NCBI GenBank assembly: GCA_947259095.1
Contig: CAMYLA010000015.1
Location: 1 to 64,000 of the forward strand
Reading direction: 5' to 3'
From: an uncultured Acidimicrobiaceae bacterium
GTDB taxonomy: Bacteria > Actinomycetota > Acidimicrobiia > Acidimicrobiales > SZUA-35
DNA: 64,000 nt
The notes under the pieces: generated by a model
Database searches by the model: none
Told to the model about the DNA's origin: nothing
What the model saw: only the letters and a program-made list of their open reading frames with translations
Program-made: the position numbers and the translations under genes
Shown: piece by piece, positions 1 through 64,000 of the stretch
Layout: each line of letters begins with the position of its first letter
Numbering within the stretch: the first letter of the stretch is position 1

Positions 1-456
1 GAGAAGCTGCCCGGCCGGCAGCCTGCTGAGCCGATGACGATGCGGCTGGGTGACATGTTCGACGAGGCCGTGCCGCCAACGAACGACCAGCCGTGGGTCG
101 GGCTGGCCGAAGAGCCGAACCGCGAACTGGTCTTCGGTGTTGTCGGAAAGTTCTGGCAGCCGTCGATCACCTGGAACCCGGTGCCGAGCGAACGGTTCGC
201 CGTATTTGACGAGCCGGGCTGGGGGAAGATCGCCGCATCGATCTCGGCCCTCCCATACGGCGACAGCCGAACGTTGCTCAGCTACGAGGCCCGGACCCTC
301 ACCACCGACCCGATGAGCCGGCGGAAGTTCGGTCGTTACTGGCGGGTGGTTTCGCCGTTCGTCGGGGTCGTCATGCGAACCCTGCTCGTCGGCGTGTCAC
401 GCCGGATGGACCAGGCATCGACCACCTCGACCACCTCGACCACCTCGACCACCTGA
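1..456 (+). CDS. partial protein, SRPBCC/DUF2867-like C-terminal part
   Basis: The reading frame is open from the first base of the window, so the 5' end is missing. A Met codon at 34 could be internal. The visible 151 residues contain a GKFWQP stretch, an F-DEPGWGK stretch and a RRKFGRYWRVVSPF stretch. These resemble the C-terminal half of small lipid-pocket proteins of the SRPBCC/DUF2867 type, which is recognition by eye and not certain. The C-terminus is a Ser-Thr-Thr repeat encoded by four copies of a 9-bp unit that abuts the stop codon. A convergent S41 peptidase gene ends 11 nt downstream. No catalytic function can be assigned. Confidence 0.6.
   Translation, partial: EKLPGRQPAEPMTMRLGDMFDEAVPPTNDQPWVGLAEEPNRELVFGVVGKFWQPSITWNPVPSERFAVFDEPGWGKIAASISALPYGDSRTLLSYEARTLTTDPMSRRKFGRYWRVVSPFVGVVMRTLLVGVSRRMDQASTTSTTSTTSTT
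418..453 (+). repeat. 9-bp tandem repeat, 4 copies, next to a stop codon
   Basis: The unit TCGACCACC is repeated four times perfectly at 418-426, 427-435, 436-444 and 445-453. TGA follows at 454. It encodes a Ser-Thr-Thr tail. The position against a stop codon matches several other short tandem repeats in this window. Confidence 0.95.
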
Positions 457-466
457 TGGTCTTGCA

Positions 467-2779
467 CTAGCGAGGCTGGGCGTCGAGATGGTCGACGGCG
501 GCCTGCAGCACGACGTCGGTGTCGTCGACGAAGATCGCTCTGGCGTTGGCCTCGGTCAGCGGCACCATGATGTCGGGGGTGACCCCGCCGCTACCGGTTG
601 CGTCGGAATCGATCTGGATGACCGCGTCGCGGTCGAGCGATGCTCGTTCCAGGAAGCTGAACACCAGACCCTCCGGTAGCCGGAACAGTGAATCGAACTC
701 GCCCTCGGCGAAGACCGCACCGGTGCCCTCCATGCCGATCACGGTGGCTCGAGGCAGTCGTTGCAGCACCATCGGGATGCCTTCGGCGCTGCTCAGCGCC
801 CCGCTGTCGACCAGCACCACCACCGGACCGTCGAACAACACGCCGGACGGTTCGATGATCGTTCGCTTCTCCGGGTTGACGACCAGCTCACCGTCGTCCA
901 TGGTGGCCAGGTCCTGGTAGAACACGGGCTCGTCGACGAAGTTCGAGGCCATCGCCGCCGCCGCAGTGTCGAGGCCACCCCCGTTGCCTCGGACATCGAT
1001 GATGAGGCCGGGGACATCGTCATCGACGAAGTCCGACACCAACCATTTGAACGCGGCCGCGACCCGGGGCTGGCGGGCGGTGAACATCAACGAGTCAACG
1101 TCGATGTAGCCGTAGCCGGATTCGAGAACCCGACCGTGGACCAGCTTCCTGGAGACGATGTCGAGCGGGGCGGTGTCGGAGACGGCCTGCACCACACCGT
1201 CGCTCAGGGTTTCGCCGTTGTCGTCGTAGGCGGTCAGCGTGGCGGTTCTTTCTGAGCCACCCGGGTTGATGAACCCCACCGTGGCAAAGCCGCCAACGGC
1301 GTCCCGGACCAGAAACTGCAGCTGCTGGCTGTGGCGGGTCGAGTCGATGGCGGCGATCGTCTCGGCCCACACGGTGTCGGTCCGATCGAGCGCCTCGCCG
1401 ATCGGGTCACCGTTCCAGGAGATGATGTCGGCTCCCCACCGGATCCCGGCCGCCGCAGCGGGGCCGCCGTCGGCGACCGTGTTGGCGATCACCCGGCCGT
1501 CGTCGAGCTCGATGATGGTGAGACCGAAGCTGCCCCCGACGGCAACGGCCCGCAGGCCCCGGTCGTCGCCGCCGAGGTTGACGTGGGAGTCCGGAATGGC
1601 ATGGGCATAGCGGCGCATGGCGAGGTAGAAGGCATCGACGTCGCCGTCGGCCTCGGCGGCGGCGATCTGCGGTGCATACTCGGCGTAGGCGGCGTCCCAA
1701 TCGAGCTGTTTCCACTCGGTGAACGGGTAGGTGGCCGACGTCTGCTGGTGGACGGTGTCGAAGGCGTCGCTCCACGACATGTCGGTCAGATCGTTGCCGA
1801 CGCCACTCTCGAACGATCGCAGCGCGGCGAAGGCACCGCCGGCAACCAACACCAAGGCGGCCACGGCCCACGGCCAGCGGCGGCGGTGGGACTTGTTGCT
1901 TTTGGCCTCGCCGCGGTCGAGCGATCGGACCATCGGCTTCCACAGCTTGCGGGCCACCACGGTGAACGGGATGAAGATCACGGCCAGCATCCAGGCCGGA
2001 TCCATCCCCTTGGCGTAGGCGACCACCTGGCCGATCAACACCGACAGGCCGAGCACCGCATCGAAAACGAGCACTGCGGCGGCTGCAAACGGAGCCCAAC
2101 TCCGCCCTCGACGAAGCCCGATGCCGGCCACGACCGAGATCGGCAACACGGCGATCAGATCGGTGACGATGATCGCGTTGGCGTCGACCGCCTCCCCGTC
2201 GGCGATCCCGCCGACGGCCAACGCGGTCCAGATGACGGCGAACAGCGCCGAGGTCACCCAGAAGAACCAGCTGGCCCTGCGAGCCAGGCCATCGTCGTGG
2301 CGTGTGGTCTGCCGGCCGGTGCCGTGGAGCGACAAGGCGGTCAGCGTGAACCCGGCCAGACCGAGCGTTGCCACGTAGACCAGGAAATAGGTGCGGTACA
2401 CCCCACCAAAGGCGTAGAGCACCTGCACGTAGGCGATGTAGGCCAGGGTCCCGACCCAGGTCGCAACCCCACCGAGCGCCCCCCGCTCGGCCCAGAGCAC
2501 CGCCACTGCCAACAGCGGCAGGGCGACCAGGAGGGAAACCAGGTCCTGGCCCTGGCTCTCGGCCATATGCAATGACGTGGTGAAGTCGAGGTAGTTGGCG
2601 TCGTTGAGCAACCCACCGAGCGACGACACCACGACCAGCACACCAACCGCAGCGGTGGACCAGCGCCACCATCGCCTCGGCGACCCCCCGGTCGGGCCCG
2701 GGTCGTCGCCGGGGCCGGATTCCTGCCGTTCGATCCTGCTCGCCGATCCCGCAGCGGACGCTTCGAGTATGTCGCTCAT
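467..2779 (-). CDS. membrane-anchored S41 family peptidase with multi-pass N-terminus
   Basis: This 770-residue protein has about nine hydrophobic segments in the first 320 residues. A C-terminal periplasm-side or extracellular region follows that matches S41 (C-terminal-processing/tricorn-like) peptidases. A PDZ-like stretch (VAVGGSFGLTIIELDDG...GIRWGADIISWNG) precedes the catalytic core. The core has LIIDVRGNGGG and the nucleophile context ALSSAEG, with the probable catalytic Ser near residue 664. The Lys expected in CtpA-type enzymes (normally in a G-x-T-x-G-K stretch) is not present; the sequence reads GMEGTGAVF. It may therefore be a tricorn/IRBP-like variant or inactive. The start ATG at 2779 is chosen because the hydrophilic N-terminus precedes the first membrane segment. 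It is convergent with the partial gene to its left. Confidence 0.85.
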   Translation of the reverse strand: MSDILEASAAGSASRIERQESGPGDDPGPTGGSPRRWWRWSTAAVGVLVVVSSLGGLLNDANYLDFTTSLHMAESQGQDLVSLLVALPLLAVAVLWAERGALGGVATWVGTLAYIAYVQVLYAFGGVYRTYFLVYVATLGLAGFTLTALSLHGTGRQTTRHDDGLARRASWFFWVTSALFAVIWTALAVGGIADGEAVDANAIIVTDLIAVLPISVVAGIGLRRGRSWAPFAAAAVLVFDAVLGLSVLIGQVVAYAKGMDPAWMLAVIFIPFTVVARKLWKPMVRSLDRGEAKSNKSHRRRWPWAVAALVLVAGGAFAALRSFESGVGNDLTDMSWSDAFDTVHQQTSATYPFTEWKQLDWDAAYAEYAPQIAAAEADGDVDAFYLAMRRYAHAIPDSHVNLGGDDRGLRAVAVGGSFGLTIIELDDGRVIANTVADGGPAAAAGIRWGADIISWNGDPIGEALDRTDTVWAETIAAIDSTRHSQQLQFLVRDAVGGFATVGFINPGGSERTATLTAYDDNGETLSDGVVQAVSDTAPLDIVSRKLVHGRVLESGYGYIDVDSLMFTARQPRVAAAFKWLVSDFVDDDVPGLIIDVRGNGGGLDTAAAAMASNFVDEPVFYQDLATMDDGELVVNPEKRTIIEPSGVLFDGPVVVLVDSGALSSAEGIPMVLQRLPRATVIGMEGTGAVFAEGEFDSLFRLPEGLVFSFLERASLDRDAVIQIDSDATGSGGVTPDIMVPLTEANARAIFVDDTDVVLQAAVDHLDAQPR

Positions 2780-2999
2780 ATCATTGCCTGCCTTCGGTCG
2801 ACCACACCCGCCTCCGGCCGACCAACCGAACCGATGGTGGCCAGGTCGGAACCCGGACCACCTTCACCAGTCTTGATCGAGAGCACCACCATCGGCACGG
2901 CCCTAGGTCCTGATGGACTCACCGCCGTTCGTCGGTGGGTGAGTCGCAACGATCCAACGGGCGACCGGGCAACGTCTTCAATTGACACTGGTCGGCCTC

Positions 3000-3278
3000 A
3001 TGGGTGCCACCGCCTCGGTGATCGGCATCTTCGTGGCCGCCGGCGCCTTCGACAGCACGGCAACCGCCGACATCATCGACAGCGCCCGATTCGGTGCCGT
3101 GGCCTCCGGCCTCCGCCGGCTGGGGGTGGTGATGTACCTCACCGGCATCGCCTTCGGCTTGGCCACGATCATCGAAGTTCTGCGTTTCCAGTCGATCGTG
3201 GGTCAGGTCCCCGGCGACTCGGTCGGTGCCACCAGCGACGATGTTGGCCATCATGGCTCCATTCCACCTCTGGGCTGA
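3000..3278 (+). CDS. small predicted membrane protein, unknown function
   Basis: This is a 92-residue frame starting at ATG 3000; an in-frame TTG lies at 2982. It has two hydrophobic stretches, roughly residues 4-20 and 38-60, separated by a short polar segment containing SARFGAVASGLRR. The composition looks like a real membrane protein and not the Arg/Pro-rich product of a shadow frame. No Shine-Dalgarno sequence is evident before either start. It is transcribed toward the glycan genes, ending 88 nt before wbqC. I do not recognise a family. Confidence 0.45.
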   Translation: MGATASVIGIFVAAGAFDSTATADIIDSARFGAVASGLRRLGVVMYLTGIAFGLATIIEVLRFQSIVGQVPGDSVGATSDDVGHHGSIPPLG

Positions 3279-3366
3279 CTACTGTCGATACGTGGCCAAA
3301 CACCTCCTCCGGATACCCGAAATGCTGCGGGTCGGCCGCAACCGGATGTAGGGCGAGGGATCTGAG

Positions 3367-4062
3367 ATGCGCACGGTGATCACCCAATCGAACTACATCC
3401 CGTGGAAGGGCTACTTCGATGTGATCGACGGGGCGGACATCGTGGTGCTGTATGACGATGTGCAATACACCAGGCGGGATTGGCGCAATCGGAACCGGAT
3501 CAAAACCGCCAAGGGGCTTCGCTGGCTCACCGTTCCAGTCAATGTGAAGGGCAAGTACCACCAGCTGATCAATGAGGTGGAGATCGCCGAGCCCGGCTGG
3601 ACCCGGAGCCATTGGAGCTCGATCGCCCAAGCCTATGCCGAAGCACCGGCGATGGGCGAGTACCGGGACCGACTCTTCGACCTGTACCAGCGGGCCGAGA
3701 AGCTCACCATGCTCAGCGAGGTCAACCACCTCTTCCTGACCGAGATGTGCAGCTGGCTCGGCATCGAGACCCCCTTCCGCTGGTCGACCGACTTCGACGC
3801 ACCGGGCAACCCCACCGAACGCCTCGTCACCATCTGCCGACAGCTGGAAGCCACCACCTACGTCAGCGGCCCGGCCGCCAAGGGATACCTCGAGATCGAC
3901 CAATTCACCGAGGTCGGCATTGCGGTCGAGTGGGTAGACTACGGCGGCTTTCCCCCCTACACCCAACTGCACGGCGAGTTCGAGGAACATGTCAGCATCG
4001 TCGACGCGTTCCTCAATCTCGGCCACGGCGCCAAACGCCACGTCCTCCGGAGACCATCATGA
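3367..4062 (+). CDS. WbqC-like family protein
   Basis: This 231-residue protein begins with the signature of the WbqC family: TVITQSNYIPWKGYFD, then DDVQYTRRDWRNRNRIK and WLTVPV. WbqC-like proteins are found in O-antigen and capsule clusters of many bacteria, often beside dTDP-amino-sugar genes. Their reaction is not firmly settled, and a role in modifying an amino sugar is commonly inferred. A GAGGGATCTGAG stretch before ATG 3367 can serve as ribosome binding site. The stop codon overlaps the start of the next gene (ATGA), so the two are translationally coupled. It probably acts in the cytoplasm on a sugar nucleotide. Confidence 0.85.
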   Translation: MRTVITQSNYIPWKGYFDVIDGADIVVLYDDVQYTRRDWRNRNRIKTAKGLRWLTVPVNVKGKYHQLINEVEIAEPGWTRSHWSSIAQAYAEAPAMGEYRDRLFDLYQRAEKLTMLSEVNHLFLTEMCSWLGIETPFRWSTDFDAPGNPTERLVTICRQLEATTYVSGPAAKGYLEIDQFTEVGIAVEWVDYGGFPPYTQLHGEFEEHVSIVDAFLNLGHGAKRHVLRRPS

Positions 4063-4736
4063 CCGTCGACACCCGCCCCGTCGTCATCTTCGGCGCCACC
4101 AGCCAGGCCCGGCTTGCGGCTCGCTACTTCGAGACCGACACCGATCGAAAGCCGGTTGCGTTCACCGTCGATGGCGCCTATCTCGAAGGCGACGAGTTCT
4201 GCGGGCTCCCCACCGTGGCCTTCGAGGAGGTGGTGGAGCAATATCCTCCCGATGATCACGATCTCTTCGTCGCTCTCGGCTACACCGACATGAATCGATT
4301 GCGAGCGGCAAAGTACAACGAGGCGAAGGCCAAGGGCTACCGTTTGCCCAGCTACGTGAGCAGCCATTGCACCTATCTCTCGGAGTTCGAACCGGGCGAC
4401 AACTGCCTCATCCTCGAGGACAACACGATCCAACCCGGCGTTCGGATCGGCAACAACGTCACGCTGTGGAGTGGGAACCATATCGGCCATGACACCACGA
4501 TTGCCGACCACGTCTTCATCGCCAGCCAGGCGGTCGTGTCCGGTTTCGTTTCGATCGAGTCCTACTGTTTCCTCGGTGTCAACGCCACCCTGCGTGACGA
4601 CATCACCATCGCCGAGGGAACCCTGGTCGGGGCCGGTGCGGTGATCATGGGCGACACCGAACAGGCCGGCGTCTACCTGCCGCCCCGGGCCACCAAGATC
4701 GACAAGCTCAGTCACGAGCTCCGAATCTCGGGCTGA
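4059..4736 (+). CDS. NeuD/PglD-type sugar O/N-acyltransferase
   Basis: This 225-residue protein has an N-terminal nucleotide-sugar-binding beta-alpha-beta stretch (VIFGATSQARLA) and a C-terminal left-handed beta-helix of hexapeptide repeats (LEDNTIQPGVRIGNNV, GNHIGHDTTIADHVF, VVSGFVSIESYCFLGVNATL). A GAGAVIMGD segment follows. This is the layout of NeuD, PglD and related acetyl-CoA-dependent acyltransferases, which acylate the 4-amino group of UDP- or dTDP-4-amino-4,6-dideoxyhexoses or hydroxyls of sialic acid. Since RmlA, RmlB and a WecE-like aminotransferase lie in the same island, N-acylation of a dTDP-4-amino sugar is the likely job. Start ATG 4059 is fixed by the ATGA overlap with wbqC; longer upstream frames are shadows. 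Confidence 0.85.
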   Translation: MTVDTRPVVIFGATSQARLAARYFETDTDRKPVAFTVDGAYLEGDEFCGLPTVAFEEVVEQYPPDDHDLFVALGYTDMNRLRAAKYNEAKAKGYRLPSYVSSHCTYLSEFEPGDNCLILEDNTIQPGVRIGNNVTLWSGNHIGHDTTIADHVFIASQAVVSGFVSIESYCFLGVNATLRDDITIAEGTLVGAGAVIMGDTEQAGVYLPPRATKIDKLSHELRISG

Positions 4737-4741
4737 CGCCG

Positions 4742-5665
4742 GTGCAGCGCTGGGAGAAGCTGGGCCTCGTCTTCTGTCCCGCCGCCGAACGACCGTGGCT
4801 GGCCGGTTGGGCCGCGGTGCCGTTCCTCGACTGGATCGACCAGCACCGGTGTCACGTCTACTTCTCCAGCCGTGACCAGCAGAACCGGTCGGTGACCGGC
4901 CGGGTCAGCCTCGACATGCGCCAGCCGCTCGACTCGGTCGAACTCGACCTCCAGCCGGTCTTGGAACCCGGCGAGCCCGGCTACTTCGACGCCGACGGTG
5001 CCATGGGGACCGAGCTGATCCGGATCGGCGAACGGACGCACCTTTACTACATCGGCTGGAACCGGGCCCATGTGGTTCCGTTCCGCAATGCGATCGGGCT
5101 GGCGACCTCCGACGACGGGAACCGGTTCACCAGGTTCGGCTCCGGACCGGTGCTGGACCGCAGCCTCGACGATCCGTGCTTCGTGGCCAGCAACTGTGTC
5201 CGCCCGTGGGCCGGCGGCTACCGGATGTGGTACCTGTCCTGCGGGCGGTGGGAGCGGTTGGCCCACGATTCCTGGCGGCACCACTACAACATCGCCACCG
5301 CCGACTCACCGGACGGCATCTCCTGGGCCCCGACCGGCCGGACCGCCATCGACTTCGCCCATGAAGGCGAGTACGCCATCAGCGTGCCCCGGGTGCTCAG
5401 TTCCGCCGACGGACATCGCATGTGGTACTCCTACCGGGGAGGACCGTTCGGCCCGACCTACCGGATCGGCTACGCCGAATCGACCGATGGCGAAACCTGG
5501 GAGCGACAGGACCGGGCCGTCGACCTGGCTCCGAGCGCCGACGGATGGGATTCGGAGATGGTCTGCTACCCCTACGTGTTCCCCTACGACGGCCGGCTGT
5601 TCATGTTCTACAACGGCAACGGCTACGGCCGGACCGGCTTCGGCCTGGCCGTGCTCGACCAGTGA
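4742..5665 (+). CDS. beta-propeller glycosidase-like protein (GH43-type fold)
   Basis: This 307-residue protein starts at GTG 4742, 5 nt after the NeuD-like gene, so it is probably cotranscribed. Blade-like repeats of the form S-x-DG-x-x-W/F recur (TSDDGNRF, ADSPDGISW, AESTDGETW). Short YIGW, MWYLSC and MWYSYRGG strands recur between them. This is typical of five-bladed propeller proteins related to GH43, GH32 and GH130-like glycosidases, several of which sit in polysaccharide loci. No signal peptide is visible, so cytoplasmic action is likely. The catalytic acids cannot be assigned by eye. A divergent paralogue lies just downstream on the opposite strand. Confidence 0.75.
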   Translation: MQRWEKLGLVFCPAAERPWLAGWAAVPFLDWIDQHRCHVYFSSRDQQNRSVTGRVSLDMRQPLDSVELDLQPVLEPGEPGYFDADGAMGTELIRIGERTHLYYIGWNRAHVVPFRNAIGLATSDDGNRFTRFGSGPVLDRSLDDPCFVASNCVRPWAGGYRMWYLSCGRWERLAHDSWRHHYNIATADSPDGISWAPTGRTAIDFAHEGEYAISVPRVLSSADGHRMWYSYRGGPFGPTYRIGYAESTDGETWERQDRAVDLAPSADGWDSEMVCYPYVFPYDGRLFMFYNGNGYGRTGFGLAVLDQ

Positions 5666-5700
5666 CGAGGCGACGCCTGGCCGTGCTCGACCAGTGACGA
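5644..5700 (+). repeat. 25-bp direct repeat (period 32 bp) spanning a stop codon
   Basis: Two identical 25-bp copies occur at 5644-5668 and 5676-5700. The first copy contains the last codons and the TGA (5663-5665) of the upstream glycosidase-like gene. The second copy repeats that gene end, including a second TGA, in the spacer. It looks like a recent tandem duplication of the gene terminus. Confidence 0.95.
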
Positions 5701-5713
5701 TGGAGCGCCGACT

Positions 5714-5755
5714 GGTCGGCCGACCGGCGGGGGCGTCTGAACGGCGGGCTCAGAC
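5714..5755. terminator. possible bidirectional hairpin region between convergent genes
   Basis: A 12-bp perfect palindrome (GGTCGGCCGACC, 5714-5725) is followed by a 6-bp stem GTCTGA/TCAGAC (5735-5740 and 5750-5755) with a 9-nt loop. The second arm overlaps the stop codon of the minus-strand gene. There is no T run. Two convergent genes meet here, so a terminator role is plausible but unproven. Confidence 0.3.
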
Positions 5756-6748
5756 GTCCGGCTCGAAGCGGGCCAGCCCGAGGCCATCGCGCCCGTAGCC
5801 GTTGCCGCAATACAGCATCCAGAGCCGACCGCCTTTTTCGAATACATGGGGGTAGGCCTGCTCCTCGCCGTCCCAGTCCGACAGCGGACCGATCCTCATG
5901 TGGTCGTCGACCCGATCCCAGCGCCGGCCGTCGCCCGACACCGCATACCCCAACCGATACCGGTCGCCCCGGTGACAGAACCACATGTGCCAGTTGCCGT
6001 CCCACCGGATCACCGAGGGCCGGGAGATGGAGTGCTCGTCGGCGTGCACGGCCGAGATGCAGATCACGTCGTCTCGATCCCAGCTGATCCCGTCGCCCGA
6101 CGAGGCGTACTTGATCACGTAACGGTGTTTCGGCTGGCCTTCCCCCTGGCCCCAACCGAGGAAGGCGGTGTACCACATGTGCCAGAGGCGACCGGCCGGC
6201 CGCTCCTCGGCCATCACGAAACACGACCCCATGGAGAGGTGGTCGGCATCGGTCCGGGGAAGGATCGGCGCCCTCGACACCCGCTCGAAGCGGCCGTCGA
6301 CCGCGGCGCGGGCCAATCCGATGTGGTTCTGGAACGGGGTCAACACCGTTGGCATCCAGCCCGTATAGTACAGCCGCAGCCCGTCCCCGGTATCGACGAG
6401 GCAGGGATAGGAAACGCCGTTCTCGTCGAAGGCCCCGAGACCGCCGAGACCGAAGCAGGCCTCCGGTTCGACCATGAGACGTGGCGCCGGGGCGGCGAGG
6501 TCGCAGCGACCCCGGCCGATCAGCGACCGGTTCTCGGCGTCACGGCCGGTGACGTAGATCGTCGCCACCGAACTGCCGGGCTCGGTCACCGCGCAGGCCG
6601 CGCCGGTGTAGCCGTGCATCCACGGCACCGAGCCGTCGGCTCTGGCGATACGCCCGACGGTTGCCCAGCGGCCGGTCAGCGGGGTCGGCTCGGCCCGCAA
6701 CGGCCGGGACGCCGAGAGCTCGGTCACCGGGCGCCCGGTCCTGGCCAC
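5750..6748 (-). CDS. beta-propeller glycosidase-like protein, paralogue
   Basis: This 332-residue protein aligns by eye along its whole length with the 4742-5665 product. Shared landmarks are GRDAENRS against SRDQQNRS, YYTGWMPTVLTPFQNHIGLA against YIGWNRAHVVPFRNAIGLA, and YCGNGYGRDGLGLA against YNGNGYGRTGFGLA near the C-terminus. Blade motifs ASSGDGISW and AVSGDGRRW are present. It is therefore a second GH43/GH130-like propeller protein. It begins at GTG 6748, 34 nt after the PhyH-like gene, with which it probably forms an operon. The N-terminus is about 20 residues longer than in the paralogue and the exact start is unsure. Confidence 0.75.
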   Translation of the reverse strand: MARTGRPVTELSASRPLRAEPTPLTGRWATVGRIARADGSVPWMHGYTGAACAVTEPGSSVATIYVTGRDAENRSLIGRGRCDLAAPAPRLMVEPEACFGLGGLGAFDENGVSYPCLVDTGDGLRLYYTGWMPTVLTPFQNHIGLARAAVDGRFERVSRAPILPRTDADHLSMGSCFVMAEERPAGRLWHMWYTAFLGWGQGEGQPKHRYVIKYASSGDGISWDRDDVICISAVHADEHSISRPSVIRWDGNWHMWFCHRGDRYRLGYAVSGDGRRWDRVDDHMRIGPLSDWDGEEQAYPHVFEKGGRLWMLYCGNGYGRDGLGLARFEPDV

Positions 6749-6782
6749 GGTCGGGACCGGCCGGGAACCGCGACCCCACCGC

Positions 6783-7577
6783 TCATCCCTGGCCGCCCTT
6801 GTAGAGCCGCTGGTCCGGCGGCCGGTAGAACTCCCCCATCGACGTCGGTACCCGGACGTCGAATCCCAGGATGCGCCGAACTCGTTCGCCGACGCCGTCG
6901 AGCATCGCCGGTTCGAGCAGCCGAGGAAAGTCCAGCCGCTGCTTCATGAACGAACGGCAGCCGTACACGGTCAGGCCCGATCTGGTCCGGTCGGTCTGGT
7001 TGTGGCCACCGGCGTGCCAGACCCGGGGATGGAAGAACACCGCGTCACCGGCCTTGCGAACCACCCGCACCGCGCCGTCGTAGAACTCCTCCTCCGATGG
7101 CGGGTCCCGATGGGTCAGATGCGAGCCGGGCAGGTAATACGTGGCACCGTTGTCGGAGGTGAAGTCGTCGAGGGCGACGGTCATCACCGCACCGAGGTCG
7201 TAGTCCGGCGACCAGCGGAAGGTGTCGGTGTGGATGTTGGCCGTGTACTGCTCGGTCTTGGCCAGGGCCACGGTGGAGGTGAACGAGTACAGCACCCATC
7301 GTGGGCCGAGGATGGCGCCGAACAGCGAGTCCAACCCATCGTCGTCCAACAGGTCGAGGAACGGGCCGCCGTACTGGGCCAGGTCGAGGGCGATGAAGCG
7401 CTCCTTTCCCGGCAGCCCCCGGTACCGCTCCCAGTCGGCGTCGAGCGCTTCGTCCACCGCCGCCCTGAGCCGAGCGATCTCGGGTTGGCGGACGATGTCG
7501 CTCACCACCGTGAATCCTTGCTCATGCCATTGCTCGACATGTCGGGCGATATCGGTTTTCTCATTGAACAGCGTCAT
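6783..7577 (-). CDS. phytanoyl-CoA dioxygenase (PhyH) family protein
   Basis: This is a 264-residue Fe(II)/2-oxoglutarate-dependent oxygenase-type protein. The facial triad is visible as H116-x-D118 in NIHTDTF and a distal His near 188 in PRVWHAGG. A DNGATYYLPGSH segment typical of the PhyH family lies between them. The start ATG 7577 is preceded by GGAG at a good distance; the longer frame to 7703 would run through the divergent neighbour's 5' region and is rejected. It is divergent from the dimethylformamidase-like gene and upstream of the second propeller gene. In glycan loci such enzymes hydroxylate small molecules or sugar substituents, but the substrate here is unknown. Confidence 0.85.
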   Translation of the reverse strand: MTLFNEKTDIARHVEQWHEQGFTVVSDIVRQPEIARLRAAVDEALDADWERYRGLPGKERFIALDLAQYGGPFLDLLDDDGLDSLFGAILGPRWVLYSFTSTVALAKTEQYTANIHTDTFRWSPDYDLGAVMTVALDDFTSDNGATYYLPGSHLTHRDPPSEEEFYDGAVRVVRKAGDAVFFHPRVWHAGGHNQTDRTRSGLTVYGCRSFMKQRLDFPRLLEPAMLDGVGERVRRILGFDVRVPTSMGEFYRPPDQRLYKGGQG

Positions 7578-7615
7578 CTCGACGTCTCCAGTGGTTGCAG
7601 TACAGTTTGAAGGAC

Positions 7616-9079
7616 ATGGCCGACGATTCCTGGCAGCTCCGTCGACCGGCGGTCGACCGCAGCGGTCACCGCTGCCCGGCGGTGGAAGGCTATTGTTCGG
7701 CACCGAGCGTCGAAGCGGGGCGGTCGATCAGCGTCCACGTCAGTGCCGATCCACCGTCGCCGGTGCTGTTGGAGGTGTTCCGCTCCGGCTACGAAGGTGG
7801 CACCGGCGCAACGCTGGTGTCCGAACTGGGGCCGTTCCCGGTCACACCGCAACCCCTGCCCGCCGTCGGCCAACGACGGGAGCGGCATTGCCGGTGGCCG
7901 CCGACGGTTGAGCTCACCACCGAGCCGGGCTGGCGAAGCGGCGTCTATCTGATCCGCCTCACGGCGTTGGCCAGCGGCGCCGATTCCTATGCCACGTTCG
8001 TGGTCCGCAACGACCGTCCAGCCGATCTGGTGGTCCAGTGCAGCGACTTCACCTGGCAGGCCTACAACAAGTGGCCGTCGCAGTGGTCGTTGTACGACGA
8101 TGGGTTGAAGAAGTGGTACGTGGGCCCCGAGGTTGCGGTCGGTTTCGACCGACCGTACGGCAAGTACTGCCAGATCGTGGACGCACCGCTCTCCTGCGGT
8201 TCCGGGGAGTGGCTGCTGTGGGAGTACCCGATGGCCTACTGGCTGGAGGCCGAGGGCTACGACGTCGGCTACGTCTCGAACCTCGACCTGCACCGGGGCA
8301 CGGCCGGTCTCGGGCGGGCCGGTGCGTTCCTCTCCGTTGGCCACGACGAGTACTACACCGGGCCCATGTTCGACCGACTGCGGGCCGCGGTCGAGGCCGG
8401 GACCAGCATCGGGTTCTTCGGCGCCAACACCTGCTCGACGCTCATCGAACTGGCCGGAGACGACGAGGGCGAGGCGGCCGCAGGCGGCGCCGACGAGGGC
8501 GGGGGCGAGGTTGGGGGTTTCGGCGTTCTCGGAGCAGGCGACCGGGCCCCAACCATCCGCCGGGTCGATCGGTTCGGCCCGGAACGACCGTCCGATACCG
8601 CTCTGTTCCCCGAGATGGCGGACTTCCCGGGCCTGATGCCATCGGAGAACACCCTGATCGGCGGCCGGACCGACGACCCGGCCACCGGGCGGGGTGATTG
8701 GGTGTGCACCTCCCCGGACCACTGGACCCACCGCGGCACCGGCATGGCAAGGGGCGATCGCGTGCCCGGCCTGGTCGGCTGGGAGTACCACGGCGACCCG
8801 GCCCCCATTCCCGGGCTCGAGATCGTTTCGCAAGGGCCGACCCACCACCCCCGAGGCGACGGCCGGTACTCGACCACCGTCTATCAGGGCCCGACCGGCA
8901 ACACCGTGTTCAACGCCGCCACCATCTGGTGGGCCGACGGCCTCAGCGAGCCGCCGGGTTACGTCCGTCCGACCGAGTTCACGTCCCTGGCCGGCCCCGA
9001 CGATCGTATTCGAAAGATCACCCGCAACGTGATCGACCGGCTCATCGCCACCGGCCGGCGCACCCCGGCCGAACCGTGA
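7616..9079 (+). CDS. N,N-dimethylformamidase large-subunit-like protein
   Basis: This 487-residue protein resembles the C-terminal domain of the N,N-dimethylformamidase beta subunit family. Landmarks are an N-terminal beta-sandwich stretch (SGVYLIRLTA...SYATFVVR), then FTWQAYNKW, YVSNLDLH, SVGHDEYYT, FFGANTC, RRVDRFGPE, GDWVCTSPDHW and VPGLVGWEYHGDPAPIPGLE. The family has few characterised members, so amide hydrolysis is only one possibility. A low-complexity Gly/Glu/Ala-rich insertion (about residues 283-305) interrupts the conserved core. Start ATG 7616 is chosen because AAGGAC lies 5 nt upstream; the frame opens at 7595. It is divergent from the PhyH-like gene. Confidence 0.75.
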   Translation: MADDSWQLRRPAVDRSGHRCPAVEGYCSAPSVEAGRSISVHVSADPPSPVLLEVFRSGYEGGTGATLVSELGPFPVTPQPLPAVGQRRERHCRWPPTVELTTEPGWRSGVYLIRLTALASGADSYATFVVRNDRPADLVVQCSDFTWQAYNKWPSQWSLYDDGLKKWYVGPEVAVGFDRPYGKYCQIVDAPLSCGSGEWLLWEYPMAYWLEAEGYDVGYVSNLDLHRGTAGLGRAGAFLSVGHDEYYTGPMFDRLRAAVEAGTSIGFFGANTCSTLIELAGDDEGEAAAGGADEGGGEVGGFGVLGAGDRAPTIRRVDRFGPERPSDTALFPEMADFPGLMPSENTLIGGRTDDPATGRGDWVCTSPDHWTHRGTGMARGDRVPGLVGWEYHGDPAPIPGLEIVSQGPTHHPRGDGRYSTTVYQGPTGNTVFNAATIWWADGLSEPPGYVRPTEFTSLAGPDDRIRKITRNVIDRLIATGRRTPAEP

Positions 9080-9116
9080 TCCTCGGGCAGGCATCGTCGA
9101 CGGTCCCCGTCTCGCC

Positions 9117-9983
9117 TCAGCGTTTGATGAGGCTGAGGAGGTATTCGCCATAGCCACTGTTGAGCAACGGTTGGGCCAGCCGTTCGAGCTGCTCATCGTC
9201 GATCCGTGACATCTCCCAGGCGATCTCCTCCGGGCAGCCGATCTTCACCCCTTGGCGATGCTCCAGAACCCGAACCAGCTCCGAGGCCTCCACCAGCGAA
9301 CCGAAGGTGCCGGCGTCGAGCCAGGCGAACCCCCGGCCGAAGCGCTCGACCGACAGGGTGCCCTCGTCGAGATAGGCCTGGATGATCGAGGTGATCTCCA
9401 GCTGGTCCCGGTCCGACGGCGACACCTGCTTCGCCAGGTCGACGATGCGATCGTCGAAGAAGTAGAGGCCGGTGATGGCCCAGTTCGACCTCGGTTCGAG
9501 CGGCTTCTCGTCGATCCTCAGCGGCCGATCGTCGGCATCGAAGGTGACCACCCCGAACGGCCGCGGATCGGCGACGTGGTAGGCGAACACGGTTGCCCCG
9601 TCCGGGCGGGCCGCAACCTCCCGCAGCCGGGAGGTGAACCCGTGCCCATAGAACAGGTTGTCGCCGAGGACCAGGGCGCAGCCCGAACCGGCCAGGAACT
9701 CCTCACCGATGAGGAACGCCTGGGCGACGCCATCTGGCGACGGTTGGGTTGCGAACTGGATCGACAACCCCCATTGCGAACCGTCTCCCAACAGCCGCCG
9801 GAACGAGTCCTCCGCTTCCGGCGCGGTGACGACCAGGAAGTCCTGGATCCCGGCCAGCATCAGCACCGAGAGCGGGTAGTAGATCATCGGTTTGTCGTAC
9901 ACCGGGAGCAGCTGCTTCGAGGTGACCGTGGTCAGCGGCCGAAGCCGGGAGCCGGTGCCCCCGGCCAGGATGATGCCCTTCAT
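9117..9983 (-). CDS. rmlA: glucose-1-phosphate thymidylyltransferase RmlA
   Basis: This 288-residue protein, of the normal family length, makes dTDP-glucose from dTTP and glucose-1-phosphate. The nucleotide-binding loop LAGGTGSRLRPLT occupies residues 6-18. LGDNLFYGHGF (catalytic Asp near 108), RPFGVVTFD and ITGLYFFD are all present. It is the last gene of a two-gene unit: its ATG overlaps the stop of rmlB by 4 nt. The phosphoglucomutase gene elsewhere in the window (43327-44979) could supply its substrate. Confidence 0.97.
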   Translation of the reverse strand: MKGIILAGGTGSRLRPLTTVTSKQLLPVYDKPMIYYPLSVLMLAGIQDFLVVTAPEAEDSFRRLLGDGSQWGLSIQFATQPSPDGVAQAFLIGEEFLAGSGCALVLGDNLFYGHGFTSRLREVAARPDGATVFAYHVADPRPFGVVTFDADDRPLRIDEKPLEPRSNWAITGLYFFDDRIVDLAKQVSPSDRDQLEITSIIQAYLDEGTLSVERFGRGFAWLDAGTFGSLVEASELVRVLEHRQGVKIGCPEEIAWEMSRIDDEQLERLAQPLLNSGYGEYLLSLIKR

Positions 9984-11032
9984 GAGATGGCCCCCAGACG
10001 TTCGAGGTTGTAGCCGTCATCGAGTGCGGCCTCGATCCAGTCCTGGTGGGAGAGGTACCAGTCGATCGTGTCGGCCAGACCCTCCTCGAATAAGAACGAC
10101 GGCTCCCAGCCGAGGCGACGCCGGATCTGGGAGTGGTCCATGGCGTAACGCTGGTCGTGGCCCGGTCGATCGACCACGAAGTCGATCAGGCGGTGGTGGG
10201 GTGCCCCCTCGGGTCGGCGCTGATCGAGCAGGCGGCACAGCGTCCCCACCACCTGCAGGTTGGTGCGCTCGCTGCTGCCGCCGATGGCAAAGCGCTCCCC
10301 CGGTTCCCCATGTTCGAGTACCGCCACCAGGCCCCGGGCGTGATCGTCGACATGCAACCAATCGCGAACCTGGTCGCCGCGGCCGTAGATCGGCAACCGC
10401 CGCTGCTGTATCGCCCTGGCCACCATGAGCGGGATCAGCTTCTCGGGGAACTGGTACGGCCCGTAGTTGTTCGAGCAGTTGGTCACGATCACCGGCAGAC
10501 CGTAGGTGTGGTACCAGGCCCCGGCCAGATGGTCCGAGGCGGCCTTGGATGCCGCATAGGGCGATCGAGGGTCGTAGTTCGACCCTTCGAAGAACGGGGG
10601 GTCGGTCGGGGCCAGCGAACCGAAGACCTCGTCGGTGGACACCTGGACGAACCGGAACCCGTCCCGGCGGGACGTCGGGAGGTCCGCCACGTGCGACCTC
10701 GCCACCTCCAGCAGGGTGAACGTGCCGACGACATTCGTCTCGACGAAGGCCGAGGGGTCGTTGATCGAGCGGTCGACGTGGGTCTCGGCCGCCAGGTGGA
10801 GCACGGCGTCGGGGTCGAATGCGGCAAAGCCGTCGACCATCATGGAACGATCGGTGACATCGGCCTCGATATGGCGATAGCGGGGGCTCTGCGACACCGA
10901 TGACACCGACGCTCGACTGCCGGCGTAGCTGCCGTTGTCGATGTTCAGCACCTCGTGATCGGTCTCGGTCAGGAGATATCTGATGACTGCCGAGCCGATG
11001 AACCCCAGCCCTCCGGTCACAAGCACTCTCAT
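9980..11032 (-). CDS. rmlB: dTDP-glucose 4,6-dehydratase RmlB
   Basis: This 350-residue extended short-chain dehydrogenase converts dTDP-glucose to dTDP-4-keto-6-deoxyglucose. The NAD-binding motif GGLGFIG is at 7-13. The catalytic Thr-Asp-Glu is in VSTDEVFG (133-135), and Tyr159/Lys163 are in SPYAASK. The motif ETHVDRSI is also diagnostic. It is the first gene of the rmlB-rmlA unit, and no strong Shine-Dalgarno sequence is seen. No rmlC or rmlD is found in the window, so the 4-keto sugar probably goes to the adjacent aminotransferase and not to dTDP-rhamnose, unless those genes lie elsewhere. Confidence 0.97.
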   Translation of the reverse strand: MRVLVTGGLGFIGSAVIRYLLTETDHEVLNIDNGSYAGSRASVSSVSQSPRYRHIEADVTDRSMMVDGFAAFDPDAVLHLAAETHVDRSINDPSAFVETNVVGTFTLLEVARSHVADLPTSRRDGFRFVQVSTDEVFGSLAPTDPPFFEGSNYDPRSPYAASKAASDHLAGAWYHTYGLPVIVTNCSNNYGPYQFPEKLIPLMVARAIQQRRLPIYGRGDQVRDWLHVDDHARGLVAVLEHGEPGERFAIGGSSERTNLQVVGTLCRLLDQRRPEGAPHHRLIDFVVDRPGHDQRYAMDHSQIRRRLGWEPSFLFEEGLADTIDWYLSHQDWIEAALDDGYNLERLGAIS

Positions 11033-11333
11033 GGCATCACGTCATCCGCCCAATCGTCGATCTCCGACACCGCCCTCGGCCGGCGGCTCTCGGCGACCCG
11101 ACCCGACCCGACCCCTCCGGTCGTCGACCGAAGCTGCCGTGCATCCCTCATGCTAGAAGATTGTCGAACTATATTGTGGGACCCATAGGACAAATCCGCC
11201 GGCGGGATTCTTCCGGCATTACCTCGGATACGTCACAGCCATATTCGCACCCGAACAACGATCAAGACCGGCCCCGGTGAGACAACGAGCGGCCGAGCAG
11301 GTGCCGGGTTCGGAGAGGCGGGAGGAGCGCAGG
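11033..11333. other. intergenic region between divergent rmlB and the aminotransferase gene
   Basis: No credible gene is seen in these 301 bp. They include a short run of ACCCG repeats around 11099-11116 and the only AT-rich patch of the neighbourhood, around 11150-11190. There, TTGTCG (11161-11166) and CATAGG (11184-11189) are 17 bp apart and could be a weak promoter reading toward the aminotransferase gene. This is tentative. Confidence 0.4.
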
Positions 11334-12596
11334 GTGAACCGTGAGACAGCAGGCGAGCAGGATCGTGGGAGCGGACCTCCGGTCGTGCTCGGGGCCGGGC
11401 CGGCGCTGCGGGCCGCGATCGGGGGTGCCACGGCCGCCGAGGGAACCGGACGGATCCCGTTCAACAAGCCGTACATGACCGGACGGGAGCTGTTCCACAT
11501 CGCCCAGGCGGTCAGCTTCGAGAACATCGCCGGCGACGGCTACTTCACCCAGGAGTGCGCCCGGTTCCTGGAGACCCGGTTCGGTCTTGGCAGTGCCCTG
11601 ATGGTGACGTCGTGCACCGCGGCACTGGAGATGGCGGCCATGTTGTGCGACCTCCAACCCGGCGATGAGGTCATCATGCCCTCGTTCACCTTCGTCTCGA
11701 CCGCCAGCGCCGTCATGCGGGCCGGGGGTACGCCGGTCTTCGCCGATGTCAGACCGGACACCCTCAACATCGATGTCGACCAGGTCGAGCAGCTGATCAA
11801 CGACCGGACCAGGGCGCTGCTGCCCATCCACTATGCGGGTGTGGCCTGCGAGATGGATCGGCTCATGGCGTTGGCCGACCGCCACGATCTCATCGTGATC
11901 GAGGACGCGGCCCAAGGGGTCAATGCCGCCCACCGGAGTCGAGCCCTCGGGGCCATCGGCCACCTCGGCTGCTACAGCTTCCATGACACCAAGAACTTCG
12001 TCTGCGGTGAGGGCGGGGCGCTGGCGGTCAACGACCCGGCCATGATCGAGCGGGCCGAGATCCTGCGGGACAAGGGGACCAACCGTCGCCAGTTCTGGCG
12101 GGGTGAGGTCGACAAGTACACCTGGGTCGACCTGGGCTCGTCGTTCGTTCCGAGCGAGATCTCGTGTGCGTTCCTACTGGCCCAGTTCGAGTCCATGGAC
12201 GCAATGCAGGACCGCCGGGACCACCTGTGGAACCTCTACCAGGACCGCCTCAAACCGTTGGCCGCCGACGGCCTGGTCACCCTGCCGACCGTGCCCGCCG
12301 ACTGCCGATCCAACAGCCACATCTTCCAGCTCCTCATGAACGACGAGCGGACCCGAGACGGGGTGATCGCCCACCTGGCCGCACAGGACATCCACGCGGT
12401 GTTCCACTACGTGCCCCTGCATTCGTCGCCGATGGGCCGCAAGCTCACGCCCGACCCGGCTCGGCTCCCCGTCACCGACGACATCACCGGCCGGTTGGTG
12501 CGACTGCCGATGTACTACGAGCTCACCGAGGCCGACGTCGCCAGGGTCTGCACCGCCATCGACACGTACTGCCGCTCCCCCGCCACCGGGCGCTAG
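11334..12596 (+). CDS. WecE-like dTDP-4-keto-6-deoxyhexose aminotransferase (DegT/DnrJ/EryC1 family)
   Basis: This 420-residue PLP enzyme has the family features TSCTAALEMA, PSFTFVSTASA, IEDAAQG (PLP-contacting Asp near 191) and SFHDTKNFVCGEGGA. The Schiff-base Lys is near 220. The IPFNKPYMTGRE opening and the overall pattern are closest to WecE/RffA, which transaminates dTDP-4-keto-6-deoxyglucose to dTDP-4-amino-4,6-dideoxygalactose. Start GTG 11334 is preferred because GGAGG lies 8 nt upstream; the frame opens at another GTG at 11277 with no such site. With RmlA, RmlB and the NeuD-like acyltransferase it completes a route to a 4-acylamino-4,6-dideoxyhexose. Which epimer is made cannot be read from sequence. 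Its stop overlaps the convergent GT2 gene by 4 nt. Confidence 0.88.
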   Translation: MNRETAGEQDRGSGPPVVLGAGPALRAAIGGATAAEGTGRIPFNKPYMTGRELFHIAQAVSFENIAGDGYFTQECARFLETRFGLGSALMVTSCTAALEMAAMLCDLQPGDEVIMPSFTFVSTASAVMRAGGTPVFADVRPDTLNIDVDQVEQLINDRTRALLPIHYAGVACEMDRLMALADRHDLIVIEDAAQGVNAAHRSRALGAIGHLGCYSFHDTKNFVCGEGGALAVNDPAMIERAEILRDKGTNRRQFWRGEVDKYTWVDLGSSFVPSEISCAFLLAQFESMDAMQDRRDHLWNLYQDRLKPLAADGLVTLPTVPADCRSNSHIFQLLMNDERTRDGVIAHLAAQDIHAVFHYVPLHSSPMGRKLTPDPARLPVTDDITGRLVRLPMYYELTEADVARVCTAIDTYCRSPATGR

Positions 12597-13552
12597 TCGC
12601 CGGAGCCGGTGTTGAGCTGGTTCCGGATGAGGTAGAGGGGCCGTTCCTTGGTCTGCTCGAAGATGTTGCCGAGGTAGATCCCGGCCACACCGAGCGAGGA
12701 AAGAACGAGGCCGATCCCCAACAGGTTGACCACCATCAGCGACGTCCAACCCTGGAGGAATCCCGACGTCAACCACAGCACCACCAGCGACAACGCCAGA
12801 ATGACGGCCAACGCCACGAACACGAACCCCCCCACCACCGAGAGCCGAAGCAGCCGCTCCGACTCCGAGGTGATGCCAACGGTCGCCTCCCGAAGGAGCC
12901 GTCGGAACGTGTAACTGGTCGAGCCGGAGGCCCGCTCGTGGTGATCTATCTCGATCACGCTGGCCTGGAAACCCATCCACCGGATCAGGCCGAGGTAGTG
13001 GCGGTGGCGGTCCTTCATGGCCAGGAAGCCGTCGACCACCTTGCGGCTCAGGATCGAGTAGTTCCCGACGCCCTTGTGATCCCGGAGCCGGCCGTCGGGC
13101 ATCAGGGCGTTGAACACCACGGAATAGCCGGCACCGGTCCAGTTCCTCACCCCGCCATGGGCCCTGCTGCGCTTCCTGGTCAGCACCAGGTCGTAGCCCT
13201 TGGTGATCTCCTCGTAGAGCCGGGGGATGTCGCGTGGATGATCCTGCAGGTCGCAGTCCATCACCACCACATACTCACCTTCGGCGGTTGCCAACGCTGC
13301 GGTCAGGGCCTGGTGCTGACCGAAGTTCCGGCTCAACTGCACACCCTTGACCCGGGGGTCGGAGCGACACTGCTTCTCGATCCTCTCCCACGAGTCGTCG
13401 GGGCTGCCGTCGTCAACCAGCACGATCTCGAAATCATCGGTGATCTGCGACACCGAACTCCTGATCTGATCGGTCAGATCGTCGACCAGATCCTCGGCGA
13501 GATAGACGGGACTGACGACCGAGATGAGCGGCGCATTGGCGTCTGTCGACAT
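12593..13552 (-). CDS. GT2 polyprenyl-phosphate glycosyltransferase (ArnC/DPM-like)
   Basis: This 319-residue protein has a GT-A domain with VVSPVYLAE, VDDGSPD (Asp47/48) and MDCDLQDHP (Asp99 and Asp101). Two C-terminal membrane segments follow at about 245-268 and 278-302. This is the architecture of ArnC, GtrB and dolichol-phosphate-mannose-synthase-like enzymes, which put a sugar from a nucleotide donor onto undecaprenyl phosphate at the inner face of the membrane. A TAGATT hexamer lies exactly 6 nt before the ATG and no Shine-Dalgarno sequence is visible, suggesting a leaderless start. Downstream of it in the glycan route may stand the carrier and the membrane glycosyltransferase encoded beside it. 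Confidence 0.9.
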   Translation of the reverse strand: MSTDANAPLISVVSPVYLAEDLVDDLTDQIRSSVSQITDDFEIVLVDDGSPDDSWERIEKQCRSDPRVKGVQLSRNFGQHQALTAALATAEGEYVVVMDCDLQDHPRDIPRLYEEITKGYDLVLTRKRSRAHGGVRNWTGAGYSVVFNALMPDGRLRDHKGVGNYSILSRKVVDGFLAMKDRHRHYLGLIRWMGFQASVIEIDHHERASGSTSYTFRRLLREATVGITSESERLLRLSVVGGFVFVALAVILALSLVVLWLTSGFLQGWTSLMVVNLLGIGLVLSSLGVAGIYLGNIFEQTKERPLYLIRNQLNTGSGD

Positions 13553-13558
13553 GTGTCC

Positions 13559-13564
13559 AATCTA
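13559..13564 (-). promoter_or_regulatory. -10-like TAGATT, 6 nt before the GT2 start
   Basis: On the minus strand TAGATT is followed by 6 nt and then the ATG at 13552. The spacing equals that seen before several other starts in this window and fits a leaderless transcript. Confidence 0.5.
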
Positions 13565-13587
13565 CGCCAATGATGTGCGCAGCGGGG

Positions 13588-13953
13588 TCATGTCCCCTGG
13601 GCAATCACCACGAGTCCACCGCAGACGATCAACAGACCGATGATCTTGCTGGCGTTGAGGACCTCCCCGAAGACCGCCACACCGATGATGACCACGATGA
13701 GGAAATTGAGCGCCATGAAGGGATAGGCGAAGCTCAATTCGAATCGGGTCAACGTCGCCATCCAGAAAAGAGAGGCGACGAACGCAGCCGCCAGGCCGGA
13801 CAACACCAGCGGGCGGGTGAAGACGAACTCGACAAGAAACCGGAAAAGGCCGACGCCGGTGGGAGCGTCTTCGATCTCCCCGATCTGCTGCCGCACGATC
13901 AATTGGCCGTAGACGGTGAACAGAATTGTCCCGGCAATGAACAGGTACCCCAT
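13588..13953 (-). CDS. small four-helix EmrE/ArnE-like membrane carrier
   Basis: This 121-residue protein has four hydrophobic segments (GYLFIAGTILFTVYGQ, LVLSGLAAAFVASLFWMA, FAYPFMALNFLIVVIIGVAVFGE and IIGLLIVCGGLVVIA). Length and pattern match the SMR/EamA-half proteins, including ArnE and ArnF, which flip undecaprenyl-phosphate-aminoarabinose. The start ATG 13953 has AAAGGACGAG just upstream, so the longer frame to 14028 is not used. It lies 35 nt upstream of the GT2 gene on the same strand and is divergent from the PMT-like gene. The context supports flipping of a lipid-linked sugar; a drug/metabolite exporter is the alternative. Confidence 0.8.
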   Translation of the reverse strand: MGYLFIAGTILFTVYGQLIVRQQIGEIEDAPTGVGLFRFLVEFVFTRPLVLSGLAAAFVASLFWMATLTRFELSFAYPFMALNFLIVVIIGVAVFGEVLNASKIIGLLIVCGGLVVIAQGT

Positions 13954-14132
13954 TGGATCTCGTCCTTTCAGGGTGGCGAGACGGCTCAACGCGCTCACCG
14001 ACCCGTTCCCATCACCGCCGCTCCCCATACCCGTCGAAGACTACCGCACCAAGCAGGCGATGGGGATCGACACCCATGCCCCAATCTCGCGTTGCCGCTG
14101 ACTACCATGTGCAACCAGGGGGCGCCGGACGA

Positions 14133-15656
14133 ATGGTCATCACGAATGAAGAGGCCGAGGTTGTCTCCGAGGTTTCCGCTCAGGAGCCGACGGCTGCCCA
14201 ACCGATCGGCGACATCGCCTACTGGGTGACGCTCGGCCTGATCACCGCCATGGGAACGTTCCTCCGCCTGTGGGACCTGGGCGGGATCAGCATCTGGGGT
14301 GACGAGGTCTTCGAAGGCCGAGAGTCGCTCAGCGTCTACCGGCTCGACATCGTTGCCGGCCTGGAAGGCTTCGTCGGTCACGTCGCCTCCGTGGTTGGGC
14401 TGCTGGTGAGCGGGGCCGAACTCCAGGGCCTCGAACCGGACGATTTCGGGGCGTTCGAGGAGGCGGGCATCACCTCCTCATCGCTCCGATTGGCTCCGGC
14501 CGTCATCGGCTCGTTGACGATCGCCGTTGCCGGACTCCTGACCCGGCGGTTCCTGGGCCGGCGTCAATCGTTGGTGCTGGCCCTGCTGCTGGCGGTGGCT
14601 CCGTGGCACATCTACTGGTCGCAGGGGGCGCGCTTCTATGCGATCCAGTTCCTTTTCTACGCCATCGCCTTCATCTGGTATTTCGAGGCGACCGAGAGCC
14701 GATCGACGAAACGGCTGGCGCTGGCCATGCTGTTCTTCGTCCTGGCCTTCAACGCTCAGTACACCAGCTTTGTGCTCCTTCCCATCATCGCCACCGATTG
14801 GTTGATCGGGCGGCTCACCGACCGACCCCCACGGCTCGACGCCAGGTCGTTCTTCATTATCGGCATCGGCGTGGTCTGCGCCGTGGCCATGCCGCTGTTC
14901 CTGCTGTTCGAGGTCGACTCCTACACTGCGAACCACTTCGAGTCACGGGGCAGTCCGCCGTGGCGTATCGGCTTCGGCATCATCGTGTTGATACACCCGG
15001 TGCTGGTGGCAACCGCGGTGACGTCGGCCACATTGCGAGACACCCTCTCTTCCCGGAAAAGGGTCTACCTGCTGCTCGGCGCCTTTCTCCCGATTCTGAT
15101 CATGTCGGCGATGTCGTTTCGCAGCTTCTCAGGGTCCCGGTACGGTTTCGTCGCCCTGTTCCCGATGCTGGCGTTGGCCGCGGTCGGCCTGGTCCGTCTC
15201 TACGACGTGCTGGCGCCGAGGGTCGGCCGGCTGGTGGCGGTCCTCCCGTTCCTGCTGGTCATCGGCACCTACCTCATCGCCGACGCCGACTACTACTTCT
15301 TCAACCGCGGCTTCCGGCCCCAGTGGGAGACGGCGGCCGAGGTGGTTCGATCCCAACACGAGCCGGGCGAGAAGGTGGCGGTGGCTTTGAACCAGCTCGG
15401 TCTCTATCTCCTCGAGGACGACCTTGGGGAGGGCGTCGTGATCGGCCTCGACGCCATCGATGGCCAAGACGGCGGCGTGTGGGTGATCACGACCAGCGTC
15501 GATTCACAGACGCTGGTCGATGCGTCGGTCCTGAGCTCGGGTGATTGGGTCCAGTCCTTTGTCACCCGGTACGTGCTGCCCCGCCACGAGATCGACGTCT
15601 GGTACGTCCCGTCGGAAGGGGAACCCCGGGCGGTCCCTCCCGAACCCGATCTCTAG
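14133..15656 (+). CDS. PMT/ArnT-like integral membrane glycosyltransferase
   Basis: This 507-residue protein has about ten to twelve hydrophobic helices and the hallmark acidic pair of the GT-C fold in the first outer loop, WGDEVFE (Asp57/Glu58). YWSQGARFYAIQFLFY follows, resembling the R-Y motif of this family. Such enzymes take a sugar from a polyprenyl phosphate and attach it to lipid, glycan or protein on the outer side of the membrane. The first 25 residues are polar. Start ATG 14133 is chosen because upstream residues look like shadow sequence. With the adjacent GT2 and small carrier it forms an ArnC-ArnE-ArnT-like set. The acceptor is unknown. Confidence 0.85.
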   Translation: MVITNEEAEVVSEVSAQEPTAAQPIGDIAYWVTLGLITAMGTFLRLWDLGGISIWGDEVFEGRESLSVYRLDIVAGLEGFVGHVASVVGLLVSGAELQGLEPDDFGAFEEAGITSSSLRLAPAVIGSLTIAVAGLLTRRFLGRRQSLVLALLLAVAPWHIYWSQGARFYAIQFLFYAIAFIWYFEATESRSTKRLALAMLFFVLAFNAQYTSFVLLPIIATDWLIGRLTDRPPRLDARSFFIIGIGVVCAVAMPLFLLFEVDSYTANHFESRGSPPWRIGFGIIVLIHPVLVATAVTSATLRDTLSSRKRVYLLLGAFLPILIMSAMSFRSFSGSRYGFVALFPMLALAAVGLVRLYDVLAPRVGRLVAVLPFLLVIGTYLIADADYYFFNRGFRPQWETAAEVVRSQHEPGEKVAVALNQLGLYLLEDDLGEGVVIGLDAIDGQDGGVWVITTSVDSQTLVDASVLSSGDWVQSFVTRYVLPRHEIDVWYVPSEGEPRAVPPEPDL

Positions 15657-15692
15657 CGGTCGCACCCGGCCCTCCGACCACCCGCCACCGGG

Positions 15693-16523
15693 TCAGCCGA
15701 AGGCGTCGATACCGCACTCGGTGCCGGCCTTGGAGAGGGCGTCGAACTGCTCGGCCGATGGCACATAGCCAGGGGCGATCGGTTCCGAGAACGCCCCGGA
15801 CGCTTCCAGTGCACCGCTCATACAAACCCGAGCCTCCGCTGCGACGAGGGTCGGTGGCAGACCCAACACAACCAGCAACTGGGTCACCAGATCATCACCA
15901 CCCCCGGCGGTGGTCGGCGGCGTGGTGGCGGCGGTCATCAGGTCGAGGCCGCAGACATCGGTGCTGTAGGCGTCGACCCTGGCCGCAGCAGCCTCGAGGG
16001 CGTCGTCTTCGAACGCCTCGGTGAACGCCGGATCGGTACCCATCTTCTGCAAGTCCCACGCCGCCTCATTGCCGAGCTCGACGAACGTCCGGTAGGCGTC
16101 GACCACGACGTCCACATCGGCGTCGATCTCCGGCGGGGCGGCGTCGGCCCACTCCTCCATCACCTCGAGGTTGGTTTCGAACTGTTCCTCCAACTGGGCC
16201 GGGGTCATGCCGAGGAACGCAAAGTTCAGCGGGCTCGACTCGTCCGACTCGGCGATGGCCCGGATCCGGCCGCACCACTCCGAGTCGCTGTCTCCCGAGA
16301 CCTCGGGCGTCGAGGTTTCGCTGTCCTGGCCCGAAGCCGCGCCGTCCTGGGTCTGGCCGGTCTCGTCGGTCTGGTCGGAAGCGTCGGTCTGGTCGGAAGT
16401 TCCGGCGTCGGTCGAGGTCTCGTCGGCCTCATCCCCGCCTGCGCTGTCGCCGTCGTCGCTGCCGCAGCCTGCGGCCAGCAACGAGATCGTCAGCACCAGC
16501 ACAACACATCGGTACCTGGTCAT
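15693..16523 (-). CDS. predicted lipoprotein, unknown function
   Basis: This 276-residue protein has a lipoprotein signal peptide. Basic residues (TRYR) are followed by VVLVLTISLLAAGC, with the lipid-modified Cys near residue 20. A low-complexity Ser/Asp/Thr/Gln-rich linker (repeats of SDQTD) leads to a globular helical domain of about 180 residues with three Cys. It is probably anchored to the outer face of the membrane. GGAGGGAGAG precedes ATG 16523; the longer frame to 16715 is a shadow. It is convergent with the PMT-like gene, and no known domain is recognised. Confidence 0.8.
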   Translation of the reverse strand: MTRYRCVVLVLTISLLAAGCGSDDGDSAGGDEADETSTDAGTSDQTDASDQTDETGQTQDGAASGQDSETSTPEVSGDSDSEWCGRIRAIAESDESSPLNFAFLGMTPAQLEEQFETNLEVMEEWADAAPPEIDADVDVVVDAYRTFVELGNEAAWDLQKMGTDPAFTEAFEDDALEAAAARVDAYSTDVCGLDLMTAATTPPTTAGGGDDLVTQLLVVLGLPPTLVAAEARVCMSGALEASGAFSEPIAPGYVPSAEQFDALSKAGTECGIDAFG

Positions 16524-16587
16524 GCGTCTCTCCCTCCGAGCAATGCCTGGCGCGACCGTAGCAGTGCCCGGGGCTGAGGTGGTGGGC

Positions 16588-17136
16588 TTACCCCGGCGGG
16601 CCGGTCCGCTGCTCGTGGACCGCCCCGGTGTGCTTGCCGATGTCCCACCCGATCTGGCCGAGGTTGGCGGTGGCCCAGTCAACCGACTCGGCGTCGGTGA
16701 CGGTGGCCAGGGCATCGTTGTAACGATTCATGAAACCACCGAGGGCCACCACCGCCAGCAGGCTCCTGGCCTCCTCATCGCTGAAATGGGCTCGAAGGTC
16801 GCGATGGTGGGTTGCGTCGACCGCACTCGGCACCGATCCGGCCGCCACGGCGAATCGCAGCGCCGCCCGCTCCCGCTCGTCGAACCGGTCGGAGGTCTCG
16901 AACGACCACAAGGCCTGGATCTTGTCGACCGGGACGCCCCGCCGGTCGAGCCCGTAGGCACCGTGGGCCTGGCAGTGGCGGCACCCGGCGGCCAGGCTGG
17001 CCATGGTGAACACCATCAGGTTCAGTTCGATGCCGGGCGGGCTGAGGAACACCATCGCCTGCAGCTCTTTCAGCTTTCCGTACATCTCGGGCCAGGCGTT
17101 GAGGTCCCAGTTCTGTCGATTCTCGTAGTCGGTCAT
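16588..17136 (-). CDS. AhpD-like/carboxymuconolactone decarboxylase family protein
   Basis: This 182-residue helical protein has the AhpD-type redox motif Cys52-x-x-Cys55-x-x-His58 in AAGCRHCQAHG. The family comprises peroxidase-partner disulfide reductases and related uncharacterised proteins. It is long enough for one CMD domain with extensions. Start ATG 17136 lies inside the first unit of a 30-bp tandem repeat that separates this gene from the enoyl-CoA hydratase gene upstream. Its translation start signals may therefore have been duplicated or displaced by the repeat. Confidence 0.8.
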   Translation of the reverse strand: MTDYENRQNWDLNAWPEMYGKLKELQAMVFLSPPGIELNLMVFTMASLAAGCRHCQAHGAYGLDRRGVPVDKIQALWSFETSDRFDERERAALRFAVAAGSVPSAVDATHHRDLRAHFSDEEARSLLAVVALGGFMNRYNDALATVTDAESVDWATANLGQIGWDIGKHTGAVHEQRTGPPG

Positions 17137-17234
17137 CAACGGCCTCTACTCTCGGGGGCCGCCGATCAACGGCCTCTGCTCTCGGGGGCCGCCGATCAAC
17201 GGCCTCTGCTCTCGGGGGCCGCCGATCAGCGGCC
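17135..17234 (-). repeat. 30-bp tandem repeat, 3 copies plus partial, between two genes
   Basis: Units lie at 17135-17164, 17165-17194 and 17195-17224, with a 10-bp partial copy at 17225-17234. They are identical except for one base in the first unit (CTACT for CTGCT) and one in the partial copy. The array reaches from the stop codon of the enoyl-CoA hydratase gene (17226-17228) to the start codon of the AhpD-like gene. Units adjoin without spacers, so this is not a CRISPR array. Confidence 0.97.
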
Positions 17235-18014
17235 CTTGAACTCCGGGTCGCGTTTTTCGCCGAACGCCTTTGCCGCTTCCCTGGCATCGGCGCTGCGAAT
17301 GGTGGCACCCTCCATCGACAGTGACAGCGGCAGGACCTGGGCCGACACCGTCCGCAGCCAGTTGTTGATCGGCACCTTGGACGCGGCGATGGCCATGCCC
17401 GGACCGGCGGCCAACCGATCGGCGATCTCCAGCGCCTTGTCCATCAGCTCGTCGTCCGGCACCACGAAGTTCACCAGCCCCATACGCTCGGCCTCGGCGG
17501 CATCGAGCCGGTCGCCGGTCATCAGGAAGTACTTGGCCCGGTTCACGCCCATCAGGAACGGCCAGATCACCTGGCCACCGTCACCGGCGCCGATGCCCAT
17601 CTTCACATGGGTATCGGCAAACACCGCACTGTCGGCCGCCACCACGATGTCGCACAACAGCGCCACGGTGGCCCCGAGGCCCATGGCGTAGCCGTTGACG
17701 GCGGAGAGGATCGGAATATGGGCTTCCAGCAGATGGTCGACGATCATCCTGGCGTCCTCCAGGGTGATGGCGTGGGTTGTCTCGCTCCCGGGGCTGAAGT
17801 CGCCCCCGGCGCAGAACGCCCGGCCGGCACCGGTGAAGACCAGCACCTTCACGTCCGGGTCGGCGTCGGCATCACGGCAGATGTGGGCCAACTCGTGGTG
17901 CATGTCGCCGTTGACCGCGTTGAGCCGCTCCGGCCGGTTCAAGGTGGCCACCGCCACCCCGTTCGGTCGCTTCTCGATGGCGATGGTGGTGTAGTTTGCC
18001 GCTTCGAGTGACAT
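17226..18014 (-). CDS. enoyl-CoA hydratase/isomerase family protein
   Basis: This 262-residue crotonase-fold protein is of normal length. It has the oxyanion-hole segments GAGRAFCAGGDFS and AVNGYAMGLGATVALLCDIV. The expected catalytic Glu pair is not both obvious: HVKMGIGAGDGG occupies the second region, so the exact reaction (hydration, isomerisation or hydrolysis of an acyl-CoA) is open. Start ATG 18014 is supported by GGGGGA just upstream. It is divergent from the amidase gene. Its 3' end forms the first part of a 30-bp tandem repeat. Confidence 0.88.
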   Translation of the reverse strand: MSLEAANYTTIAIEKRPNGVAVATLNRPERLNAVNGDMHHELAHICRDADADPDVKVLVFTGAGRAFCAGGDFSPGSETTHAITLEDARMIVDHLLEAHIPILSAVNGYAMGLGATVALLCDIVVAADSAVFADTHVKMGIGAGDGGQVIWPFLMGVNRAKYFLMTGDRLDAAEAERMGLVNFVVPDDELMDKALEIADRLAAGPGMAIAASKVPINNWLRTVSAQVLPLSLSMEGATIRSADAREAAKAFGEKRDPEFKGR

Positions 18015-18072
18015 GATTCCCCCGTTGTCGATCGGCCGAGACGTCGTGGAAAGCACGCTAGTCGCGGCGGAC

Positions 18073-18078
18073 TAGTGT
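18073..18078 (+). promoter_or_regulatory. -10-like TAGTGT, 6 nt before the amidase start
   Basis: TAGTGT is followed by GACAGC and ATG at 18085. No Shine-Dalgarno sequence is visible. Fits a leaderless transcript. Confidence 0.5.
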
Positions 18079-18084
18079 GACAGC

Positions 18085-19548
18085 ATGGACAGCGACCTCG
18101 GGCTGCGGCCGGCCACCGAGCAACTCCGCATGCTGCACGACGGCGAGATCAGCAGCGTCGAACTGCTGGATCACCACCTGACCAGGAACGACCGGCTGGG
18201 GCCCGATCTCAACGCCATCGTCACCCTCGACGTCGACCGGGCCAGGGCGGCGGCTGGAACGGCAGACCGGAGACGCCGGTCCGGGGAGCCGATCGGCGTG
18301 CTCGACGGGTTGCCGATGACGGTGAAGGACGCACTGGCCACTGCCGGCCTGCGGTCCACCGGTGGAGCCACCGAGCTGGCCGACAACGTTCCCGATCGAG
18401 ACGCCGAGGTGGTGGCCCGGGTCCGCAATGCCGGGGGCATCATCTTCGGCAAGACCAACCTCCCCCGCTGGTCAGGTGACGTGCAGGCCTCCAATGACAT
18501 CTTCGGCACCACCAACAACCCGTGGGACCTGACCCGGGGACCGGGGGGCTCCTCCGGTGGCGCGTCTGCCGCGGTGGCGGCAGGGCTGACCCCACTGGAG
18601 ATCGGCACCGACATCGGGGGCTCGGTCAGGCTGCCGGCCCACTTCGCCGGCATCTGTGGCCACAAACCGACGTTCGGCATCGTGCCCCAGCTCGGCTACG
18701 TGGATCATGTGTCCTACGGGCTCGGCGAGGCCGACGTCAACGTCGTCGGCCCGCTGGCCCGCACCGTCGACGACCTGGCTCTCCTGTTCGACGTCTTGAT
18801 CGGCCCCCGGGGCGACCAGGCCGCGGCCTGGACATTGGAGTTGCCGAAACCCCGGGCCCCTCTCGGCGAGCTGCGGGTGGCGGCCTGGCTCGACGATCCC
18901 GGCTGCCCGACCAGCCAGGCGGTGCGCGAGGTGTTGGAAGCGGCAACCGACGCCATCGCCGCCGACGGCCTCCTCGTGGACCGCAACGCTCGGCCCCGTC
19001 ACCGGTTCGAAGACGTGTTCGAGGTTGGCCTGCCGCTGATCTCGGCCGCAACCTCGCCGGCCAGGACCGACGAGGAGTACCACCGGTTGCGCAGCCTGGC
19101 CGATGATCCCGATCCGGCGGACCCGACCCTGGCGATGCGGGCCAGGGCGTCGACACTGTCCCATCGGGATTGGGTGCTGCTGACCGAGCGGCGGGAGGCC
19201 AACCGGGCCGGCTGGGCCGAATTCTTCACCGACCACGACATCCTCCTGGCCCCGGTGTCGTTCACCGCGGCCTTCGAGCACCAGCACGCCGGGCACCTCT
19301 ACGACCGTCGACTTGAGGTCGACGGTGTCGACCGGCCATACGCCGACCTCATCACCTGGACCTCCCAGTTCGGCTACGTCTACCTGCCCGCCACCGTGGT
19401 GCCGGTTGGCCTGACCGACGACGGGCTCCCGGTCGGGCTGCAGATCGTCGGCCCCTACCTCGGCGACCGGACCACCATCGAGTTCGCCCGGTACGTGGAG
19501 TCGTTGCTCGGGGGCTACCGGGTGCCCCCGATGGCCAGGCTGGGCTGA
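18085..19548 (+). CDS. amidase signature family hydrolase
   Basis: This 487-residue protein contains the full Ser-cisSer-Lys triad of amidase signature enzymes: Lys81 in LPMTVKDA, cis-Ser156 in GPGGSSGG and nucleophile Ser180 in TDIGGSVRLPA. The spacing is characteristic. These enzymes hydrolyse amides, as in GatA, acylamidases and related enzymes. The absence of GatB/GatC neighbours argues against tRNA amidotransferase. No signal peptide is seen, so it is cytoplasmic. A TAGTGT hexamer 6 nt before the ATG suggests a leaderless message. Convergent with the EamA gene. Confidence 0.93.
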   Translation: MDSDLGLRPATEQLRMLHDGEISSVELLDHHLTRNDRLGPDLNAIVTLDVDRARAAAGTADRRRRSGEPIGVLDGLPMTVKDALATAGLRSTGGATELADNVPDRDAEVVARVRNAGGIIFGKTNLPRWSGDVQASNDIFGTTNNPWDLTRGPGGSSGGASAAVAAGLTPLEIGTDIGGSVRLPAHFAGICGHKPTFGIVPQLGYVDHVSYGLGEADVNVVGPLARTVDDLALLFDVLIGPRGDQAAAWTLELPKPRAPLGELRVAAWLDDPGCPTSQAVREVLEAATDAIAADGLLVDRNARPRHRFEDVFEVGLPLISAATSPARTDEEYHRLRSLADDPDPADPTLAMRARASTLSHRDWVLLTERREANRAGWAEFFTDHDILLAPVSFTAAFEHQHAGHLYDRRLEVDGVDRPYADLITWTSQFGYVYLPATVVPVGLTDDGLPVGLQIVGPYLGDRTTIEFARYVESLLGGYRVPPMARLG

Positions 19549-19574
19549 CTCGGTGTCGACTCGATCGCGGTCAG

Positions 19575-19590
19575 GCCGGGCCGGCCCGGT
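19575..19590. terminator. GC palindrome between convergent genes, possible terminator
   Basis: The sequence CCGGGCCGGCCCGG forms a perfect 14-bp inverted repeat in the 57-bp gap between the convergent amidase and EamA genes. It lacks a T run, so a termination role is only suggested by position. Confidence 0.25.
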
Positions 19591-19605
19591 TCGACCCGAT
19601 CGCAA

Positions 19606-20505
19606 TCAGCGGGGCACCGCCCTGGTCTGGCTGGTGACGACGACCGCCAGCGAGCTCAACACGATCGCCATGCCGACGAACTGCAGCGGCACCACGGTCT
19701 CGCCGAGGAAGATCCAGGCCAACAACGTGGATGTCACCGGGATGGCCAGCGTGAGCGTGGAACCGAACCAGACCGGGATCTCACCAAGCGCCCAGTTCAT
19801 CAGCATGTGGGAGGCGAACCCCGGGCCGACCGAGAGGATCACCAGCCACAGCCAGGCCGAGGGTGACGGCATGACGAAGACCTGCCCGGAGACCACCGCG
19901 AACGGGGTGGCCAGCAGCGCCGCCAGCAGCGCGGTCGCCCCGGTGTACTGCACGGAATCGATGTGGCGCCTCGACAGCTTCGAGAAGACGAAGTAGAGGG
20001 TCCACGCCACCAGGGTCACGACCGACAGCAGGTCACCGGCCGGGCTCCACTCCGGTCGCCCGCTCGACCCGAACATCACGATGGCCACACCGGCCAGGGC
20101 GACCGCAGCGAGGGCCCAGTCGAGTCGGCGGGGCCGCTCGCCGAACAGTCGACTGGCGATCAGCAGCATGAAGATCGGCTGCAGTGACCCGATCACCGTT
20201 GCATTGGCCACCGTGGTCAGCCGAATCGAGACAAAGAACAGCATGATGTCGGCGCCGAGGGACAACCCGCCCCAGAACGACACCCGGATCGAGGACAACC
20301 GCAACCGAGTGCCCCGCAGGTGGAGGAACAGCAGCACGATGGCGGCGTAGATCCACATCCGCCAGAACACCACCGCCAGAGCGCCCAGTTCGCTTATGCC
20401 CTTGGAGATGACGCCGGAGGCGGCCCAGCCCACCATGGCCAACGCCGCCGCAGGGACCCCCCGGGGATCGGCGGTCGAGGCCGGGGTCTCGGTTGACGTG
20501 GTCAA
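19606..20505 (-). CDS. EamA family (DMT) transporter
   Basis: This 299-residue protein has about ten hydrophobic helices in two similar halves of five, as in EamA/RhaT-type metabolite exporters. ASRLFGERPRRLDWALAAVALAGVAIVMFG and the later AWIFLGETVVPLQFVGMAIVLSSL are the conserved ends of each half. The start is uncertain. The frame opens at TTG 20505 with a polar N-terminus, and no ribosome binding site is evident. The substrate is unknown. It is divergent from the SDR gene at 20620. Confidence 0.88.
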   Translation of the reverse strand: MTTSTETPASTADPRGVPAAALAMVGWAASGVISKGISELGALAVVFWRMWIYAAIVLLFLHLRGTRLRLSSIRVSFWGGLSLGADIMLFFVSIRLTTVANATVIGSLQPIFMLLIASRLFGERPRRLDWALAAVALAGVAIVMFGSSGRPEWSPAGDLLSVVTLVAWTLYFVFSKLSRRHIDSVQYTGATALLAALLATPFAVVSGQVFVMPSPSAWLWLVILSVGPGFASHMLMNWALGEIPVWFGSTLTLAIPVTSTLLAWIFLGETVVPLQFVGMAIVLSSLAVVVTSQTRAVPR

Positions 20506-20605
20506 CGGTCGACCGGGGTTCCACTCATCGGGCCCACGCTACTCAGGTCCCCGGCGCCGACCGAAAACGCCGACGATCACATTCGTGCCGGCGGCGCCGG
20601 CTGTC

Positions 20606-20611
20606 TAACCT
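20606..20611 (+). promoter_or_regulatory. -10-like TAACCT, 8 nt before an SDR start
   Basis: TAACCT precedes GTG 20620 by 8 nt, with no Shine-Dalgarno sequence. A leaderless or near-leaderless transcript is possible; the spacing is slightly longer than in the other cases. Confidence 0.35.
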
Positions 20612-20619
20612 GGCCGTCT

Positions 20620-21462
20620 GTGAAGGACCTGCAGAACAAGACCGCGGTGATCACCGGCGCCGGATCGGGGATGGGCCGGGCCATGGCGTTGCGATTGGCC
20701 AAGGCCGACATGAACGTCGTGCTGGCCGACGTCGACGACGATGCCATGGCCGAGGTGGCCACGTCGATCATCGGCGATGGTGGGCAGGCCATCGCCGTGC
20801 ACACCGACGTGGCCGACAGCACGGCAAACACCGAACTCTTCGAGGCGGCAATGGCCGCCTTCGACCAGATCAACGTGGTGGCCCTCAACGCCGGGGTCAC
20901 CGGCTCGGTCGGCCGGACCTGGACCCTCAGTGAACAGGATTGGCGGTGGAGCCTTGGCATCCTGCTCGACGGCGTGATCCACGGGATCCGGACCTTCGTC
21001 CCCCACCTGGTCGACCACGGCGACGGCCATGTGGTGATCACCGCCTCGATCGCCGGTCACATCTCGTCGCCGTTCAGCGGCCCGTATGCGGTGGCGAAAC
21101 ACGGGGTGGTGGCCCTGGCCGAAACGCTCCACCACGACCTGGCCGCCGAAGGGTCGAGCGTCGGCGTGACCTGCCTCTGCCCCGGGTTCGTGAACACCAA
21201 CATCGTCACCGCGGCCAGAGACCGGGAAGGGGCCGATGTCGGCAGCCCCACCGACGAGCGGGGCGACAAGTGGTTGGAGGTTTCCGGCCGGGCCCTCGAA
21301 ACCGGGTTGGAACCCGAGGTCGTCGGCCGCCAGGTCCACGACGCCATCATCGACAACCGGTTCTGGCTCTTCACCGACGAGGCCTGGGATGATGCCATCG
21401 CCCGTCGCAGCGAGGAGATCATCGGCCGGAGGCCGCCGACCGTCGGCAGGCCAACCCGCTGA
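20620..21462 (+). CDS. short-chain dehydrogenase/reductase (SDR)
   Basis: This 280-residue classical SDR has the cofactor motif TGAGSGMG (12-19), the LNAGV motif near 89-93, Ser143, Tyr156 and Lys160 (PYAVAK). Asp37-type residues after the second strand (VVLADVDD) favour NAD(H). The C-terminal extension after residue 190 is longer than in minimal SDRs. The substrate is unknown; the neighbourhood of acyl-CoA and steroid-type enzymes suggests a hydroxyacyl or alcohol substrate. A second SDR follows 58 nt downstream and is likely cotranscribed. Confidence 0.92.
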   Translation: MKDLQNKTAVITGAGSGMGRAMALRLAKADMNVVLADVDDDAMAEVATSIIGDGGQAIAVHTDVADSTANTELFEAAMAAFDQINVVALNAGVTGSVGRTWTLSEQDWRWSLGILLDGVIHGIRTFVPHLVDHGDGHVVITASIAGHISSPFSGPYAVAKHGVVALAETLHHDLAAEGSSVGVTCLCPGFVNTNIVTAARDREGADVGSPTDERGDKWLEVSGRALETGLEPEVVGRQVHDAIIDNRFWLFTDEAWDDAIARRSEEIIGRRPPTVGRPTR

Positions 21463-21520
21463 CGACGGTGCCCGGGCCGGCACAGGAAGACAACGACGGA
21501 CACGAGACCGGAGGTAGGGC

Positions 21521-22249
21521 ATGGGGAGCGGAGAGCGGCTGGCCGGCAAGGTGGCGTTGATCACCGGCGGCGCCAGAGGCCAGGGGGCGGCAGAAGCCAA
21601 GCTGTTCACCGAACAGGGAGCGACGGTGGTGATCAGCGATGTGCTGACCGAAGCGGGTGAGCGATTGGCGGGCGAGATCGGCTGCGAGTTCCTCGAACAC
21701 GACGTGGCCTCCGAGGATCGCTGGGCCGAGGTGGTGGCCGACATCACCGGGCGCCATGGTCGGTTGGACGTGCTGGTCAACAATGCAGGCATCCTCGGCG
21801 GCGCCAAACTGATCAACACCAGCAGCGAGGCTTGGGATCGGATCATCGCCGTCAACCAGACCGGCGTGTTCTACGGCATGCGGGCCGTCGCCCCCACCAT
21901 GATGGAGGCCGGCGCCGGATCGATCATCAACATCTCGTCGGTGGCCGGCCTCGAGGGGCCGTTCGGGTCGATGGCCTACACCGCATCCAAGTTCGCGGTC
22001 CGGGGGATGACCAAGGTCGCGGCCAAGGAGCTGAGCCCGTCCGGGGTCCGGGTCAACTCGGTGCACCCCGGTCTGATCGACACCGCGATGACCACCGAGT
22101 TCCCAAAGGAGCAGATGCTGCGAACGGTGCCGATGGGTCGGGAGGCCGAGCCGGTCGAGGTGGCGAACCTGGTGCTGTTCCTGGCCAGCGACGAGGCCAG
22201 CTACTGCACCGGTCAGGAGTTCGTGGTCGACGGCGGGATGCACGGCTAG
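21521..22249 (+). CDS. short-chain dehydrogenase/reductase (SDR)
   Basis: This 242-residue classical SDR has TGGARGQG (15-22), NNAGILGG, Ser140, Tyr153 and Lys157 (YTASK), with VISDV after the second strand favouring NAD(H). It resembles the 3-alpha/20-beta-hydroxysteroid dehydrogenase group that is abundant in actinobacteria (GGARGQGAAEA, VHPGLIDTAMT). A GGAGG stretch lies just before ATG 21521, so unlike the preceding gene it has a normal leader. The substrate is not deducible. Confidence 0.92.
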   Translation: MGSGERLAGKVALITGGARGQGAAEAKLFTEQGATVVISDVLTEAGERLAGEIGCEFLEHDVASEDRWAEVVADITGRHGRLDVLVNNAGILGGAKLINTSSEAWDRIIAVNQTGVFYGMRAVAPTMMEAGAGSIINISSVAGLEGPFGSMAYTASKFAVRGMTKVAAKELSPSGVRVNSVHPGLIDTAMTTEFPKEQMLRTVPMGREAEPVEVANLVLFLASDEASYCTGQEFVVDGGMHG

Positions 22250-22279
22250 TACGGCTGGGCCCGCCGGCGGGGTCGTGGC

Positions 22280-22285
22280 TAGACT
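22280..22285 (+). promoter_or_regulatory. -10-like TAGACT upstream of the unknown gene at 22325
   Basis: TAGACT lies 39 nt before ATG 22325. A start of transcription about 7 nt downstream would leave a leader of roughly 30 nt containing GCGAGG near the ATG. An almost identical box, TAGACTGG, lies before the DUF4129 gene. Confidence 0.35.
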
Positions 22286-22324
22286 GGCGGCGACCGCTTG
22301 CCGGCCGGATTGCGAGGCAGCGCC

Positions 22325-22912
22325 ATGGTTGGCCGTTGGAGAAACACCGACTCGGATCAGGAGTCGATCGAGGTCATCCTCCTCAATCCCGACGGCACGC
22401 CGCTCGATCGGCCCCAGCCGACGGGCGACGGGTCGGCTGACGCAGCGGACCTCAGCGGCATCATCGCCGACGGTATCCGCCGGTTGGGTCGAACCACCGC
22501 CACCCCCGGCCATCGGGCCGGTGGGACCTCGGGCCGGGTGACCCGCCAGGGCTGCGACGAGGAAGTGGTCACACCGGTGTTGGTCTCACCGGAACTGGCG
22601 GCGGCGGCCATGGCAGGGCGGGACTTCTGGAGCCAATCCGCCACCGGGCTGTCGGTCGATCCGACGTCGCTGCAGATCGACCGTGCCGGCCTCCACTGGC
22701 GGGCCAGGCTCCGAACCGGTCCCCTGTGCCGACGGGCCGCCAACCTGCGGGTCTACTCGTCGCCGTCCCGCAATGTCACGGTGCTGGAACTCGTACCCGA
22801 GGCACGGCGGCTGATCCAGACCCGGGCGTTCGTCCGCCGCGGTGTCCCGGCGATCGGTGAACTGGCGGCCAGGCTCGATCGCCTCCAACCGGGGCGGGCC
22901 GAGCTTCGGTGA
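22325..22912 (+). CDS. conserved-looking protein of unknown function
   Basis: This 195-residue soluble protein is not recognised. It opens with VGRWRNTDSDQESIEVILLNPDGTPLDRP, has a polar middle, and ends in a more ordered region. That region contains LQIDRAGLHWRARLRTGPLCRRAANLRVYSSPS, VTVLELVPE and AFVRRGVPAIGELAARL. Codon use and balanced composition support a real gene. The start ATG 22325 is preceded by GCGAGG; an in-frame TTG lies at 22298. It is convergent with the ABC transporter operon, with a gap of 12 nt. Confidence 0.65.
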   Translation: MVGRWRNTDSDQESIEVILLNPDGTPLDRPQPTGDGSADAADLSGIIADGIRRLGRTTATPGHRAGGTSGRVTRQGCDEEVVTPVLVSPELAAAAMAGRDFWSQSATGLSVDPTSLQIDRAGLHWRARLRTGPLCRRAANLRVYSSPSRNVTVLELVPEARRLIQTRAFVRRGVPAIGELAARLDRLQPGRAELR

Positions 22913-22924
22913 CGGCAGCCCCTC

Positions 22925-23722
22925 TCAGGCGTTGTCGAGACCAACCGAGTGCTCGACCCCGAGATAGGCGCCGATCACATCGGGATTGGCCTGCACCTCG
23001 GTCGGCGTCCCGATGGCGATCGGCGACCCGAAGTCCACGGCGAGCACGCGGTCGGCGATATCCATGACCAGGCCCATGTCGTGCTCGACCAGGATGATGG
23101 CGATGCCAAGCTCCCGCTGGACATCGAGGATGAACCGGGCCATGTCCTCGGTCTCCTCGAGGTTCATGCCGGCCACCGGTTCGTCGAGCAGCAGCAGTTG
23201 CGGATCCATGGCCAGGGCTCTTCCCAGCTCCACCCGCTTCTGAAATCCGTACGGCAACAACGCCACCGGATGTTTGCGCCACTGCTCGATCTCCAGGAAG
23301 TCGATGATGTCCTCGACCCGCCGCCGATTCTCCAACTCCTCCTGCTTGGCTCCGCCGGGGCCCCAATACAGCGCCCCGGCCAACCAGCTCTTCTTCATCT
23401 GGATGTGGCGGCCGGTCAACAGGTTCTCGATCACGGTCATCTGGGCGAACAGTTCGATGTTCTGAAAGGTCCGGGCAATGCCGAGCCGGGCCACACTGTC
23501 CGGCCGCGTCCCCATGATGCTCTGACCGTGCCAGCGAATATCGCCCTCCTGAGGCCGGTAGACCTGGCTGATGGCATTGAAGATCGAGGTCTTGCCTGCC
23601 CCGTTCGGGCCGATGATGGCGAACAGCTCGCCCGGCTCGATGTGGAACCCGACCTCGTTGATGGCGGTGACACCGCCGAACCGGAGCACGATGTTGTCGA
23701 CCTCGAGAAGCTTCTCGGTCAT
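22925..23722 (-). CDS. livG: branched-chain-type ABC transporter ATPase (LivG-like)
   Basis: This 265-residue ABC ATPase has Walker A GPNGAGKT (38-45), Walker B LLLLDEP followed by VAGMN (typical of LivG) and a D-loop/H-loop LVEHDMGLVMDIADRV. The signature region reads LLPYGFQKRVELGRAL in place of the canonical LSYGQQR. This occurs in a subset of actinobacterial LivG-like proteins. It is the last gene of the operon. ATG 23722 overlaps the stop of the LivF-like gene (ATGA) and is preceded by GAGGTGG, so the frame to 23731 is not used. Confidence 0.92.
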   Translation of the reverse strand: MTEKLLEVDNIVLRFGGVTAINEVGFHIEPGELFAIIGPNGAGKTSIFNAISQVYRPQEGDIRWHGQSIMGTRPDSVARLGIARTFQNIELFAQMTVIENLLTGRHIQMKKSWLAGALYWGPGGAKQEELENRRRVEDIIDFLEIEQWRKHPVALLPYGFQKRVELGRALAMDPQLLLLDEPVAGMNLEETEDMARFILDVQRELGIAIILVEHDMGLVMDIADRVLAVDFGSPIAIGTPTEVQANPDVIGAYLGVEHSVGLDNA

Positions 23723-24516
23723 GACGCCCACCTCTTCCGCCGCTTGTAGTGTTTCACGTCCCGGAACGACTTCTTCTCACCCTCGTCGTCGGTGTGGAGC
23801 CCGAGGTAGAACTCCTTGACGTCTTCGTCGGCCAACAACTTCTTGGCCTCGCCGTCCATCACCACCTTGCCGGTTTCCAGCACGTAGCCGTAGTCGGCCA
23901 CCGAGAGGGCCATCATGGCGTTCTGCTCGATCAGCAGCACACTCGTGCCCTGGGAGTTGATGTCAACGATGATGTCGCGGATCTGCTCCACCAGCCGTGG
24001 CGCCAAACCCAACGATGGCTCGTCGAGGATCAACAACGTGGGGCTGGTCATCAACGCCCGCCCGATGGCCAGCATCTGCTGCTCACCGCCCGAGAGGTAG
24101 CCGGCCACCTGACGGCGCCGTTCCTGGAGCAGCGGGAACAGATCCATGATCCGGTCATAACTCTCCTTGCGCTTGGCCTTGTCGGTCACGGTGAACCCGC
24201 CGCACATCAGGTTCTCGTCGACCGTCAGTTCGGCAAAGGTCCGCCGACCCTCCATCACCTGGGTGATGCCGGCCTTGACCATCGTCGACGCCTCGTCGGT
24301 GGTGATCTCGTTGCCCTGCCAGGTGACAGAACCCTTGGTCACCTTGCCATCGTGGACCTTGAGCAGGCCACCGATGGCCCGAGCCGTCGTTGTCTTGCCG
24401 GCCCCATTGGCCCCCAGCAGGGCCACGATCTTCCCGTCCGGCACCTGGACCGACAGGCCGCGCAGGACCAGGATCACCTCGTTGTAGACAACTTCCAGAT
24501 TGGCAACCTCGAGCAC
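23719..24516 (-). CDS. livF: branched-chain-type ABC transporter ATPase (LivF-like)
   Basis: This 265-residue ABC ATPase has Walker A GANGAGKT (35-42), signature LSGGEQQMLAIGRAL and Walker B LLILDEPSLGLAPRLVEQI, the classic LivF pattern. It also has a longer basic C-terminus (KKSFRDVKHYKRRKRW) than E. coli LivF. The start is taken as GTG 24516 because AAAGGA lies 7 nt upstream; the frame to 24615 is a shadow extension. It energises the HM permease pair encoded upstream, together with the LivG-like subunit. Confidence 0.92.
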   Translation of the reverse strand: MLEVANLEVVYNEVILVLRGLSVQVPDGKIVALLGANGAGKTTTARAIGGLLKVHDGKVTKGSVTWQGNEITTDEASTMVKAGITQVMEGRRTFAELTVDENLMCGGFTVTDKAKRKESYDRIMDLFPLLQERRRQVAGYLSGGEQQMLAIGRALMTSPTLLILDEPSLGLAPRLVEQIRDIIVDINSQGTSVLLIEQNAMMALSVADYGYVLETGKVVMDGEAKKLLADEDVKEFYLGLHTDDEGEKKSFRDVKHYKRRKRWAS

Positions 24517-24624
24517 GAGTCGATCCTTTCCCCGGGGCCAAGCCCGGACCCGGGCCGGAGCCCGGACGGAGGGCCGAGAGGCGGTCGCCCGCCGCCCAGC
24601 CCCGTCCGGGCTCATGGCTTGGTG

Positions 24625-26019
24625 TTACTCAGCGACGAAGCACGGGCCTGTGAAGTCGAACTCCTGAGCCAGCGGTGATGCATAGGGACCTTCGATGAGG
24701 GTGTAGCCGGAGCCGCCACCCTCGTCGGAGACCGTTGCGTCCGGCGTGTACTTCGAGAGGTCGACATCGTACAGGTAGCTCTCCCGCACGATGTAGTCGT
24801 TTGGCTCACCACCCCAGGTCTGGTTGGGGGCCAGGCCCTTCAGGTCGGCGGTGATCTCCCGGGCGGCCTGGGTGACACCGGCTCGGGTCATGTCCCCGTT
24901 GGCCGCGGCCTGCTCCAGTACCTGCTGGACGATGATGCCGTTGACCCAACCCAGGATGTAGTAGTCGGTGACGACCGCATCAGGGCGAAACTCCTGCATC
25001 CCCGCTATGAGCTCCTGCATGCCCGGGGAACCGCTGGGGTCCCACAGTTCGGTGTAGGTGGAGTGGATGTAGTACTCGTCGAGGGTCGAACCGAGGTCGG
25101 TGTCGAGCAGGTTGGGGTTGTAGGTCGGGGCGTTGCCGGACCAAGATCCGGTGAAGCCCTCGGCCACCGCGCCGCCCATGATCTCCGACAGGGTCGTGGG
25201 GTTGATGGTGGCCCAAACGAAGTCGGCACCGGAGTTCACGATCTCGGTGATGACCGGGGTCTGGTCGGAACCGGGCACCACTGCACCCTCGCCGTCGAAG
25301 ACCACTTCCAGGCCGAGAGCCTCCGCTGCCAGCTTGGCTCCGGTTGCCCCGTCCTGGCCGTATTCGCCGGGGAAGGAGATGATCGCAACCTTGTTGCCGT
25401 ACTGCTCCGACATGTACGTCATGCCGTTCTGGGACTCCACGCAGTAGGTGGTCTGGACCTCGAACACGTTGGCCCCGAATTCCGGATCGGCCCAGCCCGA
25501 GTACCACGACAGCGGGATGGCGGCCATGCCGTCGTCGATCAACAGCCCGGCGGTGGCCGCGGTGTGGGGCGAGCCGCTGGACTGACCGATCATGACCACC
25601 GAATCAGAGCCGTCGCCGGTGAAGATCTCGTAGTTCTCCAGGTGCTTCGGCACGTCATAGGCGTTGTCGAGGATGACCGGCTCGACCATGCGACCGGCGA
25701 TGCCGCCGTTGGCGTTGACCCACTCCCAGTAGACCTCGGTGGCCTCGATGATCGGAAGGACCGATGCGGCGAAGATGCCGGACAGGTCGGCGTTGTAGCC
25801 GATGCGGATCACCTCGTCGTCAACACCGATGTCGGTCGTCACCTCGACGGGGCCGGAGCTGCTGTCATCGCCCCCGCCATCACCGCTGTCGCTGCCGCTG
25901 GTGGTTTCGGTTTCGGTGCCGGTGCCATCACCACCGGCGTCTCCGTCATCGTCCCCGCCGCAAGCTGCGGCGACCATGACAAGGGCCAAGAGTATGGCCC
26001 ACCACTTGGTTGCTTTCAT
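24625..26019 (-). CDS. ABC transporter substrate-binding lipoprotein (branched-chain type)
   Basis: This 464-residue protein has a lipoprotein signal (LLALVMVAAAC, lipid Cys near residue 20) and an acidic Asp/Gly/Thr-rich linker. A type I periplasmic-binding fold of the LivJ/LivK class (Peripla_BP_6) follows: IRIGYNADLSGIFAASVLPI, VNANGGIAGRMVEPVILDN, VAIISFPGEYGQDGA and SGADFVWATINPTT. It is anchored on the outer face of the membrane and delivers the substrate to the permease. A GGGAGAG site precedes ATG 26019. Genetic linkage to an acyl-CoA synthetase suggests a carboxylic acid or lipid-like ligand in place of an amino acid (inference). Confidence 0.92.
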   Translation of the reverse strand: MKATKWWAILLALVMVAAACGGDDDGDAGGDGTGTETETTSGSDSGDGGGDDSSSGPVEVTTDIGVDDEVIRIGYNADLSGIFAASVLPIIEATEVYWEWVNANGGIAGRMVEPVILDNAYDVPKHLENYEIFTGDGSDSVVMIGQSSGSPHTAATAGLLIDDGMAAIPLSWYSGWADPEFGANVFEVQTTYCVESQNGMTYMSEQYGNKVAIISFPGEYGQDGATGAKLAAEALGLEVVFDGEGAVVPGSDQTPVITEIVNSGADFVWATINPTTLSEIMGGAVAEGFTGSWSGNAPTYNPNLLDTDLGSTLDEYYIHSTYTELWDPSGSPGMQELIAGMQEFRPDAVVTDYYILGWVNGIIVQQVLEQAAANGDMTRAGVTQAAREITADLKGLAPNQTWGGEPNDYIVRESYLYDVDLSKYTPDATVSDEGGGSGYTLIEGPYASPLAQEFDFTGPCFVAE

Positions 26020-26054
26020 TGGGTTCTCTCCCTGTGTATTGGTTCTTGAGACTG

Positions 26055-27374
26055 TCAGTAGCTGAACGGCCATCGCCGGAAGTAACTCTTGATATTGAGC
26101 CAGATGCCGTAGAGCCCCAGTGGTTCGAAGATGAGGAACACGATGATCAGGAGCCCGTAGATCACCACATTCCAGTCGAAGACATTCATCGGCCAGCCCG
26201 GCGACTGGGTGGCGGTCGACACTGCGCCGAAGTCCCCCGGGCCATCGGTGAGGATGGCGTCGGCCACGAAACTGAACGGGCCGTCGGACCCGGTCTGGGC
26301 ATCGAGCCAGCGGGTGACTTCCTCGATGAGCCGGGGGCCGAGGACAACGAAGATCGTGCCCAGTACCGTGCCGGAGATGGTGCCGACGCCCCCGATCAGG
26401 AGGATGGCCACGAACTCGACCGAGAGGAACAGGTTCCACTGCGCGGCCGGCAGCTTGCCGACCAGTGAGGCGAACAGCGCCCCACCGATGCCGGCGAAGA
26501 ACGACGAGAGGGCGAACGCCATCAGCTTGTACTTGAACTCCGGGATGCCCATCACCTCCGCCGCCACGTCGCGGTCACGGATGGCCTGGAGCGCCCGGCC
26601 GGTGCGGCTCCGGGTGATGTTCTTGGCCAGCACCAGCATCACCAACGCCAGGACCAGCATCACCAGGTAGGTTTTTGCCGCTCTCGAGATGTCGAACCAC
26701 AGCCATTGCCCGTCGGCGGCGGCGGTTGCCAACGGCTCCTGCCCCTTCCACAACGCGAACTCCATCTGTGGGAAATCACGGCCGAGGCCCGGGTCGCCGG
26801 CGAACTTGCGGCCCCAATCCATGTTGCCCATATGGATCCCGATGAAGACGAGACCCAGCGTCACGATGGCCAAATAGAGCCCCCGGAGCCGTACCGCGAT
26901 CGGGGCGATCAGGATGCCGACGAGGGCCGCGGTGATACCGGCACCGGGCAGCCAGATCCAGATCGGCAGGCCGTGGCCGTAGACGGTACTGGTGGCCTCA
27001 CCCCCGAGGAAGGCCGAGGCGTAGGCCCCGACGCCCATGAAGAACGCGTGGCCCAACGACACCTGACCGGCCACCCCGACCAAGAGGTTCAGCCCGAGGG
27101 CCGCGATCAGGAAGACGAGTGTGGTGGTCACCGGGCGCAGATAGTCCCCGTCGCCAAGGAAACGGACCAGCGGGATCTGGTTGATGACCGGCAGGTCGAA
27201 CGGCATCAGGAACAGCACCGTGATGATGATGAAGGCCACAACCTTCTGGGTGCCGGTGGCGAAGATCCGGCTCTCCCGGTCGTAGGAGGTGAACAGGTTG
27301 GGCCGGCCGGAGAGATGGGAGCCCTTCTGCCCGGAGCCGGGGAGCCGCAACGTTTGGCGTAGCGACAGAGTCAT
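26055..27374 (-). CDS. livM: branched-chain-type ABC permease (LivM-like)
   Basis: This 439-residue protein has about nine to ten hydrophobic helices. It carries the LivM hallmarks LNLLVGVAGQVSLGHAFFMGVGAYASA, LRGLYLAIVTLGL, RTGRALQAIRDRDVAAEVMGI and GGVGTISGTVLGTIFVV. ATG 27374 overlaps the stop of the LivH-like gene (ATGA) and is preceded by GGAGG, so the very long frame reaching 28130 is rejected. The N-terminal 45 residues are polar and cytoplasmic. It forms the transmembrane channel with the LivH-like subunit. Confidence 0.93.
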   Translation of the reverse strand: MTLSLRQTLRLPGSGQKGSHLSGRPNLFTSYDRESRIFATGTQKVVAFIIITVLFLMPFDLPVINQIPLVRFLGDGDYLRPVTTTLVFLIAALGLNLLVGVAGQVSLGHAFFMGVGAYASAFLGGEATSTVYGHGLPIWIWLPGAGITAALVGILIAPIAVRLRGLYLAIVTLGLVFIGIHMGNMDWGRKFAGDPGLGRDFPQMEFALWKGQEPLATAAADGQWLWFDISRAAKTYLVMLVLALVMLVLAKNITRSRTGRALQAIRDRDVAAEVMGIPEFKYKLMAFALSSFFAGIGGALFASLVGKLPAAQWNLFLSVEFVAILLIGGVGTISGTVLGTIFVVLGPRLIEEVTRWLDAQTGSDGPFSFVADAILTDGPGDFGAVSTATQSPGWPMNVFDWNVVIYGLLIIVFLIFEPLGLYGIWLNIKSYFRRWPFSY

Positions 27375-28468
27375 ACCCGCCTCACCTCCGGTGTGCCGAA
27401 GAATCCGTAGGGCCTGACCAGCAGTCCGACGATCATGACCAGGTAGGGAACGATCAACGGATAGCCGGCGCCGAGGAACCCTGCATACTGCGACAGGTAT
27501 TGGCCGGCGGTGATCTCGGCCAAGCCGATGATCAAGCCTCCCACCAGTGCGCCCTGCACCGAGTCGAGGCCGCCCAGAATCACCGCCGGCAGGGCCCGGA
27601 AGGCGATGAACTGGGTTTCCACCGCCACCGCCCCGGTCTGGGCGATCGGTGGCTGGGTGGCGAAGATGCCGCCGATGGCGGCCAGGATGGTCCCGGCCAC
27701 CCAGGCGATGGCGAACACCCGACCGACGTTGATGCCTTGGGCCATCGCCGCCTCCTGGTCGAAGGCCACGGCCCGCATGGCCACCCCCATCCGGCTCCGG
27801 TAGAAGAAGAACACGGCCAGGAAGGCCACACCGGCGGTGATCATGGCGGCAATGTAGGACCAGGCGATGAAGGCGCCACCGCTCGTCACACCGGCGGCAT
27901 CGGTCTCTCCTCCAACGGTGAAGCCGTCGGTCCCCCAGGGGATGTTCAACGGGCGGAGCTGGATCCGGACCGCATCGTTGGCCATGGTGCGGAACATGGT
28001 CTCCAACCCGAGCGTGATGACTGCGACCGAGAACAACGGCTGGCCGATCATGGGTCGGATGACCACCCGCTCGATGACCAAGCCGAGGAGCCCGGCGAAG
28101 ACGAGGGCCACCAGCACGCTGAGAAACCACCCCAACCAGTACGGGGTGATCTCGATCAGCGGGTTCCTCAGCGTGGTCAGCGGGATGTGCCCGTCGGCCA
28201 CCAGGAACGACACCCAGAGGGCCCCGACCATGGCCAGGGCCCCTTGGGCGAAGTTGACGACCTGCGTTCCCTTGAAGATCAGGACGAAGCCGAGGGCGAC
28301 GATGGCGTAGGTGGAGCCGAGTCCGAAGGCCTTGGCCAGGGTCTGCAGGGCCAACGTCGGTTCGACGACGAGCCGGACGAGGTAGAAGAGCACCAGGGCC
28401 GACAGGGCCAGGGCGATCACCGAAGACGACAGCGAGCCAAAAGGATTGAGCGAGCGGAGTCGATCCAT
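27371..28468 (-). CDS. livH: branched-chain-type ABC permease (LivH-like)
   Basis: This 365-residue protein has about eight to nine hydrophobic helices with the LivH pattern: GLGSTYAIVALGFVLIFKGT, VVNFAQGALAMVGA, GVAMRAVAFDQEAAMAQGINV and LPAVILGGLDSVQGALVGGLIIG. Its ATG overlaps the last base of the acyl-CoA synthetase stop (TGATG), indicating tight translational coupling to that gene. Confidence 0.93.
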   Translation of the reverse strand: MDRLRSLNPFGSLSSSVIALALSALVLFYLVRLVVEPTLALQTLAKAFGLGSTYAIVALGFVLIFKGTQVVNFAQGALAMVGALWVSFLVADGHIPLTTLRNPLIEITPYWLGWFLSVLVALVFAGLLGLVIERVVIRPMIGQPLFSVAVITLGLETMFRTMANDAVRIQLRPLNIPWGTDGFTVGGETDAAGVTSGGAFIAWSYIAAMITAGVAFLAVFFFYRSRMGVAMRAVAFDQEAAMAQGINVGRVFAIAWVAGTILAAIGGIFATQPPIAQTGAVAVETQFIAFRALPAVILGGLDSVQGALVGGLIIGLAEITAGQYLSQYAGFLGAGYPLIVPYLVMIVGLLVRPYGFFGTPEVRRV

Positions 28469-30345
28469 CAGTACATCGACTCCACGAGTTCGGTGTACAT
28501 GTCTTCGACCGAGGAGCGCTTCACCTTCTGGGTGGCGGTCAGCTCGCCGTCCTCGTGGTCGAGTTCCTTCGGTATGAGGCGGAAATCCTTGAGGCCCTCG
28601 ACCCGGGCGAACTTCTCGTTCGTCTGGTCAACCGCCTGTTTGACGAGCTGCACCACTTCCTCCTTCTCGGTGAGATCCCGATAGGTCGTATAGGGGATGT
28701 TCTGCTTGAGCGCCCAGTTGCCGACCGTGTCGAGTTCGATGGCGATCAGCGCGGTCAGGTACTTGCGGCGATCACCGATGACCATGGCCTCGTTTATGAA
28801 CGGCGAGGTTTTCAGTGTGTTCTCGATCTCGGATGGCGAGATGTTCTTGCCGCCCGAGGTGATGATGATGTGCTTGATCCGGTCGACGAGGCGCACAAAG
28901 GTGCCGTCGACCCACTCGCCGACGTCGCCGGTCCGGAGCCAGCCATCGCTGGTGAAGGTCTCGGCCGTCTGTTTCGGCTTGCCCCAGTAGCCGGCGAAGA
29001 CGCCGTCGTGTTTCACCTGGATCTCGCCGGTCGCCTCATCGATGCGGAACCCGTCGACGATCGCCGGGTAGGGCTCACCGACGGTGCCCAGCCTCATCCG
29101 CCCGTGCAGGTTGGAGGTGGCCACCGCGGTGTTCTCGGTCATGCCGTAGAGCTCGTACACGTTGAGCCCGATACCGATGAAGAACTCGAGGACCTCGGGA
29201 GCGATCGGGGCTGCGCCGGAGGCGGCGTATCGGCAGTGCCGCAGGCCGAGTCGTTCCCGCAACGCTCGGAACACCAGGACCCAGGCGATGGCGTAGGCAA
29301 CGCGGGTTGCCGGTGTCCAGTTGCCGAGGTTCGCCACCCGTTTGCGGCCGATCCAACCGGCAACGTCGAGGGATCGGTCGAGCAGGAGCTTCTTGAACCG
29401 GGAGGCGTCGGCCCCGCGGATGAGCACCCCGGCGTGCAGCTTCTCCCAGATTCGGGGCACGGCGAAGAACAGAGTCGGCTGGATCTCCCGGAGGGCGATG
29501 TTGACCTGATCGGCGCTCTCGGCGAAGTTCAGCACCGGGCCGGCGGCAACCAGATGCCAGGTTGAGAACAGCCGCTCGGCCACATGGCAGAGGGGGAGGT
29601 AGGTGACGATCTGGTCGCCGGGATTCGGAAGCTTGCCCCCCGGCATCCGTTCCGGCGAATTGATGATCAGCTCGATGGCGAACTCTGCATTGCCGTTGCT
29701 GAGCATCGCCCCCTTTGGCGGCCCGGTGGTGCCCGAGGTGTAGACCAGCGTCATGACGTCGTCGGGTTCGGCGGCGGCCATGCGTTTCTCGACGGCATCG
29801 GGATGCTGCGATCGATGTTCGGCACCGAGGGCCAGGAAATCGTCCCACGGCAGGAGCCGATCGTCGACGTAGTCGGAGAACCCCCTCGGCTCGAGGTAGA
29901 TGATCTTCTCCACGGTGGGGAAGGTCTGGGGCGACTGCTCCAGGACCTTGTCTGCTTGTTCCTGATCCTCGGCGATGTGGATCTTGGCCCCGCAGTCGTT
30001 GAGGGTGTAGGTCACCTCCGGCGCCGGGTTGGTCGGGTAGAGGCCGACGGTGATGGCCCGGACGGCCACCGTTGCCAAGTCCATCAGGACCCACTCCTTA
30101 CGATCCTCGGAGTGGATCGACACCCGGTCGCCGACATCGACGCCGAGCGCCAGCAGACCGTGGGCTGCGGTGAGAACCGTTTCCCACGTCTCGGCCCAGG
30201 TCGTCTCCCGCCAGATGCCGTAGTCCTTCTGGCGCATCGCCACCTGGTCGGGGTGCCGTTCGGCCCAGGCTTTCGCCCGCGATGCCAAGGTCACCTGCCC
30301 AGGATTCGATTGAGTCTCTGCTGTCGACGCGGTCGCTACGGCCAC
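28468..30345 (-). CDS. long-chain acyl-CoA synthetase (AMP-forming)
   Basis: This 625-residue ANL-superfamily enzyme has the P-loop YTSGTTGPPKG (about 202-212), the AMP-binding ELYGMTENTA, and WLRTGDVGEW followed by RIKHIIITSGGKNISPSEIE. The C-terminal domain holds the expected Lys (TATQKVKR). The length fits FadD15/long-chain types. It activates a carboxylic acid with ATP and CoA. Start GTG 30345 is chosen for the GGGGGAGG stretch immediately before it; the frame opens at 30384. It is the first gene of the ABC importer operon, implying import followed by CoA trapping. Confidence 0.92.
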   Translation of the reverse strand: MAVATASTAETQSNPGQVTLASRAKAWAERHPDQVAMRQKDYGIWRETTWAETWETVLTAAHGLLALGVDVGDRVSIHSEDRKEWVLMDLATVAVRAITVGLYPTNPAPEVTYTLNDCGAKIHIAEDQEQADKVLEQSPQTFPTVEKIIYLEPRGFSDYVDDRLLPWDDFLALGAEHRSQHPDAVEKRMAAAEPDDVMTLVYTSGTTGPPKGAMLSNGNAEFAIELIINSPERMPGGKLPNPGDQIVTYLPLCHVAERLFSTWHLVAAGPVLNFAESADQVNIALREIQPTLFFAVPRIWEKLHAGVLIRGADASRFKKLLLDRSLDVAGWIGRKRVANLGNWTPATRVAYAIAWVLVFRALRERLGLRHCRYAASGAAPIAPEVLEFFIGIGLNVYELYGMTENTAVATSNLHGRMRLGTVGEPYPAIVDGFRIDEATGEIQVKHDGVFAGYWGKPKQTAETFTSDGWLRTGDVGEWVDGTFVRLVDRIKHIIITSGGKNISPSEIENTLKTSPFINEAMVIGDRRKYLTALIAIELDTVGNWALKQNIPYTTYRDLTEKEEVVQLVKQAVDQTNEKFARVEGLKDFRLIPKELDHEDGELTATQKVKRSSVEDMYTELVESMY

Positions 30346-30532
30346 TGTCCCTCCCCCGAGGATTTGAACGAGACAGTAGTTCAAGTCTGCCCCGCCGCTC
30401 CACTACTCCCGGTGATGTCCGGTCGGCACCGGCCGGACGTGAGTCGAATGGCCCCAATTCGAGCCGGCCCCCCCTTCTCGACGGCGGGGATTTCAGGTCG
30501 GTCGAAGCGGCGCCGAAACAAAACGGGTCACT

Positions 30533-33500
30533 ATGAATCCTGGCGCAACGAAGTGGGAACGTCGGCCGTACCTGGCCGCAATGATACGCATCGCCATCCA
30601 TGCCGCACCGATCGCGGCCTCGATCGCCGCGGTCATCGGCGTCGGCAGGATCATTCGTCGTCCGGACTCGTTGGCCGCGACCGCCATCTGGTGGATCGGC
30701 CTGACCGCAGTGGCCACCCTGGTGTTGTGGTTGGCCGACCGGGCCGTCCGCCGCCTGCTGCCGGTTGCCGCACTGTTCAAGCTGTCCCTGGTCTTCCCCG
30801 ATCGGGCACCGTCGCGCTTCAAGACCGCGATCCGGGCCGGCACCGTCCGCCAACTCCAACGTCAGGTCGAGGCAGGCACCTTCAGTGCGACAACACCCCA
30901 GGACGCTGCGGAACAGCTCATCGGACTGGCCGCCACCCTCAACAGCCACGACCGCCTCACCAGAGGCCACACCGAACGGGTCCGGGCCTACGCCACGATG
31001 ATCGGCGAGGAGATGGGCCTGGAGGGCAGCGACCTCGAGCTGCTCAACTGGTCGGGGCTGGTTCACGACATCGGCAAGCTGGCCGTGCCACCGGAGATCC
31101 TCAACAAGCCGGGCAAACCCACAGACGAGGAATGGGTGATCCTGCGGAACCATCCGGCGATGGCCGACGAACTGGTCGAGCCGCTCCGGGCCTGGCTCGG
31201 GCAGTGGGCCGAGTCGGCGACCCAGCACCACGAGCGCTTCGACGGCAAGGGATATCCGCTTGGCCTGGCAGGCGATCAGATCACCCTCGCCGGGCGAATC
31301 GTGGCCGTTGCCGACGCCTACGACGTGATGACCTCGACCCGCTCGTACAAGAAACCAATGTCGACGGTGGTTGCCCGTTCCGAGCTGGCGGACAATGCCG
31401 GCACCCAGTTCGACCCGACGGTGGTTCGGGCCTTTCTGAACATCGCCATCGGCCGGCTCCGGCTGGTGATGGGCCCGCTGTCATCGCTGGTGCAGATCCC
31501 GGCCGGTGGTGCGTCGCTCGGTTCCTCGGTGGCGACCGGGGCCGGCGCGGTTGGTGCGGTGGCGGTGGCGGCGTTGGCCGGCGCATTCCCGGCACCGGTC
31601 GAGCCGCAACCGGAACCCGAGGCCGTACCCTTCACCGCCCCCGAAGCGGAACCGGAACCGGTCCCGGCCCCCGTGTACGAGGTCGGAGACGTCGATCTGG
31701 AGACCGGCGAGGACCAGACACTCACCGTCGACCTCGGCGCCATGGTGGAGGCACCGATGGTGAGCATCGACTTGTTCGGCCGACCCCATGCCGGCACGGC
31801 CACGCTGTCGGCCGAGGGGGTGGTGACCTTCGAACCACCGCCGGACTTCCACGGCACGGTCTCGGTGCCGTACCGGGTCTGTTTCGTCGACGGCTCCTGC
31901 GATGAGGGTCTGATCACGATCACCGTTGGCAGCAGCAACGACCCACCCCGGACCGGCGACGACCAGGTGACCCTCCGGGAAGACACCGAGGCCACGGTCG
32001 AGGTGTTGCTCAACGACTACGACGTCGACGAGGGTGATCGGCTCACCGTGACCGCCGTAGCCGTTGTCGGCATTCCATCCGGGGCCGGTGCCAGCGACCG
32101 ACCGCCACGTATGGCGACGGTGATCGAGGACAACAAGATCGTGTTGTCCCCGGGGCCGAACTGGTGGGGGCAGGCCGTCGTCGAGTACACCATCGCCGAT
32201 CCGACCGGGCTGACGGCCACCGGTGTGATCGACGCCGAGGTGCTATCGGTCAACGACCTGCCGGTTGCGGTCGACGACCAGGTGACCGGCTACGAGAACA
32301 CTCCGATCGTCATCGACGTCCTGGCCAACGACAGCGACGAAGACGGCGAGGCCCTCTCGATCGTCTCGGTGGCCGCTGCCACCGGCGGTGTGGCCACCAC
32401 CGACGGCAAGACCGTGACCTTCGTACCCCACCCCCGATACTTCGGGCCGGCCGGCTTCAGTTATGCGATCACCGACGGCAAGGTCTCCGCCTCGGCCACG
32501 GTGACCATCGATGTGGTCGACATCACCTCCCAGCCGCTGCTGAGTCCCGATCTGGCGACCGGGTTCGAGGACCAGACCGTCCTCATCGATCCGCTGGCCA
32601 ATGATGTGGGGGTGAACGCCATCCTCAATCGAGACAGCATGACCATCATCCGGCCTCCGGCCAACGGTGCTGCAACCTGGACCGGGGCCGAGGTGGCGTA
32701 CCAGCCGGACCAGGACTGGTCGGGCAGCGACAGCTTCGACTACCTCGTGTGCAACGCGCTGGAGTTCTGCAATGTGACCACGGTCGGGGTGACGGTCCGG
32801 CCGGTCAACGACCGGCCGATCCTGACGCTGGCCCCGGGTGGCACCATCCTGGAAGACGCCGGGCCACAGACCGTCGATGACATGGCAACGGCGACGGCGG
32901 GTGCGATCGACGAGGCCGCCCATACCATCACCTACACCGTGACCAACGACAACCCAACCCTGTTCACAACCCAACCGGCCATCAACCCCGCCGGCCAACT
33001 CGGCTACACCACCGGCCCCGACCGCAACGGCACCGCCACCATCACCATCACCGCCACCGACAACGGCGGCACCACAAACGGCGGCACCGACACCACCTCG
33101 GCCACCGCCACCATCACCGTCAACCCGGTCAACGACGTACCGATCCTGACCGTCGGGGCCGACCAAACCGTGACCGAGGACGCCGGACCCCAAACCCAAC
33201 CAACCTGGGCCACCACCGACCCCGGACCCACCGACGAAGCCGCCCAAACCGTCGGCTACACCGTCACAAACGACAACCCGGCCCTGTTCACAGGCCAACC
33301 CAGCCTCACCTCCGACGGCCAACTGGCCTACACCGCCGGACCCGACCGCAATGGCACAGCCACCGTCACCATCACCGCCACCGACAACGGCGGCACCACC
33401 AACGGCGGCACCGACACCACCCCGGCAACCACCGCCACCATCACCATCACCCCCGTCAACGACGATCCGGTCGGCGTCGACGATGCACAGTCGGTTGACG

Positions 33501-35176
33501 AGGACGACCTGGCCGGCATCACCTTCGACGTCCTGGGCAACGACACCGACGTCGATGGTGACACGCCGCTGTACGGCACCGCAGTGCTGACCACCTTGGT
33601 CGGCGGCACCGTCACCGACAACGCTGACGGCACGTTCGACTACGTACCGGACGAACACTTCAACGGCGTCGACACGTTCGACTACGTGGTGATCGACGGC
33701 AACGGCGGCTCGGACACCGCGACGGTGACCATCACCGTCAACCCGCTGCCAGACCCGCCGTCCGCCGGCGACGACGCCCGGGTCACGCTGGTCGACACCC
33801 CCCTGTCGGTACCGGCGCCGGGGCTGCTGGCCAATGACTACGACGTCGACGACGAAGCCCTGACCGTGAGTACCACACCGATCAGCCCGCCGACCAACGG
33901 CTCGGTGACCCTCAACGCCGACGGTTCCTACCTCTACACGCCGAACGCTTCCTATGCCGGCACCGACAGCTTCACCTACGAAGTGTCCGATCCCGGTGGC
34001 AGCACCGCCACCGCCACCGTGACCATCACCGTCGACACCGGTGTTGTGAATCAGACCTTCTTCCTCGGCGACTCTGGGTCGGCCAGCTGGAACTACGATC
34101 TGGTCACCTCGGCGCCCCCGTCGACCACACCGCCCTTCGACAGCGACGGCGACACCGCCCCTGGTCTGACGATCGACAACAGCAACGGCTCGGAGTCCGA
34201 GCTCGACCCGACCAAGTTCCAGATCTGGAGTCACACCGCAATCGGGCCACTCCAGCTCGACGGTCCGGTGGTGCTCGACCTGTGGGCCACGGTCAAGGAC
34301 TACGACAACGACGACAAAACCCACCCCTACGTCTACCTCTACGACTGCCTGGGACTGTCATGCACCAAGCTGGCCGAGGCTGATCTCCACCTCGACCCGT
34401 GGGACGCCGGCGTCTCGGACTTCGTGAACAAGCCGGTCGATCTCGGTTCGGTCAGCCACACCGTGGCCACCGGCCGCGATCTGGTCCTCAGGCTGCAGTT
34501 CAGGCACCAGGACGCCTGGGTCGGCCTGACCGCCGACTACCCAAGCGCCCTCCAGCTCACCCTGGGCAACCAGGCTCCGGTGGCCACCGACGACAGCACA
34601 ACCATCGACGAGGATGCGGCAACCACCAACCTGGCGGTGCTGGCAAACGACACCGACGCCGACATCGACCCCGCCTCGGTCACCATCACCGCCGCGGCGT
34701 CGCTGGGCACTGCGATCCCAGTCGGCGACGGGACCATCGACTACAGCCCGACCGCCGACACCAGCGGCGTCGACAGTTTCGACTACCAGGTCTGTGATCT
34801 GGGCGGCAACTGCGCCACCGCAACGGTGACGGTCACCATCGATGCGGTCAACGACCAACCGGTCTTCACCGGTGGCGGCAACGTGGTCAGCACCGGCCCC
34901 GGTCCCAACTCGTTTGCCGGCTGGGCCACCGCCATCGACGCCGGAGCGGCCGACGAAGCCGGGCAGACGCTCACCTTCACCGTGACCGGCAACGACAATC
35001 CCGGTCAGTTCAGCGCCGGCCCGACCATCGACTCGACCACCGGCGAGCTGACGTTCACCGCACTGGCCGGGCCCGGCACCGCCAACATCACCATCGAGCT
35101 CGGCGACGACGGCGGCACCGGCAACGGCGGGGTCGACACGTCCACCGTGTACGGCTTCACCGTCACGTTCCCCTAG
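30533..35176 (+). CDS. membrane HD-GYP domain protein fused to a large cadherin/Ig-like repeat ectodomain
   Basis: The protein has 1547 residues. Two hydrophobic helices (about 18-38 and 50-70) are followed by a cytoplasmic HD-GYP domain (about 130-310). That domain keeps SHDRLTRGHTERV (His139), HDIGK (His178/Asp179), QHHERFDGKGYP (His232/His233, GYP at 240-242) and VADAYDVMTS, so cyclic-di-GMP phosphodiesterase activity is plausible. A third helix (about 329-352) and a Pro/Glu-rich linker lead to about 1190 residues of tandem cadherin/Ig-like ('tandem-95') repeats with VNDxP and VLANDxDxD motifs that may bind Ca2+. Two neighbouring units are nearly identical. A jelly-roll-like segment (about 1172-1350) interrupts the series. 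No sorting signal is seen at the C-terminus. Signalling across the membrane from adhesin to HD-GYP, or the reverse, is inference. Confidence 0.88.
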   Translation: MNPGATKWERRPYLAAMIRIAIHAAPIAASIAAVIGVGRIIRRPDSLAATAIWWIGLTAVATLVLWLADRAVRRLLPVAALFKLSLVFPDRAPSRFKTAIRAGTVRQLQRQVEAGTFSATTPQDAAEQLIGLAATLNSHDRLTRGHTERVRAYATMIGEEMGLEGSDLELLNWSGLVHDIGKLAVPPEILNKPGKPTDEEWVILRNHPAMADELVEPLRAWLGQWAESATQHHERFDGKGYPLGLAGDQITLAGRIVAVADAYDVMTSTRSYKKPMSTVVARSELADNAGTQFDPTVVRAFLNIAIGRLRLVMGPLSSLVQIPAGGASLGSSVATGAGAVGAVAVAALAGAFPAPVEPQPEPEAVPFTAPEAEPEPVPAPVYEVGDVDLETGEDQTLTVDLGAMVEAPMVSIDLFGRPHAGTATLSAEGVVTFEPPPDFHGTVSVPYRVCFVDGSCDEGLITITVGSSNDPPRTGDDQVTLREDTEATVEVLLNDYDVDEGDRLTVTAVAVVGIPSGAGASDRPPRMATVIEDNKIVLSPGPNWWGQAVVEYTIADPTGLTATGVIDAEVLSVNDLPVAVDDQVTGYENTPIVIDVLANDSDEDGEALSIVSVAAATGGVATTDGKTVTFVPHPRYFGPAGFSYAITDGKVSASATVTIDVVDITSQPLLSPDLATGFEDQTVLIDPLANDVGVNAILNRDSMTIIRPPANGAATWTGAEVAYQPDQDWSGSDSFDYLVCNALEFCNVTTVGVTVRPVNDRPILTLAPGGTILEDAGPQTVDDMATATAGAIDEAAHTITYTVTNDNPTLFTTQPAINPAGQLGYTTGPDRNGTATITITATDNGGTTNGGTDTTSATATITVNPVNDVPILTVGADQTVTEDAGPQTQPTWATTDPGPTDEAAQTVGYTVTNDNPALFTGQPSLTSDGQLAYTAGPDRNGTATVTITATDNGGTTNGGTDTTPATTATITITPVNDDPVGVDDAQSVDEDDLAGITFDVLGNDTDVDGDTPLYGTAVLTTLVGGTVTDNADGTFDYVPDEHFNGVDTFDYVVIDGNGGSDTATVTITVNPLPDPPSAGDDARVTLVDTPLSVPAPGLLANDYDVDDEALTVSTTPISPPTNGSVTLNADGSYLYTPNASYAGTDSFTYEVSDPGGSTATATVTITVDTGVVNQTFFLGDSGSASWNYDLVTSAPPSTTPPFDSDGDTAPGLTIDNSNGSESELDPTKFQIWSHTAIGPLQLDGPVVLDLWATVKDYDNDDKTHPYVYLYDCLGLSCTKLAEADLHLDPWDAGVSDFVNKPVDLGSVSHTVATGRDLVLRLQFRHQDAWVGLTADYPSALQLTLGNQAPVATDDSTTIDEDAATTNLAVLANDTDADIDPASVTITAAASLGTAIPVGDGTIDYSPTADTSGVDSFDYQVCDLGGNCATATVTVTIDAVNDQPVFTGGGNVVSTGPGPNSFAGWATAIDAGAADEAGQTLTFTVTGNDNPGQFSAGPTIDSTTGELTFTALAGPGTANITIELGDDGGTGNGGVDTSTVYGFTVTFP
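32813..33463 (+). repeat. near-identical 324/327-bp coding tandem repeat
   Basis: Two consecutive repeat units, 32813-33136 and 33137-33463, encode about 108 and 109 residues. They share long identical DNA stretches in their second halves, for example the segment encoding TITATDNGGTTNGGTDTT. Base use here is unusually C- and A-rich on the plus strand compared with flanking units of the same gene, which suggests recent duplication or conversion. Confidence 0.85.
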
Positions 35177-35432
35177 GGTCCAACGCCGATCACCCCGACC
35201 GGGTTGTGGGAGCGGATTGTCGGCCGGGTTTCTGAGGCGGGTTCTCGAGTGAGCGGGTTTGGACCGGCCGCAGATCGGGTACACGCATTCTCACATGGGT
35301 ACGTATTGACCTGCTGGGCATTGCCCCGGCGAACCCCCGGGTGTAAACAGGCGGGCAACTCCGGTCGCCTTGCGTGACGACTGGCCCCGTGACCCCACGG
35401 GCCTGGAGCGGAGAGGGAACGGAACCACGGTC
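35177..35432. other. intergenic region before the heliorhodopsin gene
   Basis: No gene is seen in these 256 bp. An imperfect hairpin is present around 35383-35404 (GGCC-C-CGTG, loop ACCC, CACG-GGCC), close to the heliorhodopsin leader. TTGACC at 35307-35312 is a possible -35 box but no convincing -10 follows it. The hairpin could act as an attenuator of the upstream message or as a leader element; nothing in the sequence decides. Confidence 0.35.
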
Positions 35433-36245
35433 ATGACAGCTCCAACCGTAGATTTTCAACGGGAAACGGTCACGATCCCCGATGCCAGGCTGGGGAGACT
35501 ACGCATCTTCAACCTCGTCATGGGTCTGGTCCATCTCGTGTCCGGGCTGTTGATGGTGGTGCTCGGCAACGACTTCAAGTTGGAGGTCAGTACTTTCAAC
35601 CTCAACGGCCCGCCCGGCACGCCGCTGGCCGAGGGTGTGATCAACGGTGTGCTCGACGTGCCGCTGGCTTGGGCCACGGCTTCGTTCCTGTTCCTCTCCG
35701 CCCTGTTCCACTTCATCATCGCCTCACCGTTCGGCTTCAACGGCTACAAGTCGGAGCTTCGCCGGGGCCGCAACCGATTCCGGTGGGTGGAGTACTCGAT
35801 CTCATCGACGCTGATGATCCTGTTGATCGCACTCGTCACAAACATCACAGACCTGGCGGCCCTGGTCGGCCTGGCCTTCGCCAACGTGGCCATGATCCTG
35901 TTCGGCTGGATCATGGAGATGGTCAATCAGCAGGACCGCAAAACCTGGTGGACACCTTTCTGGTTCGGCTGCATCGCCGGCATCGGCCCCTGGCTGGCCA
36001 TCGCCACCTACATCGCAGTGAACGTCAACCAGACCGACGGCGAAGGGCCCCCGGGATTCGTCTACGGGATCATCTTCAGCCTCTTCTTCTTCTTCAACAC
36101 CTTCGCCATCAACCAGTGGCTGCAGTACCGGCGGGTCGGCAAATGGTCCGACTACGTCTACGGCGAGACCGTTTACATCGTGTTGAGCCTGGTGGCAAAG
36201 AGTGTGCTGGCCTGGCAGATCTTCGCCAACACCCTGATCGAATGA
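35433..36245 (+). CDS. heliorhodopsin
   Basis: This 270-residue protein has seven hydrophobic helices and the diagnostic heliorhodopsin motifs. The retinal-binding Lys256 is in LSLVAKSVLAWQIFAN (helix 7) and the counter-ion Glu120 is in RWVEYSISSTLM (helix 3). SPFGFNGYKSELRRGRNRFRW precedes helix 3. The Glu-Lys distance agrees closely with the prototype 48C12 (Glu107/Lys241). Heliorhodopsins have an inverted topology (N-terminus inside) and slow photocycles and are thought to be light sensors or regulators, not pumps. Start ATG 35433 is preferred; the frame opens at 35370. No retinal-biosynthesis gene is visible in the window, so retinal must come from elsewhere. An SRPBCC gene follows 61 nt downstream. 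Confidence 0.95.
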   Translation: MTAPTVDFQRETVTIPDARLGRLRIFNLVMGLVHLVSGLLMVVLGNDFKLEVSTFNLNGPPGTPLAEGVINGVLDVPLAWATASFLFLSALFHFIIASPFGFNGYKSELRRGRNRFRWVEYSISSTLMILLIALVTNITDLAALVGLAFANVAMILFGWIMEMVNQQDRKTWWTPFWFGCIAGIGPWLAIATYIAVNVNQTDGEGPPGFVYGIIFSLFFFFNTFAINQWLQYRRVGKWSDYVYGETVYIVLSLVAKSVLAWQIFANTLIE

Positions 36246-36306
36246 CCCATCCCCCTCGACGCCCGACCCCTACCAGGACCCAACCCCCAACCTGAGGAGC
36301 AACCTC

Positions 36307-36738
36307 ATGGCCTACTACAGCACAACCGTCGAAACCCCATGGGACGCCGATCGGGCGTTCGACTACATGGCCGACCTTCGAAACTTTGAGCGCTGGGATC
36401 CCGGCATCCAGTCGTCGGATCTGGTGGAGGGCAGCGACCCCGGCGTCGGGTCGGCCTACGACCTCAAGGTCAGCGGTACCAACCTTCGCTACGAGACCCT
36501 GGAGTTCGACCGGCCACGCCGAACCGTGGTCGAGGCCAACTCCAGCCTGCTCCGAAGCTACGACGTGATCGAGGTCACGCCATCGGGTTCCGGTGCCACG
36601 GTCAGCTACGAGGCGACCCTGGAGCTGAAGGGCATCCTCCAGTTCGCCGACCCGATCCTCGGGCTCGTCTTCAATCGGATCGGTGACAAGGCTGCCGCCG
36701 GCATGGCCAAAGCGTTGGAGTCGGCCAAGGTTCGATGA
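36307..36738 (+). CDS. SRPBCC (START-like/polyketide cyclase) family protein
   Basis: This 143-residue protein has the helix-grip layout of SRPBCC proteins. An N-terminal strand (YYSTTVETPWDADRAFDYMADL) is followed by NFERWDP, a central antiparallel sheet and a long C-terminal helix (IGDKAAAGMAKALESAK). Such proteins hold hydrophobic ligands in a cavity. It has a clear GAGGAG site before ATG 36307. It lies 61 nt after heliorhodopsin on the same strand, so cotranscription is likely. A role in binding or delivering retinal or a carotenoid is a hypothesis only. Convergent with the MFS gene. Confidence 0.88.
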   Translation: MAYYSTTVETPWDADRAFDYMADLRNFERWDPGIQSSDLVEGSDPGVGSAYDLKVSGTNLRYETLEFDRPRRTVVEANSSLLRSYDVIEVTPSGSGATVSYEATLELKGILQFADPILGLVFNRIGDKAAAGMAKALESAKVR

Positions 36739-36773
36739 ATCCATAATTCGGCCGGGACGCCGGCGGCTCCGGG

Positions 36774-38306
36774 TCAGGACCCGGTCCGACCGGTCGCCCT
36801 GACCGACCGGTCGACCCCAACGTGCCCGGTGGGCAGCCGAAGCGCCGCCATCAGGGTGATCGCCGACAGCCCGGCGGCGATCAAATAGGCCACCCTCCAG
36901 CCGCTGATGAAGGCCAACTCGGCCCCGGCGGTATCGGAAAGTTCGCCGAGGGGAATGTCGAAACCCTTTGCTGCCATCACCCCGGCCACAACCGCGGTGG
37001 CCAGGGCCTGGCCGATCACGCTGCCCACCGTTCTGGTCACATTGGTGAACGCCCCGCCGACGCCGAGCGAGGCCGCAGGGGTGGCGGCCAACATGGCGCT
37101 GTTGTTCGGCACATTCCACAGCGCCATGGCAACGCCGGCCAGAAACGCCACAACGGCCACGACGGGCAGCGGGGTCGACTCTGTGGCGAAGGCCAGCGTG
37201 CCGGCGGTGCCGACCTGCAGTACCAGCCCGAGCACCGACGGCAGCCGAGGCCCCACCCGGTCGTAGAGTCGGCCAGACACCTGGGCCGAGATCCCCATCC
37301 CGAGGGCGAGGGCCGAGATCAGCAGACCGGCAAGGCCGGCCGAGACGTCGCGTGCGCTGAGCAGGTACACCGGGATCAGCAGCAGGTTGGTGGTGGCGGC
37401 GATGAATCCCAGCACCCGGACCAGCACCGCATTGCGAAACAGCGGGATGGCGAACAACCGCAGCTGCAGCATCGGGTTGTCGATCGACAGTTCCCGGCGA
37501 ATGAAGGCCACCAACAGTCCGGCCGCCACCGCCGCACCGGCCAGCACCCCCGGCGACAGCCACGGCAGGGCGAACGGGTTGTTGATGGTCAGCACCAACA
37601 CCACGACGGTCAGCGCCGAGAGCAGTCCACCGAGGTGATCGAAGCTCCGAGCGTTTGCCCGCCCGCCGGCCGCACTGCGGCGGCCGCCGCCGTCCAGGTC
37701 CGGCTCGATGAGGGACCGAACCGACAGCAGCGACGCCACCACCGGCACCAACAACAACAGGAACAACGTGTTCCAGGCCAGCACCTGGAGGGCGATGCCG
37801 CCCACCAGCGGGGCAACGGCCGAGCCAACCGCCACCGCGGTGGTCTGGGCGCCGATGGCCAGACCCCGTTCCTCCGGCGGGAAGGCGGCGGCCAACATGC
37901 CGGTGGCAACCGACTGGATCAAGGCGCTGCCGAGGGCCATCACCACCCGGGCGCCGATGACGAGACCGAACGTCGGGGCCAGCCCGGTGAACAGTGTGCC
38001 GAAGCCGAACACCACCATCCCCGCGGTCAGCACCCGCTTGCGTCCGATGGCGTCTGCCACCCCGCCCAGTGGCAGGAGCAGGGCCGCGATCAGCAGCGAC
38101 TCGGTGATGACCACCCAGCCCACCGCTCGCAACGTGACCCCGAAATCGTCGGAGATGGACGGCAGGGCCAGGAACGAGAACGACGTGGCCAGCACGATGA
38201 TGAGGTAGGTGGAGCCGAGGGCCAGGAAGGCCCGCCACTTCTGCTGGCGCCACCACCGGGCCCGTTCGGCGTCGGCGCTGTCGGCGCCCTGGCTGATGAC
38301 GTCCAC
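36774..38306 (-). CDS. MFS transporter, DHA2 (EmrB/QacA-like) family
   Basis: This 510-residue protein has about 14 hydrophobic helices, the number typical of the DHA2 drug/H+ antiporter family. The conserved loop 2-3 motif GGVADAIGRKRVLTAG and the helix-5 antiporter region GSAVAPLVGGIALQ are visible. It probably exports a hydrophobic compound. It starts 18 nt downstream of the acyl-CoA dehydrogenase gene on the same strand, so the two may be one operon. Confidence 0.92.
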   Translation of the reverse strand: MDVISQGADSADAERARWWRQQKWRAFLALGSTYLIIVLATSFSFLALPSISDDFGVTLRAVGWVVITESLLIAALLLPLGGVADAIGRKRVLTAGMVVFGFGTLFTGLAPTFGLVIGARVVMALGSALIQSVATGMLAAAFPPEERGLAIGAQTTAVAVGSAVAPLVGGIALQVLAWNTLFLLLLVPVVASLLSVRSLIEPDLDGGGRRSAAGGRANARSFDHLGGLLSALTVVVLVLTINNPFALPWLSPGVLAGAAVAAGLLVAFIRRELSIDNPMLQLRLFAIPLFRNAVLVRVLGFIAATTNLLLIPVYLLSARDVSAGLAGLLISALALGMGISAQVSGRLYDRVGPRLPSVLGLVLQVGTAGTLAFATESTPLPVVAVVAFLAGVAMALWNVPNNSAMLAATPAASLGVGGAFTNVTRTVGSVIGQALATAVVAGVMAAKGFDIPLGELSDTAGAELAFISGWRVAYLIAAGLSAITLMAALRLPTGHVGVDRSVRATGRTGS

Positions 38307-38323
38307 GTGATCCTCGCCGCCGC

Positions 38324-39577
38324 TCAGTTCTGGGTGCCGACCCTGAGCTCCTTGAACGGTACGTCCCGGTCGACGCTGATGTCCCGAGGCAGACCCAGCA
38401 CCCGGTCCCCGATGATGTTCTTCTGGATCTCGTCGGTGCCACCGGCGATGTTGGCGCTGAAGCTGCGGAGCGTGGAGTTGGCCAGCCTGTCACCGTCGGC
38501 GGCGGCCGGGTCCCAGGCCGCCCCGGCCGGGCCGGCCAGGTTCATCATCAGCAGCCGGGACATCCTGGCGATCTTGGCCCCATGCAACTTGCCAAGCGAG
38601 CCCCCTGGCCCAGGGGTGTTGCCCGCCTTGAGCTCGGCCCTGGTCCGCAGGGAGACCAGGCTCTTTGCCGTCTCCTCGGAATAGATCTTCATCAGCTCCT
38701 GGCGGGTCACCCGGTCGCCCAGCTTGTCGTGCTGGCGGGCGGTCTTGATCAGGAAGTCCGAGGTCGGGGTCTTGATGCCGGAGCTGGAGCCGGTGCCGAT
38801 GGCGACCCGCTCGTACATCAACATGGCGGTTGCCAGCCGCCAGCCTGCGTTCAGCTCGCCCATGAGAGCGTTCTTCGGCAGCCGCACGTCGGTGAAGAAG
38901 ACCTCGTTGAAGTGTTTGCCACCGTCGATCTGGTTGATGGCCCGGATCTCCACCCCCGGTGCCCCGATGTCGACGATGAACATCGAGATGCCGGCGTGCT
39001 TTGGGGCGTCGGGGTTGGTCCTGGCCACGATGATCCCGTAGTCCGACACGTGGGCCAGGGTGGTCCACACCTTCTGGCCGTTGAGGGTCCACTCGTCTCC
39101 GTCGAGCTCGGCCTTGGTCTGGAGGCTGGCCACGTCGGAGCCGGCACCGGGTTCGGAGAACATCTGACACCACACGGTGCGGCCGGCGATCGCATCGGCC
39201 AGATAGGCCGCCTTCTGTTCGTCGGAGCCGTACTCGGCCAGCATCGGCACGCACATGCCGTGGCTGATCGTCAGCTGCCCGGTCATGTCGTGATGCTTGG
39301 CGTACTCCTCCCGCCAGATCCTGTCGTAGCTCTTTGGCAGGCCGAGGCCGCCGAACGCCACCGGGTAGGTCACGCCGGCCAGACCGGCGTCGGCCACCTG
39401 CTGTTGGAAAACCTTGCACGCCTCCAGCTCGTTGGCCCCCCGCGGATCGGGCTGCTCGAACACCAGCCCGGTGGCGTTGTCGGCCAGGAACGCCTGGCAG
39501 CGGGCCCGGAACTCGTCCTCGGTTTCGGCCGATGCGTTCGTCTGTGCTGAGGCGGTGGTCGAATCGGTCGCAGTCAT
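38324..39577 (-). CDS. acyl-CoA dehydrogenase family protein
   Basis: This 417-residue flavoprotein has the FAD/substrate-binding signatures QMFSEPGAGSDVASLQTKA and WTLNGQKVWTT. The C-terminal GGTDEIQKNIIGDRVLGLP is also present. It oxidises an acyl-CoA to the 2-enoyl-CoA, passing electrons to ETF. Thr/Ala-rich residues at the N-terminus form a flexible tail. In actinobacteria this branch (FadE-like) often acts in lipid or steroid side-chain breakdown, which fits the enoyl-CoA hydratases nearby. Divergent from the thioesterase-like gene. Confidence 0.93.
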   Translation of the reverse strand: MTATDSTTASAQTNASAETEDEFRARCQAFLADNATGLVFEQPDPRGANELEACKVFQQQVADAGLAGVTYPVAFGGLGLPKSYDRIWREEYAKHHDMTGQLTISHGMCVPMLAEYGSDEQKAAYLADAIAGRTVWCQMFSEPGAGSDVASLQTKAELDGDEWTLNGQKVWTTLAHVSDYGIIVARTNPDAPKHAGISMFIVDIGAPGVEIRAINQIDGGKHFNEVFFTDVRLPKNALMGELNAGWRLATAMLMYERVAIGTGSSSGIKTPTSDFLIKTARQHDKLGDRVTRQELMKIYSEETAKSLVSLRTRAELKAGNTPGPGGSLGKLHGAKIARMSRLLMMNLAGPAGAAWDPAAADGDRLANSTLRSFSANIAGGTDEIQKNIIGDRVLGLPRDISVDRDVPFKELRVGTQN

Positions 39578-39650
39578 GGCTCCATTGTTATCGCATTCGG
39601 CCGTACCGGAGCGAGGCGGGCCGAGCGAGTTTGTGAGCCGAGCGAGGCCG

Positions 39651-40499
39651 ATGATAAACCGATCGACGGTGAGCGAATCCTATTTCCATGCCGGCGACGA
39701 CGGCTTCGAACCCGAAGATCGGGCCCGTGGCCCGTGGGCTGCGGACATGCTGCACGGCAGGCTGCTGGGCGGGCTGGCGGCCAGGGCCCTCGAGGCCGAG
39801 TGTGGGGGCGAGGGTTGGCGGGCGGCCCGGCTGACCGTCGACCTGTTCCGCCCCGCCGCCATGGCCCCGGTGCAGATCACCACCGCCATGGTCCGCAACG
39901 GGCGCAAGGTCCGGGTGGCCGACGCCATCGCCACCTGCGAGGGTCACCAGGTGGGCAGGGTGACCGGGCTGTTCGTCGTCGAGGGCGCTGAGCCTCCGGG
40001 CCGGATCTGGCAGCCGACGCCGAGTCCCTGGCCCGATCCGGACGCGGTGCCCACCGGCAACGGTGACACCGGTGACACGGGTGCCGCCGAGGACGACGGC
40101 TGGCTGTTCCGCACCGTCGACGGTGGCATGGGCACCGGTGAGCGGAGCAGGGTCTGGACAAACGACACGCTGACCCTGGTCGATGACGAGCCGCTCTCGC
40201 CGCTGGTCCGGGCCGCGGTGTCCGGCGACATCGCCTGCCCGTTGGCCAACAGCGGCACCGAGGGCATCCACTACATCAACGCAGACTACACGATGTTCCT
40301 GGCCCGCTATCCGGCCGGCCCCTGGGTCGGCCTGGAGGTGGTCCAACAGATCGCCGCCGACGGGATCGCCATCGCCTCGGCCACGCTCGTCGATCGGCAA
40401 GGGCCGTTCGCCACCAGCAGCGGTGCCTCCATCTCCCGCCCCCCGCTCCAAGATGACGAGGCGCCCACCAGCCAGACGTCGAAGGGTCGAACCCGATGA
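39651..40499 (+). CDS. acyl-CoA thioesterase-like (hot-dog fold) protein
   Basis: This 282-residue protein resembles actinobacterial TesB-like double hot-dog thioesterases: GPWAADMLHGRLLGGLAARALE, RLTVDLFRPAAMAPVQITT, RVADAIATCEGHQVGRVTGLFV, and a C-terminal half with GPWVGLEVVQQIAADGIAIASATLVD. It probably hydrolyses or binds acyl-CoA. Start ATG 39651 has GCGAGG upstream. The frame extends further left but that part overlaps the divergent dehydrogenase gene. Its stop overlaps the next start (ATGA). Confidence 0.8.
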   Translation: MINRSTVSESYFHAGDDGFEPEDRARGPWAADMLHGRLLGGLAARALEAECGGEGWRAARLTVDLFRPAAMAPVQITTAMVRNGRKVRVADAIATCEGHQVGRVTGLFVVEGAEPPGRIWQPTPSPWPDPDAVPTGNGDTGDTGAAEDDGWLFRTVDGGMGTGERSRVWTNDTLTLVDDEPLSPLVRAAVSGDIACPLANSGTEGIHYINADYTMFLARYPAGPWVGLEVVQQIAADGIAIASATLVDRQGPFATSSGASISRPPLQDDEAPTSQTSKGRTR

Positions 40500-41236
40500 G
40501 CCCACTGCAACCATGGTCGACCGAGGCCATCAATCTGCCGGACCATGCCGACAATCTGATCCACACCGACGAGGGGGCCAGGGCCGCCGGGTTCGAGCGG
40601 GCGCTGGTGGCCGGCACGACGGTGTACGCCTACATGACCCACCCGGTGGTGGCGGCGTGGGGAGTCGAGTGGCTGGCCTCGGGCGGTGGCGAGCTGCGGC
40701 TCCGCAGGCCGGTGTTCGACGGCGAGCAGGTGGACTGCACGGTGAACAAGATCCCGACCGACGACCCCGACGGTGGCTCGGAGCGCGGCGACGTGACGGT
40801 GACCGCCGAAGTGGGCGGCGAACCGAGGGCCGGCTTGGAGGTGTGGCGATCGGTCGATGCCCCGGCGCTCCGCCACGGCGAGGCGTTGTCGCCGGTGGAG
40901 GTCGTGTTGGACCAGACCCACCTCGACTACGGCCAACGAGCCGGAGACGATCTCGGCCTCTACGCCGAGCAGCGGATCGCCCACCCGGTCACCTGGGCCA
41001 ACCTGGCCAACACGGTGTTCAAGGAGAACCTGGTGACCGGGCCCTGGATCCACGTCCGCAGCAGGATCTTCCATGAGGGCGTGGCCCCGATCGGGGCCAC
41101 GATCCGGGCCGAAGCGTGGCTGGTCGAACGGTTCGACTCCCGAGCCGGCGAGCGGGCCCTGGTCGACATGCGGATGTACGCCGACGGCCGGCCGGTGGTC
41201 ACCGTGGAGCACGAGGCCATCATCGTCCTGCCCTGA
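40496..41236 (+). CDS. MaoC-like/hot-dog domain protein
   Basis: This 246-residue protein is translationally coupled to the thioesterase-like gene (ATGA). It reads like two hot-dog modules. The first has NLIHTDEGARAAGFERALVAGTTVYAYMTHPV, the MaoC-type hydratase motif layout (Asp, then His/Gly-containing loop). The second has HPVTWANLANTVFKENLVTGPWIHVRSRI. It is probably an acyl-CoA hydratase or binding protein. The neighbouring fatty-acid genes support this, but the substrate is unknown. Confidence 0.7.
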   Translation: MSPLQPWSTEAINLPDHADNLIHTDEGARAAGFERALVAGTTVYAYMTHPVVAAWGVEWLASGGGELRLRRPVFDGEQVDCTVNKIPTDDPDGGSERGDVTVTAEVGGEPRAGLEVWRSVDAPALRHGEALSPVEVVLDQTHLDYGQRAGDDLGLYAEQRIAHPVTWANLANTVFKENLVTGPWIHVRSRIFHEGVAPIGATIRAEAWLVERFDSRAGERALVDMRMYADGRPVVTVEHEAIIVLP

Positions 41237-41316
41237 GTCGCCCGGCAATCCGCCCTGCATCTGCACCGACGGGCGCCGCTCGAACCCGCCGTTTCGCCGC
41301 GGTTGGCCACTGGCCA

Positions 41317-41322
41317 TAGCAT
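41317..41322 (+). promoter_or_regulatory. -10-like TAGCAT, 6 nt before the enoyl-CoA hydratase start
   Basis: TAGCAT is followed by CGGGCG and ATG at 41329. No Shine-Dalgarno sequence. Fits a leaderless transcript starting in the 92-bp gap after the MaoC-like gene. Confidence 0.5.
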
Positions 41323-41328
41323 CGGGCG

Positions 41329-42222
41329 ATGGACACCAACGACATCATCTACGAGGTGGAGAACGGTCGGGCCCGAATCATCCTCAACCGCCCGGAGAAG
41401 CTGAACGCCCTCAACCGCCGCATCCAGCAAGAGATCCACGATGCCCTGTGGGAGGCCGACAACGACACTTCGGTCCACTGTGTGATCATCAAGGGGGCGG
41501 GCCGGTCGTTCTGCTCTGGCTACGACCTGTCCGGCGGCGGCAACCTCGGCGCCGACCGAGATCCCAACAAGACCTACCGGGGCTCCCGCAGTTTCGACGA
41601 CGACACCTGGCAGTTGGAACGGATGCAGCAGTACCTGATGCCGCTGTTCGACATGCACAAGCCGAGCATCGCCCAGGTCCACGGCCACTGCCTGGCCGGC
41701 GGAACCGGCATCATCGGCCTCTGCGACCTGGTGATCGCGGCCGAGGACGCCAGCATCGGGTTCCCCCCGGCCCGGGACCTCGGCGTGCTGCCGATCACCA
41801 CCTGGCTCTACAACGCCGGCCCCCAGTGGGCAAAACGGTTGATTCTCACCGGCGACACCGTCAGCGGGGCGGACGCGGCGGAGATCGGGTTGGTGTTGAA
41901 GGCGGTGCCGGCCGACCTGCTGGAGGCCGAGGTTGAGCAGCTGGCCGACCGGTTGGCGATGATCGACGGCGATCTGCTGGCGGCCAACAAGCGGGTCATC
42001 AACCTCGGCATGGAGCTGATGGGGGCGAGGACCATGCAGCGGGTGGCGGCCGAGATCGATGCCAGAGGCCACCTGGCCCCCAGCGCAAAGCAGTGGGTTG
42101 CCGACGTCAAGGAGATGGGCCTCCACGAGGTGCTCCAGCAGCGCGACGCCAAGTTCGGCGATGGCCGGGCCCGGGTCCGGGGGCCCGAGATCCGAGATGA
42201 ACACGGCCGCCTTGTCGACTGA
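41329..42222 (+). CDS. enoyl-CoA hydratase/isomerase family protein
   Basis: This 297-residue crotonase-superfamily protein has oxyanion-hole segments GAGRSFCSGYDLSGGG and QVHGHCLAGGTGIIGLCDLVIA. The residues after the second segment (ASIGFPPARDLGVLPITTW) differ from classical hydratases, so the exact reaction is open. It has a leaderless-type start. The D-2-hydroxyacid dehydrogenase gene follows after 31 nt and may be cotranscribed. Confidence 0.9.
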   Translation: MDTNDIIYEVENGRARIILNRPEKLNALNRRIQQEIHDALWEADNDTSVHCVIIKGAGRSFCSGYDLSGGGNLGADRDPNKTYRGSRSFDDDTWQLERMQQYLMPLFDMHKPSIAQVHGHCLAGGTGIIGLCDLVIAAEDASIGFPPARDLGVLPITTWLYNAGPQWAKRLILTGDTVSGADAAEIGLVLKAVPADLLEAEVEQLADRLAMIDGDLLAANKRVINLGMELMGARTMQRVAAEIDARGHLAPSAKQWVADVKEMGLHEVLQQRDAKFGDGRARVRGPEIRDEHGRLVD

Positions 42223-42253
42223 TCCCAAGACCGACCGGAAGAAACGAGACACC

Positions 42254-43309
42254 ATGAAAGTCGCACTGCAAGCCAGTCCCTGGAACCGGGCCGACCTGTT
42301 CGAGGCGGCCGGGTTCGACGTCGTCGAGAAACCGGTGCGGACCGAGGACGAGCTGATCGACCTGTTGGCCGATGCCGATGGGGCCGAGGTGGGGGTTGTG
42401 CCCCTGACCTCCCGGCAGGTGTTGGAAGCCTGCCCCAAGCTCAAGGTGGTCAGCCGGATGGGCGTCGGGGTCGATTCGATCGATCTCGATGCCGCCACCG
42501 AGCTCGGCATCCTGGCCTGCAACGTGCCCGGGGTCAACACTGCGGAGGTGGCGGACCATGCCATGGCCATGCTGTTGAGCGTCACCCGCCGGATCCACGA
42601 TGCGGTCCCGGCGATGCGGCATGGCACCTGGAGCAGCGACAGGCCGGGCACGGTGGAACGGTTCCACCAGCGGACCCGGAGGATCGCCGGGCACACCGTC
42701 GGCATCATCGGCTTCGGCGACATCGGCCGAGGCTTCGCCGCCCGGGTCCGTGGTTTCGGACCTTCCCGGATCGTGGCCTACGACCCCTATGTCCATTCCA
42801 CGACGGCCGAGATCTTCGGGGTCGAGATGGTGTCGCTGGAGGAGCTGGCGGCCCAGTCGGACTTCGTCTCCATCCACTGCTCGGCCACCGCCGAGACCCG
42901 CCATCTGATGAACGCCGACACCCTGTCGCTGATGAAGCCGACGGCGATCCTGGTCAATACCGCACGGGGCCCGATCATCGACGGCGGGGCGCTCGCCGAC
43001 GCACTGGAGGCCGGGGTCATCGAGGCCGCGGCCCTCGACGTGACCGAGGTGGAACCGATCGATCCCGACGACCGGTTGCTGAAGCTGGACAACTGCATCA
43101 TCACCCCCCACATCGCCGGGTTCTCGCCGACCTTCCTCGAGCAGTGCCCGATCCGCCAGGCCGAGAACGTGATCCGGGTGCTGACCGGCGAGGCGCCCCA
43201 CGGCTTGGCCAACCCCGAGGTCATCAAGACCATCGCGGTGATGCGGGCCTCCGGCGACGCCGGCCGGTGGCAGGGAATGCCAGACTTCTCCACCGCGCTC
43301 CGCCTTTAG
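42254..43309 (+). CDS. D-isomer-specific 2-hydroxyacid dehydrogenase family protein
   Basis: This 351-residue protein has the NAD-binding motif GFGDIGRGFAA and the catalytic triad context of the family: Arg in NTARGPIID, Glu in DVTEVEPID and His in ITPHIAGFSP. It reduces a 2-keto acid or oxidises a D-2-hydroxy acid; phosphoglycerate dehydrogenase-like or CtBP-like members share this layout. ATG 42254 follows GGAAG; the frame opening at 42059 overlaps the upstream gene and is not used. Convergent with pgm, with a gap of 17 nt. Confidence 0.9.
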   Translation: MKVALQASPWNRADLFEAAGFDVVEKPVRTEDELIDLLADADGAEVGVVPLTSRQVLEACPKLKVVSRMGVGVDSIDLDAATELGILACNVPGVNTAEVADHAMAMLLSVTRRIHDAVPAMRHGTWSSDRPGTVERFHQRTRRIAGHTVGIIGFGDIGRGFAARVRGFGPSRIVAYDPYVHSTTAEIFGVEMVSLEELAAQSDFVSIHCSATAETRHLMNADTLSLMKPTAILVNTARGPIIDGGALADALEAGVIEAAALDVTEVEPIDPDDRLLKLDNCIITPHIAGFSPTFLEQCPIRQAENVIRVLTGEAPHGLANPEVIKTIAVMRASGDAGRWQGMPDFSTALRL

Positions 43310-43326
43310 TGTCCCGACCTGGCGGC

Positions 43327-44979
<1,653 letters not shown>

Positions 44980-44985
44980 CGGCCC

Positions 44986-44991
44986 AGTATG
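44986..44991 (-). promoter_or_regulatory. -10-like CATACT, 6 nt before pgm
   Basis: On the minus strand CATACT is followed by GGGCCG and the ATG at 44979. The spacing matches other leaderless-type starts, though the first base departs from TAnnnT. Confidence 0.35.
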
Positions 44992-45057
44992 TCCCGTGCC
45001 GACGCCACAAGCCGACCTTCATGAGACGAACCAACAAACCGGCGACGTGACCCGTGC

Positions 45058-45380
45058 GTGACTTCTGCTCCCGTGCCACAAACAGGGGAACCCCGATCGG
45101 CCAACCGCTCCGGCACCCCTGCGGCCGACCCGATCGTCGACTTCTACCGCGACCGGGGCTTGCTGTTCGTTCGGGGGGTGACGGCCCTGCTCTACAACGA
45201 CGAGAGTGTTCCCGCCGACCCGAACTTCGCCCGATCGGGCGACCGGGATCGGTGGTGGCAAAAGGCAAGCTGTCCGCCGCCGACGTTGCACTGCTCGAAT
45301 CAGCCTCCCGCCCGGTCAAGCTGAACTCGAAGACCGGTCCCCCACCACCTCCAGGCCCGCCACCGCCCGGCCCCGGCTAG
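45058..45380 (+). pseudogene. possible frameshifted gene remnant
   Basis: The 459-bp gap between pgm and the DUF2510 gene has no intact convincing gene. Frame 1 (from GTG 45058) gives a protein-like stretch DPIVDFYRDRGLLF...LLYNDESVPADPNFARSG up to about 45250. Frame 3 then gives VVAKGKLSAADVALLESASRPVKLNSK and a Pro-rich end at 45380. A single indel around 45240-45262 would join them. VDFYRDRGLL faintly recalls the C-terminal part of adenylate kinases, but this is weak. It could also be chance in GC-rich DNA. Confidence 0.25.
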
Positions 45381-45425
45381 TCGGCTTTCCCCGCCGACCG
45401 GCAGCACCGGAGGTCGGCGGGAAGA

Positions 45426-45431
45426 TAGCCT
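45426..45431 (+). promoter_or_regulatory. -10-like TAGCCT, 7 nt before the DUF2510 gene
   Basis: TAGCCT is followed by 7 nt and ATG 45439. There is no Shine-Dalgarno sequence, consistent with a leaderless transcript. Confidence 0.45.
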
Positions 45432-45438
45432 GTTGGCC

Positions 45439-46386
45439 ATGTCATCCGAGGGCACCACTATCGCGGCCGGCTGGTACCGGGACCCGTCCATGGCGAACAC
45501 CCAGCGCTACTGGGATGGCAACCAGTGGACCGAGCACGTCCAGCCCCTGCCCGAACCCGGACCACAGGCCTTCCAGGGCCAAACCCCGGTTGACCCCACA
45601 CAGCAGTACCCCTCCGCCCCGGCTCCTCCCCCGGCGGCGCCCCCGAAGTCCGGCATGTCAACCGGAGCCAAGGTGGTGATCGGCCTCGGTGTGCTGCTCC
45701 TGGCCACCCTCGGCGGGTGCGCAGCCCTGGTGGCCCTGGTGGCCTCGAACACCGAGCTCCCGGACGGAACCGTGGTGGTTGAGGAGGTCGGCGAGGAGCC
45801 GCTGGTCGACCAGCCGGCCGATGGGTTCACCGATACCGACGCCGCCGGCCGGACCGATCAGGACGAGCCGACCCGGGGCTTCGAGACCGAGGGCGACCCG
45901 GCGCTCGGTACCCGGGCCTCCCCCCTGCCATACGAGGTGCCGATCAACATCACCTGGAACACGTTCGGCGACGCCGACGGATCGGTGTGGACCACCACCA
46001 TCGGCCCGCCCCGGGACATGACCGCCGAGGTGTTGGCCGACAACGAGTTCAACACCGAGCCCCCCGACGGGGTGCTGTACGTCGGCTTCGATGTGGAACT
46101 GGTGCTCCAGGAGGCGGCCAAGGAGCCGCTGGCACCGGGGTTCAACTTCAGTTGGGAGCTGCTCGGCGGCGCCACCGCCGCCGCCTACGATCCGGCGACC
46201 ATCGAGACCGAGTGGTTCGGCTGCGGGGTGCTCGGCGACGGCTTCGACGACTTCGGCGAGGTGTTCACCGGCGGCACCCTCGCCGGTACGGTCTGCATTC
46301 CGCTGCCGGCGGAGGATTTCGGCCATCCCGACACCCAGGTCGCGCTGCACTTCATCGACGACAGCCGGGCGGTCTTCGGCGGCTGA
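45439..46386 (+). CDS. DUF2510 domain membrane protein
   Basis: This 315-residue protein opens with a DUF2510 motif (AAGWYRDPSMANTQRYWDGNQWTEHV), a small domain common in actinobacterial membrane proteins. A Pro/Gln-rich linker and one membrane helix (VVIGLGVLLLATLGGCAALVALVA) follow. An acidic linker then leads to an extracellular beta-rich domain (INITWNTFGDADGSVWTTTIG...). The pattern fits a surface-exposed sensor or ligand-binding protein. ATG 45439 is preferred over TTG 45433 because of the -10 hexamer spacing. Convergent with the aminoacylase gene, 3 nt apart. Confidence 0.85.
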   Translation: MSSEGTTIAAGWYRDPSMANTQRYWDGNQWTEHVQPLPEPGPQAFQGQTPVDPTQQYPSAPAPPPAAPPKSGMSTGAKVVIGLGVLLLATLGGCAALVALVASNTELPDGTVVVEEVGEEPLVDQPADGFTDTDAAGRTDQDEPTRGFETEGDPALGTRASPLPYEVPINITWNTFGDADGSVWTTTIGPPRDMTAEVLADNEFNTEPPDGVLYVGFDVELVLQEAAKEPLAPGFNFSWELLGGATAAAYDPATIETEWFGCGVLGDGFDDFGEVFTGGTLAGTVCIPLPAEDFGHPDTQVALHFIDDSRAVFGG

Positions 46387-46389
46387 GCC

Positions 46390-47874
46390 TCAGCCCGCCG
46401 GCTGGTACCGCAACATCCGACCGGCGCCGACCCCGGTGTGGGTGCCGGACCGGTAGGCCAGCGCGCCGTTGACGATCACCGCTTCGATGCCAACCGGTTC
46501 CTGCTTCGGGTCGTCGTAGGTGGCGGTGTCGATCACCACATCGGGGTCGAAGAGCACCAGGTCGGCGAAACGACCCTCGGCGATCAGCCCCCGATCGACC
46601 AACCCGAATCGCCGGGCCGACAGCTCCGTCATCCGCCGGATCGCTTCTTCCAGGGTCAGCACCGCCTCATCCCGGACGTAATGGCCGAGCACCCGGGGGA
46701 AGGTGCCGAACAGGCGGGGGTGGGGTTTGCCCCGCAGGTCGACCACACCGTCGGAGCCGACCATCATCAGGGGGTGTCGGAGGTTGGTGGCCACGTCGGC
46801 CTCGTCGATCATGAACTGGATGCAGATCGTCTTGTCGCCGTCGGGAGCGGTCAAGACCTGCCGGATCACGTCGGCCACCTCGACGCCCTGCTCCGCCGCG
46901 ACGTCGACTGCCATCCTGCCCTCGTACTCCCGGAACGCCGGACAGCTGGCGAAGCGGATGACCGATGCCAGCTCGGGGTCGATGCGCTCGATGTCGAAGT
47001 ACTGGGCCATGGGGCCGCTGCCCGCGGTGTAGGGGTAGACGTCGAGGGTGATGTCGGCCCCGGCGGCGTTTGCCTCGTCGACCCTGGCCAGCGACTGGCC
47101 GACCTTGCCCCAGTTCCGTCGGCCTGCCGCCTTGTGGTGGGAGATCTGGACCGGGAGCCCGGCTTCGGCGCCGATCAGGATCGCCTCGTCGATGGCCTCC
47201 AGCAGTCGGTCGCCCTCGTTGCGGATGTGACTGGCGTAGAGGCCGCCTGCCGCCGCCGACTCCCGGGCCAACTCGATCACCTCGTCGGTCCCGCTGTAGC
47301 GGCCCGGCTCGTAGATCAACCCGGTGGAGAATCCGCACGCCCCCTGGGCCATGGCCCGGGCCACGTGCTGTCTCATCTCGGCCAGCTCGGCGTCGGTCGG
47401 GTCACGACGCTCGTTGCCCATCACCAGGTTTCGGATGCTGTTGTGGCCGATCAGTGCCACCGCATTGACCGCCGGCCGGACCTCGGCCACCGCGGCGGCG
47501 AAACCCTCCAGGTCCGACCAGGTCGGGCGGACGCCGAGCAGCCCGCTGGCGTCGTACTCGCCGACCCGGGCCGGGGCCGCACTGAAACCGCAGTTGCCGA
47601 TCACCACGCTGGTGCAGCCCTGGGCCAGCTTGAACTCCATCCCCGGATGACGGATCAGGGCCCCGTCGTCGTGGGTGTGGACATCGACGAACCCGGGAGC
47701 CAGGCACAGGCCCTGGCCGTCGATGGTCGTCGTCGAAGCATCGGCCCGGCCAACACCGCCGACATCGCCGACCTCGGCGATACGATCGCCCTCGACCGCA
47801 ACGTCACCACTGCGGGACGGCCCGCCGGTGCCGTCGATGATTCGGACGTTGCGGATGACGAGGTCTGTGGCCAT
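46390..47874 (-). CDS. N-acyl-D-amino-acid deacylase family amidohydrolase
   Basis: This 494-residue amidohydrolase-superfamily protein has an N-terminal beta-sandwich start (TDLVIRNVRIIDGTGGPSRSGDVAVEGDRIAEVG), the metal-site motif GFVDVHTHDD, and later YASHIRNEGD, QISHHKAAGRRNWGK and the C-terminal GRFADLVLFDPDVV. The pattern is that of D-aminoacylases, which release D-amino acids from N-acyl forms; dihydroorotase-like relatives are an alternative. A TATGCT hexamer 6 nt before ATG 47874 suggests a leaderless start. Divergent from the GMC oxidoreductase gene. Confidence 0.9.
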   Translation of the reverse strand: MATDLVIRNVRIIDGTGGPSRSGDVAVEGDRIAEVGDVGGVGRADASTTTIDGQGLCLAPGFVDVHTHDDGALIRHPGMEFKLAQGCTSVVIGNCGFSAAPARVGEYDASGLLGVRPTWSDLEGFAAAVAEVRPAVNAVALIGHNSIRNLVMGNERRDPTDAELAEMRQHVARAMAQGACGFSTGLIYEPGRYSGTDEVIELARESAAAGGLYASHIRNEGDRLLEAIDEAILIGAEAGLPVQISHHKAAGRRNWGKVGQSLARVDEANAAGADITLDVYPYTAGSGPMAQYFDIERIDPELASVIRFASCPAFREYEGRMAVDVAAEQGVEVADVIRQVLTAPDGDKTICIQFMIDEADVATNLRHPLMMVGSDGVVDLRGKPHPRLFGTFPRVLGHYVRDEAVLTLEEAIRRMTELSARRFGLVDRGLIAEGRFADLVLFDPDVVIDTATYDDPKQEPVGIEAVIVNGALAYRSGTHTGVGAGRMLRYQPAG

Positions 47875-47880
47875 CGTCGC

Positions 47881-47886
47881 AGCATA
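47881..47886 (-). promoter_or_regulatory. -10-like TATGCT, 6 nt before the aminoacylase gene
   Basis: On the minus strand TATGCT is followed by GCGACG and the ATG at 47874. Near-consensus -10 box at the leaderless spacing. Confidence 0.5.
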
Positions 47887-47960
47887 GGAGGTGGGTCCGA
47901 CCCCGATCGAGGCGGCGGCCGACGTTGACAGCCGGTGGGCGGTCGGTGAATGGTTGGGCG

Positions 47961-49523
47961 ATGTCGAAGCTGGAAACCGCAGACCGGACCGACCCGATCG
48001 ACGTGCTGGTCGTCGGCGGTGGCGCAGCCGGGGCGGTGGTGGCGGCCAGGGCCAGCGAGAACCCCCACCTCCGGGTGGTGCTGGTCGAGGCCGGACCGGA
48101 CTACGAGGCGGCCTCGGCGGTCCCGGAGGATCTCATCGACGGTCACCGGAACTCCCTGGTCGACCACGACTGGGGGTTCGACTACCGGGCGGTGCCAGAC
48201 GGCCGGCCGGTGCACTTCCCCCGGGGCCGGGTCACCGGCGGGTCGACGGCGGTCAACACCACCATCGCCCTGCGGGGTATCCCAGCCGACTACGACGGCT
48301 GGGCCGAGCTTGGGAACCCGGCGTGGGCCTGGCCCGAGGTGCTGCCGGCGTTCTGCCGCCTCGAACGAGACCTCGACCACGGCACCCAACCCCACCACGG
48401 CGACGCCGGCCCGATCACCATCCGCCGCTGGCAGCCGGACGAGCTGGTGCCGACCCAGGCCGCCTTCATCGAGGCCGCCAGGGCCGCCGGCCACCCGGCC
48501 TGCGACGATGTCAACCACCCCGAAGCCCACGGGGTGGGGGTGATGGCGATGAACAAGCTGGGCCGGGTCCGGATCTCCACCGCGGTGGGCTACCTGGCGC
48601 CGGCCCGACTGCGGGACAACCTGACCATCCAGGCCGACACCCTGGCGGTTCGGGTGCTGGTGACCGGCGGTCGAGCCACGGGGGCGGAGGTCCAGGACGG
48701 GGAGGGCAACCGGTCGGCGATCCGAGCCAGGCTGGTGGTGCTGGCCACCGGAGCAATCCAGACGCCCGGGGTCCTGGTCCGCTCCGGTATCGGCGATCCG
48801 GCCGAACTGGCCTCAATCGGGGTCGATCAGGTGGCCGACCTTCCCGGCGTGGGGGCCAACCTGTCGGACCACCCGGCGCTGCTGGTGGCCATGACGGCCA
48901 AGGCCCCCGAGCTGTGTGGCGACGAGCTGCCGCTGGTCCAGACCATCTCCCGCTACACCACCGACGACAGCGACCAACCGCTCGACGTCAACATCGAACT
49001 GATCACCAGGGTGCCGAGACGGAACGGGCCGCCGGCGTTCGGCCTGGCGGCCAGCCTGGAGTGGGTGGAGGGCCGGGGATCGGTCCGCCAGCGGGGCACC
49101 GATCCCACCGCCATGCCCACCATCGAGACCGGCTTCGGCGTGGCCGACCGGGACGTCTCCCGCAACGTGGCCGCCCTCCGGGATGCGCTGGCGCTGACCA
49201 GGCAACCGGCGCTGGCCGAATTGATCGAAGAGGTCGTCTTTCCCGATCCCGGCCGCAGCACCCCCGAGCAACTGGTGGGGCTGGCCCGCCGGGCCTCCGG
49301 GTCTGGCTACCATCCGGTGGGCACGGCCAAGATGGGCCCGAGCGAGGATCGGGGTGCGGTGGTCGATCAGTACGGCCGGTGCCACGCCGTTGACGGGCTG
49401 GTGGTGGCAGACGCCTCGATCATGCCGACGGTGCCGCGGGCCAACACCAACCTCACCGCGATCATGATCGGCGAACGGATCGGCGAGTGGCTCAGGACCG
49501 AACCCACCCGGTACGGCCTGTAA
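47961..49523 (+). CDS. GMC family FAD-dependent oxidoreductase
   Basis: This 520-residue protein has the FAD-binding VLVVGGGAAGAVVAARASE near the N-terminus. FPRGRVTGGSTAVN, VVLATGAIQTPGVLVRSGIG and the C-terminal GSGYHPVGTAKMG (active-site His) with RANTNLTAIMIGERI are all GMC signatures. Members oxidise alcohols such as choline or polyethylene glycol; the substrate here is unknown. ATG 47961 is taken as start; the frame opens at 47925. No Shine-Dalgarno sequence is obvious. Confidence 0.92.
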   Translation: MSKLETADRTDPIDVLVVGGGAAGAVVAARASENPHLRVVLVEAGPDYEAASAVPEDLIDGHRNSLVDHDWGFDYRAVPDGRPVHFPRGRVTGGSTAVNTTIALRGIPADYDGWAELGNPAWAWPEVLPAFCRLERDLDHGTQPHHGDAGPITIRRWQPDELVPTQAAFIEAARAAGHPACDDVNHPEAHGVGVMAMNKLGRVRISTAVGYLAPARLRDNLTIQADTLAVRVLVTGGRATGAEVQDGEGNRSAIRARLVVLATGAIQTPGVLVRSGIGDPAELASIGVDQVADLPGVGANLSDHPALLVAMTAKAPELCGDELPLVQTISRYTTDDSDQPLDVNIELITRVPRRNGPPAFGLAASLEWVEGRGSVRQRGTDPTAMPTIETGFGVADRDVSRNVAALRDALALTRQPALAELIEEVVFPDPGRSTPEQLVGLARRASGSGYHPVGTAKMGPSEDRGAVVDQYGRCHAVDGLVVADASIMPTVPRANTNLTAIMIGERIGEWLRTEPTRYGL

Positions 49524-49596
49524 CCTCGTCGACCGACACCGGCGATCGATCGCAGGGCGACCGCCACCACAGAACCCAGACAGGGCAAGGAACCGG

Positions 49597-51492
49597 ATGA
49601 CCGAGACCTCTCATCATGGAACACCAACGCGTCCCGGGGCCATCGCCCTGCTGACGCTCGGCGCCCTCGGTGTTGTGTTCGGCGATATCGGTACCAGCCC
49701 CCTGTACGCCTTCCGAGAGGCGTTCCAGGTCGCCGATCTCGCCGTTACCGAGAATGCGGTCCTCGGTGTTCTGTCGTTGATCTTCTGGGCGCTGGTGCTG
49801 GTGGTGACCATCAAGTATCTGATCTTCGTGATGCGGGCCGACAACGACGGTGAGGGCGGCATTCTGGCGTTGACCGCCCTCATCATGCGCAAGACGTCGG
49901 GTTCCAAGGGCCGGGCGACCCTGATCGCGGTCGGGCTGTTCGGCACCGCCCTGCTCTACGGCGACGGCATGATCACCCCCGCCATCTCGGTGCTGTCGGC
50001 GGTGGAAGGCCTGGAGGTGGCGGCCCCGTCGTTCGGTGACGGGCCATGGGTCCTGATCATCGCCTCGGTGATCCTGGTGATCCTGTTCGCCAATCAGCAC
50101 CGGGGCACCGCCACCCTGGGTGCACTGTTCGGTCCGGTCATGGTGGCCTGGTTCAGTGTCCTGGCTCTCCTGGGCATCATCCAGATCGTCCAGGATCCCG
50201 ATGTGCTGTCCGCCATCAACCCGATCTACGCCATCAGGTTCGTGGCCGACGACCTCCGCTTCGCCTTCCTGGCCCTGGGCGGGGTGTTCCTGGTGGTCAC
50301 CGGTAGCGAGGCGCTCTACGCCGACATGGGCCACTTCGGGCTCCGGCCGATCCGCCTCGGCTGGTTCGGTCTGGTCTTCCCGGCCCTGGTGCTCAACTAC
50401 TTCGGCCAGGGAGCCCTGCTGCTGAACAACCCCGAAGCCATCGAGAACCCGTTCTACGAGCTGGCGCCGAGCTGGGGGGTGCTGCCGCTGGTGGCCCTGG
50501 CGACGCTGGCCACGGTCATCGCCTCCCAGGCGCTGATCTCCGGTGCCTATTCGCTGACCGCCCAGGCCATCCAACTCGGCTACCTACCCCGGCAACACAT
50601 CGACCACACCTCGTCCCGGCAGTTCGGGCAGATCTACGTTTCCACCATCAACTGGGTGCTGATGGTGGCCGCCATCGGGCTGGTGTTCGCGTTCGGGAGC
50701 TCCAGCAGGCTGGCCGCAGCCTACGGCGTCGGGGTGGCCACCGACATGGTGATCACCACCCTGTTGCTGTTCCTGGTGATGCGTGACCAGTGGAATTGGA
50801 CGCTGCCCAAGGCGATGGGGCTGGCCGGGATGTTCCTGTTCTTCGACCTGATCTTCTTCGGTTCCAACATCATCAAGGTTCCCGCCGGCGGCTGGTTCCC
50901 GCTGGTCATCGGGGTCCTCGGTTTCACCCTGATGACCACCTGGAAACGGGGCCGGGAACTGCTGGCCGCCAGGCTCAACCAAGCCAAGGTGCCGGCCGAC
51001 CAGTTCGTCTCGTCGATCGCCAGAAGTGTGCCCCTGCGGGTGCCCGGCACCGGGGTCTACCTGTCGGCCGACCCCGAGGCCACACCTCGCACCCTGCTGA
51101 CCAACCTCCGCCATCATGATGTGCTCCACGAGACCGTGGTCCTGGTCTCGGTGGACTTCGGCGAGCGGCCCAGGATCGAGCAGGCCCGGCGGGCCGCGGT
51201 GGAGAACCTTGGCGAGGGTTTCTACCGGGTGCACCTGTTCTACGGCTTCATGGAGGACCCGGACGTGCCGGTCGCCCTGAGCAACATCGTGTCGTCCCAG
51301 TTCGGTTTCTCACCGGACGACGCCACCTACTTCATCGGCCGGGAAACGGTGGTGGCCACCGAACTGCCGGGGATGGCGATGTGGCGGGAGCACCTGTTCG
51401 CCTTCACCCACCGCAACGCCGCCGACGCGGCCCGGTACTTCGGCCTGCCCCGTGACCGGGTGGTGGAGGTCGGTGTCCAGGTCGCCATCTAG
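49597..51492 (+). CDS. kup: Kup family potassium uptake transporter
   Basis: This 631-residue protein has about twelve hydrophobic helices and the family signature VVFGDIGTSPLYAFREAF near the N-terminus. GEGGILALTALI, LLYGDGMITPAISVLSAVEGL and GYLPRQHIDHTSSRQFGQIYV are also present. The C-terminal soluble domain is complete (FYRVHLFYGFMEDPDVP). It imports K+ with H+. AAGGA precedes ATG 49597. Confidence 0.96.
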   Translation: MTETSHHGTPTRPGAIALLTLGALGVVFGDIGTSPLYAFREAFQVADLAVTENAVLGVLSLIFWALVLVVTIKYLIFVMRADNDGEGGILALTALIMRKTSGSKGRATLIAVGLFGTALLYGDGMITPAISVLSAVEGLEVAAPSFGDGPWVLIIASVILVILFANQHRGTATLGALFGPVMVAWFSVLALLGIIQIVQDPDVLSAINPIYAIRFVADDLRFAFLALGGVFLVVTGSEALYADMGHFGLRPIRLGWFGLVFPALVLNYFGQGALLLNNPEAIENPFYELAPSWGVLPLVALATLATVIASQALISGAYSLTAQAIQLGYLPRQHIDHTSSRQFGQIYVSTINWVLMVAAIGLVFAFGSSSRLAAAYGVGVATDMVITTLLLFLVMRDQWNWTLPKAMGLAGMFLFFDLIFFGSNIIKVPAGGWFPLVIGVLGFTLMTTWKRGRELLAARLNQAKVPADQFVSSIARSVPLRVPGTGVYLSADPEATPRTLLTNLRHHDVLHETVVLVSVDFGERPRIEQARRAAVENLGEGFYRVHLFYGFMEDPDVPVALSNIVSSQFGFSPDDATYFIGRETVVATELPGMAMWREHLFAFTHRNAADAARYFGLPRDRVVEVGVQVAI

Positions 51493-51629
51493 TGTCCTGT
51501 CTCAGGGCTGGATTGGACCGCCGGCACCGCGGATCGTCGGCCATCGTTGCCGTACCGGCCGATGGCCCCCAACCCCAACCTCGACCACCGGTACCGGCAC
51601 GATCATGGCCGACGAGTGATCGACGACCG

Positions 51630-51635
51630 TAAGCT
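51630..51635 (+). promoter_or_regulatory. -10-like TAAGCT, 6 nt before the sulfotransferase start
   Basis: TAAGCT is followed by TCACCG and GTG 51642, with no Shine-Dalgarno sequence. Fits a leaderless transcript. Confidence 0.5.
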
Positions 51636-51641
51636 TCACCG

Positions 51642-52619
51642 GTGGCCGAGCTACCGGTTCGATACCGGTCGTCAGACGAGGACAGTGGGCGTTGGGCGGC
51701 GCTGCGGTTCCGTCCCGATGACATCGTCATCACCACCCGGTCCAAGAGCGGCACCACCTGGATGCAGATGCTGTGTGCCCTGCTGATCTTCGGTCGGCCC
51801 GAGCTGCCTCGTCCGTTGCACGAGCTCTCACCATGGCTCGACTGGCTGGTCGACCCGCTCGAGGAGGTCCTGGCCTCGCTGGAGGCCCAGACCCACCGCC
51901 GGTTCATCAAGACCCACACCCCCCTCGACGGCATCCCGATCCGAGACGATGTGAGCTACATCACCGTGGCCCGTCACCCGCTGGACATGGCGCTCTCGCT
52001 CCACCACCACAGCCTCAACATCGACCGGGAACGGCTGCGCCATCTCACCGCAACCGCGGCCGAAGGGTCGGCAACCGAGCAGGCCGGGTCACCGGCCGGC
52101 CCCACGACAGCCCGGCAGCCGAAACGGCAACCCGACCGCCGGCCCGAGCAGCAGCCGAACCAGCGCCGGCCCGACCCGGCCCGCTGGATGCGGGCCTGGA
52201 TCGCATGGCGGGGTGAGCCCGCCGAGCGGCTCGATTCCCTGCCCGGTGTGATGCACCACCTCTCGCTGGCCTGGGCCGAACGGGATCGGCCCAACATGAT
52301 CCTGGTCCACTTCGACGACCTCCTGGCCGAGCTGCCCCGGGAGATGGCCCGGCTGGCCGAGGCGTTGGGCATCACGATCGCCGATGACGATCTCCCGGCG
52401 CTGGCTGCCGCCGCCGGCTTCGCCAGGATGAAGGCGTCCAGCACAATGGTGGTGCCCGATGGGCGGGGTGTGCTCAAGAGCAGCTCGGCCTTCTTCCGAG
52501 CCGGACGATCGGGCACCGGAGCCGAGATCCTGGAGCCGGCCGACCTCGACGCCTATCACCGACGAGCGGCCGAGCTGGCTGCACCCGATCTCCTGGCCTG
52601 GCTGCACCGTGACCATTAA
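51642..52619 (+). CDS. sulfotransferase family protein
   Basis: This 325-residue cytosolic-type sulfotransferase has the PAPS 5'-phosphosulfate loop TTRSKSGTTWMQ near 31-42. A 3'-phosphate-binding segment YITVARHPLDMALSLHHH follows. A C-terminal MILVHFDDLLAELPREMARLAEALGI is also typical. It transfers sulfate from PAPS to a small molecule or glycan. An Arg/Pro/Gln-rich insertion (about residues 145-185) interrupts the fold. The start is GTG 51642, given the -10 hexamer spacing. Its stop codon is embedded in a 10-bp tandem repeat. Confidence 0.88.
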   Translation: MAELPVRYRSSDEDSGRWAALRFRPDDIVITTRSKSGTTWMQMLCALLIFGRPELPRPLHELSPWLDWLVDPLEEVLASLEAQTHRRFIKTHTPLDGIPIRDDVSYITVARHPLDMALSLHHHSLNIDRERLRHLTATAAEGSATEQAGSPAGPTTARQPKRQPDRRPEQQPNQRRPDPARWMRAWIAWRGEPAERLDSLPGVMHHLSLAWAERDRPNMILVHFDDLLAELPREMARLAEALGITIADDDLPALAAAAGFARMKASSTMVVPDGRGVLKSSSAFFRAGRSGTGAEILEPADLDAYHRRAAELAAPDLLAWLHRDH

Positions 52620-52645
52620 TGACCACTAATGACCAACAGTGACCG
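52610..52645 (+). repeat. 10-bp degenerate tandem repeat spanning a stop codon
   Basis: TGACCATTAA (52610-52619), TGACCACTAA (52620-52629) and TGACCAACAG (52630-52639) are followed by TGACCG. The sulfotransferase stop TAA is the end of the first unit. Confidence 0.85.
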
Positions 52646-52669
52646 ATGGCGCCCACCGGAAGCCGGCCG

Positions 52670-53587
52670 TCAACGGAAGGCGGGCAGCACCGCCTCGGCG
52701 ATGGCGGTGGTGTTCTCGTCCACGTAGTCCGGTGGGCAGCCCTGGCTGAACATGATGGTGCCGGCCCCGGCGTCGATGTACTCCTGAACCCTGGCGATGC
52801 AGTCCTCGGGGGAACCGGCGATGGTGTATTTGCTGACCAGCTTGGAGAAATCCTGGTTGTACTGCCTCGAGAGCTGGCGGTTGGCCAGCTCCAGTGCGGT
52901 GTCGCGGTCCTCGTGCACGCAGGTGAAGATGTAGAGGCCGCCGGCCACCGAGCCCTCGGGCCGACCGGCGTCCTCGGTGAAGGTGGCGATCTTGTCCATG
53001 CTCTCGGCCAGCATCTCCGGGGTGTACATGTACGGCATCCAGCCCTCGGCGTGGCGGGCGGCCCGCTTCATGGCCACGTCCTTACGGCCGGCCACCCAGA
53101 TCGGCACCCGAGGCTGCTGCACCCCCCTGGGGGCGATCGTCACCCCGTCGAGGGTGGTGAAGCGGCCGTTGAAGGTCACGTCGGTCCCGGTCAGCAGCTT
53201 GTCGATGACCTCGAGGGCTTCGTTGGTCCTGGCACCCCGCTCCTCCACCGGCACGTTGACCGCCTGGAACTCCTTTGGGAACTCCCCGCCGACGCCGATC
53301 CCCAGGTGGAAGCGACCGTCGGAGACCACGTCGAGCACCGCCACCTGCTTGGCCAGCAGGGCCGGCGGGTACAGCGGCACCAGCACGATCCCGCTCATCA
53401 ACTTGATCCGATCGGTGGCGCCGGCCGCGGCGGCCAGCGACACCATGGTGTTGGCCGTCGGCCCGTGGAACATGATGTGCTCGCCGGTGGCCAGGTAGTC
53501 GAAGCCGAGCGCTTCGGCGTTGCGGGCCTCGGCCTTGGCCCCGCCGAGCAACCGCAGGGCGATGCCGAATTCCGGTGGGTCGCTCAT
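52670..53587 (-). CDS. LLM class F420-dependent oxidoreductase
   Basis: This 305-residue luciferase-like TIM-barrel protein has the family segments GFDYLATGEHIMFHG, LMSGIVLVPLYPPALLAKQVAVLDVVSDGRFHLGIGVGGEF and PRVPIWVAGRKDVAMKRAARHAEGW, and TIAGSPEDCIARVQEYIDAG. Actinobacterial members of this type generally use coenzyme F420 to reduce or oxidise a variety of organic substrates. ATG 53587 begins the conserved SDPPEFGIAL; the frame to 53776 is a shadow extension. It lies 52 nt downstream of the MhuD gene on the same strand. Confidence 0.92.
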   Translation of the reverse strand: MSDPPEFGIALRLLGGAKAEARNAEALGFDYLATGEHIMFHGPTANTMVSLAAAAGATDRIKLMSGIVLVPLYPPALLAKQVAVLDVVSDGRFHLGIGVGGEFPKEFQAVNVPVEERGARTNEALEVIDKLLTGTDVTFNGRFTTLDGVTIAPRGVQQPRVPIWVAGRKDVAMKRAARHAEGWMPYMYTPEMLAESMDKIATFTEDAGRPEGSVAGGLYIFTCVHEDRDTALELANRQLSRQYNQDFSKLVSKYTIAGSPEDCIARVQEYIDAGAGTIMFSQGCPPDYVDENTTAIAEAVLPAFR

Positions 53588-53639
53588 GGGCCAATAGTGG
53601 TTTGGCGACGGTCCGCTGGCAAGCTCGATCCTGGTCTCG

Positions 53640-53978
53640 TCAGGCCACGCCTGGGCCGGCGCTGACCTCCACCTCGAACTCCAACAACGTCGCCCCCATG
53701 CTGACCGGCGGTCGGGAGGCCTGACCCTCACCGGTCTCCTGGGCGGCGTGGCTCCGCTGGGCTCCGTCGCCGTCACGCCATTTTTCGTAGGACGGCTGAT
53801 CGGCCCACCGGGTGTACACGAACCAGCGGGTTTCGGTGTCTCCGGTGGGCCGGAGCAGCTCGAACCCCTCGAATCCGGCCACGTCGGCCAGGCTGTCGAG
53901 CCTGGCTGTGAACCGCTTCACAATCTCTTCACCGGCTTGGGGCGGGATCTCCAGGGCGTTGATCTTCACGATGGTCAT
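53640..53978 (-). CDS. mhuD: MhuD-like haem-degrading monooxygenase
   Basis: This 112-residue antibiotic-biosynthesis-monooxygenase-fold protein matches mycobacterial MhuD along its length: VVKINA/IVKINALEIP at the start, GFEGFELLRPTGD, and ATLLEFEVEV at the end. The three haem-pocket residues of MhuD/IsdG are conserved as Asn7, Trp67 and His77. It degrades haem to release iron in the cytoplasm. The start is ATG 53978; an ATG three codons upstream (53987) is possible, but a TTAGAT/TAGATG box sits directly there and would fit a leaderless start at 53978. Confidence 0.87.
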   Translation of the reverse strand: MTIVKINALEIPPQAGEEIVKRFTARLDSLADVAGFEGFELLRPTGDTETRWFVYTRWADQPSYEKWRDGDGAQRSHAAQETGEGQASRPPVSMGATLLEFEVEVSAGPGVA

Positions 53979-53984
53979 GGCGCC

Positions 53985-53991
53985 CATCTAA
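53985..53991 (-). promoter_or_regulatory. -10-like TTAGATG, 6-7 nt before mhuD
   Basis: On the minus strand TTAGATG is followed by about 6 nt and the ATG at 53978, the leaderless spacing seen elsewhere. The match to TAnnnT is imperfect. Confidence 0.3.
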
Positions 53992-54170
53992 CCGGACCGG
54001 AGCCGCCGACACGACATCGGGCTCGAGTCCGATCGGCTCGTCGCCGGTGTGGCCGGCTGGTCCTGCCCGCCGACCCGGCAGTTTGATGTCAATCCGGCCC
54101 CTGAGGGCTCAAAACCGTCTTGTTTCAGCCGATCTTGGAAGTGGCTTCGACGAACTTGCGTGCTGGACAC

Positions 54171-54176
54171 TAGTAT
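54171..54176 (+). promoter_or_regulatory. possible -10 box TAGTAT before the envelope gene cluster
   Basis: TAGTAT lies 65 nt before ATG 54241 in a 262-bp gene-free region (53979-54240), within the sequence TAGTATGTATG. A weak -35 (TTCGAC, 54146-54151) stands 19 bp upstream. Probably the promoter of the 54241-60616 cluster or its first genes. Confidence 0.35.
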
Positions 54177-54240
54177 GTATGTGCGGGTGGAGCCGTCGAA
54201 CCTTAGAGTTGACCCCTTTTTGGGCGTCTCGGAGGCAAAA

Positions 54241-54537
54241 ATGCCAAAATGGGTGTATCCACTAGCCTTTGCATTCGTCATCTTCCTCATCTATAGCGAC
54301 GGCACCGCTGCCGGTGTGGTGGCAGGCAACTTCGCCAACTTCGTTGTGGAGCTGCTCAGCTCGATCGGCCAGTTCCTCACCGGGCTCTTCGAGGGAGCGG
54401 GTGAGGCCACCTCCAACTCTCCGTCGGTGTCCGGGGGTTCCGGTGGTGGGACCTACAGCCCCGGGACCACAGTGCTCGACGGTTTCACCCACACCCATGA
54501 CGGCATCACCCACACCCATCCGGCCACAGGGAACTAG
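54241..54537 (+). CDS. small membrane protein with His-rich tail, unknown function
   Basis: This 98-residue protein is preceded by a perfect GGAGG (54231-54235) 5 nt before ATG 54241; longer upstream frames are not used. The N-terminal helix (WVYPLAFAFVIFLIYSDG) is a signal anchor. A second amphipathic stretch (NFANFVVELLSSIGQFLTGLFEGA) follows. The Ser/Gly-rich C-terminus ends with repeated His-Thr-His motifs (THTHDGITHTHP), possibly metal binding. It lies 8 nt before the PH-domain gene and is probably cotranscribed. No family is recognised. Confidence 0.75.
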   Translation: MPKWVYPLAFAFVIFLIYSDGTAAGVVAGNFANFVVELLSSIGQFLTGLFEGAGEATSNSPSVSGGSGGGTYSPGTTVLDGFTHTHDGITHTHPATGN

Positions 54538-54545
54538 TCGAGCCG

Positions 54546-55286
54546 ATGGAACACCTACACGCCGAAGGCAAGCGACGGGGAACGCTTTCTTCGCTCTTCG
54601 TCCCGCCAGACCCCTCCGAGGTCCTCATCAAGAGCGAGACGATCCTCTACAACGAACGCAAGCACTGGGCCATCCTCATCCAACCGTTCCTGGAGACGCT
54701 GGCCGGCCTGATCCTGCTCACCGTGCTCGCCGGCGACCGTCAACTCGGTTTTTTCGGCTTCTTCGTGGTCTTGACCACGATCGCCATGTCCTTCTTCTGG
54801 TTCCGGAACAAGCAATGGAACCGGGGCCTGACCTACTTCGGGATTGCCGGCCTCATTCTGGGGTACGTCATTTTTGGTCGACAGGTGCTGGCGGTTCTGG
54901 CGGTTCTGGCGATCACCACCCGCTTCGGGTATCGCTTCATGAAGTGGGCCTTCTTCGATCGGCTCTACATCACCAATAGGCGGATCCTCCACGCAACCGG
55001 CTTCCTCGGCTCGAACATCGACACCATGCCGCTCACCCGCGTCACCGACATCTCCTACAATACGACGATCCCGGCCGAGATCTTCCGCTACGCCCTGCTT
55101 CGAGTTGAGAGCGCCGGTCAGGAGCAGGCGCTCAGCCGGATCAACTACCTCGACAAGCCGGAGACGTTCTACGACATCCTCATCGACCGGTCCACCGCCG
55201 CGGTCGGCTCGGTCACCCCGGAGGAGCTGCCAGACGAGATCGGCGTGCTCGACGAGGACGACGGCAGCGGCACGCTTCAGCCCTGA
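54546..55286 (+). CDS. bacterial PH-domain (bPH_2-like) membrane protein
   Basis: This 246-residue protein starts with a soluble segment (VLIKSETILYNERKHWAILIQPF). About four to five hydrophobic helices follow. A bPH_2-like domain comes next (DRLYITNRRILHATGFLGSNIDTMPLTRVTDISYN...). That pattern is common in actinobacterial YdbT-like membrane proteins whose biochemical role is unknown. An acidic tail ends the protein. The envelope cluster continues downstream with DUF4129, MoxR and DUF58 genes. Confidence 0.87.
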   Translation: MEHLHAEGKRRGTLSSLFVPPDPSEVLIKSETILYNERKHWAILIQPFLETLAGLILLTVLAGDRQLGFFGFFVVLTTIAMSFFWFRNKQWNRGLTYFGIAGLILGYVIFGRQVLAVLAVLAITTRFGYRFMKWAFFDRLYITNRRILHATGFLGSNIDTMPLTRVTDISYNTTIPAEIFRYALLRVESAGQEQALSRINYLDKPETFYDILIDRSTAAVGSVTPEELPDEIGVLDEDDGSGTLQP

Positions 55287-55299
55287 GCCGTCGCGCCGG

Positions 55300-55305
55300 T
55301 AGACT
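55300..55305 (+). promoter_or_regulatory. -10-like TAGACT before the DUF4129 gene
   Basis: TAGACT lies 42 nt before ATG 55348. The sequence TAGACTGG is shared with the box before the unknown gene at 22325. The leader would carry GGAGAG just before the ATG. Confidence 0.35.
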
Positions 55306-55347
55306 GGGCGCAGACCGGCTGAGCCCCCATGGGGCCATGATGGAGAG

Positions 55348-56976
55348 ATGCGTGGCATGAGCAGCAGACGGGCGAGCGTCGGGTGGCTGGCCATCCCCGC
55401 CTTCCTGCTGGCCCTGGCCCTGGTGGGCATGGCGGTCACCACCGAGCCGAGAGAACAGTTCGAGCAGCGGGCAAACCAGCAGTCCGATGGTGGCGATGGC
55501 GACGATGGTGGCGCCACCGACGAGCGAGATCCTCGATCAAATGGTTCCGAGCGGGGCGACAATCCACAGACCGGCCAAGACGGCGACATCCAGCAGGGCG
55601 ACATCGAGCAGGGCGACGGCCGCAGCGGCGAGCCGGAGGATCGGCGGTCGATCGTGATCCGGACCGAAACCGGCGACGTCGTCATCGAGGTCGACGAGGA
55701 CGGCACGCCCCAACGGGCCGTTCCCGGCGACTCGGCTTTTCCCTCGGACCCGTCCAGGGTGCTGACCCCGGATGCAGACGGCGAATTCGTCGGGATCCGG
55801 ATCAACGACGATGGCGAGCTGGAACCGGTGGGCGTCGGCGATGTCGGCGTCGACGATTTTCGGCTGCGGCCCACCGGCGACGGCTTGGAGATCACCAGGC
55901 CGGACGGCTCCAGGCTCAGGCTCAGGCCGACCGAGGACGGCCGGCTCAGCGGCACCGAGATCGCCGCCGACGGTACCTCGTCCGAGGTGCCCGGCCAGGA
56001 CGGTGAGGTGCTGATCCAGCCCGGCGACGGCACCGGTTCCGAGACCGGCGGCGAACCAGGCGATCAGCCGATCGGTGATCCGATCGTGGTCGACACCGAG
56101 GCGGGTCCGGTCAGGATCGAGCTGGAGCCGAACCGCGATCTGGTGGCCAACCAGCCCGACCCGGGTAGCGGCGTCGCCTTCGGCGACGAGGATCTGTCGG
56201 CCATCCGGGTCGACGAGAACGGCGACCTGGAGATCGTGCCGCTCGATGAGGTCGGCCCCGAGGATACGGTGCTGCGACCGAACGGTGGTGGCTTCGACCT
56301 GGTCAGGCCCGATGGCAGCCGGGTCGAATTCCGGGCCGACGGTGAGAACGATGGGATCACCGCCACCGCGATCTCCCCAGACGGCCAAGCCAGGGAGCTC
56401 ACCCCCAATGCCGACGGTTCGGTCACCCTCGATGACGGCACCACCATCGGCCCGATCGACATCGCCGAGGACGGTGGACCCATCGAACAACTCCTCGATC
56501 AGACGAGCGACCTGCCGTGGCGGTGGGTGGCTGCGGCCATCGCCATGCTGGCGGTGCTGAGCAGCGGCACCGCCCTGTACCTGCACCGAAACCGCCCCCG
56601 GGGCGGTTTCGACCCGGCCGGGCTGGCCGGGTCTGGCATGCCGGAGGACCAATTGGAGACGTTCCTCTCGATCCTGGCCAACGACGAAGACCCCAGCCGC
56701 TCGATCCGGTTGGCGTTCTACGCCGTGGAGCGTGGCATGGCCGGCCTCCCCGCCAGGCACGTGAACGAGACCCCGTTCGAGTGGCATGCCAGGGTGGAGC
56801 AGATCCGGCCGGACCTGGCGGTGCCGCTCGCTCCGATCTGCGACCTGTTCGCATTGGCCCGCTTCGCCCCCGGCCACGCCAGCCCGGCCGACCGCGATCT
56901 CATGGTGGAGCACATCAGGGAGCTGAACGAGGTGGCCCGGCGCAGCGCCGGCCAGCGACCGATGGCCGGGGTGTGA
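55348..56976 (+). CDS. DUF4129 domain protein with duplicated acidic ectodomain
   Basis: This 542-residue protein has an N-terminal signal anchor (WLAIPAFLLALALVGMAV). A long acidic extracellular region (about 33-385) follows, then a second helix (about 391-411) and a cytoplasmic C-terminal DUF4129 domain with SIRLAFYAVERGMAGLPARHVNETPFEWHAR. The ectodomain contains two homologous modules of about 120 residues. They begin near 102 (IVIRTETGDVVIEV) and 246 (IVVDTEAGPVRIEL) and share ITRPDGSRLR / LVRPDGSRVE. DUF4129 proteins often accompany MoxR and DUF58 genes, as here, and are linked to envelope or transglutaminase-type functions. Such a large ectodomain is unusual for this domain. Confidence 0.82.
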   Translation: MRGMSSRRASVGWLAIPAFLLALALVGMAVTTEPREQFEQRANQQSDGGDGDDGGATDERDPRSNGSERGDNPQTGQDGDIQQGDIEQGDGRSGEPEDRRSIVIRTETGDVVIEVDEDGTPQRAVPGDSAFPSDPSRVLTPDADGEFVGIRINDDGELEPVGVGDVGVDDFRLRPTGDGLEITRPDGSRLRLRPTEDGRLSGTEIAADGTSSEVPGQDGEVLIQPGDGTGSETGGEPGDQPIGDPIVVDTEAGPVRIELEPNRDLVANQPDPGSGVAFGDEDLSAIRVDENGDLEIVPLDEVGPEDTVLRPNGGGFDLVRPDGSRVEFRADGENDGITATAISPDGQARELTPNADGSVTLDDGTTIGPIDIAEDGGPIEQLLDQTSDLPWRWVAAAIAMLAVLSSGTALYLHRNRPRGGFDPAGLAGSGMPEDQLETFLSILANDEDPSRSIRLAFYAVERGMAGLPARHVNETPFEWHARVEQIRPDLAVPLAPICDLFALARFAPGHASPADRDLMVEHIRELNEVARRSAGQRPMAGV

Positions 56977-57029
56977 TGCCGGGTCGAGGATTGGCCCGGC
57001 GTCTGATGGCCGGTCGAGGATTGGCCCGG
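56974..57029 (+). repeat. 26-bp direct repeat (period 30 bp) beginning at a stop codon
   Basis: Copies at 56974-56999 and 57004-57029 differ by a small internal shift (TGATGCCGG / TGATGGCCGG). They share GTCGAGGATTGGCCCGG exactly. The first copy begins with the TGA of the DUF4129 gene. Confidence 0.9.
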
Positions 57030-57055
57030 GCATCGGCGTCACCGGTCGTTCGCTG

Positions 57056-57475
57056 ATGGGAACCGTGGCGTCGACCTTCCCGCTGTTGGTGGTGCTGGCC
57101 GGGCTCGGGCTTGCGTTCTTTGCGTTCCGGCTCAACCGGCGGCTGGGGCGGGGAGCCCAGAACGCCGGCCCGTGGGAGGTCGCCCGGCCGGAACAGGCCG
57201 GTCTCCAGCGGACCCCGTGGGAGTTGAAGGCCATCGACGACCAGGTCAGGGTGCCGTCGAACGGAAGGGCCCGAGGTGACCTGGTGGAGACGATCAACCG
57301 GTTGACCAGGGCCGCCGGCGTCACCGACCCGGCCTACCTCCTGGCCCCCAACGCCTCCGATGCCATGATCGATGCGGTCATAGGCCACCTCGAACGGGGA
57401 CTGGATCTGCCACCTCTGGCCCCGATTGCGGGCCCGGGGCCCGGTCCGCGCCGGTTAGGATCATCAGACCCATGA
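57056..57475 (+). CDS. small membrane-anchored protein of the MoxR cluster, unknown function
   Basis: This 139-residue protein has one N-terminal helix (FPLLVVLAGLGLAFFAFRLNRRL). A cytoplasmic region (PWELKAIDDQVRVPSNGRARGDLVETINRLTRAAGV) follows, and the tail is Pro/Gly-rich. The stop overlaps the start of the MoxR gene (ATGA), which supports a functional link. No Shine-Dalgarno sequence is obvious at ATG 57056. No family is recognised. Confidence 0.7.
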   Translation: MGTVASTFPLLVVLAGLGLAFFAFRLNRRLGRGAQNAGPWEVARPEQAGLQRTPWELKAIDDQVRVPSNGRARGDLVETINRLTRAAGVTDPAYLLAPNASDAMIDAVIGHLERGLDLPPLAPIAGPGPGPRRLGSSDP

Positions 57476-58683
57476 GCCACGCTGATGTACAACGGGCGGC
57501 GGAGGCGCTGCTGGCCGAACTGGAGCGGGCCATCGTCGGAAAACGCCAGGTCCTGGGCCTGATCATCACCGCCGTCCTGGCCGACGGCCACATCCTCTTG
57601 GAGGACGTGCCCGGTGTGGCCAAGACGGCGATCGCCAGGGCGATGGCCGAAGCGGCGGGGCTGCGGTTCGCCAGGGTCCAGTTCACCCCCGATCTGATCC
57701 CGGCCGACATCACCGGCGCCACCGTGCTGGCCGGCGCCAACGCCGAACCCGAGTTCCGGCCCGGCCCGGTCTTCGCCAATCTGGTGCTCGGCGACGAGAT
57801 CAACCGGGCACCGCCGAAAACCCAGTCGGCACTCCTGGAGGCCATGGAGGAACGACAGGTCACCGCCGACGCCGTCACCCGGCCGCTGCCAAGCCCGTTC
57901 CTGGTCATCGGCACCCAGAACCCGATCGAGCAGGAGGGGACCTACCCCCTCCCGGAGGCCCAGCTCGATCGGTTCCTGATCCGAACCGAGATCGGCTATC
58001 CCGGCCGGGACCACGAGGTCGAGCTGATCATGCGGCGGGCCGTCCGCGGAACCGATCGGGCCCGTCTCAACCCGGTGATGACCGGCGACCAGATCCTGCA
58101 ACTTCAGCGCCGGGTCGAAGAGGTGCACATCAGCCAGCCGGTGGCCCAATACGTGGTCGACCTGGTGGAGGCGACGCGGGCCAGCACCAGGACCGAAGCC
58201 GGGGCCAGCCCTCGGGGTTCGCTGGCCCTGCTGAAGACCGGCCGGGCCAGAGCAGCGATGGCCGGCCGATCCCATGTGCTGCCAGACGACATCAAGGCGA
58301 TGGCGGTGCCGTGCCTGGCCCACCGTCTGCTGTTGCAGCCCGACCAGTGGGTTCGCGGTGTCCGAGCCGATCAGGTCATCAACGAGGTGGTGGGCCAGGT
58401 CCCGGCCCCCCGGGCCATCGATCCCGGCGACCGGCCGGCACCCCGACCGGCCAGCCCGCAACCGACGATCCCACCCCCAACGACCCAGCAGTATGCGGCT
58501 CCGCCGCAAGACGGCGCACCCCAGCCCACGCCGAACCAGCCCCAACCCCAACCTCAACCCCAACCGGGATACGGGCCCGGGGAGCGGCTGTCACCGGCCG
58601 GTCCACCCACCCGGCCGACCTTCGAACCCCAGCCCGGGCCGGCCCCCCATCCCCCGCCCCAGGTGCCACCGGCTCGGCCATGA
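57472..58683 (+). CDS. MoxR-type AAA+ ATPase
   Basis: This 403-residue protein has Walker A in EDVPGVAKTAIARA and Walker B in VLGDEINRAPPKTQSALLEAMEE. Sensor segments FLVIGTQNPIEQEGTYPLPEAQLDRF complete the core; together these are the MoxR signature. It is a cytoplasmic chaperone-like ATPase that works with DUF58/VWA-type partners. The last 80 residues are very rich in Pro and Gln, an extension not usual for MoxR. The gene is coupled by ATGA overlaps to both neighbours. No VWA protein is seen in the window. Confidence 0.93.
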   Translation: MSHADVQRAAEALLAELERAIVGKRQVLGLIITAVLADGHILLEDVPGVAKTAIARAMAEAAGLRFARVQFTPDLIPADITGATVLAGANAEPEFRPGPVFANLVLGDEINRAPPKTQSALLEAMEERQVTADAVTRPLPSPFLVIGTQNPIEQEGTYPLPEAQLDRFLIRTEIGYPGRDHEVELIMRRAVRGTDRARLNPVMTGDQILQLQRRVEEVHISQPVAQYVVDLVEATRASTRTEAGASPRGSLALLKTGRARAAMAGRSHVLPDDIKAMAVPCLAHRLLLQPDQWVRGVRADQVINEVVGQVPAPRAIDPGDRPAPRPASPQPTIPPPTTQQYAAPPQDGAPQPTPNQPQPQPQPQPGYGPGERLSPAGPPTRPTFEPQPGPAPHPPPQVPPARP

Positions 58684-59927
58684 GCCGTCACCTCACCCAC
58701 CGGTTCTGGCTCTGTTTCTTCGTCGGCTGGGGTGGCGCGGCCATCGCACTGCTGACCAAGTCGATCGAACCGGCGGCCATCGCCGCCCCGTTCTTCGGCG
58801 CACTGGCCCTGTCTTTGGCCGACGGCTGGTGGCCCGAGGCCGGGGCGGAGAGACCGGTGGTCTCCTCGCCCCGCCTGGTCGAGGGCGACACGCTGGAATT
58901 CGGCATCGATCTGGTCGCCGAGCGGCCGACCTGGGTGGAGTTGGAGGTGCAGTTCCCGGCCGCGCTGGTGCCGCTCGACCCGACCAGACTGGTCACGATC
59001 GTCGACGGGAGGCAGCACTTCTCCGTTGCCGTCCGGGCCGACCGGTGGGGTGCGGCGGGCCCGGAGTGGGCGGTGGTCACCACCCGTGACCGGCTCGGTA
59101 TCTCCGAGCGGGTGGCCCGCTACCCGCTGCATCTACCGGTCCGGGTCCACCCTCCGGCCGAACGATTGAACAGCCTCATCCCCCTCTATCGGGAGCGCCC
59201 GGTCACCGGAGAACACCGGGCGAAGAGCAAGGGCTCCGGCAGTGAGCTGGCCGAGGTCCGGCCCTACCGGTTCGGCGACCCGGTCCGCATGATCCACCCC
59301 CGGCTCACCGCCAGGCGGGGCACCCCAATGGTCGTCGAACGGCATCCCGACCGCTCATCCGATGTTGTCCTGCTGATCGACTCGGCCCAAGACCTGGGTG
59401 TCGACCTGAACACCACCCTGCGGTGGACGGTCACCGCGGCCATGGCGCTCGGCGAACGCCACCTCCGGGCCCAGGACCGGGTGGGGCTGATCGACGTCGG
59501 GCGGGGGGTTCGCTGGCTGCCGGCCAGGCTTGGCCGCAGACACCTCCATACCGTTGTCGATGCGCTGCTGGCCACCGAGGTGCTGCCACGGCGCCAGAGC
59601 GAGCTGGGCTACGTCCCGCCGAGCAAGATGCCGAAATCGGCGACGATCGTTGCCATCTCGCCACTGCTGAGCGAGATCACCCTCTCGGCCCTGGTCGACC
59701 TCCGCAGCCGGGGTCACGAGATCCTCGTCATCAAGCCGACGATCCCCGAACCGGAACCGGGGATCGGGATCCTGGCCCGGCGGATCTTCCGGGTCGGCAA
59801 CGAGTTGAACGAGCGGTGGCTGCAGGAGCGGGGGGTCATCGTGATCCCCTGGTCGACCGGCGACTCGCTGGAGCACGTGATGCGGCGGGTGGTCCGCAAC
59901 CTCGGCCGGTCACGGCAGCCGGTGTAG
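58680..59927 (+). CDS. DUF58 domain protein
   Basis: This 415-residue protein has two N-terminal helices (FWLCFFVGWGGAAIALLT and IAAPFFGALALSLA). A beta-rich domain is followed by the DUF58 core: GSELAEVRPYRFGDPVRMIHPRLTARRGTPMVVERH, then a VWA-like DVVLLIDSAQD. It is the standard partner of MoxR ATPases. ATG 58680 overlaps the MoxR stop (ATGA). The longer frame to 58311 lies inside moxR and is a shadow. Confidence 0.9.
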   Translation: MSRHLTHRFWLCFFVGWGGAAIALLTKSIEPAAIAAPFFGALALSLADGWWPEAGAERPVVSSPRLVEGDTLEFGIDLVAERPTWVELEVQFPAALVPLDPTRLVTIVDGRQHFSVAVRADRWGAAGPEWAVVTTRDRLGISERVARYPLHLPVRVHPPAERLNSLIPLYRERPVTGEHRAKSKGSGSELAEVRPYRFGDPVRMIHPRLTARRGTPMVVERHPDRSSDVVLLIDSAQDLGVDLNTTLRWTVTAAMALGERHLRAQDRVGLIDVGRGVRWLPARLGRRHLHTVVDALLATEVLPRRQSELGYVPPSKMPKSATIVAISPLLSEITLSALVDLRSRGHEILVIKPTIPEPEPGIGILARRIFRVGNELNERWLQERGVIVIPWSTGDSLEHVMRRVVRNLGRSRQPV

Positions 59928-59956
59928 GGGGACGTGCGGCAGATGGAGGTGGTGAG

Positions 59957-60616
59957 ATGGACCGGCTGATCGCCTGGTTGACGTCCCTGGGCGATCGGCT
60001 GACCGGGTTCGTGTGGCGCCGGGCCCGCCGGATGGGCAATGCGGAGTCGATGATCGGTGCGTTCATCGTCACCGTCTGGACGGTGCTGGCCGGCATGTGG
60101 GGCGGCTGGATGGTGATCCTGGTGTTGCTGCTCGTCACGTTGACCCTGCACACCGTGGCGGTGGAGTCCGGCAACCACGTGGTCCTGTGGTTGACGACGT
60201 CTGCGCTGCTGATCCTGATCGTGATCGCTTCCCAAACGGTGTTCGGCGGGTTGGCCCCGGTGATACTGGCCGCGGCCGGGTCGACGGCCCTGGCCCACAA
60301 CGAACTGGTGAGGATCAACTACACCCGGCGCCGCAAGGCCACCGTCCACGACGCGGTGTTCCAGTCCTCGGGGTTGGCGCTGGCCGGGGCGTCGCTCATC
60401 GGCATCGTCGGGGTGGCGCTGGCCGAGGTGGCCGCCGGCGGAGGCCAGCGGAGTTGGCTGTGGATGGCGGGGGCGGTGTTGTTGCTGCTGGCGATCGGGT
60501 TCGGGCTGGCCATCGGCCCCACCCGGCGGGCCACCGCAGCCGGCAGCCGGCGTTGGCAGCCCGGTGACCGGATCCCACCCCAACCACTGGCCCCCGATGA
60601 CCTCGAACGGTTCTGA
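59957..60616 (+). CDS. multi-pass membrane protein, end of the MoxR/DUF58 cluster
   Basis: This 219-residue protein has four to six hydrophobic segments (SMIGAFIVTVWTVLAGMW, MVILVLLLVTLTLHTVAV, VLWLTTSALLILIVIASQTVF, LAGASLIGIVGVALAEVA, LWMAGAVLLLLAIGFGLAIG). The C-terminus is polar and Pro-rich. GGAGGTGGTGAG stands right before ATG 59957. Family unknown; position suggests a membrane subunit working with the DUF58 and PH-domain proteins. Confidence 0.8.
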   Translation: MDRLIAWLTSLGDRLTGFVWRRARRMGNAESMIGAFIVTVWTVLAGMWGGWMVILVLLLVTLTLHTVAVESGNHVVLWLTTSALLILIVIASQTVFGGLAPVILAAAGSTALAHNELVRINYTRRRKATVHDAVFQSSGLALAGASLIGIVGVALAEVAAGGGQRSWLWMAGAVLLLLAIGFGLAIGPTRRATAAGSRRWQPGDRIPPQPLAPDDLERF

Positions 60617-60621
60617 CCACC

Positions 60622-60655
60622 CGTTCGCCCGCCGCAAATCGTTCGCCCGCCGCAA
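60622..60655 (+). repeat. 16-bp direct repeat, period 18 bp, just after a stop codon
   Basis: CGTTCGCCCGCCGCAA occurs at 60622-60637 and 60640-60655. It starts 5 nt after the TGA of the preceding gene and runs into the hairpin below. Confidence 0.9.
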
Positions 60656-60696
60656 GTTCCCGCAAAGCGGGAACTTGTCGCAACCCGAAGGGTTGC
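60654..60696 (+). terminator. double hairpin between the envelope cluster and rpmB
   Basis: A perfect 10-bp stem AAGTTCCCGC/GCGGGAACTT with loop AAA (60654-60676) is followed by a perfect 7-bp stem GCAACCC/GGGTTGC with loop GAA (60680-60696). No T run follows. This may be a terminator of the upstream cluster or a leader structure for rpmB. A TTGACA at 60705-60710 just after it is a possible -35 box for rpmB. Confidence 0.5.
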
Positions 60697-60807
60697 CGCT
60701 AGCCTTGACACGTCCGTACTGGCGCTCCCCTGGACGATTTCCGACCCACGTTGCGGCGGTCTGTCCCGGCGGGCGCTTCGCAAGCAACGCATGCAGAGGT
60801 TCCCACG

Positions 60808-61044
60808 ATGTCGAAGATCTGCCAAGTGACCGGTCGGAAGCCGTCATTCGGTAACAACATCTCCCACTCCCACCGGGTGACGAGCCGTCGATGGAACCCG
60901 AACATCCAGCGTCAGCGGTTCTGGCTGCCGAGCGAGAAGCGGTGGGTCACCCTCACCGTCAGCACCAAGGGCATCAAGACGATCAACAAGAAGGGTATCG
61001 AGTCGGTCATCGCCGACATTCGGCGCCGAGGAGTGAAGGTCTGA
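60808..61044 (+). CDS. rpmB: 50S ribosomal protein L28, non-zinc type
   Basis: This 78-residue protein has [30 protein letters not shown] and [16 protein letters not shown], the L28 signature. Only one Cys is present, so the zinc-ribbon (CxxC pairs) is lost and this is the C-minus form. AGAGG stands 8 nt before ATG 60808. The stop overlaps the start of rpmG (TGATG). The upstream region holds two hairpins. Confidence 0.97.
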
Positions 61045-61211
61045 TGGCCAAGTCAAGCGACAAGCGACCGATCATCAAGCTTCGTTCCACCGCCGGCACC
61101 GGCTACATGTACGTGACCAAGAAGAACAAGGTCAACAGCCGGGAACGGATCGAGCTGAAGAAGTATGACCCGGTTGTTCGCAAGCACGTGGTGTTCAAAG
61201 AAGAGCGATAG
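61044..61211 (+). CDS. rpmG: 50S ribosomal protein L33, non-zinc type
   Basis: This 55-residue protein has [22 protein letters not shown] and [17 protein letters not shown], the L33 signature without any Cys (C-minus form). It closely resembles the zinc-independent RpmG1 of mycobacteria, which is paired with a C-minus L28. The translational coupling with rpmB reproduces that pairing. In mycobacteria such pairs are repressed by Zur; no clear Zur operator was identified here. Confidence 0.97.
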
Positions 61212-61285
61212 CTCGACGAAGTGCCACGTCCCGCTCGGCTCTCGACGCGGGGTGAGCAACATGTGGGCCGACGGCAGACCACCGG

Positions 61286-62284
61286 TTGACCGTGGTTGAT
61301 CGGACGATCCCTCGGCGGATCATCTCCATCGGCGTCGTCGGCATCGGGTTGCCGCTGTGGATTGTGCTGAGCCCGATCTGGATCGTGGTGTCGCTGCTCG
61401 TCGACCTGTTGGGGCGGCTGTGGCGGCTGCCGACGCTGCGGCTGTGCCTCTTCGTCGGCGTGTACCTGGTCCACGAGTGGATCGGGATCCTGACCGCAGG
61501 ATGGCTCTGGCTCACCGGTTCCTTCGGGCGGAACCCAAAGCTGGCAACCCACCGGGCGGTTCAGAGTTGGTGGGCAACCTCGCTGTATCGATGGGCTGGA
61601 CGGTTGCTCAACGTCAGGCTCGACCTCGCTGACCCCGCCACCTTGCCGGCCGGCCGGTTCATCATGTTGAGCCGCCATGCCAGCATGGTCGATGCGGTGA
61701 TCCCGGCACTGTTGGCGGTCGCGGCCGGCGACCGCTACATCCACTACGTCATCAAGCGGGAATTGCGGTGGGATCCGTCGCTCGACCTGTTCGGCACCCG
61801 GCTCGGTAATCACTTCGTTGCCCGGGGCCGCAACACCGAGGCCGAGCGGGCGGCGATCGCCGGCCTGGCCACCGATGCCGAGCCCGATTCGGTGCTGGTG
61901 ATCTTCCCCGAGGGGACCTACGCCACCCCCCAGACCCGGGAGCGGGTGTTACGGTCGCTTCGGGGAACCGGTGACCCCGCAGTGCTGGCCAGGGCCGAAT
62001 CGCTCGAGGTACTGCTACCGCCGAAGCCGGCCGGAACGTTGGCCCTGCTCAGAGGCCAATCGGACGCCGACGTCGTCATCGTCGGGCATGTGGGCCTGGG
62101 CGGGGTGGCCGAGCTGCGGGGCCTGCGACGGCGGCTGCCGCTGACCGAGCCGGTGGTGGTCCGATGGTGGAGCCACCGTCGAGACCAGCTGCCGACCACC
62201 GAAGCTGCTCAGGCCGACTGGCTGGTCGAGCGGTGGGCGGAGCTCGACCGGTGGGTCGCCACCGCCAAAGAACGGCCGGTGTGA
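61286..62284 (+). CDS. 1-acyl-glycerol-3-phosphate acyltransferase-like (PlsC) protein
   Basis: This 332-residue protein has two or three N-terminal helices. The acyltransferase motif I follows as SRHASMVDAV (His-x4-Asp). Motif III is VIFPEGTYATP, and YIHYVIKRELRWDPSLDLFGTRLGNHFVARGR lies between them. It probably acylates lysophosphatidic acid or another lipid at the membrane. The start is uncertain: TTG 61286 opens the frame and GTG 61292 is also possible, with no clear ribosome binding site. It follows rpmG on the same strand. Confidence 0.83.
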   Translation: MTVVDRTIPRRIISIGVVGIGLPLWIVLSPIWIVVSLLVDLLGRLWRLPTLRLCLFVGVYLVHEWIGILTAGWLWLTGSFGRNPKLATHRAVQSWWATSLYRWAGRLLNVRLDLADPATLPAGRFIMLSRHASMVDAVIPALLAVAAGDRYIHYVIKRELRWDPSLDLFGTRLGNHFVARGRNTEAERAAIAGLATDAEPDSVLVIFPEGTYATPQTRERVLRSLRGTGDPAVLARAESLEVLLPPKPAGTLALLRGQSDADVVIVGHVGLGGVAELRGLRRRLPLTEPVVVRWWSHRRDQLPTTEAAQADWLVERWAELDRWVATAKERPV

Positions 62285-62347
62285 CCAGCGGAAACCCCCG
62301 GTCATACGGCTGCTCGGGATCCGAACCCGACGGCGGACCTCAGGGGC

Positions 62348-62353
62348 TAGATT
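62348..62353 (+). promoter_or_regulatory. -10-like TAGATT, 6 nt before the MDMPI-family gene
   Basis: TAGATT is followed by TGGCGG and GTG 62360. No Shine-Dalgarno sequence. Fits a leaderless transcript. Confidence 0.5.
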
Positions 62354-62359
62354 TGGCGG

Positions 62360-63100
62360 GTGACCAATCTCACCGCTCCCGACTATCGGCACCTGCTCCG
62401 AGTGGAGGCCGCCCGGTTGTCTCAGGTGGGGCCAGAGCAACTCGAATTGGACCTCCCCCACATCGATGGCTGGACCGTGCGCTCGGTCATCGGCCACACC
62501 GGTTGGCTGTTCCGGTTCGCCCGCCTGGCCTTGACCTCCGATGCCGACAATCCACCGTCCCGATCGTCGGTCTCCGAGCCCCCGCCCGGTGACGAGGTGA
62601 TCGAGTGGTTCACCACCGGTGCCACCGATCTCCAGGCCACCCTCGACGACGCCGATCTGGAAACGCTCCGGCCGACCTTCACCGGACCCCAACCGGCTGC
62701 TTGGTGGCTACGGCGACTGAGCCACGAGATCTCGATTCACCGCTGGGATGCCGAGTCGGCATTCACCAGCCCCGAGCCGATCGAGGCTCGCCAGGCCAGG
62801 GACGGGATCGACGAGGTGCTCGAGGTCTTCACGCCGATGCGGCTGCAGTTCGCCACCCTCGACGGTCGAGGGGAGACCGTGCATCTCCACGCCACCGACA
62901 TCGACCACGGCGAGTGGTTCATGACCTACCAGCCGGACTCGGTGACCTGGGACCACTCCCACGCCAAGGCCGATGTTGCGGCCCGAGGCACGGTGTCGGA
63001 TCTGCTGCTCCTGCTGTGGAGCCGGATCCCTCCCAGCCGCCTCGAGCTCTTCGGCGACGCCTCGTTGCTCGACCGCTGGCAGCAGGCCGCCAAGTTCTGA
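62360..63100 (+). CDS. mycothiol-dependent maleylpyruvate isomerase (MDMPI) family protein
   Basis: This 246-residue protein has a DinB-like four-helix N-terminal domain with the metal-binding triad (His in VIGHTGWLF and Glu and His in SHEISIHRWDAE). An MDMPI C-terminal domain follows (FTPMRLQFATLDGRGETVHLHATD...AKADVAARGTVSDLLLLLW). Family members use mycothiol as cofactor, although for most the substrate is unknown. The family is almost confined to actinobacteria, which supports the host assignment. Start GTG 62360 agrees with a leaderless -10 box. Convergent with the sigma-factor gene. Confidence 0.9.
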   Translation: MTNLTAPDYRHLLRVEAARLSQVGPEQLELDLPHIDGWTVRSVIGHTGWLFRFARLALTSDADNPPSRSSVSEPPPGDEVIEWFTTGATDLQATLDDADLETLRPTFTGPQPAAWWLRRLSHEISIHRWDAESAFTSPEPIEARQARDGIDEVLEVFTPMRLQFATLDGRGETVHLHATDIDHGEWFMTYQPDSVTWDHSHAKADVAARGTVSDLLLLLWSRIPPSRLELFGDASLLDRWQQAAKF

Positions 63101-63119
63101 GCCCGGCGGCCTGCCAGGG

Positions 63120-64000
63120 TCAGTGGGCGCTTCCGGCCCGGACTCGACGGATGGGGAGCAGTGGTTCCTCGGGCACGTCGTACTCGTCATCCCAGGGGCT
63201 GAGGCGGTTCTTCCACTCCGACGCCTCGCCGATCTGATCGACATAGGCCGCCTGCCGCTTGGCCACCCGACCGACCGGGGCTTCCTCGGTATCGTTGCTG
63301 TACTGGGCTTCGATACCGAGCTTCAGGTTGCGCAGGGCCTCGCTCCGCAGTTGGGAGACCCGTGACTCGGTGACCCCGAGGAATCGGGCCAGGTCCTGGG
63401 ATGTCTTCCCGTCGAGGAAGTAGCCGACGATCACGAAGCGCTGACGCTCCGGCAACAGCTTCACCGCATCCCGAAGGTAGGTGTGCAGCTCCCGGCTCTC
63501 CAGCTCCTCCGAAGGCTCGACGGCCGATTGATCCCGAAGCACATCGACCAGGGTCAGGTCCTCGTCGGAATCGTCGCTGGTCTCGTGATCGAGAGCCAGG
63601 ACCACCGACCGGAACAACCGATCCCGTAGCCGGGCCAGCTCGTCGTGGGAGACCCCGAGGGCCTCCGCCATCTCGTCGACGTTCGGCACCCGACCGAGCT
63701 CGCTTGCCAGATGCTGCTCGGTGCTCTCGAGCCTGCGGGCCAGGAGCCGGACCGAGCGTGGGGCCCAGTCGGCGGCCCGGACCGAGTCCAGGATCGCTCC
63801 CCGGATCCGCTGGGCTGCGAACCGTTCGAACGGAACCCCCCGGCTGCCGTCGTAGCGGCGGGCCGCTTCGACCAGCCCCAGTGCGCCGGCTCGTGCCAAC
63901 TCCTCCCGATCGACGTGGCGGGGAAAGTGCACCGCCACCTGGAACACCACATGCTTGACCAATGGTAGGTTCGCTTCGATCCGAGCGTTCAGTTCTTCCT
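63120..64000 (-). CDS. RNA polymerase sigma factor, FliA/WhiG type (5' end outside the window)
   Basis: The frame is open to the right edge: residues before TTG 63962 (EELNARIEANLPLVKHV...) continue the sigma region 2 consensus, so the start lies beyond the window. Region 2 is seen as PLVKHVVFQVA...ARRYDGSRGVPFERFAAQRIRGAILDSVRAADW. Region 3 is DEMAEALGVSHDELARL. Region 4 is LLPERQRFVIVGYFLDGKTSQDLARFLGVTESRVSQLRSEAL. This is the FliA/WhiG group. No flagellar gene is visible, so a WhiG-like or stress role is possible. A tail of about 65 residues after region 4 is longer than usual. Confidence 0.92.
   Translation of the reverse strand, partial: EELNARIEANLPLVKHVVFQVAVHFPRHVDREELARAGALGLVEAARRYDGSRGVPFERFAAQRIRGAILDSVRAADWAPRSVRLLARRLESTEQHLASELGRVPNVDEMAEALGVSHDELARLRDRLFRSVVLALDHETSDDSDEDLTLVDVLRDQSAVEPSEELESRELHTYLRDAVKLLPERQRFVIVGYFLDGKTSQDLARFLGVTESRVSQLRSEALRNLKLGIEAQYSNDTEEAPVGRVAKRQAAYVDQIGEASEWKNRLSPWDDEYDVPEEPLLPIRRVRAGSAH

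Follow-up and report, generated by a model that had tools for sequence, protein, structure and literature searches.

We have analyzed a heliorhodopsin (HeR) locus of an uncultured bacterium of the order Acidimicrobiales. The gene lies in a stretch of 64,000 nucleotides, referred to here as the window, and raises two questions: what the encoded protein does in the cell, and from where the cell would obtain the retinal that such a protein binds. The assembly that contains the window (G000) comprises 6.39 Mb in 229 contigs and is 96.46% complete and 7.1% contaminated.

Identity of the gene and conservation of key residues

The coordinates of the HeR gene and of the other features discussed here are presented in Table 1. 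The reading frame begins with an ATG. Translation from an alternative TTG in the same frame, at 35370, would lengthen the N-terminus by 21 residues, but the shorter form suffices as the predicted product because the profile match begins at its residue 23. The protein matches the Pfam Heliorhodopsin profile PF18761 from position 1 to 242 of 242 (E-value 9.5e-98, 326.8 bits; cut-off 26.7 bits) and the NCBIfam profile NF038020 from 1 to 244 of 244 (309.5 bits; cut-off 100 bits). Six distinct solved HeR sequences in the PDB also match it, the 48C12 crystal entry with an E-value of 1.5e-73. With the profiles and the PDB alignment together, the family match is far beyond chance. The type-1 rhodopsin profile PF01036 scored 19.1 bits on this protein, below its gathering score of 24.6. 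A preliminary description of the locus had named the gene a HeR and set it apart from the classic type-1 pumps, and had proposed a Pfam search and a tree with 48C12 as checks; the full-length match, well over the cut-off, bears out the identification. It is practically certain that this is a genuine, well-conserved member of the HeRs, a family of light-sensing membrane proteins; taken by itself, it is an ordinary protein of this known family.

Table 1. Features of the heliorhodopsin locus and further rhodopsin genes of the same assembly. Positions without a contig prefix are those of the window.
Feature	Position	Strand	Basis
1547-aa HD-GYP-type (HD_5) protein with cadherin-like/Big_9 repeats, upstream (context only)	30533..35176	+	PF13487 120.5 bits; PF17963 377.4 bits
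Heliorhodopsin gene, 270 aa, stop codon included	35433..36245	+	PF18761; NF038020; PDB 48C12
Codon of Glu120, Schiff-base counter-ion by homology (48C12 Glu107)	35790..35792	+	48C12 alignment; E in 62/62 HeRs
Codon of Lys256, retinal Schiff-base lysine by homology (48C12 Lys241)	36198..36200	+	48C12 alignment; K in 62/62 HeRs
SRPBCC / Polyketide_cyc2 gene (context only)	36307..36738	+	PF10604 62.2 bits; 61 bases past the HeR stop
Second heliorhodopsin	G000:C23:43863-44594 (L066:7744-8601)		54% identical to the window HeR
C25 type-1 rhodopsin	G000:C25:47541-48185 (L130:9449-10249)	-	
C14 type-1 rhodopsin	G000:C14:47643-48323 (L131:9563-10381)	-	

The window protein and 48C12 (PDB 6su3, 6uh3) are homologous over nearly their full length, with 51.6% identity over 244 aligned residues. 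Residue equivalences were counted along the PDB-search alignment. Besides the lysine and glutamate listed in Table 1 they include His34, His93 and Ser252, which correspond to His23, His80 and Ser237 of 48C12, and at all five positions the two proteins are alike. We take the five residues of 48C12 to be functional. The earlier identification of Lys256 and Glu120 as the functional residues, with a spacing that agrees with the prototype, is thus upheld by the alignment. The SxxxK motif of helix 7 reads S252-L-V-A-K256, and both its serine and its lysine are found in 62 of 62 HeRs; the motif is taken here as Bulzu et al. (PMC8612252) use it. Fourteen of 16 inspected positions, including Lys256 and Glu120, hold the same residue throughout the 62 sequences and only positions 37 and 89 vary, several of the 16 having been chosen because they are invariant in a 20-sequence alignment. 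The set of 62 consists of distinct rows, obtained after exclusion of three duplicate rows and the partial HeR L064, and it covers the HeRs of our order search that were fetched as loci. In a layout with the N-terminus inside, 15 lysines and arginines fall on predicted inner segments and one on an outer segment, with segment bounds set by hand; this charge distribution agrees with such a layout. Comparison of the gene with those of four relatives (NG86) gave dN of 0.15-0.20 and dS of 0.93-2.07, the latter near saturation; purifying selection acts on the window HeR.

Place in the heliorhodopsin family

In a maximum-likelihood tree of the 62 HeRs the window protein falls in a clade of 22 rows (support 100/98). 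Sixteen of these rows come from records titled Acidimicrobiales and six from this assembly and its relatives in the order. 48C12 lies elsewhere, with two other actinobacterial HeRs (98/98). The closest named matches are HeRs of uncultured Acidimicrobiales MAGs (L034-L041, L054), at 73-81% identity. HeRs are present in 41 of the 148 genomes that were drawn from the order and in 26 of the 39 family genomes; in two of the latter (G155, G176) the matches are only short and partial. From its place in the clade and the frequency of HeRs in the order and family, the group is well populated and the window HeR is one of its regular members.

These results also bear on the possibility that, instead of being a sensor, the protein transports ions (protons), an activity reported for a HeR of a giant virus. 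We regard this as very unlikely, since the window protein groups with HeRs of its own order and its inspected residues are those of the 48C12 type. The available text of PMC8612252, a paper older than the viral case, likewise has no HeR shown to pump ions.

Gene neighbourhood

Five neighbours of the HeR were scanned: the HD-GYP/cadherin and SRPBCC proteins of Table 1, an MFS protein encoded on the opposite strand downstream of the SRPBCC gene, an acyl-CoA dehydrogenase and an AMP-binding protein. The joining of an HD-GYP-type domain to a long cadherin-like/Big_9 array in one protein looks unusual to us. ARAGORN also called tRNAs for Pro and Arg at 31414-31512 (+) and 33174-33266 (-), inside the coding frame of this 1547-residue protein; they are probably false positives. 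No promoter-like site was found at the HeR locus. A terminator-like site occurs once, on the minus strand, which is no more than expected by chance.

An all-against-all comparison of open frames at 54 HeR loci, of which at least three are second copies, found no neighbour family in more than seven loci; with this method even the HeR was grouped at only 50 of the 54 loci, so that genes can be missed. (The gene caller used initially was dropped, having missed the HeR in 20 of the 54 loci.) The same holds for the MAG loci with the closest HeRs, with which no neighbour family is shared beyond that level. Generic families do occur near HeRs, AMP-binding proteins at six loci and acyl-CoA dehydrogenases at three, at varying distances and on varying strands. 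As there is no conserved neighbour across HeR loci, we name no partner for the window HeR.

The adjacent SRPBCC gene might nevertheless form an operon with the HeR, which would then regulate a lipid- or ligand-binding SRPBCC protein in response to light. The two genes share a strand and are 61 bases apart with no terminator-like site on the plus strand between them. However, this gap is above the limit of less than 10 bases that the available text of Bulzu et al. (PMC8612252) gives as their operon criterion, and among 66 loci, about half of them with flanks of only ~1.5 kb, the SRPBCC and HD-GYP genes were seen only in the two copies of the window's own locus. An operon of this kind thus appears improbable.

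Two HeRs are reported to act through a bound partner, AbHeR through glutamine synthetase (PMC9529153) and OcHeR through an ABC transporter (PMC11109279), as far as the accessible parts of these papers go. The accessible part of the latter lists ten classes of frequent HeR neighbours, including glutamine synthetase, photolyase and ABC transporter. The window locus differs from both systems, since none of the ten classes is represented among the five neighbours scanned.

Other rhodopsins of the assembly

The assembly contains two HeRs and two type-1 rhodopsins, one of the HeR contigs being of uncertain ownership. A type-1 rhodopsin above the cut-off was found in 14 of the 148 order genomes; that draw includes five members of the family, among which G000 alone has such a match. 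The C25 rhodopsin gene lies near PNPase and DapB genes, and its closest PDB match is psXR, followed by Gll0198 and xanthorhodopsins (17 residues were missing from the C-terminal end of the query). Its translation, read by eye, shows a D-T-E spacing, which we take to be that of outward proton pumps. For the C14 rhodopsin the closest PDB entry is 8qle ('bacteriorhodopsin-like protein'), followed by pumps for chloride and sodium. Its spacing, read in the same way, is N-D-Q, presumably that of sodium pumps.

The ownership of these contigs was assessed by composition and by the affinities of adjoining genes. When compared with the window, C23, C25 and most of C14 show tetranucleotide correlations of 0.984-0.994, whereas the C14 stretch bearing the rhodopsin deviates slightly, at 0.957. 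For reference, the quarters of the window itself lie at 0.981-0.992, and values of 0.70-0.94 were obtained for ten stretches taken from nine other genomes; the test discriminates only roughly, as 9 kb of the contig that carries the window (L127) reach only 0.936. C14 was assessed by composition only. For the PNPase encoded next to the C25 rhodopsin, the four best foreign matches (76-81%) are to the other four genomes of the family in the draw, which makes it very likely that C25 belongs to this genome. The C23 HeR belongs to a different well-supported clade from the window HeR, and its nearest row comes from a genome of another family (G052, 83.6% identity). A 568-residue protein of the same contig has its best foreign matches, at 72-84%, in other families (G040, G106, G070, G059, G063, G100, G132, G004) and matches its own family only weakly. 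With both proteins of foreign affinity, it is possible that the second HeR was acquired by transfer or lies on a stray contig.

Genes for carotenoid and retinal synthesis

No retinal or carotenoid genes had been noted near the HeR in the preliminary description, which suggested that blh/brp and crtE/B/I/Y be sought in the rest of the genome. For phytoene synthase and Blh the negative extends to the whole assembly; for lycopene cyclase the search is uninformative. Phytoene synthase (PF00494) had no match in G000, whereas 63 of the 148 order genomes and seven of 14 control genomes match this profile. Nor was there a match to Blh/BCD (PF15461); none of the 14 control genomes matches this profile, and the negative rests on the three of 148 order genomes that do, in two of which (G058, G082) the gene adjoins a type-1 rhodopsin. 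The lycopene cyclase profile PF05834 gave six matches of at most 31.8 bits in G000, those listed being confined to the initial 144 of 380 positions; scores were obtained for only 12 of 64 candidates, and the profile also has matches in 10 of 14 control genomes. The organism seems unable to make carotenoids.

This pattern extends to the family, whose genomes are 55-98% complete. Phytoene synthase was found in one of the 39 genomes (G149), which also carries a HeR, and the other 25 of the 26 HeR-bearing genomes have no match. Across the order there is no association between the two genes (phytoene synthase in 14/41 genomes with a HeR and 49/107 without, p 0.27).

Two alternatives concern this lack of a retinal source. 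It is unlikely, in our estimation, that the organism makes its own retinal by an unknown or undetected carotenoid route. According to the available text of PMC7734400 there is a precedent in Aurantimicrobium minutum, which contains retinal yet lacks known retinal genes; that organism, however, has genes for C50 carotenoids, whereas the phytoene synthase family is unmatched in G000 and in 38 of the 39 family genomes. The second alternative, a relic gene whose product has lost retinal binding, would agree with the finding of no from-scratch source in G000 (PF00494, PF15461), but we give it hardly any credence, in view of the low dN/dS, the preservation of Lys256, Glu120 and the other invariant residues in 62 of 62 HeRs, and the presence of HeRs in two thirds of the family genomes (26/39).

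RPE65-type oxygenases

The assembly has five matches to the RPE65-type oxygenase profile PF03055: three full-length genes (on C41, C81 and C29), one partial (C5) and one short fragment. The fragment (G000:C15:141058-141231), on the window's contig outside the window, is a C-terminal piece in a 67-residue frame and is probably a broken gene. Carotenoid dioxygenases are the closest PDB matches of the three full-length proteins. Two of these lean to the NCBIfam model for apocarotenoid 13,14-cleaving enzymes (514.0 and 422.8 bits), and the third is split between that model (219.2 bits) and lignostilbene dioxygenase (220.9 bits); none of the three reaches the NCBIfam equivalog cut-offs, the highest score being 514.0 against a required 675. 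They have six invariant histidine columns in common, among which H156, H206, H270 and H447 (numbering of the first sequence) look to us like the four iron ligands.

PF03055 is matched in four of the five family genomes within the order draw. Over the order, oxygenases are more frequent in genomes with a HeR (29/41) than in those without (40/107; Fisher p 4e-4), also in a model with genome size, completeness and phytoene synthase (p 0.0012). The link failed when the comparison was made inside families (p 0.61, from five families that were informative) and when each family was represented by a single genome (9/15 vs 18/46, p 0.23); since it is lost once relatedness is controlled, we claim no association. 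In a separate observation, a HeR gene of genome G044 is separated by ~3 kb from that of a full-length RPE65-type oxygenase on the opposite strand (G044:C5:86016-91101, L110), and in G122, of the same genus, the HeR and oxygenase matches are on different contigs.

Proposed role and source of retinal

The explanation that we consider best overall, and in which we have good confidence, is a sensor-type HeR that uses retinal not made from scratch. The protein would have seven helices with the N-terminus inside and, by homology only, would carry all-trans retinal on Lys256 with Glu120 as counter-ion. The pigments of this family usually have their absorption near 550 nm, and a slow photocycle is a further family trait. 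Light would isomerise the retinal and change the cytoplasmic face of the HeR, and the altered face, to judge from other HeRs, would regulate another protein with no pumping of ions. A role as a sensor or regulator is fairly likely; the available text of PMC8612252 argues that HeRs are sensors tied to signalling genes. The regulatory step is drawn by analogy, as no neighbour family is found at more than seven of the 54 HeR loci.

The retinal itself is probably scavenged, either ready-made or cut from imported carotenoids; that it is not made from scratch follows from the lack of phytoene synthase and Blh matches in G000. The cell would import retinal, or would import carotenoids or apocarotenoids to be cleaved by the RPE65-family oxygenases encoded elsewhere in the genome. 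More tentatively, the family may keep its HeRs (and, in G000, two ion-pump-type rhodopsins) without carotenoid synthesis, which it has lost or never had, and may use its own RPE65-family oxygenases to cut scavenged carotenoids to retinal.

That HeR-bearing actinobacteria are presumed to need outside retinal is already published. Aquatic Luna-1 actinobacteria, as described in the available text of PMC12422013, mostly have two or three rhodopsin genes, and resemble G000 in that many have a HeR and a type-1 rhodopsin (actinorhodopsin) and few have blh; they too are thought to need retinal from outside. They differ in that carotenoid genes are described there as widespread, whereas G000 has no phytoene synthase match. 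In the accessible literature on HeRs with carotenoids or retinal we found no Acidimicrobiales family that keeps HeRs without phytoene synthase, which is weak evidence of absence.

The question thus shifts from the protein to a genome that has rhodopsins, no phytoene synthase or Blh match and three cleavage-type oxygenases. With HeRs common (26/39) and phytoene synthase nearly absent (1/39), the family offers a compact test case, and the three candidate cleavage enzymes of G000 make the source of retinal directly testable. If the more tentative, family-wide proposal is true, light sensing in this family would depend on pigments from other organisms.
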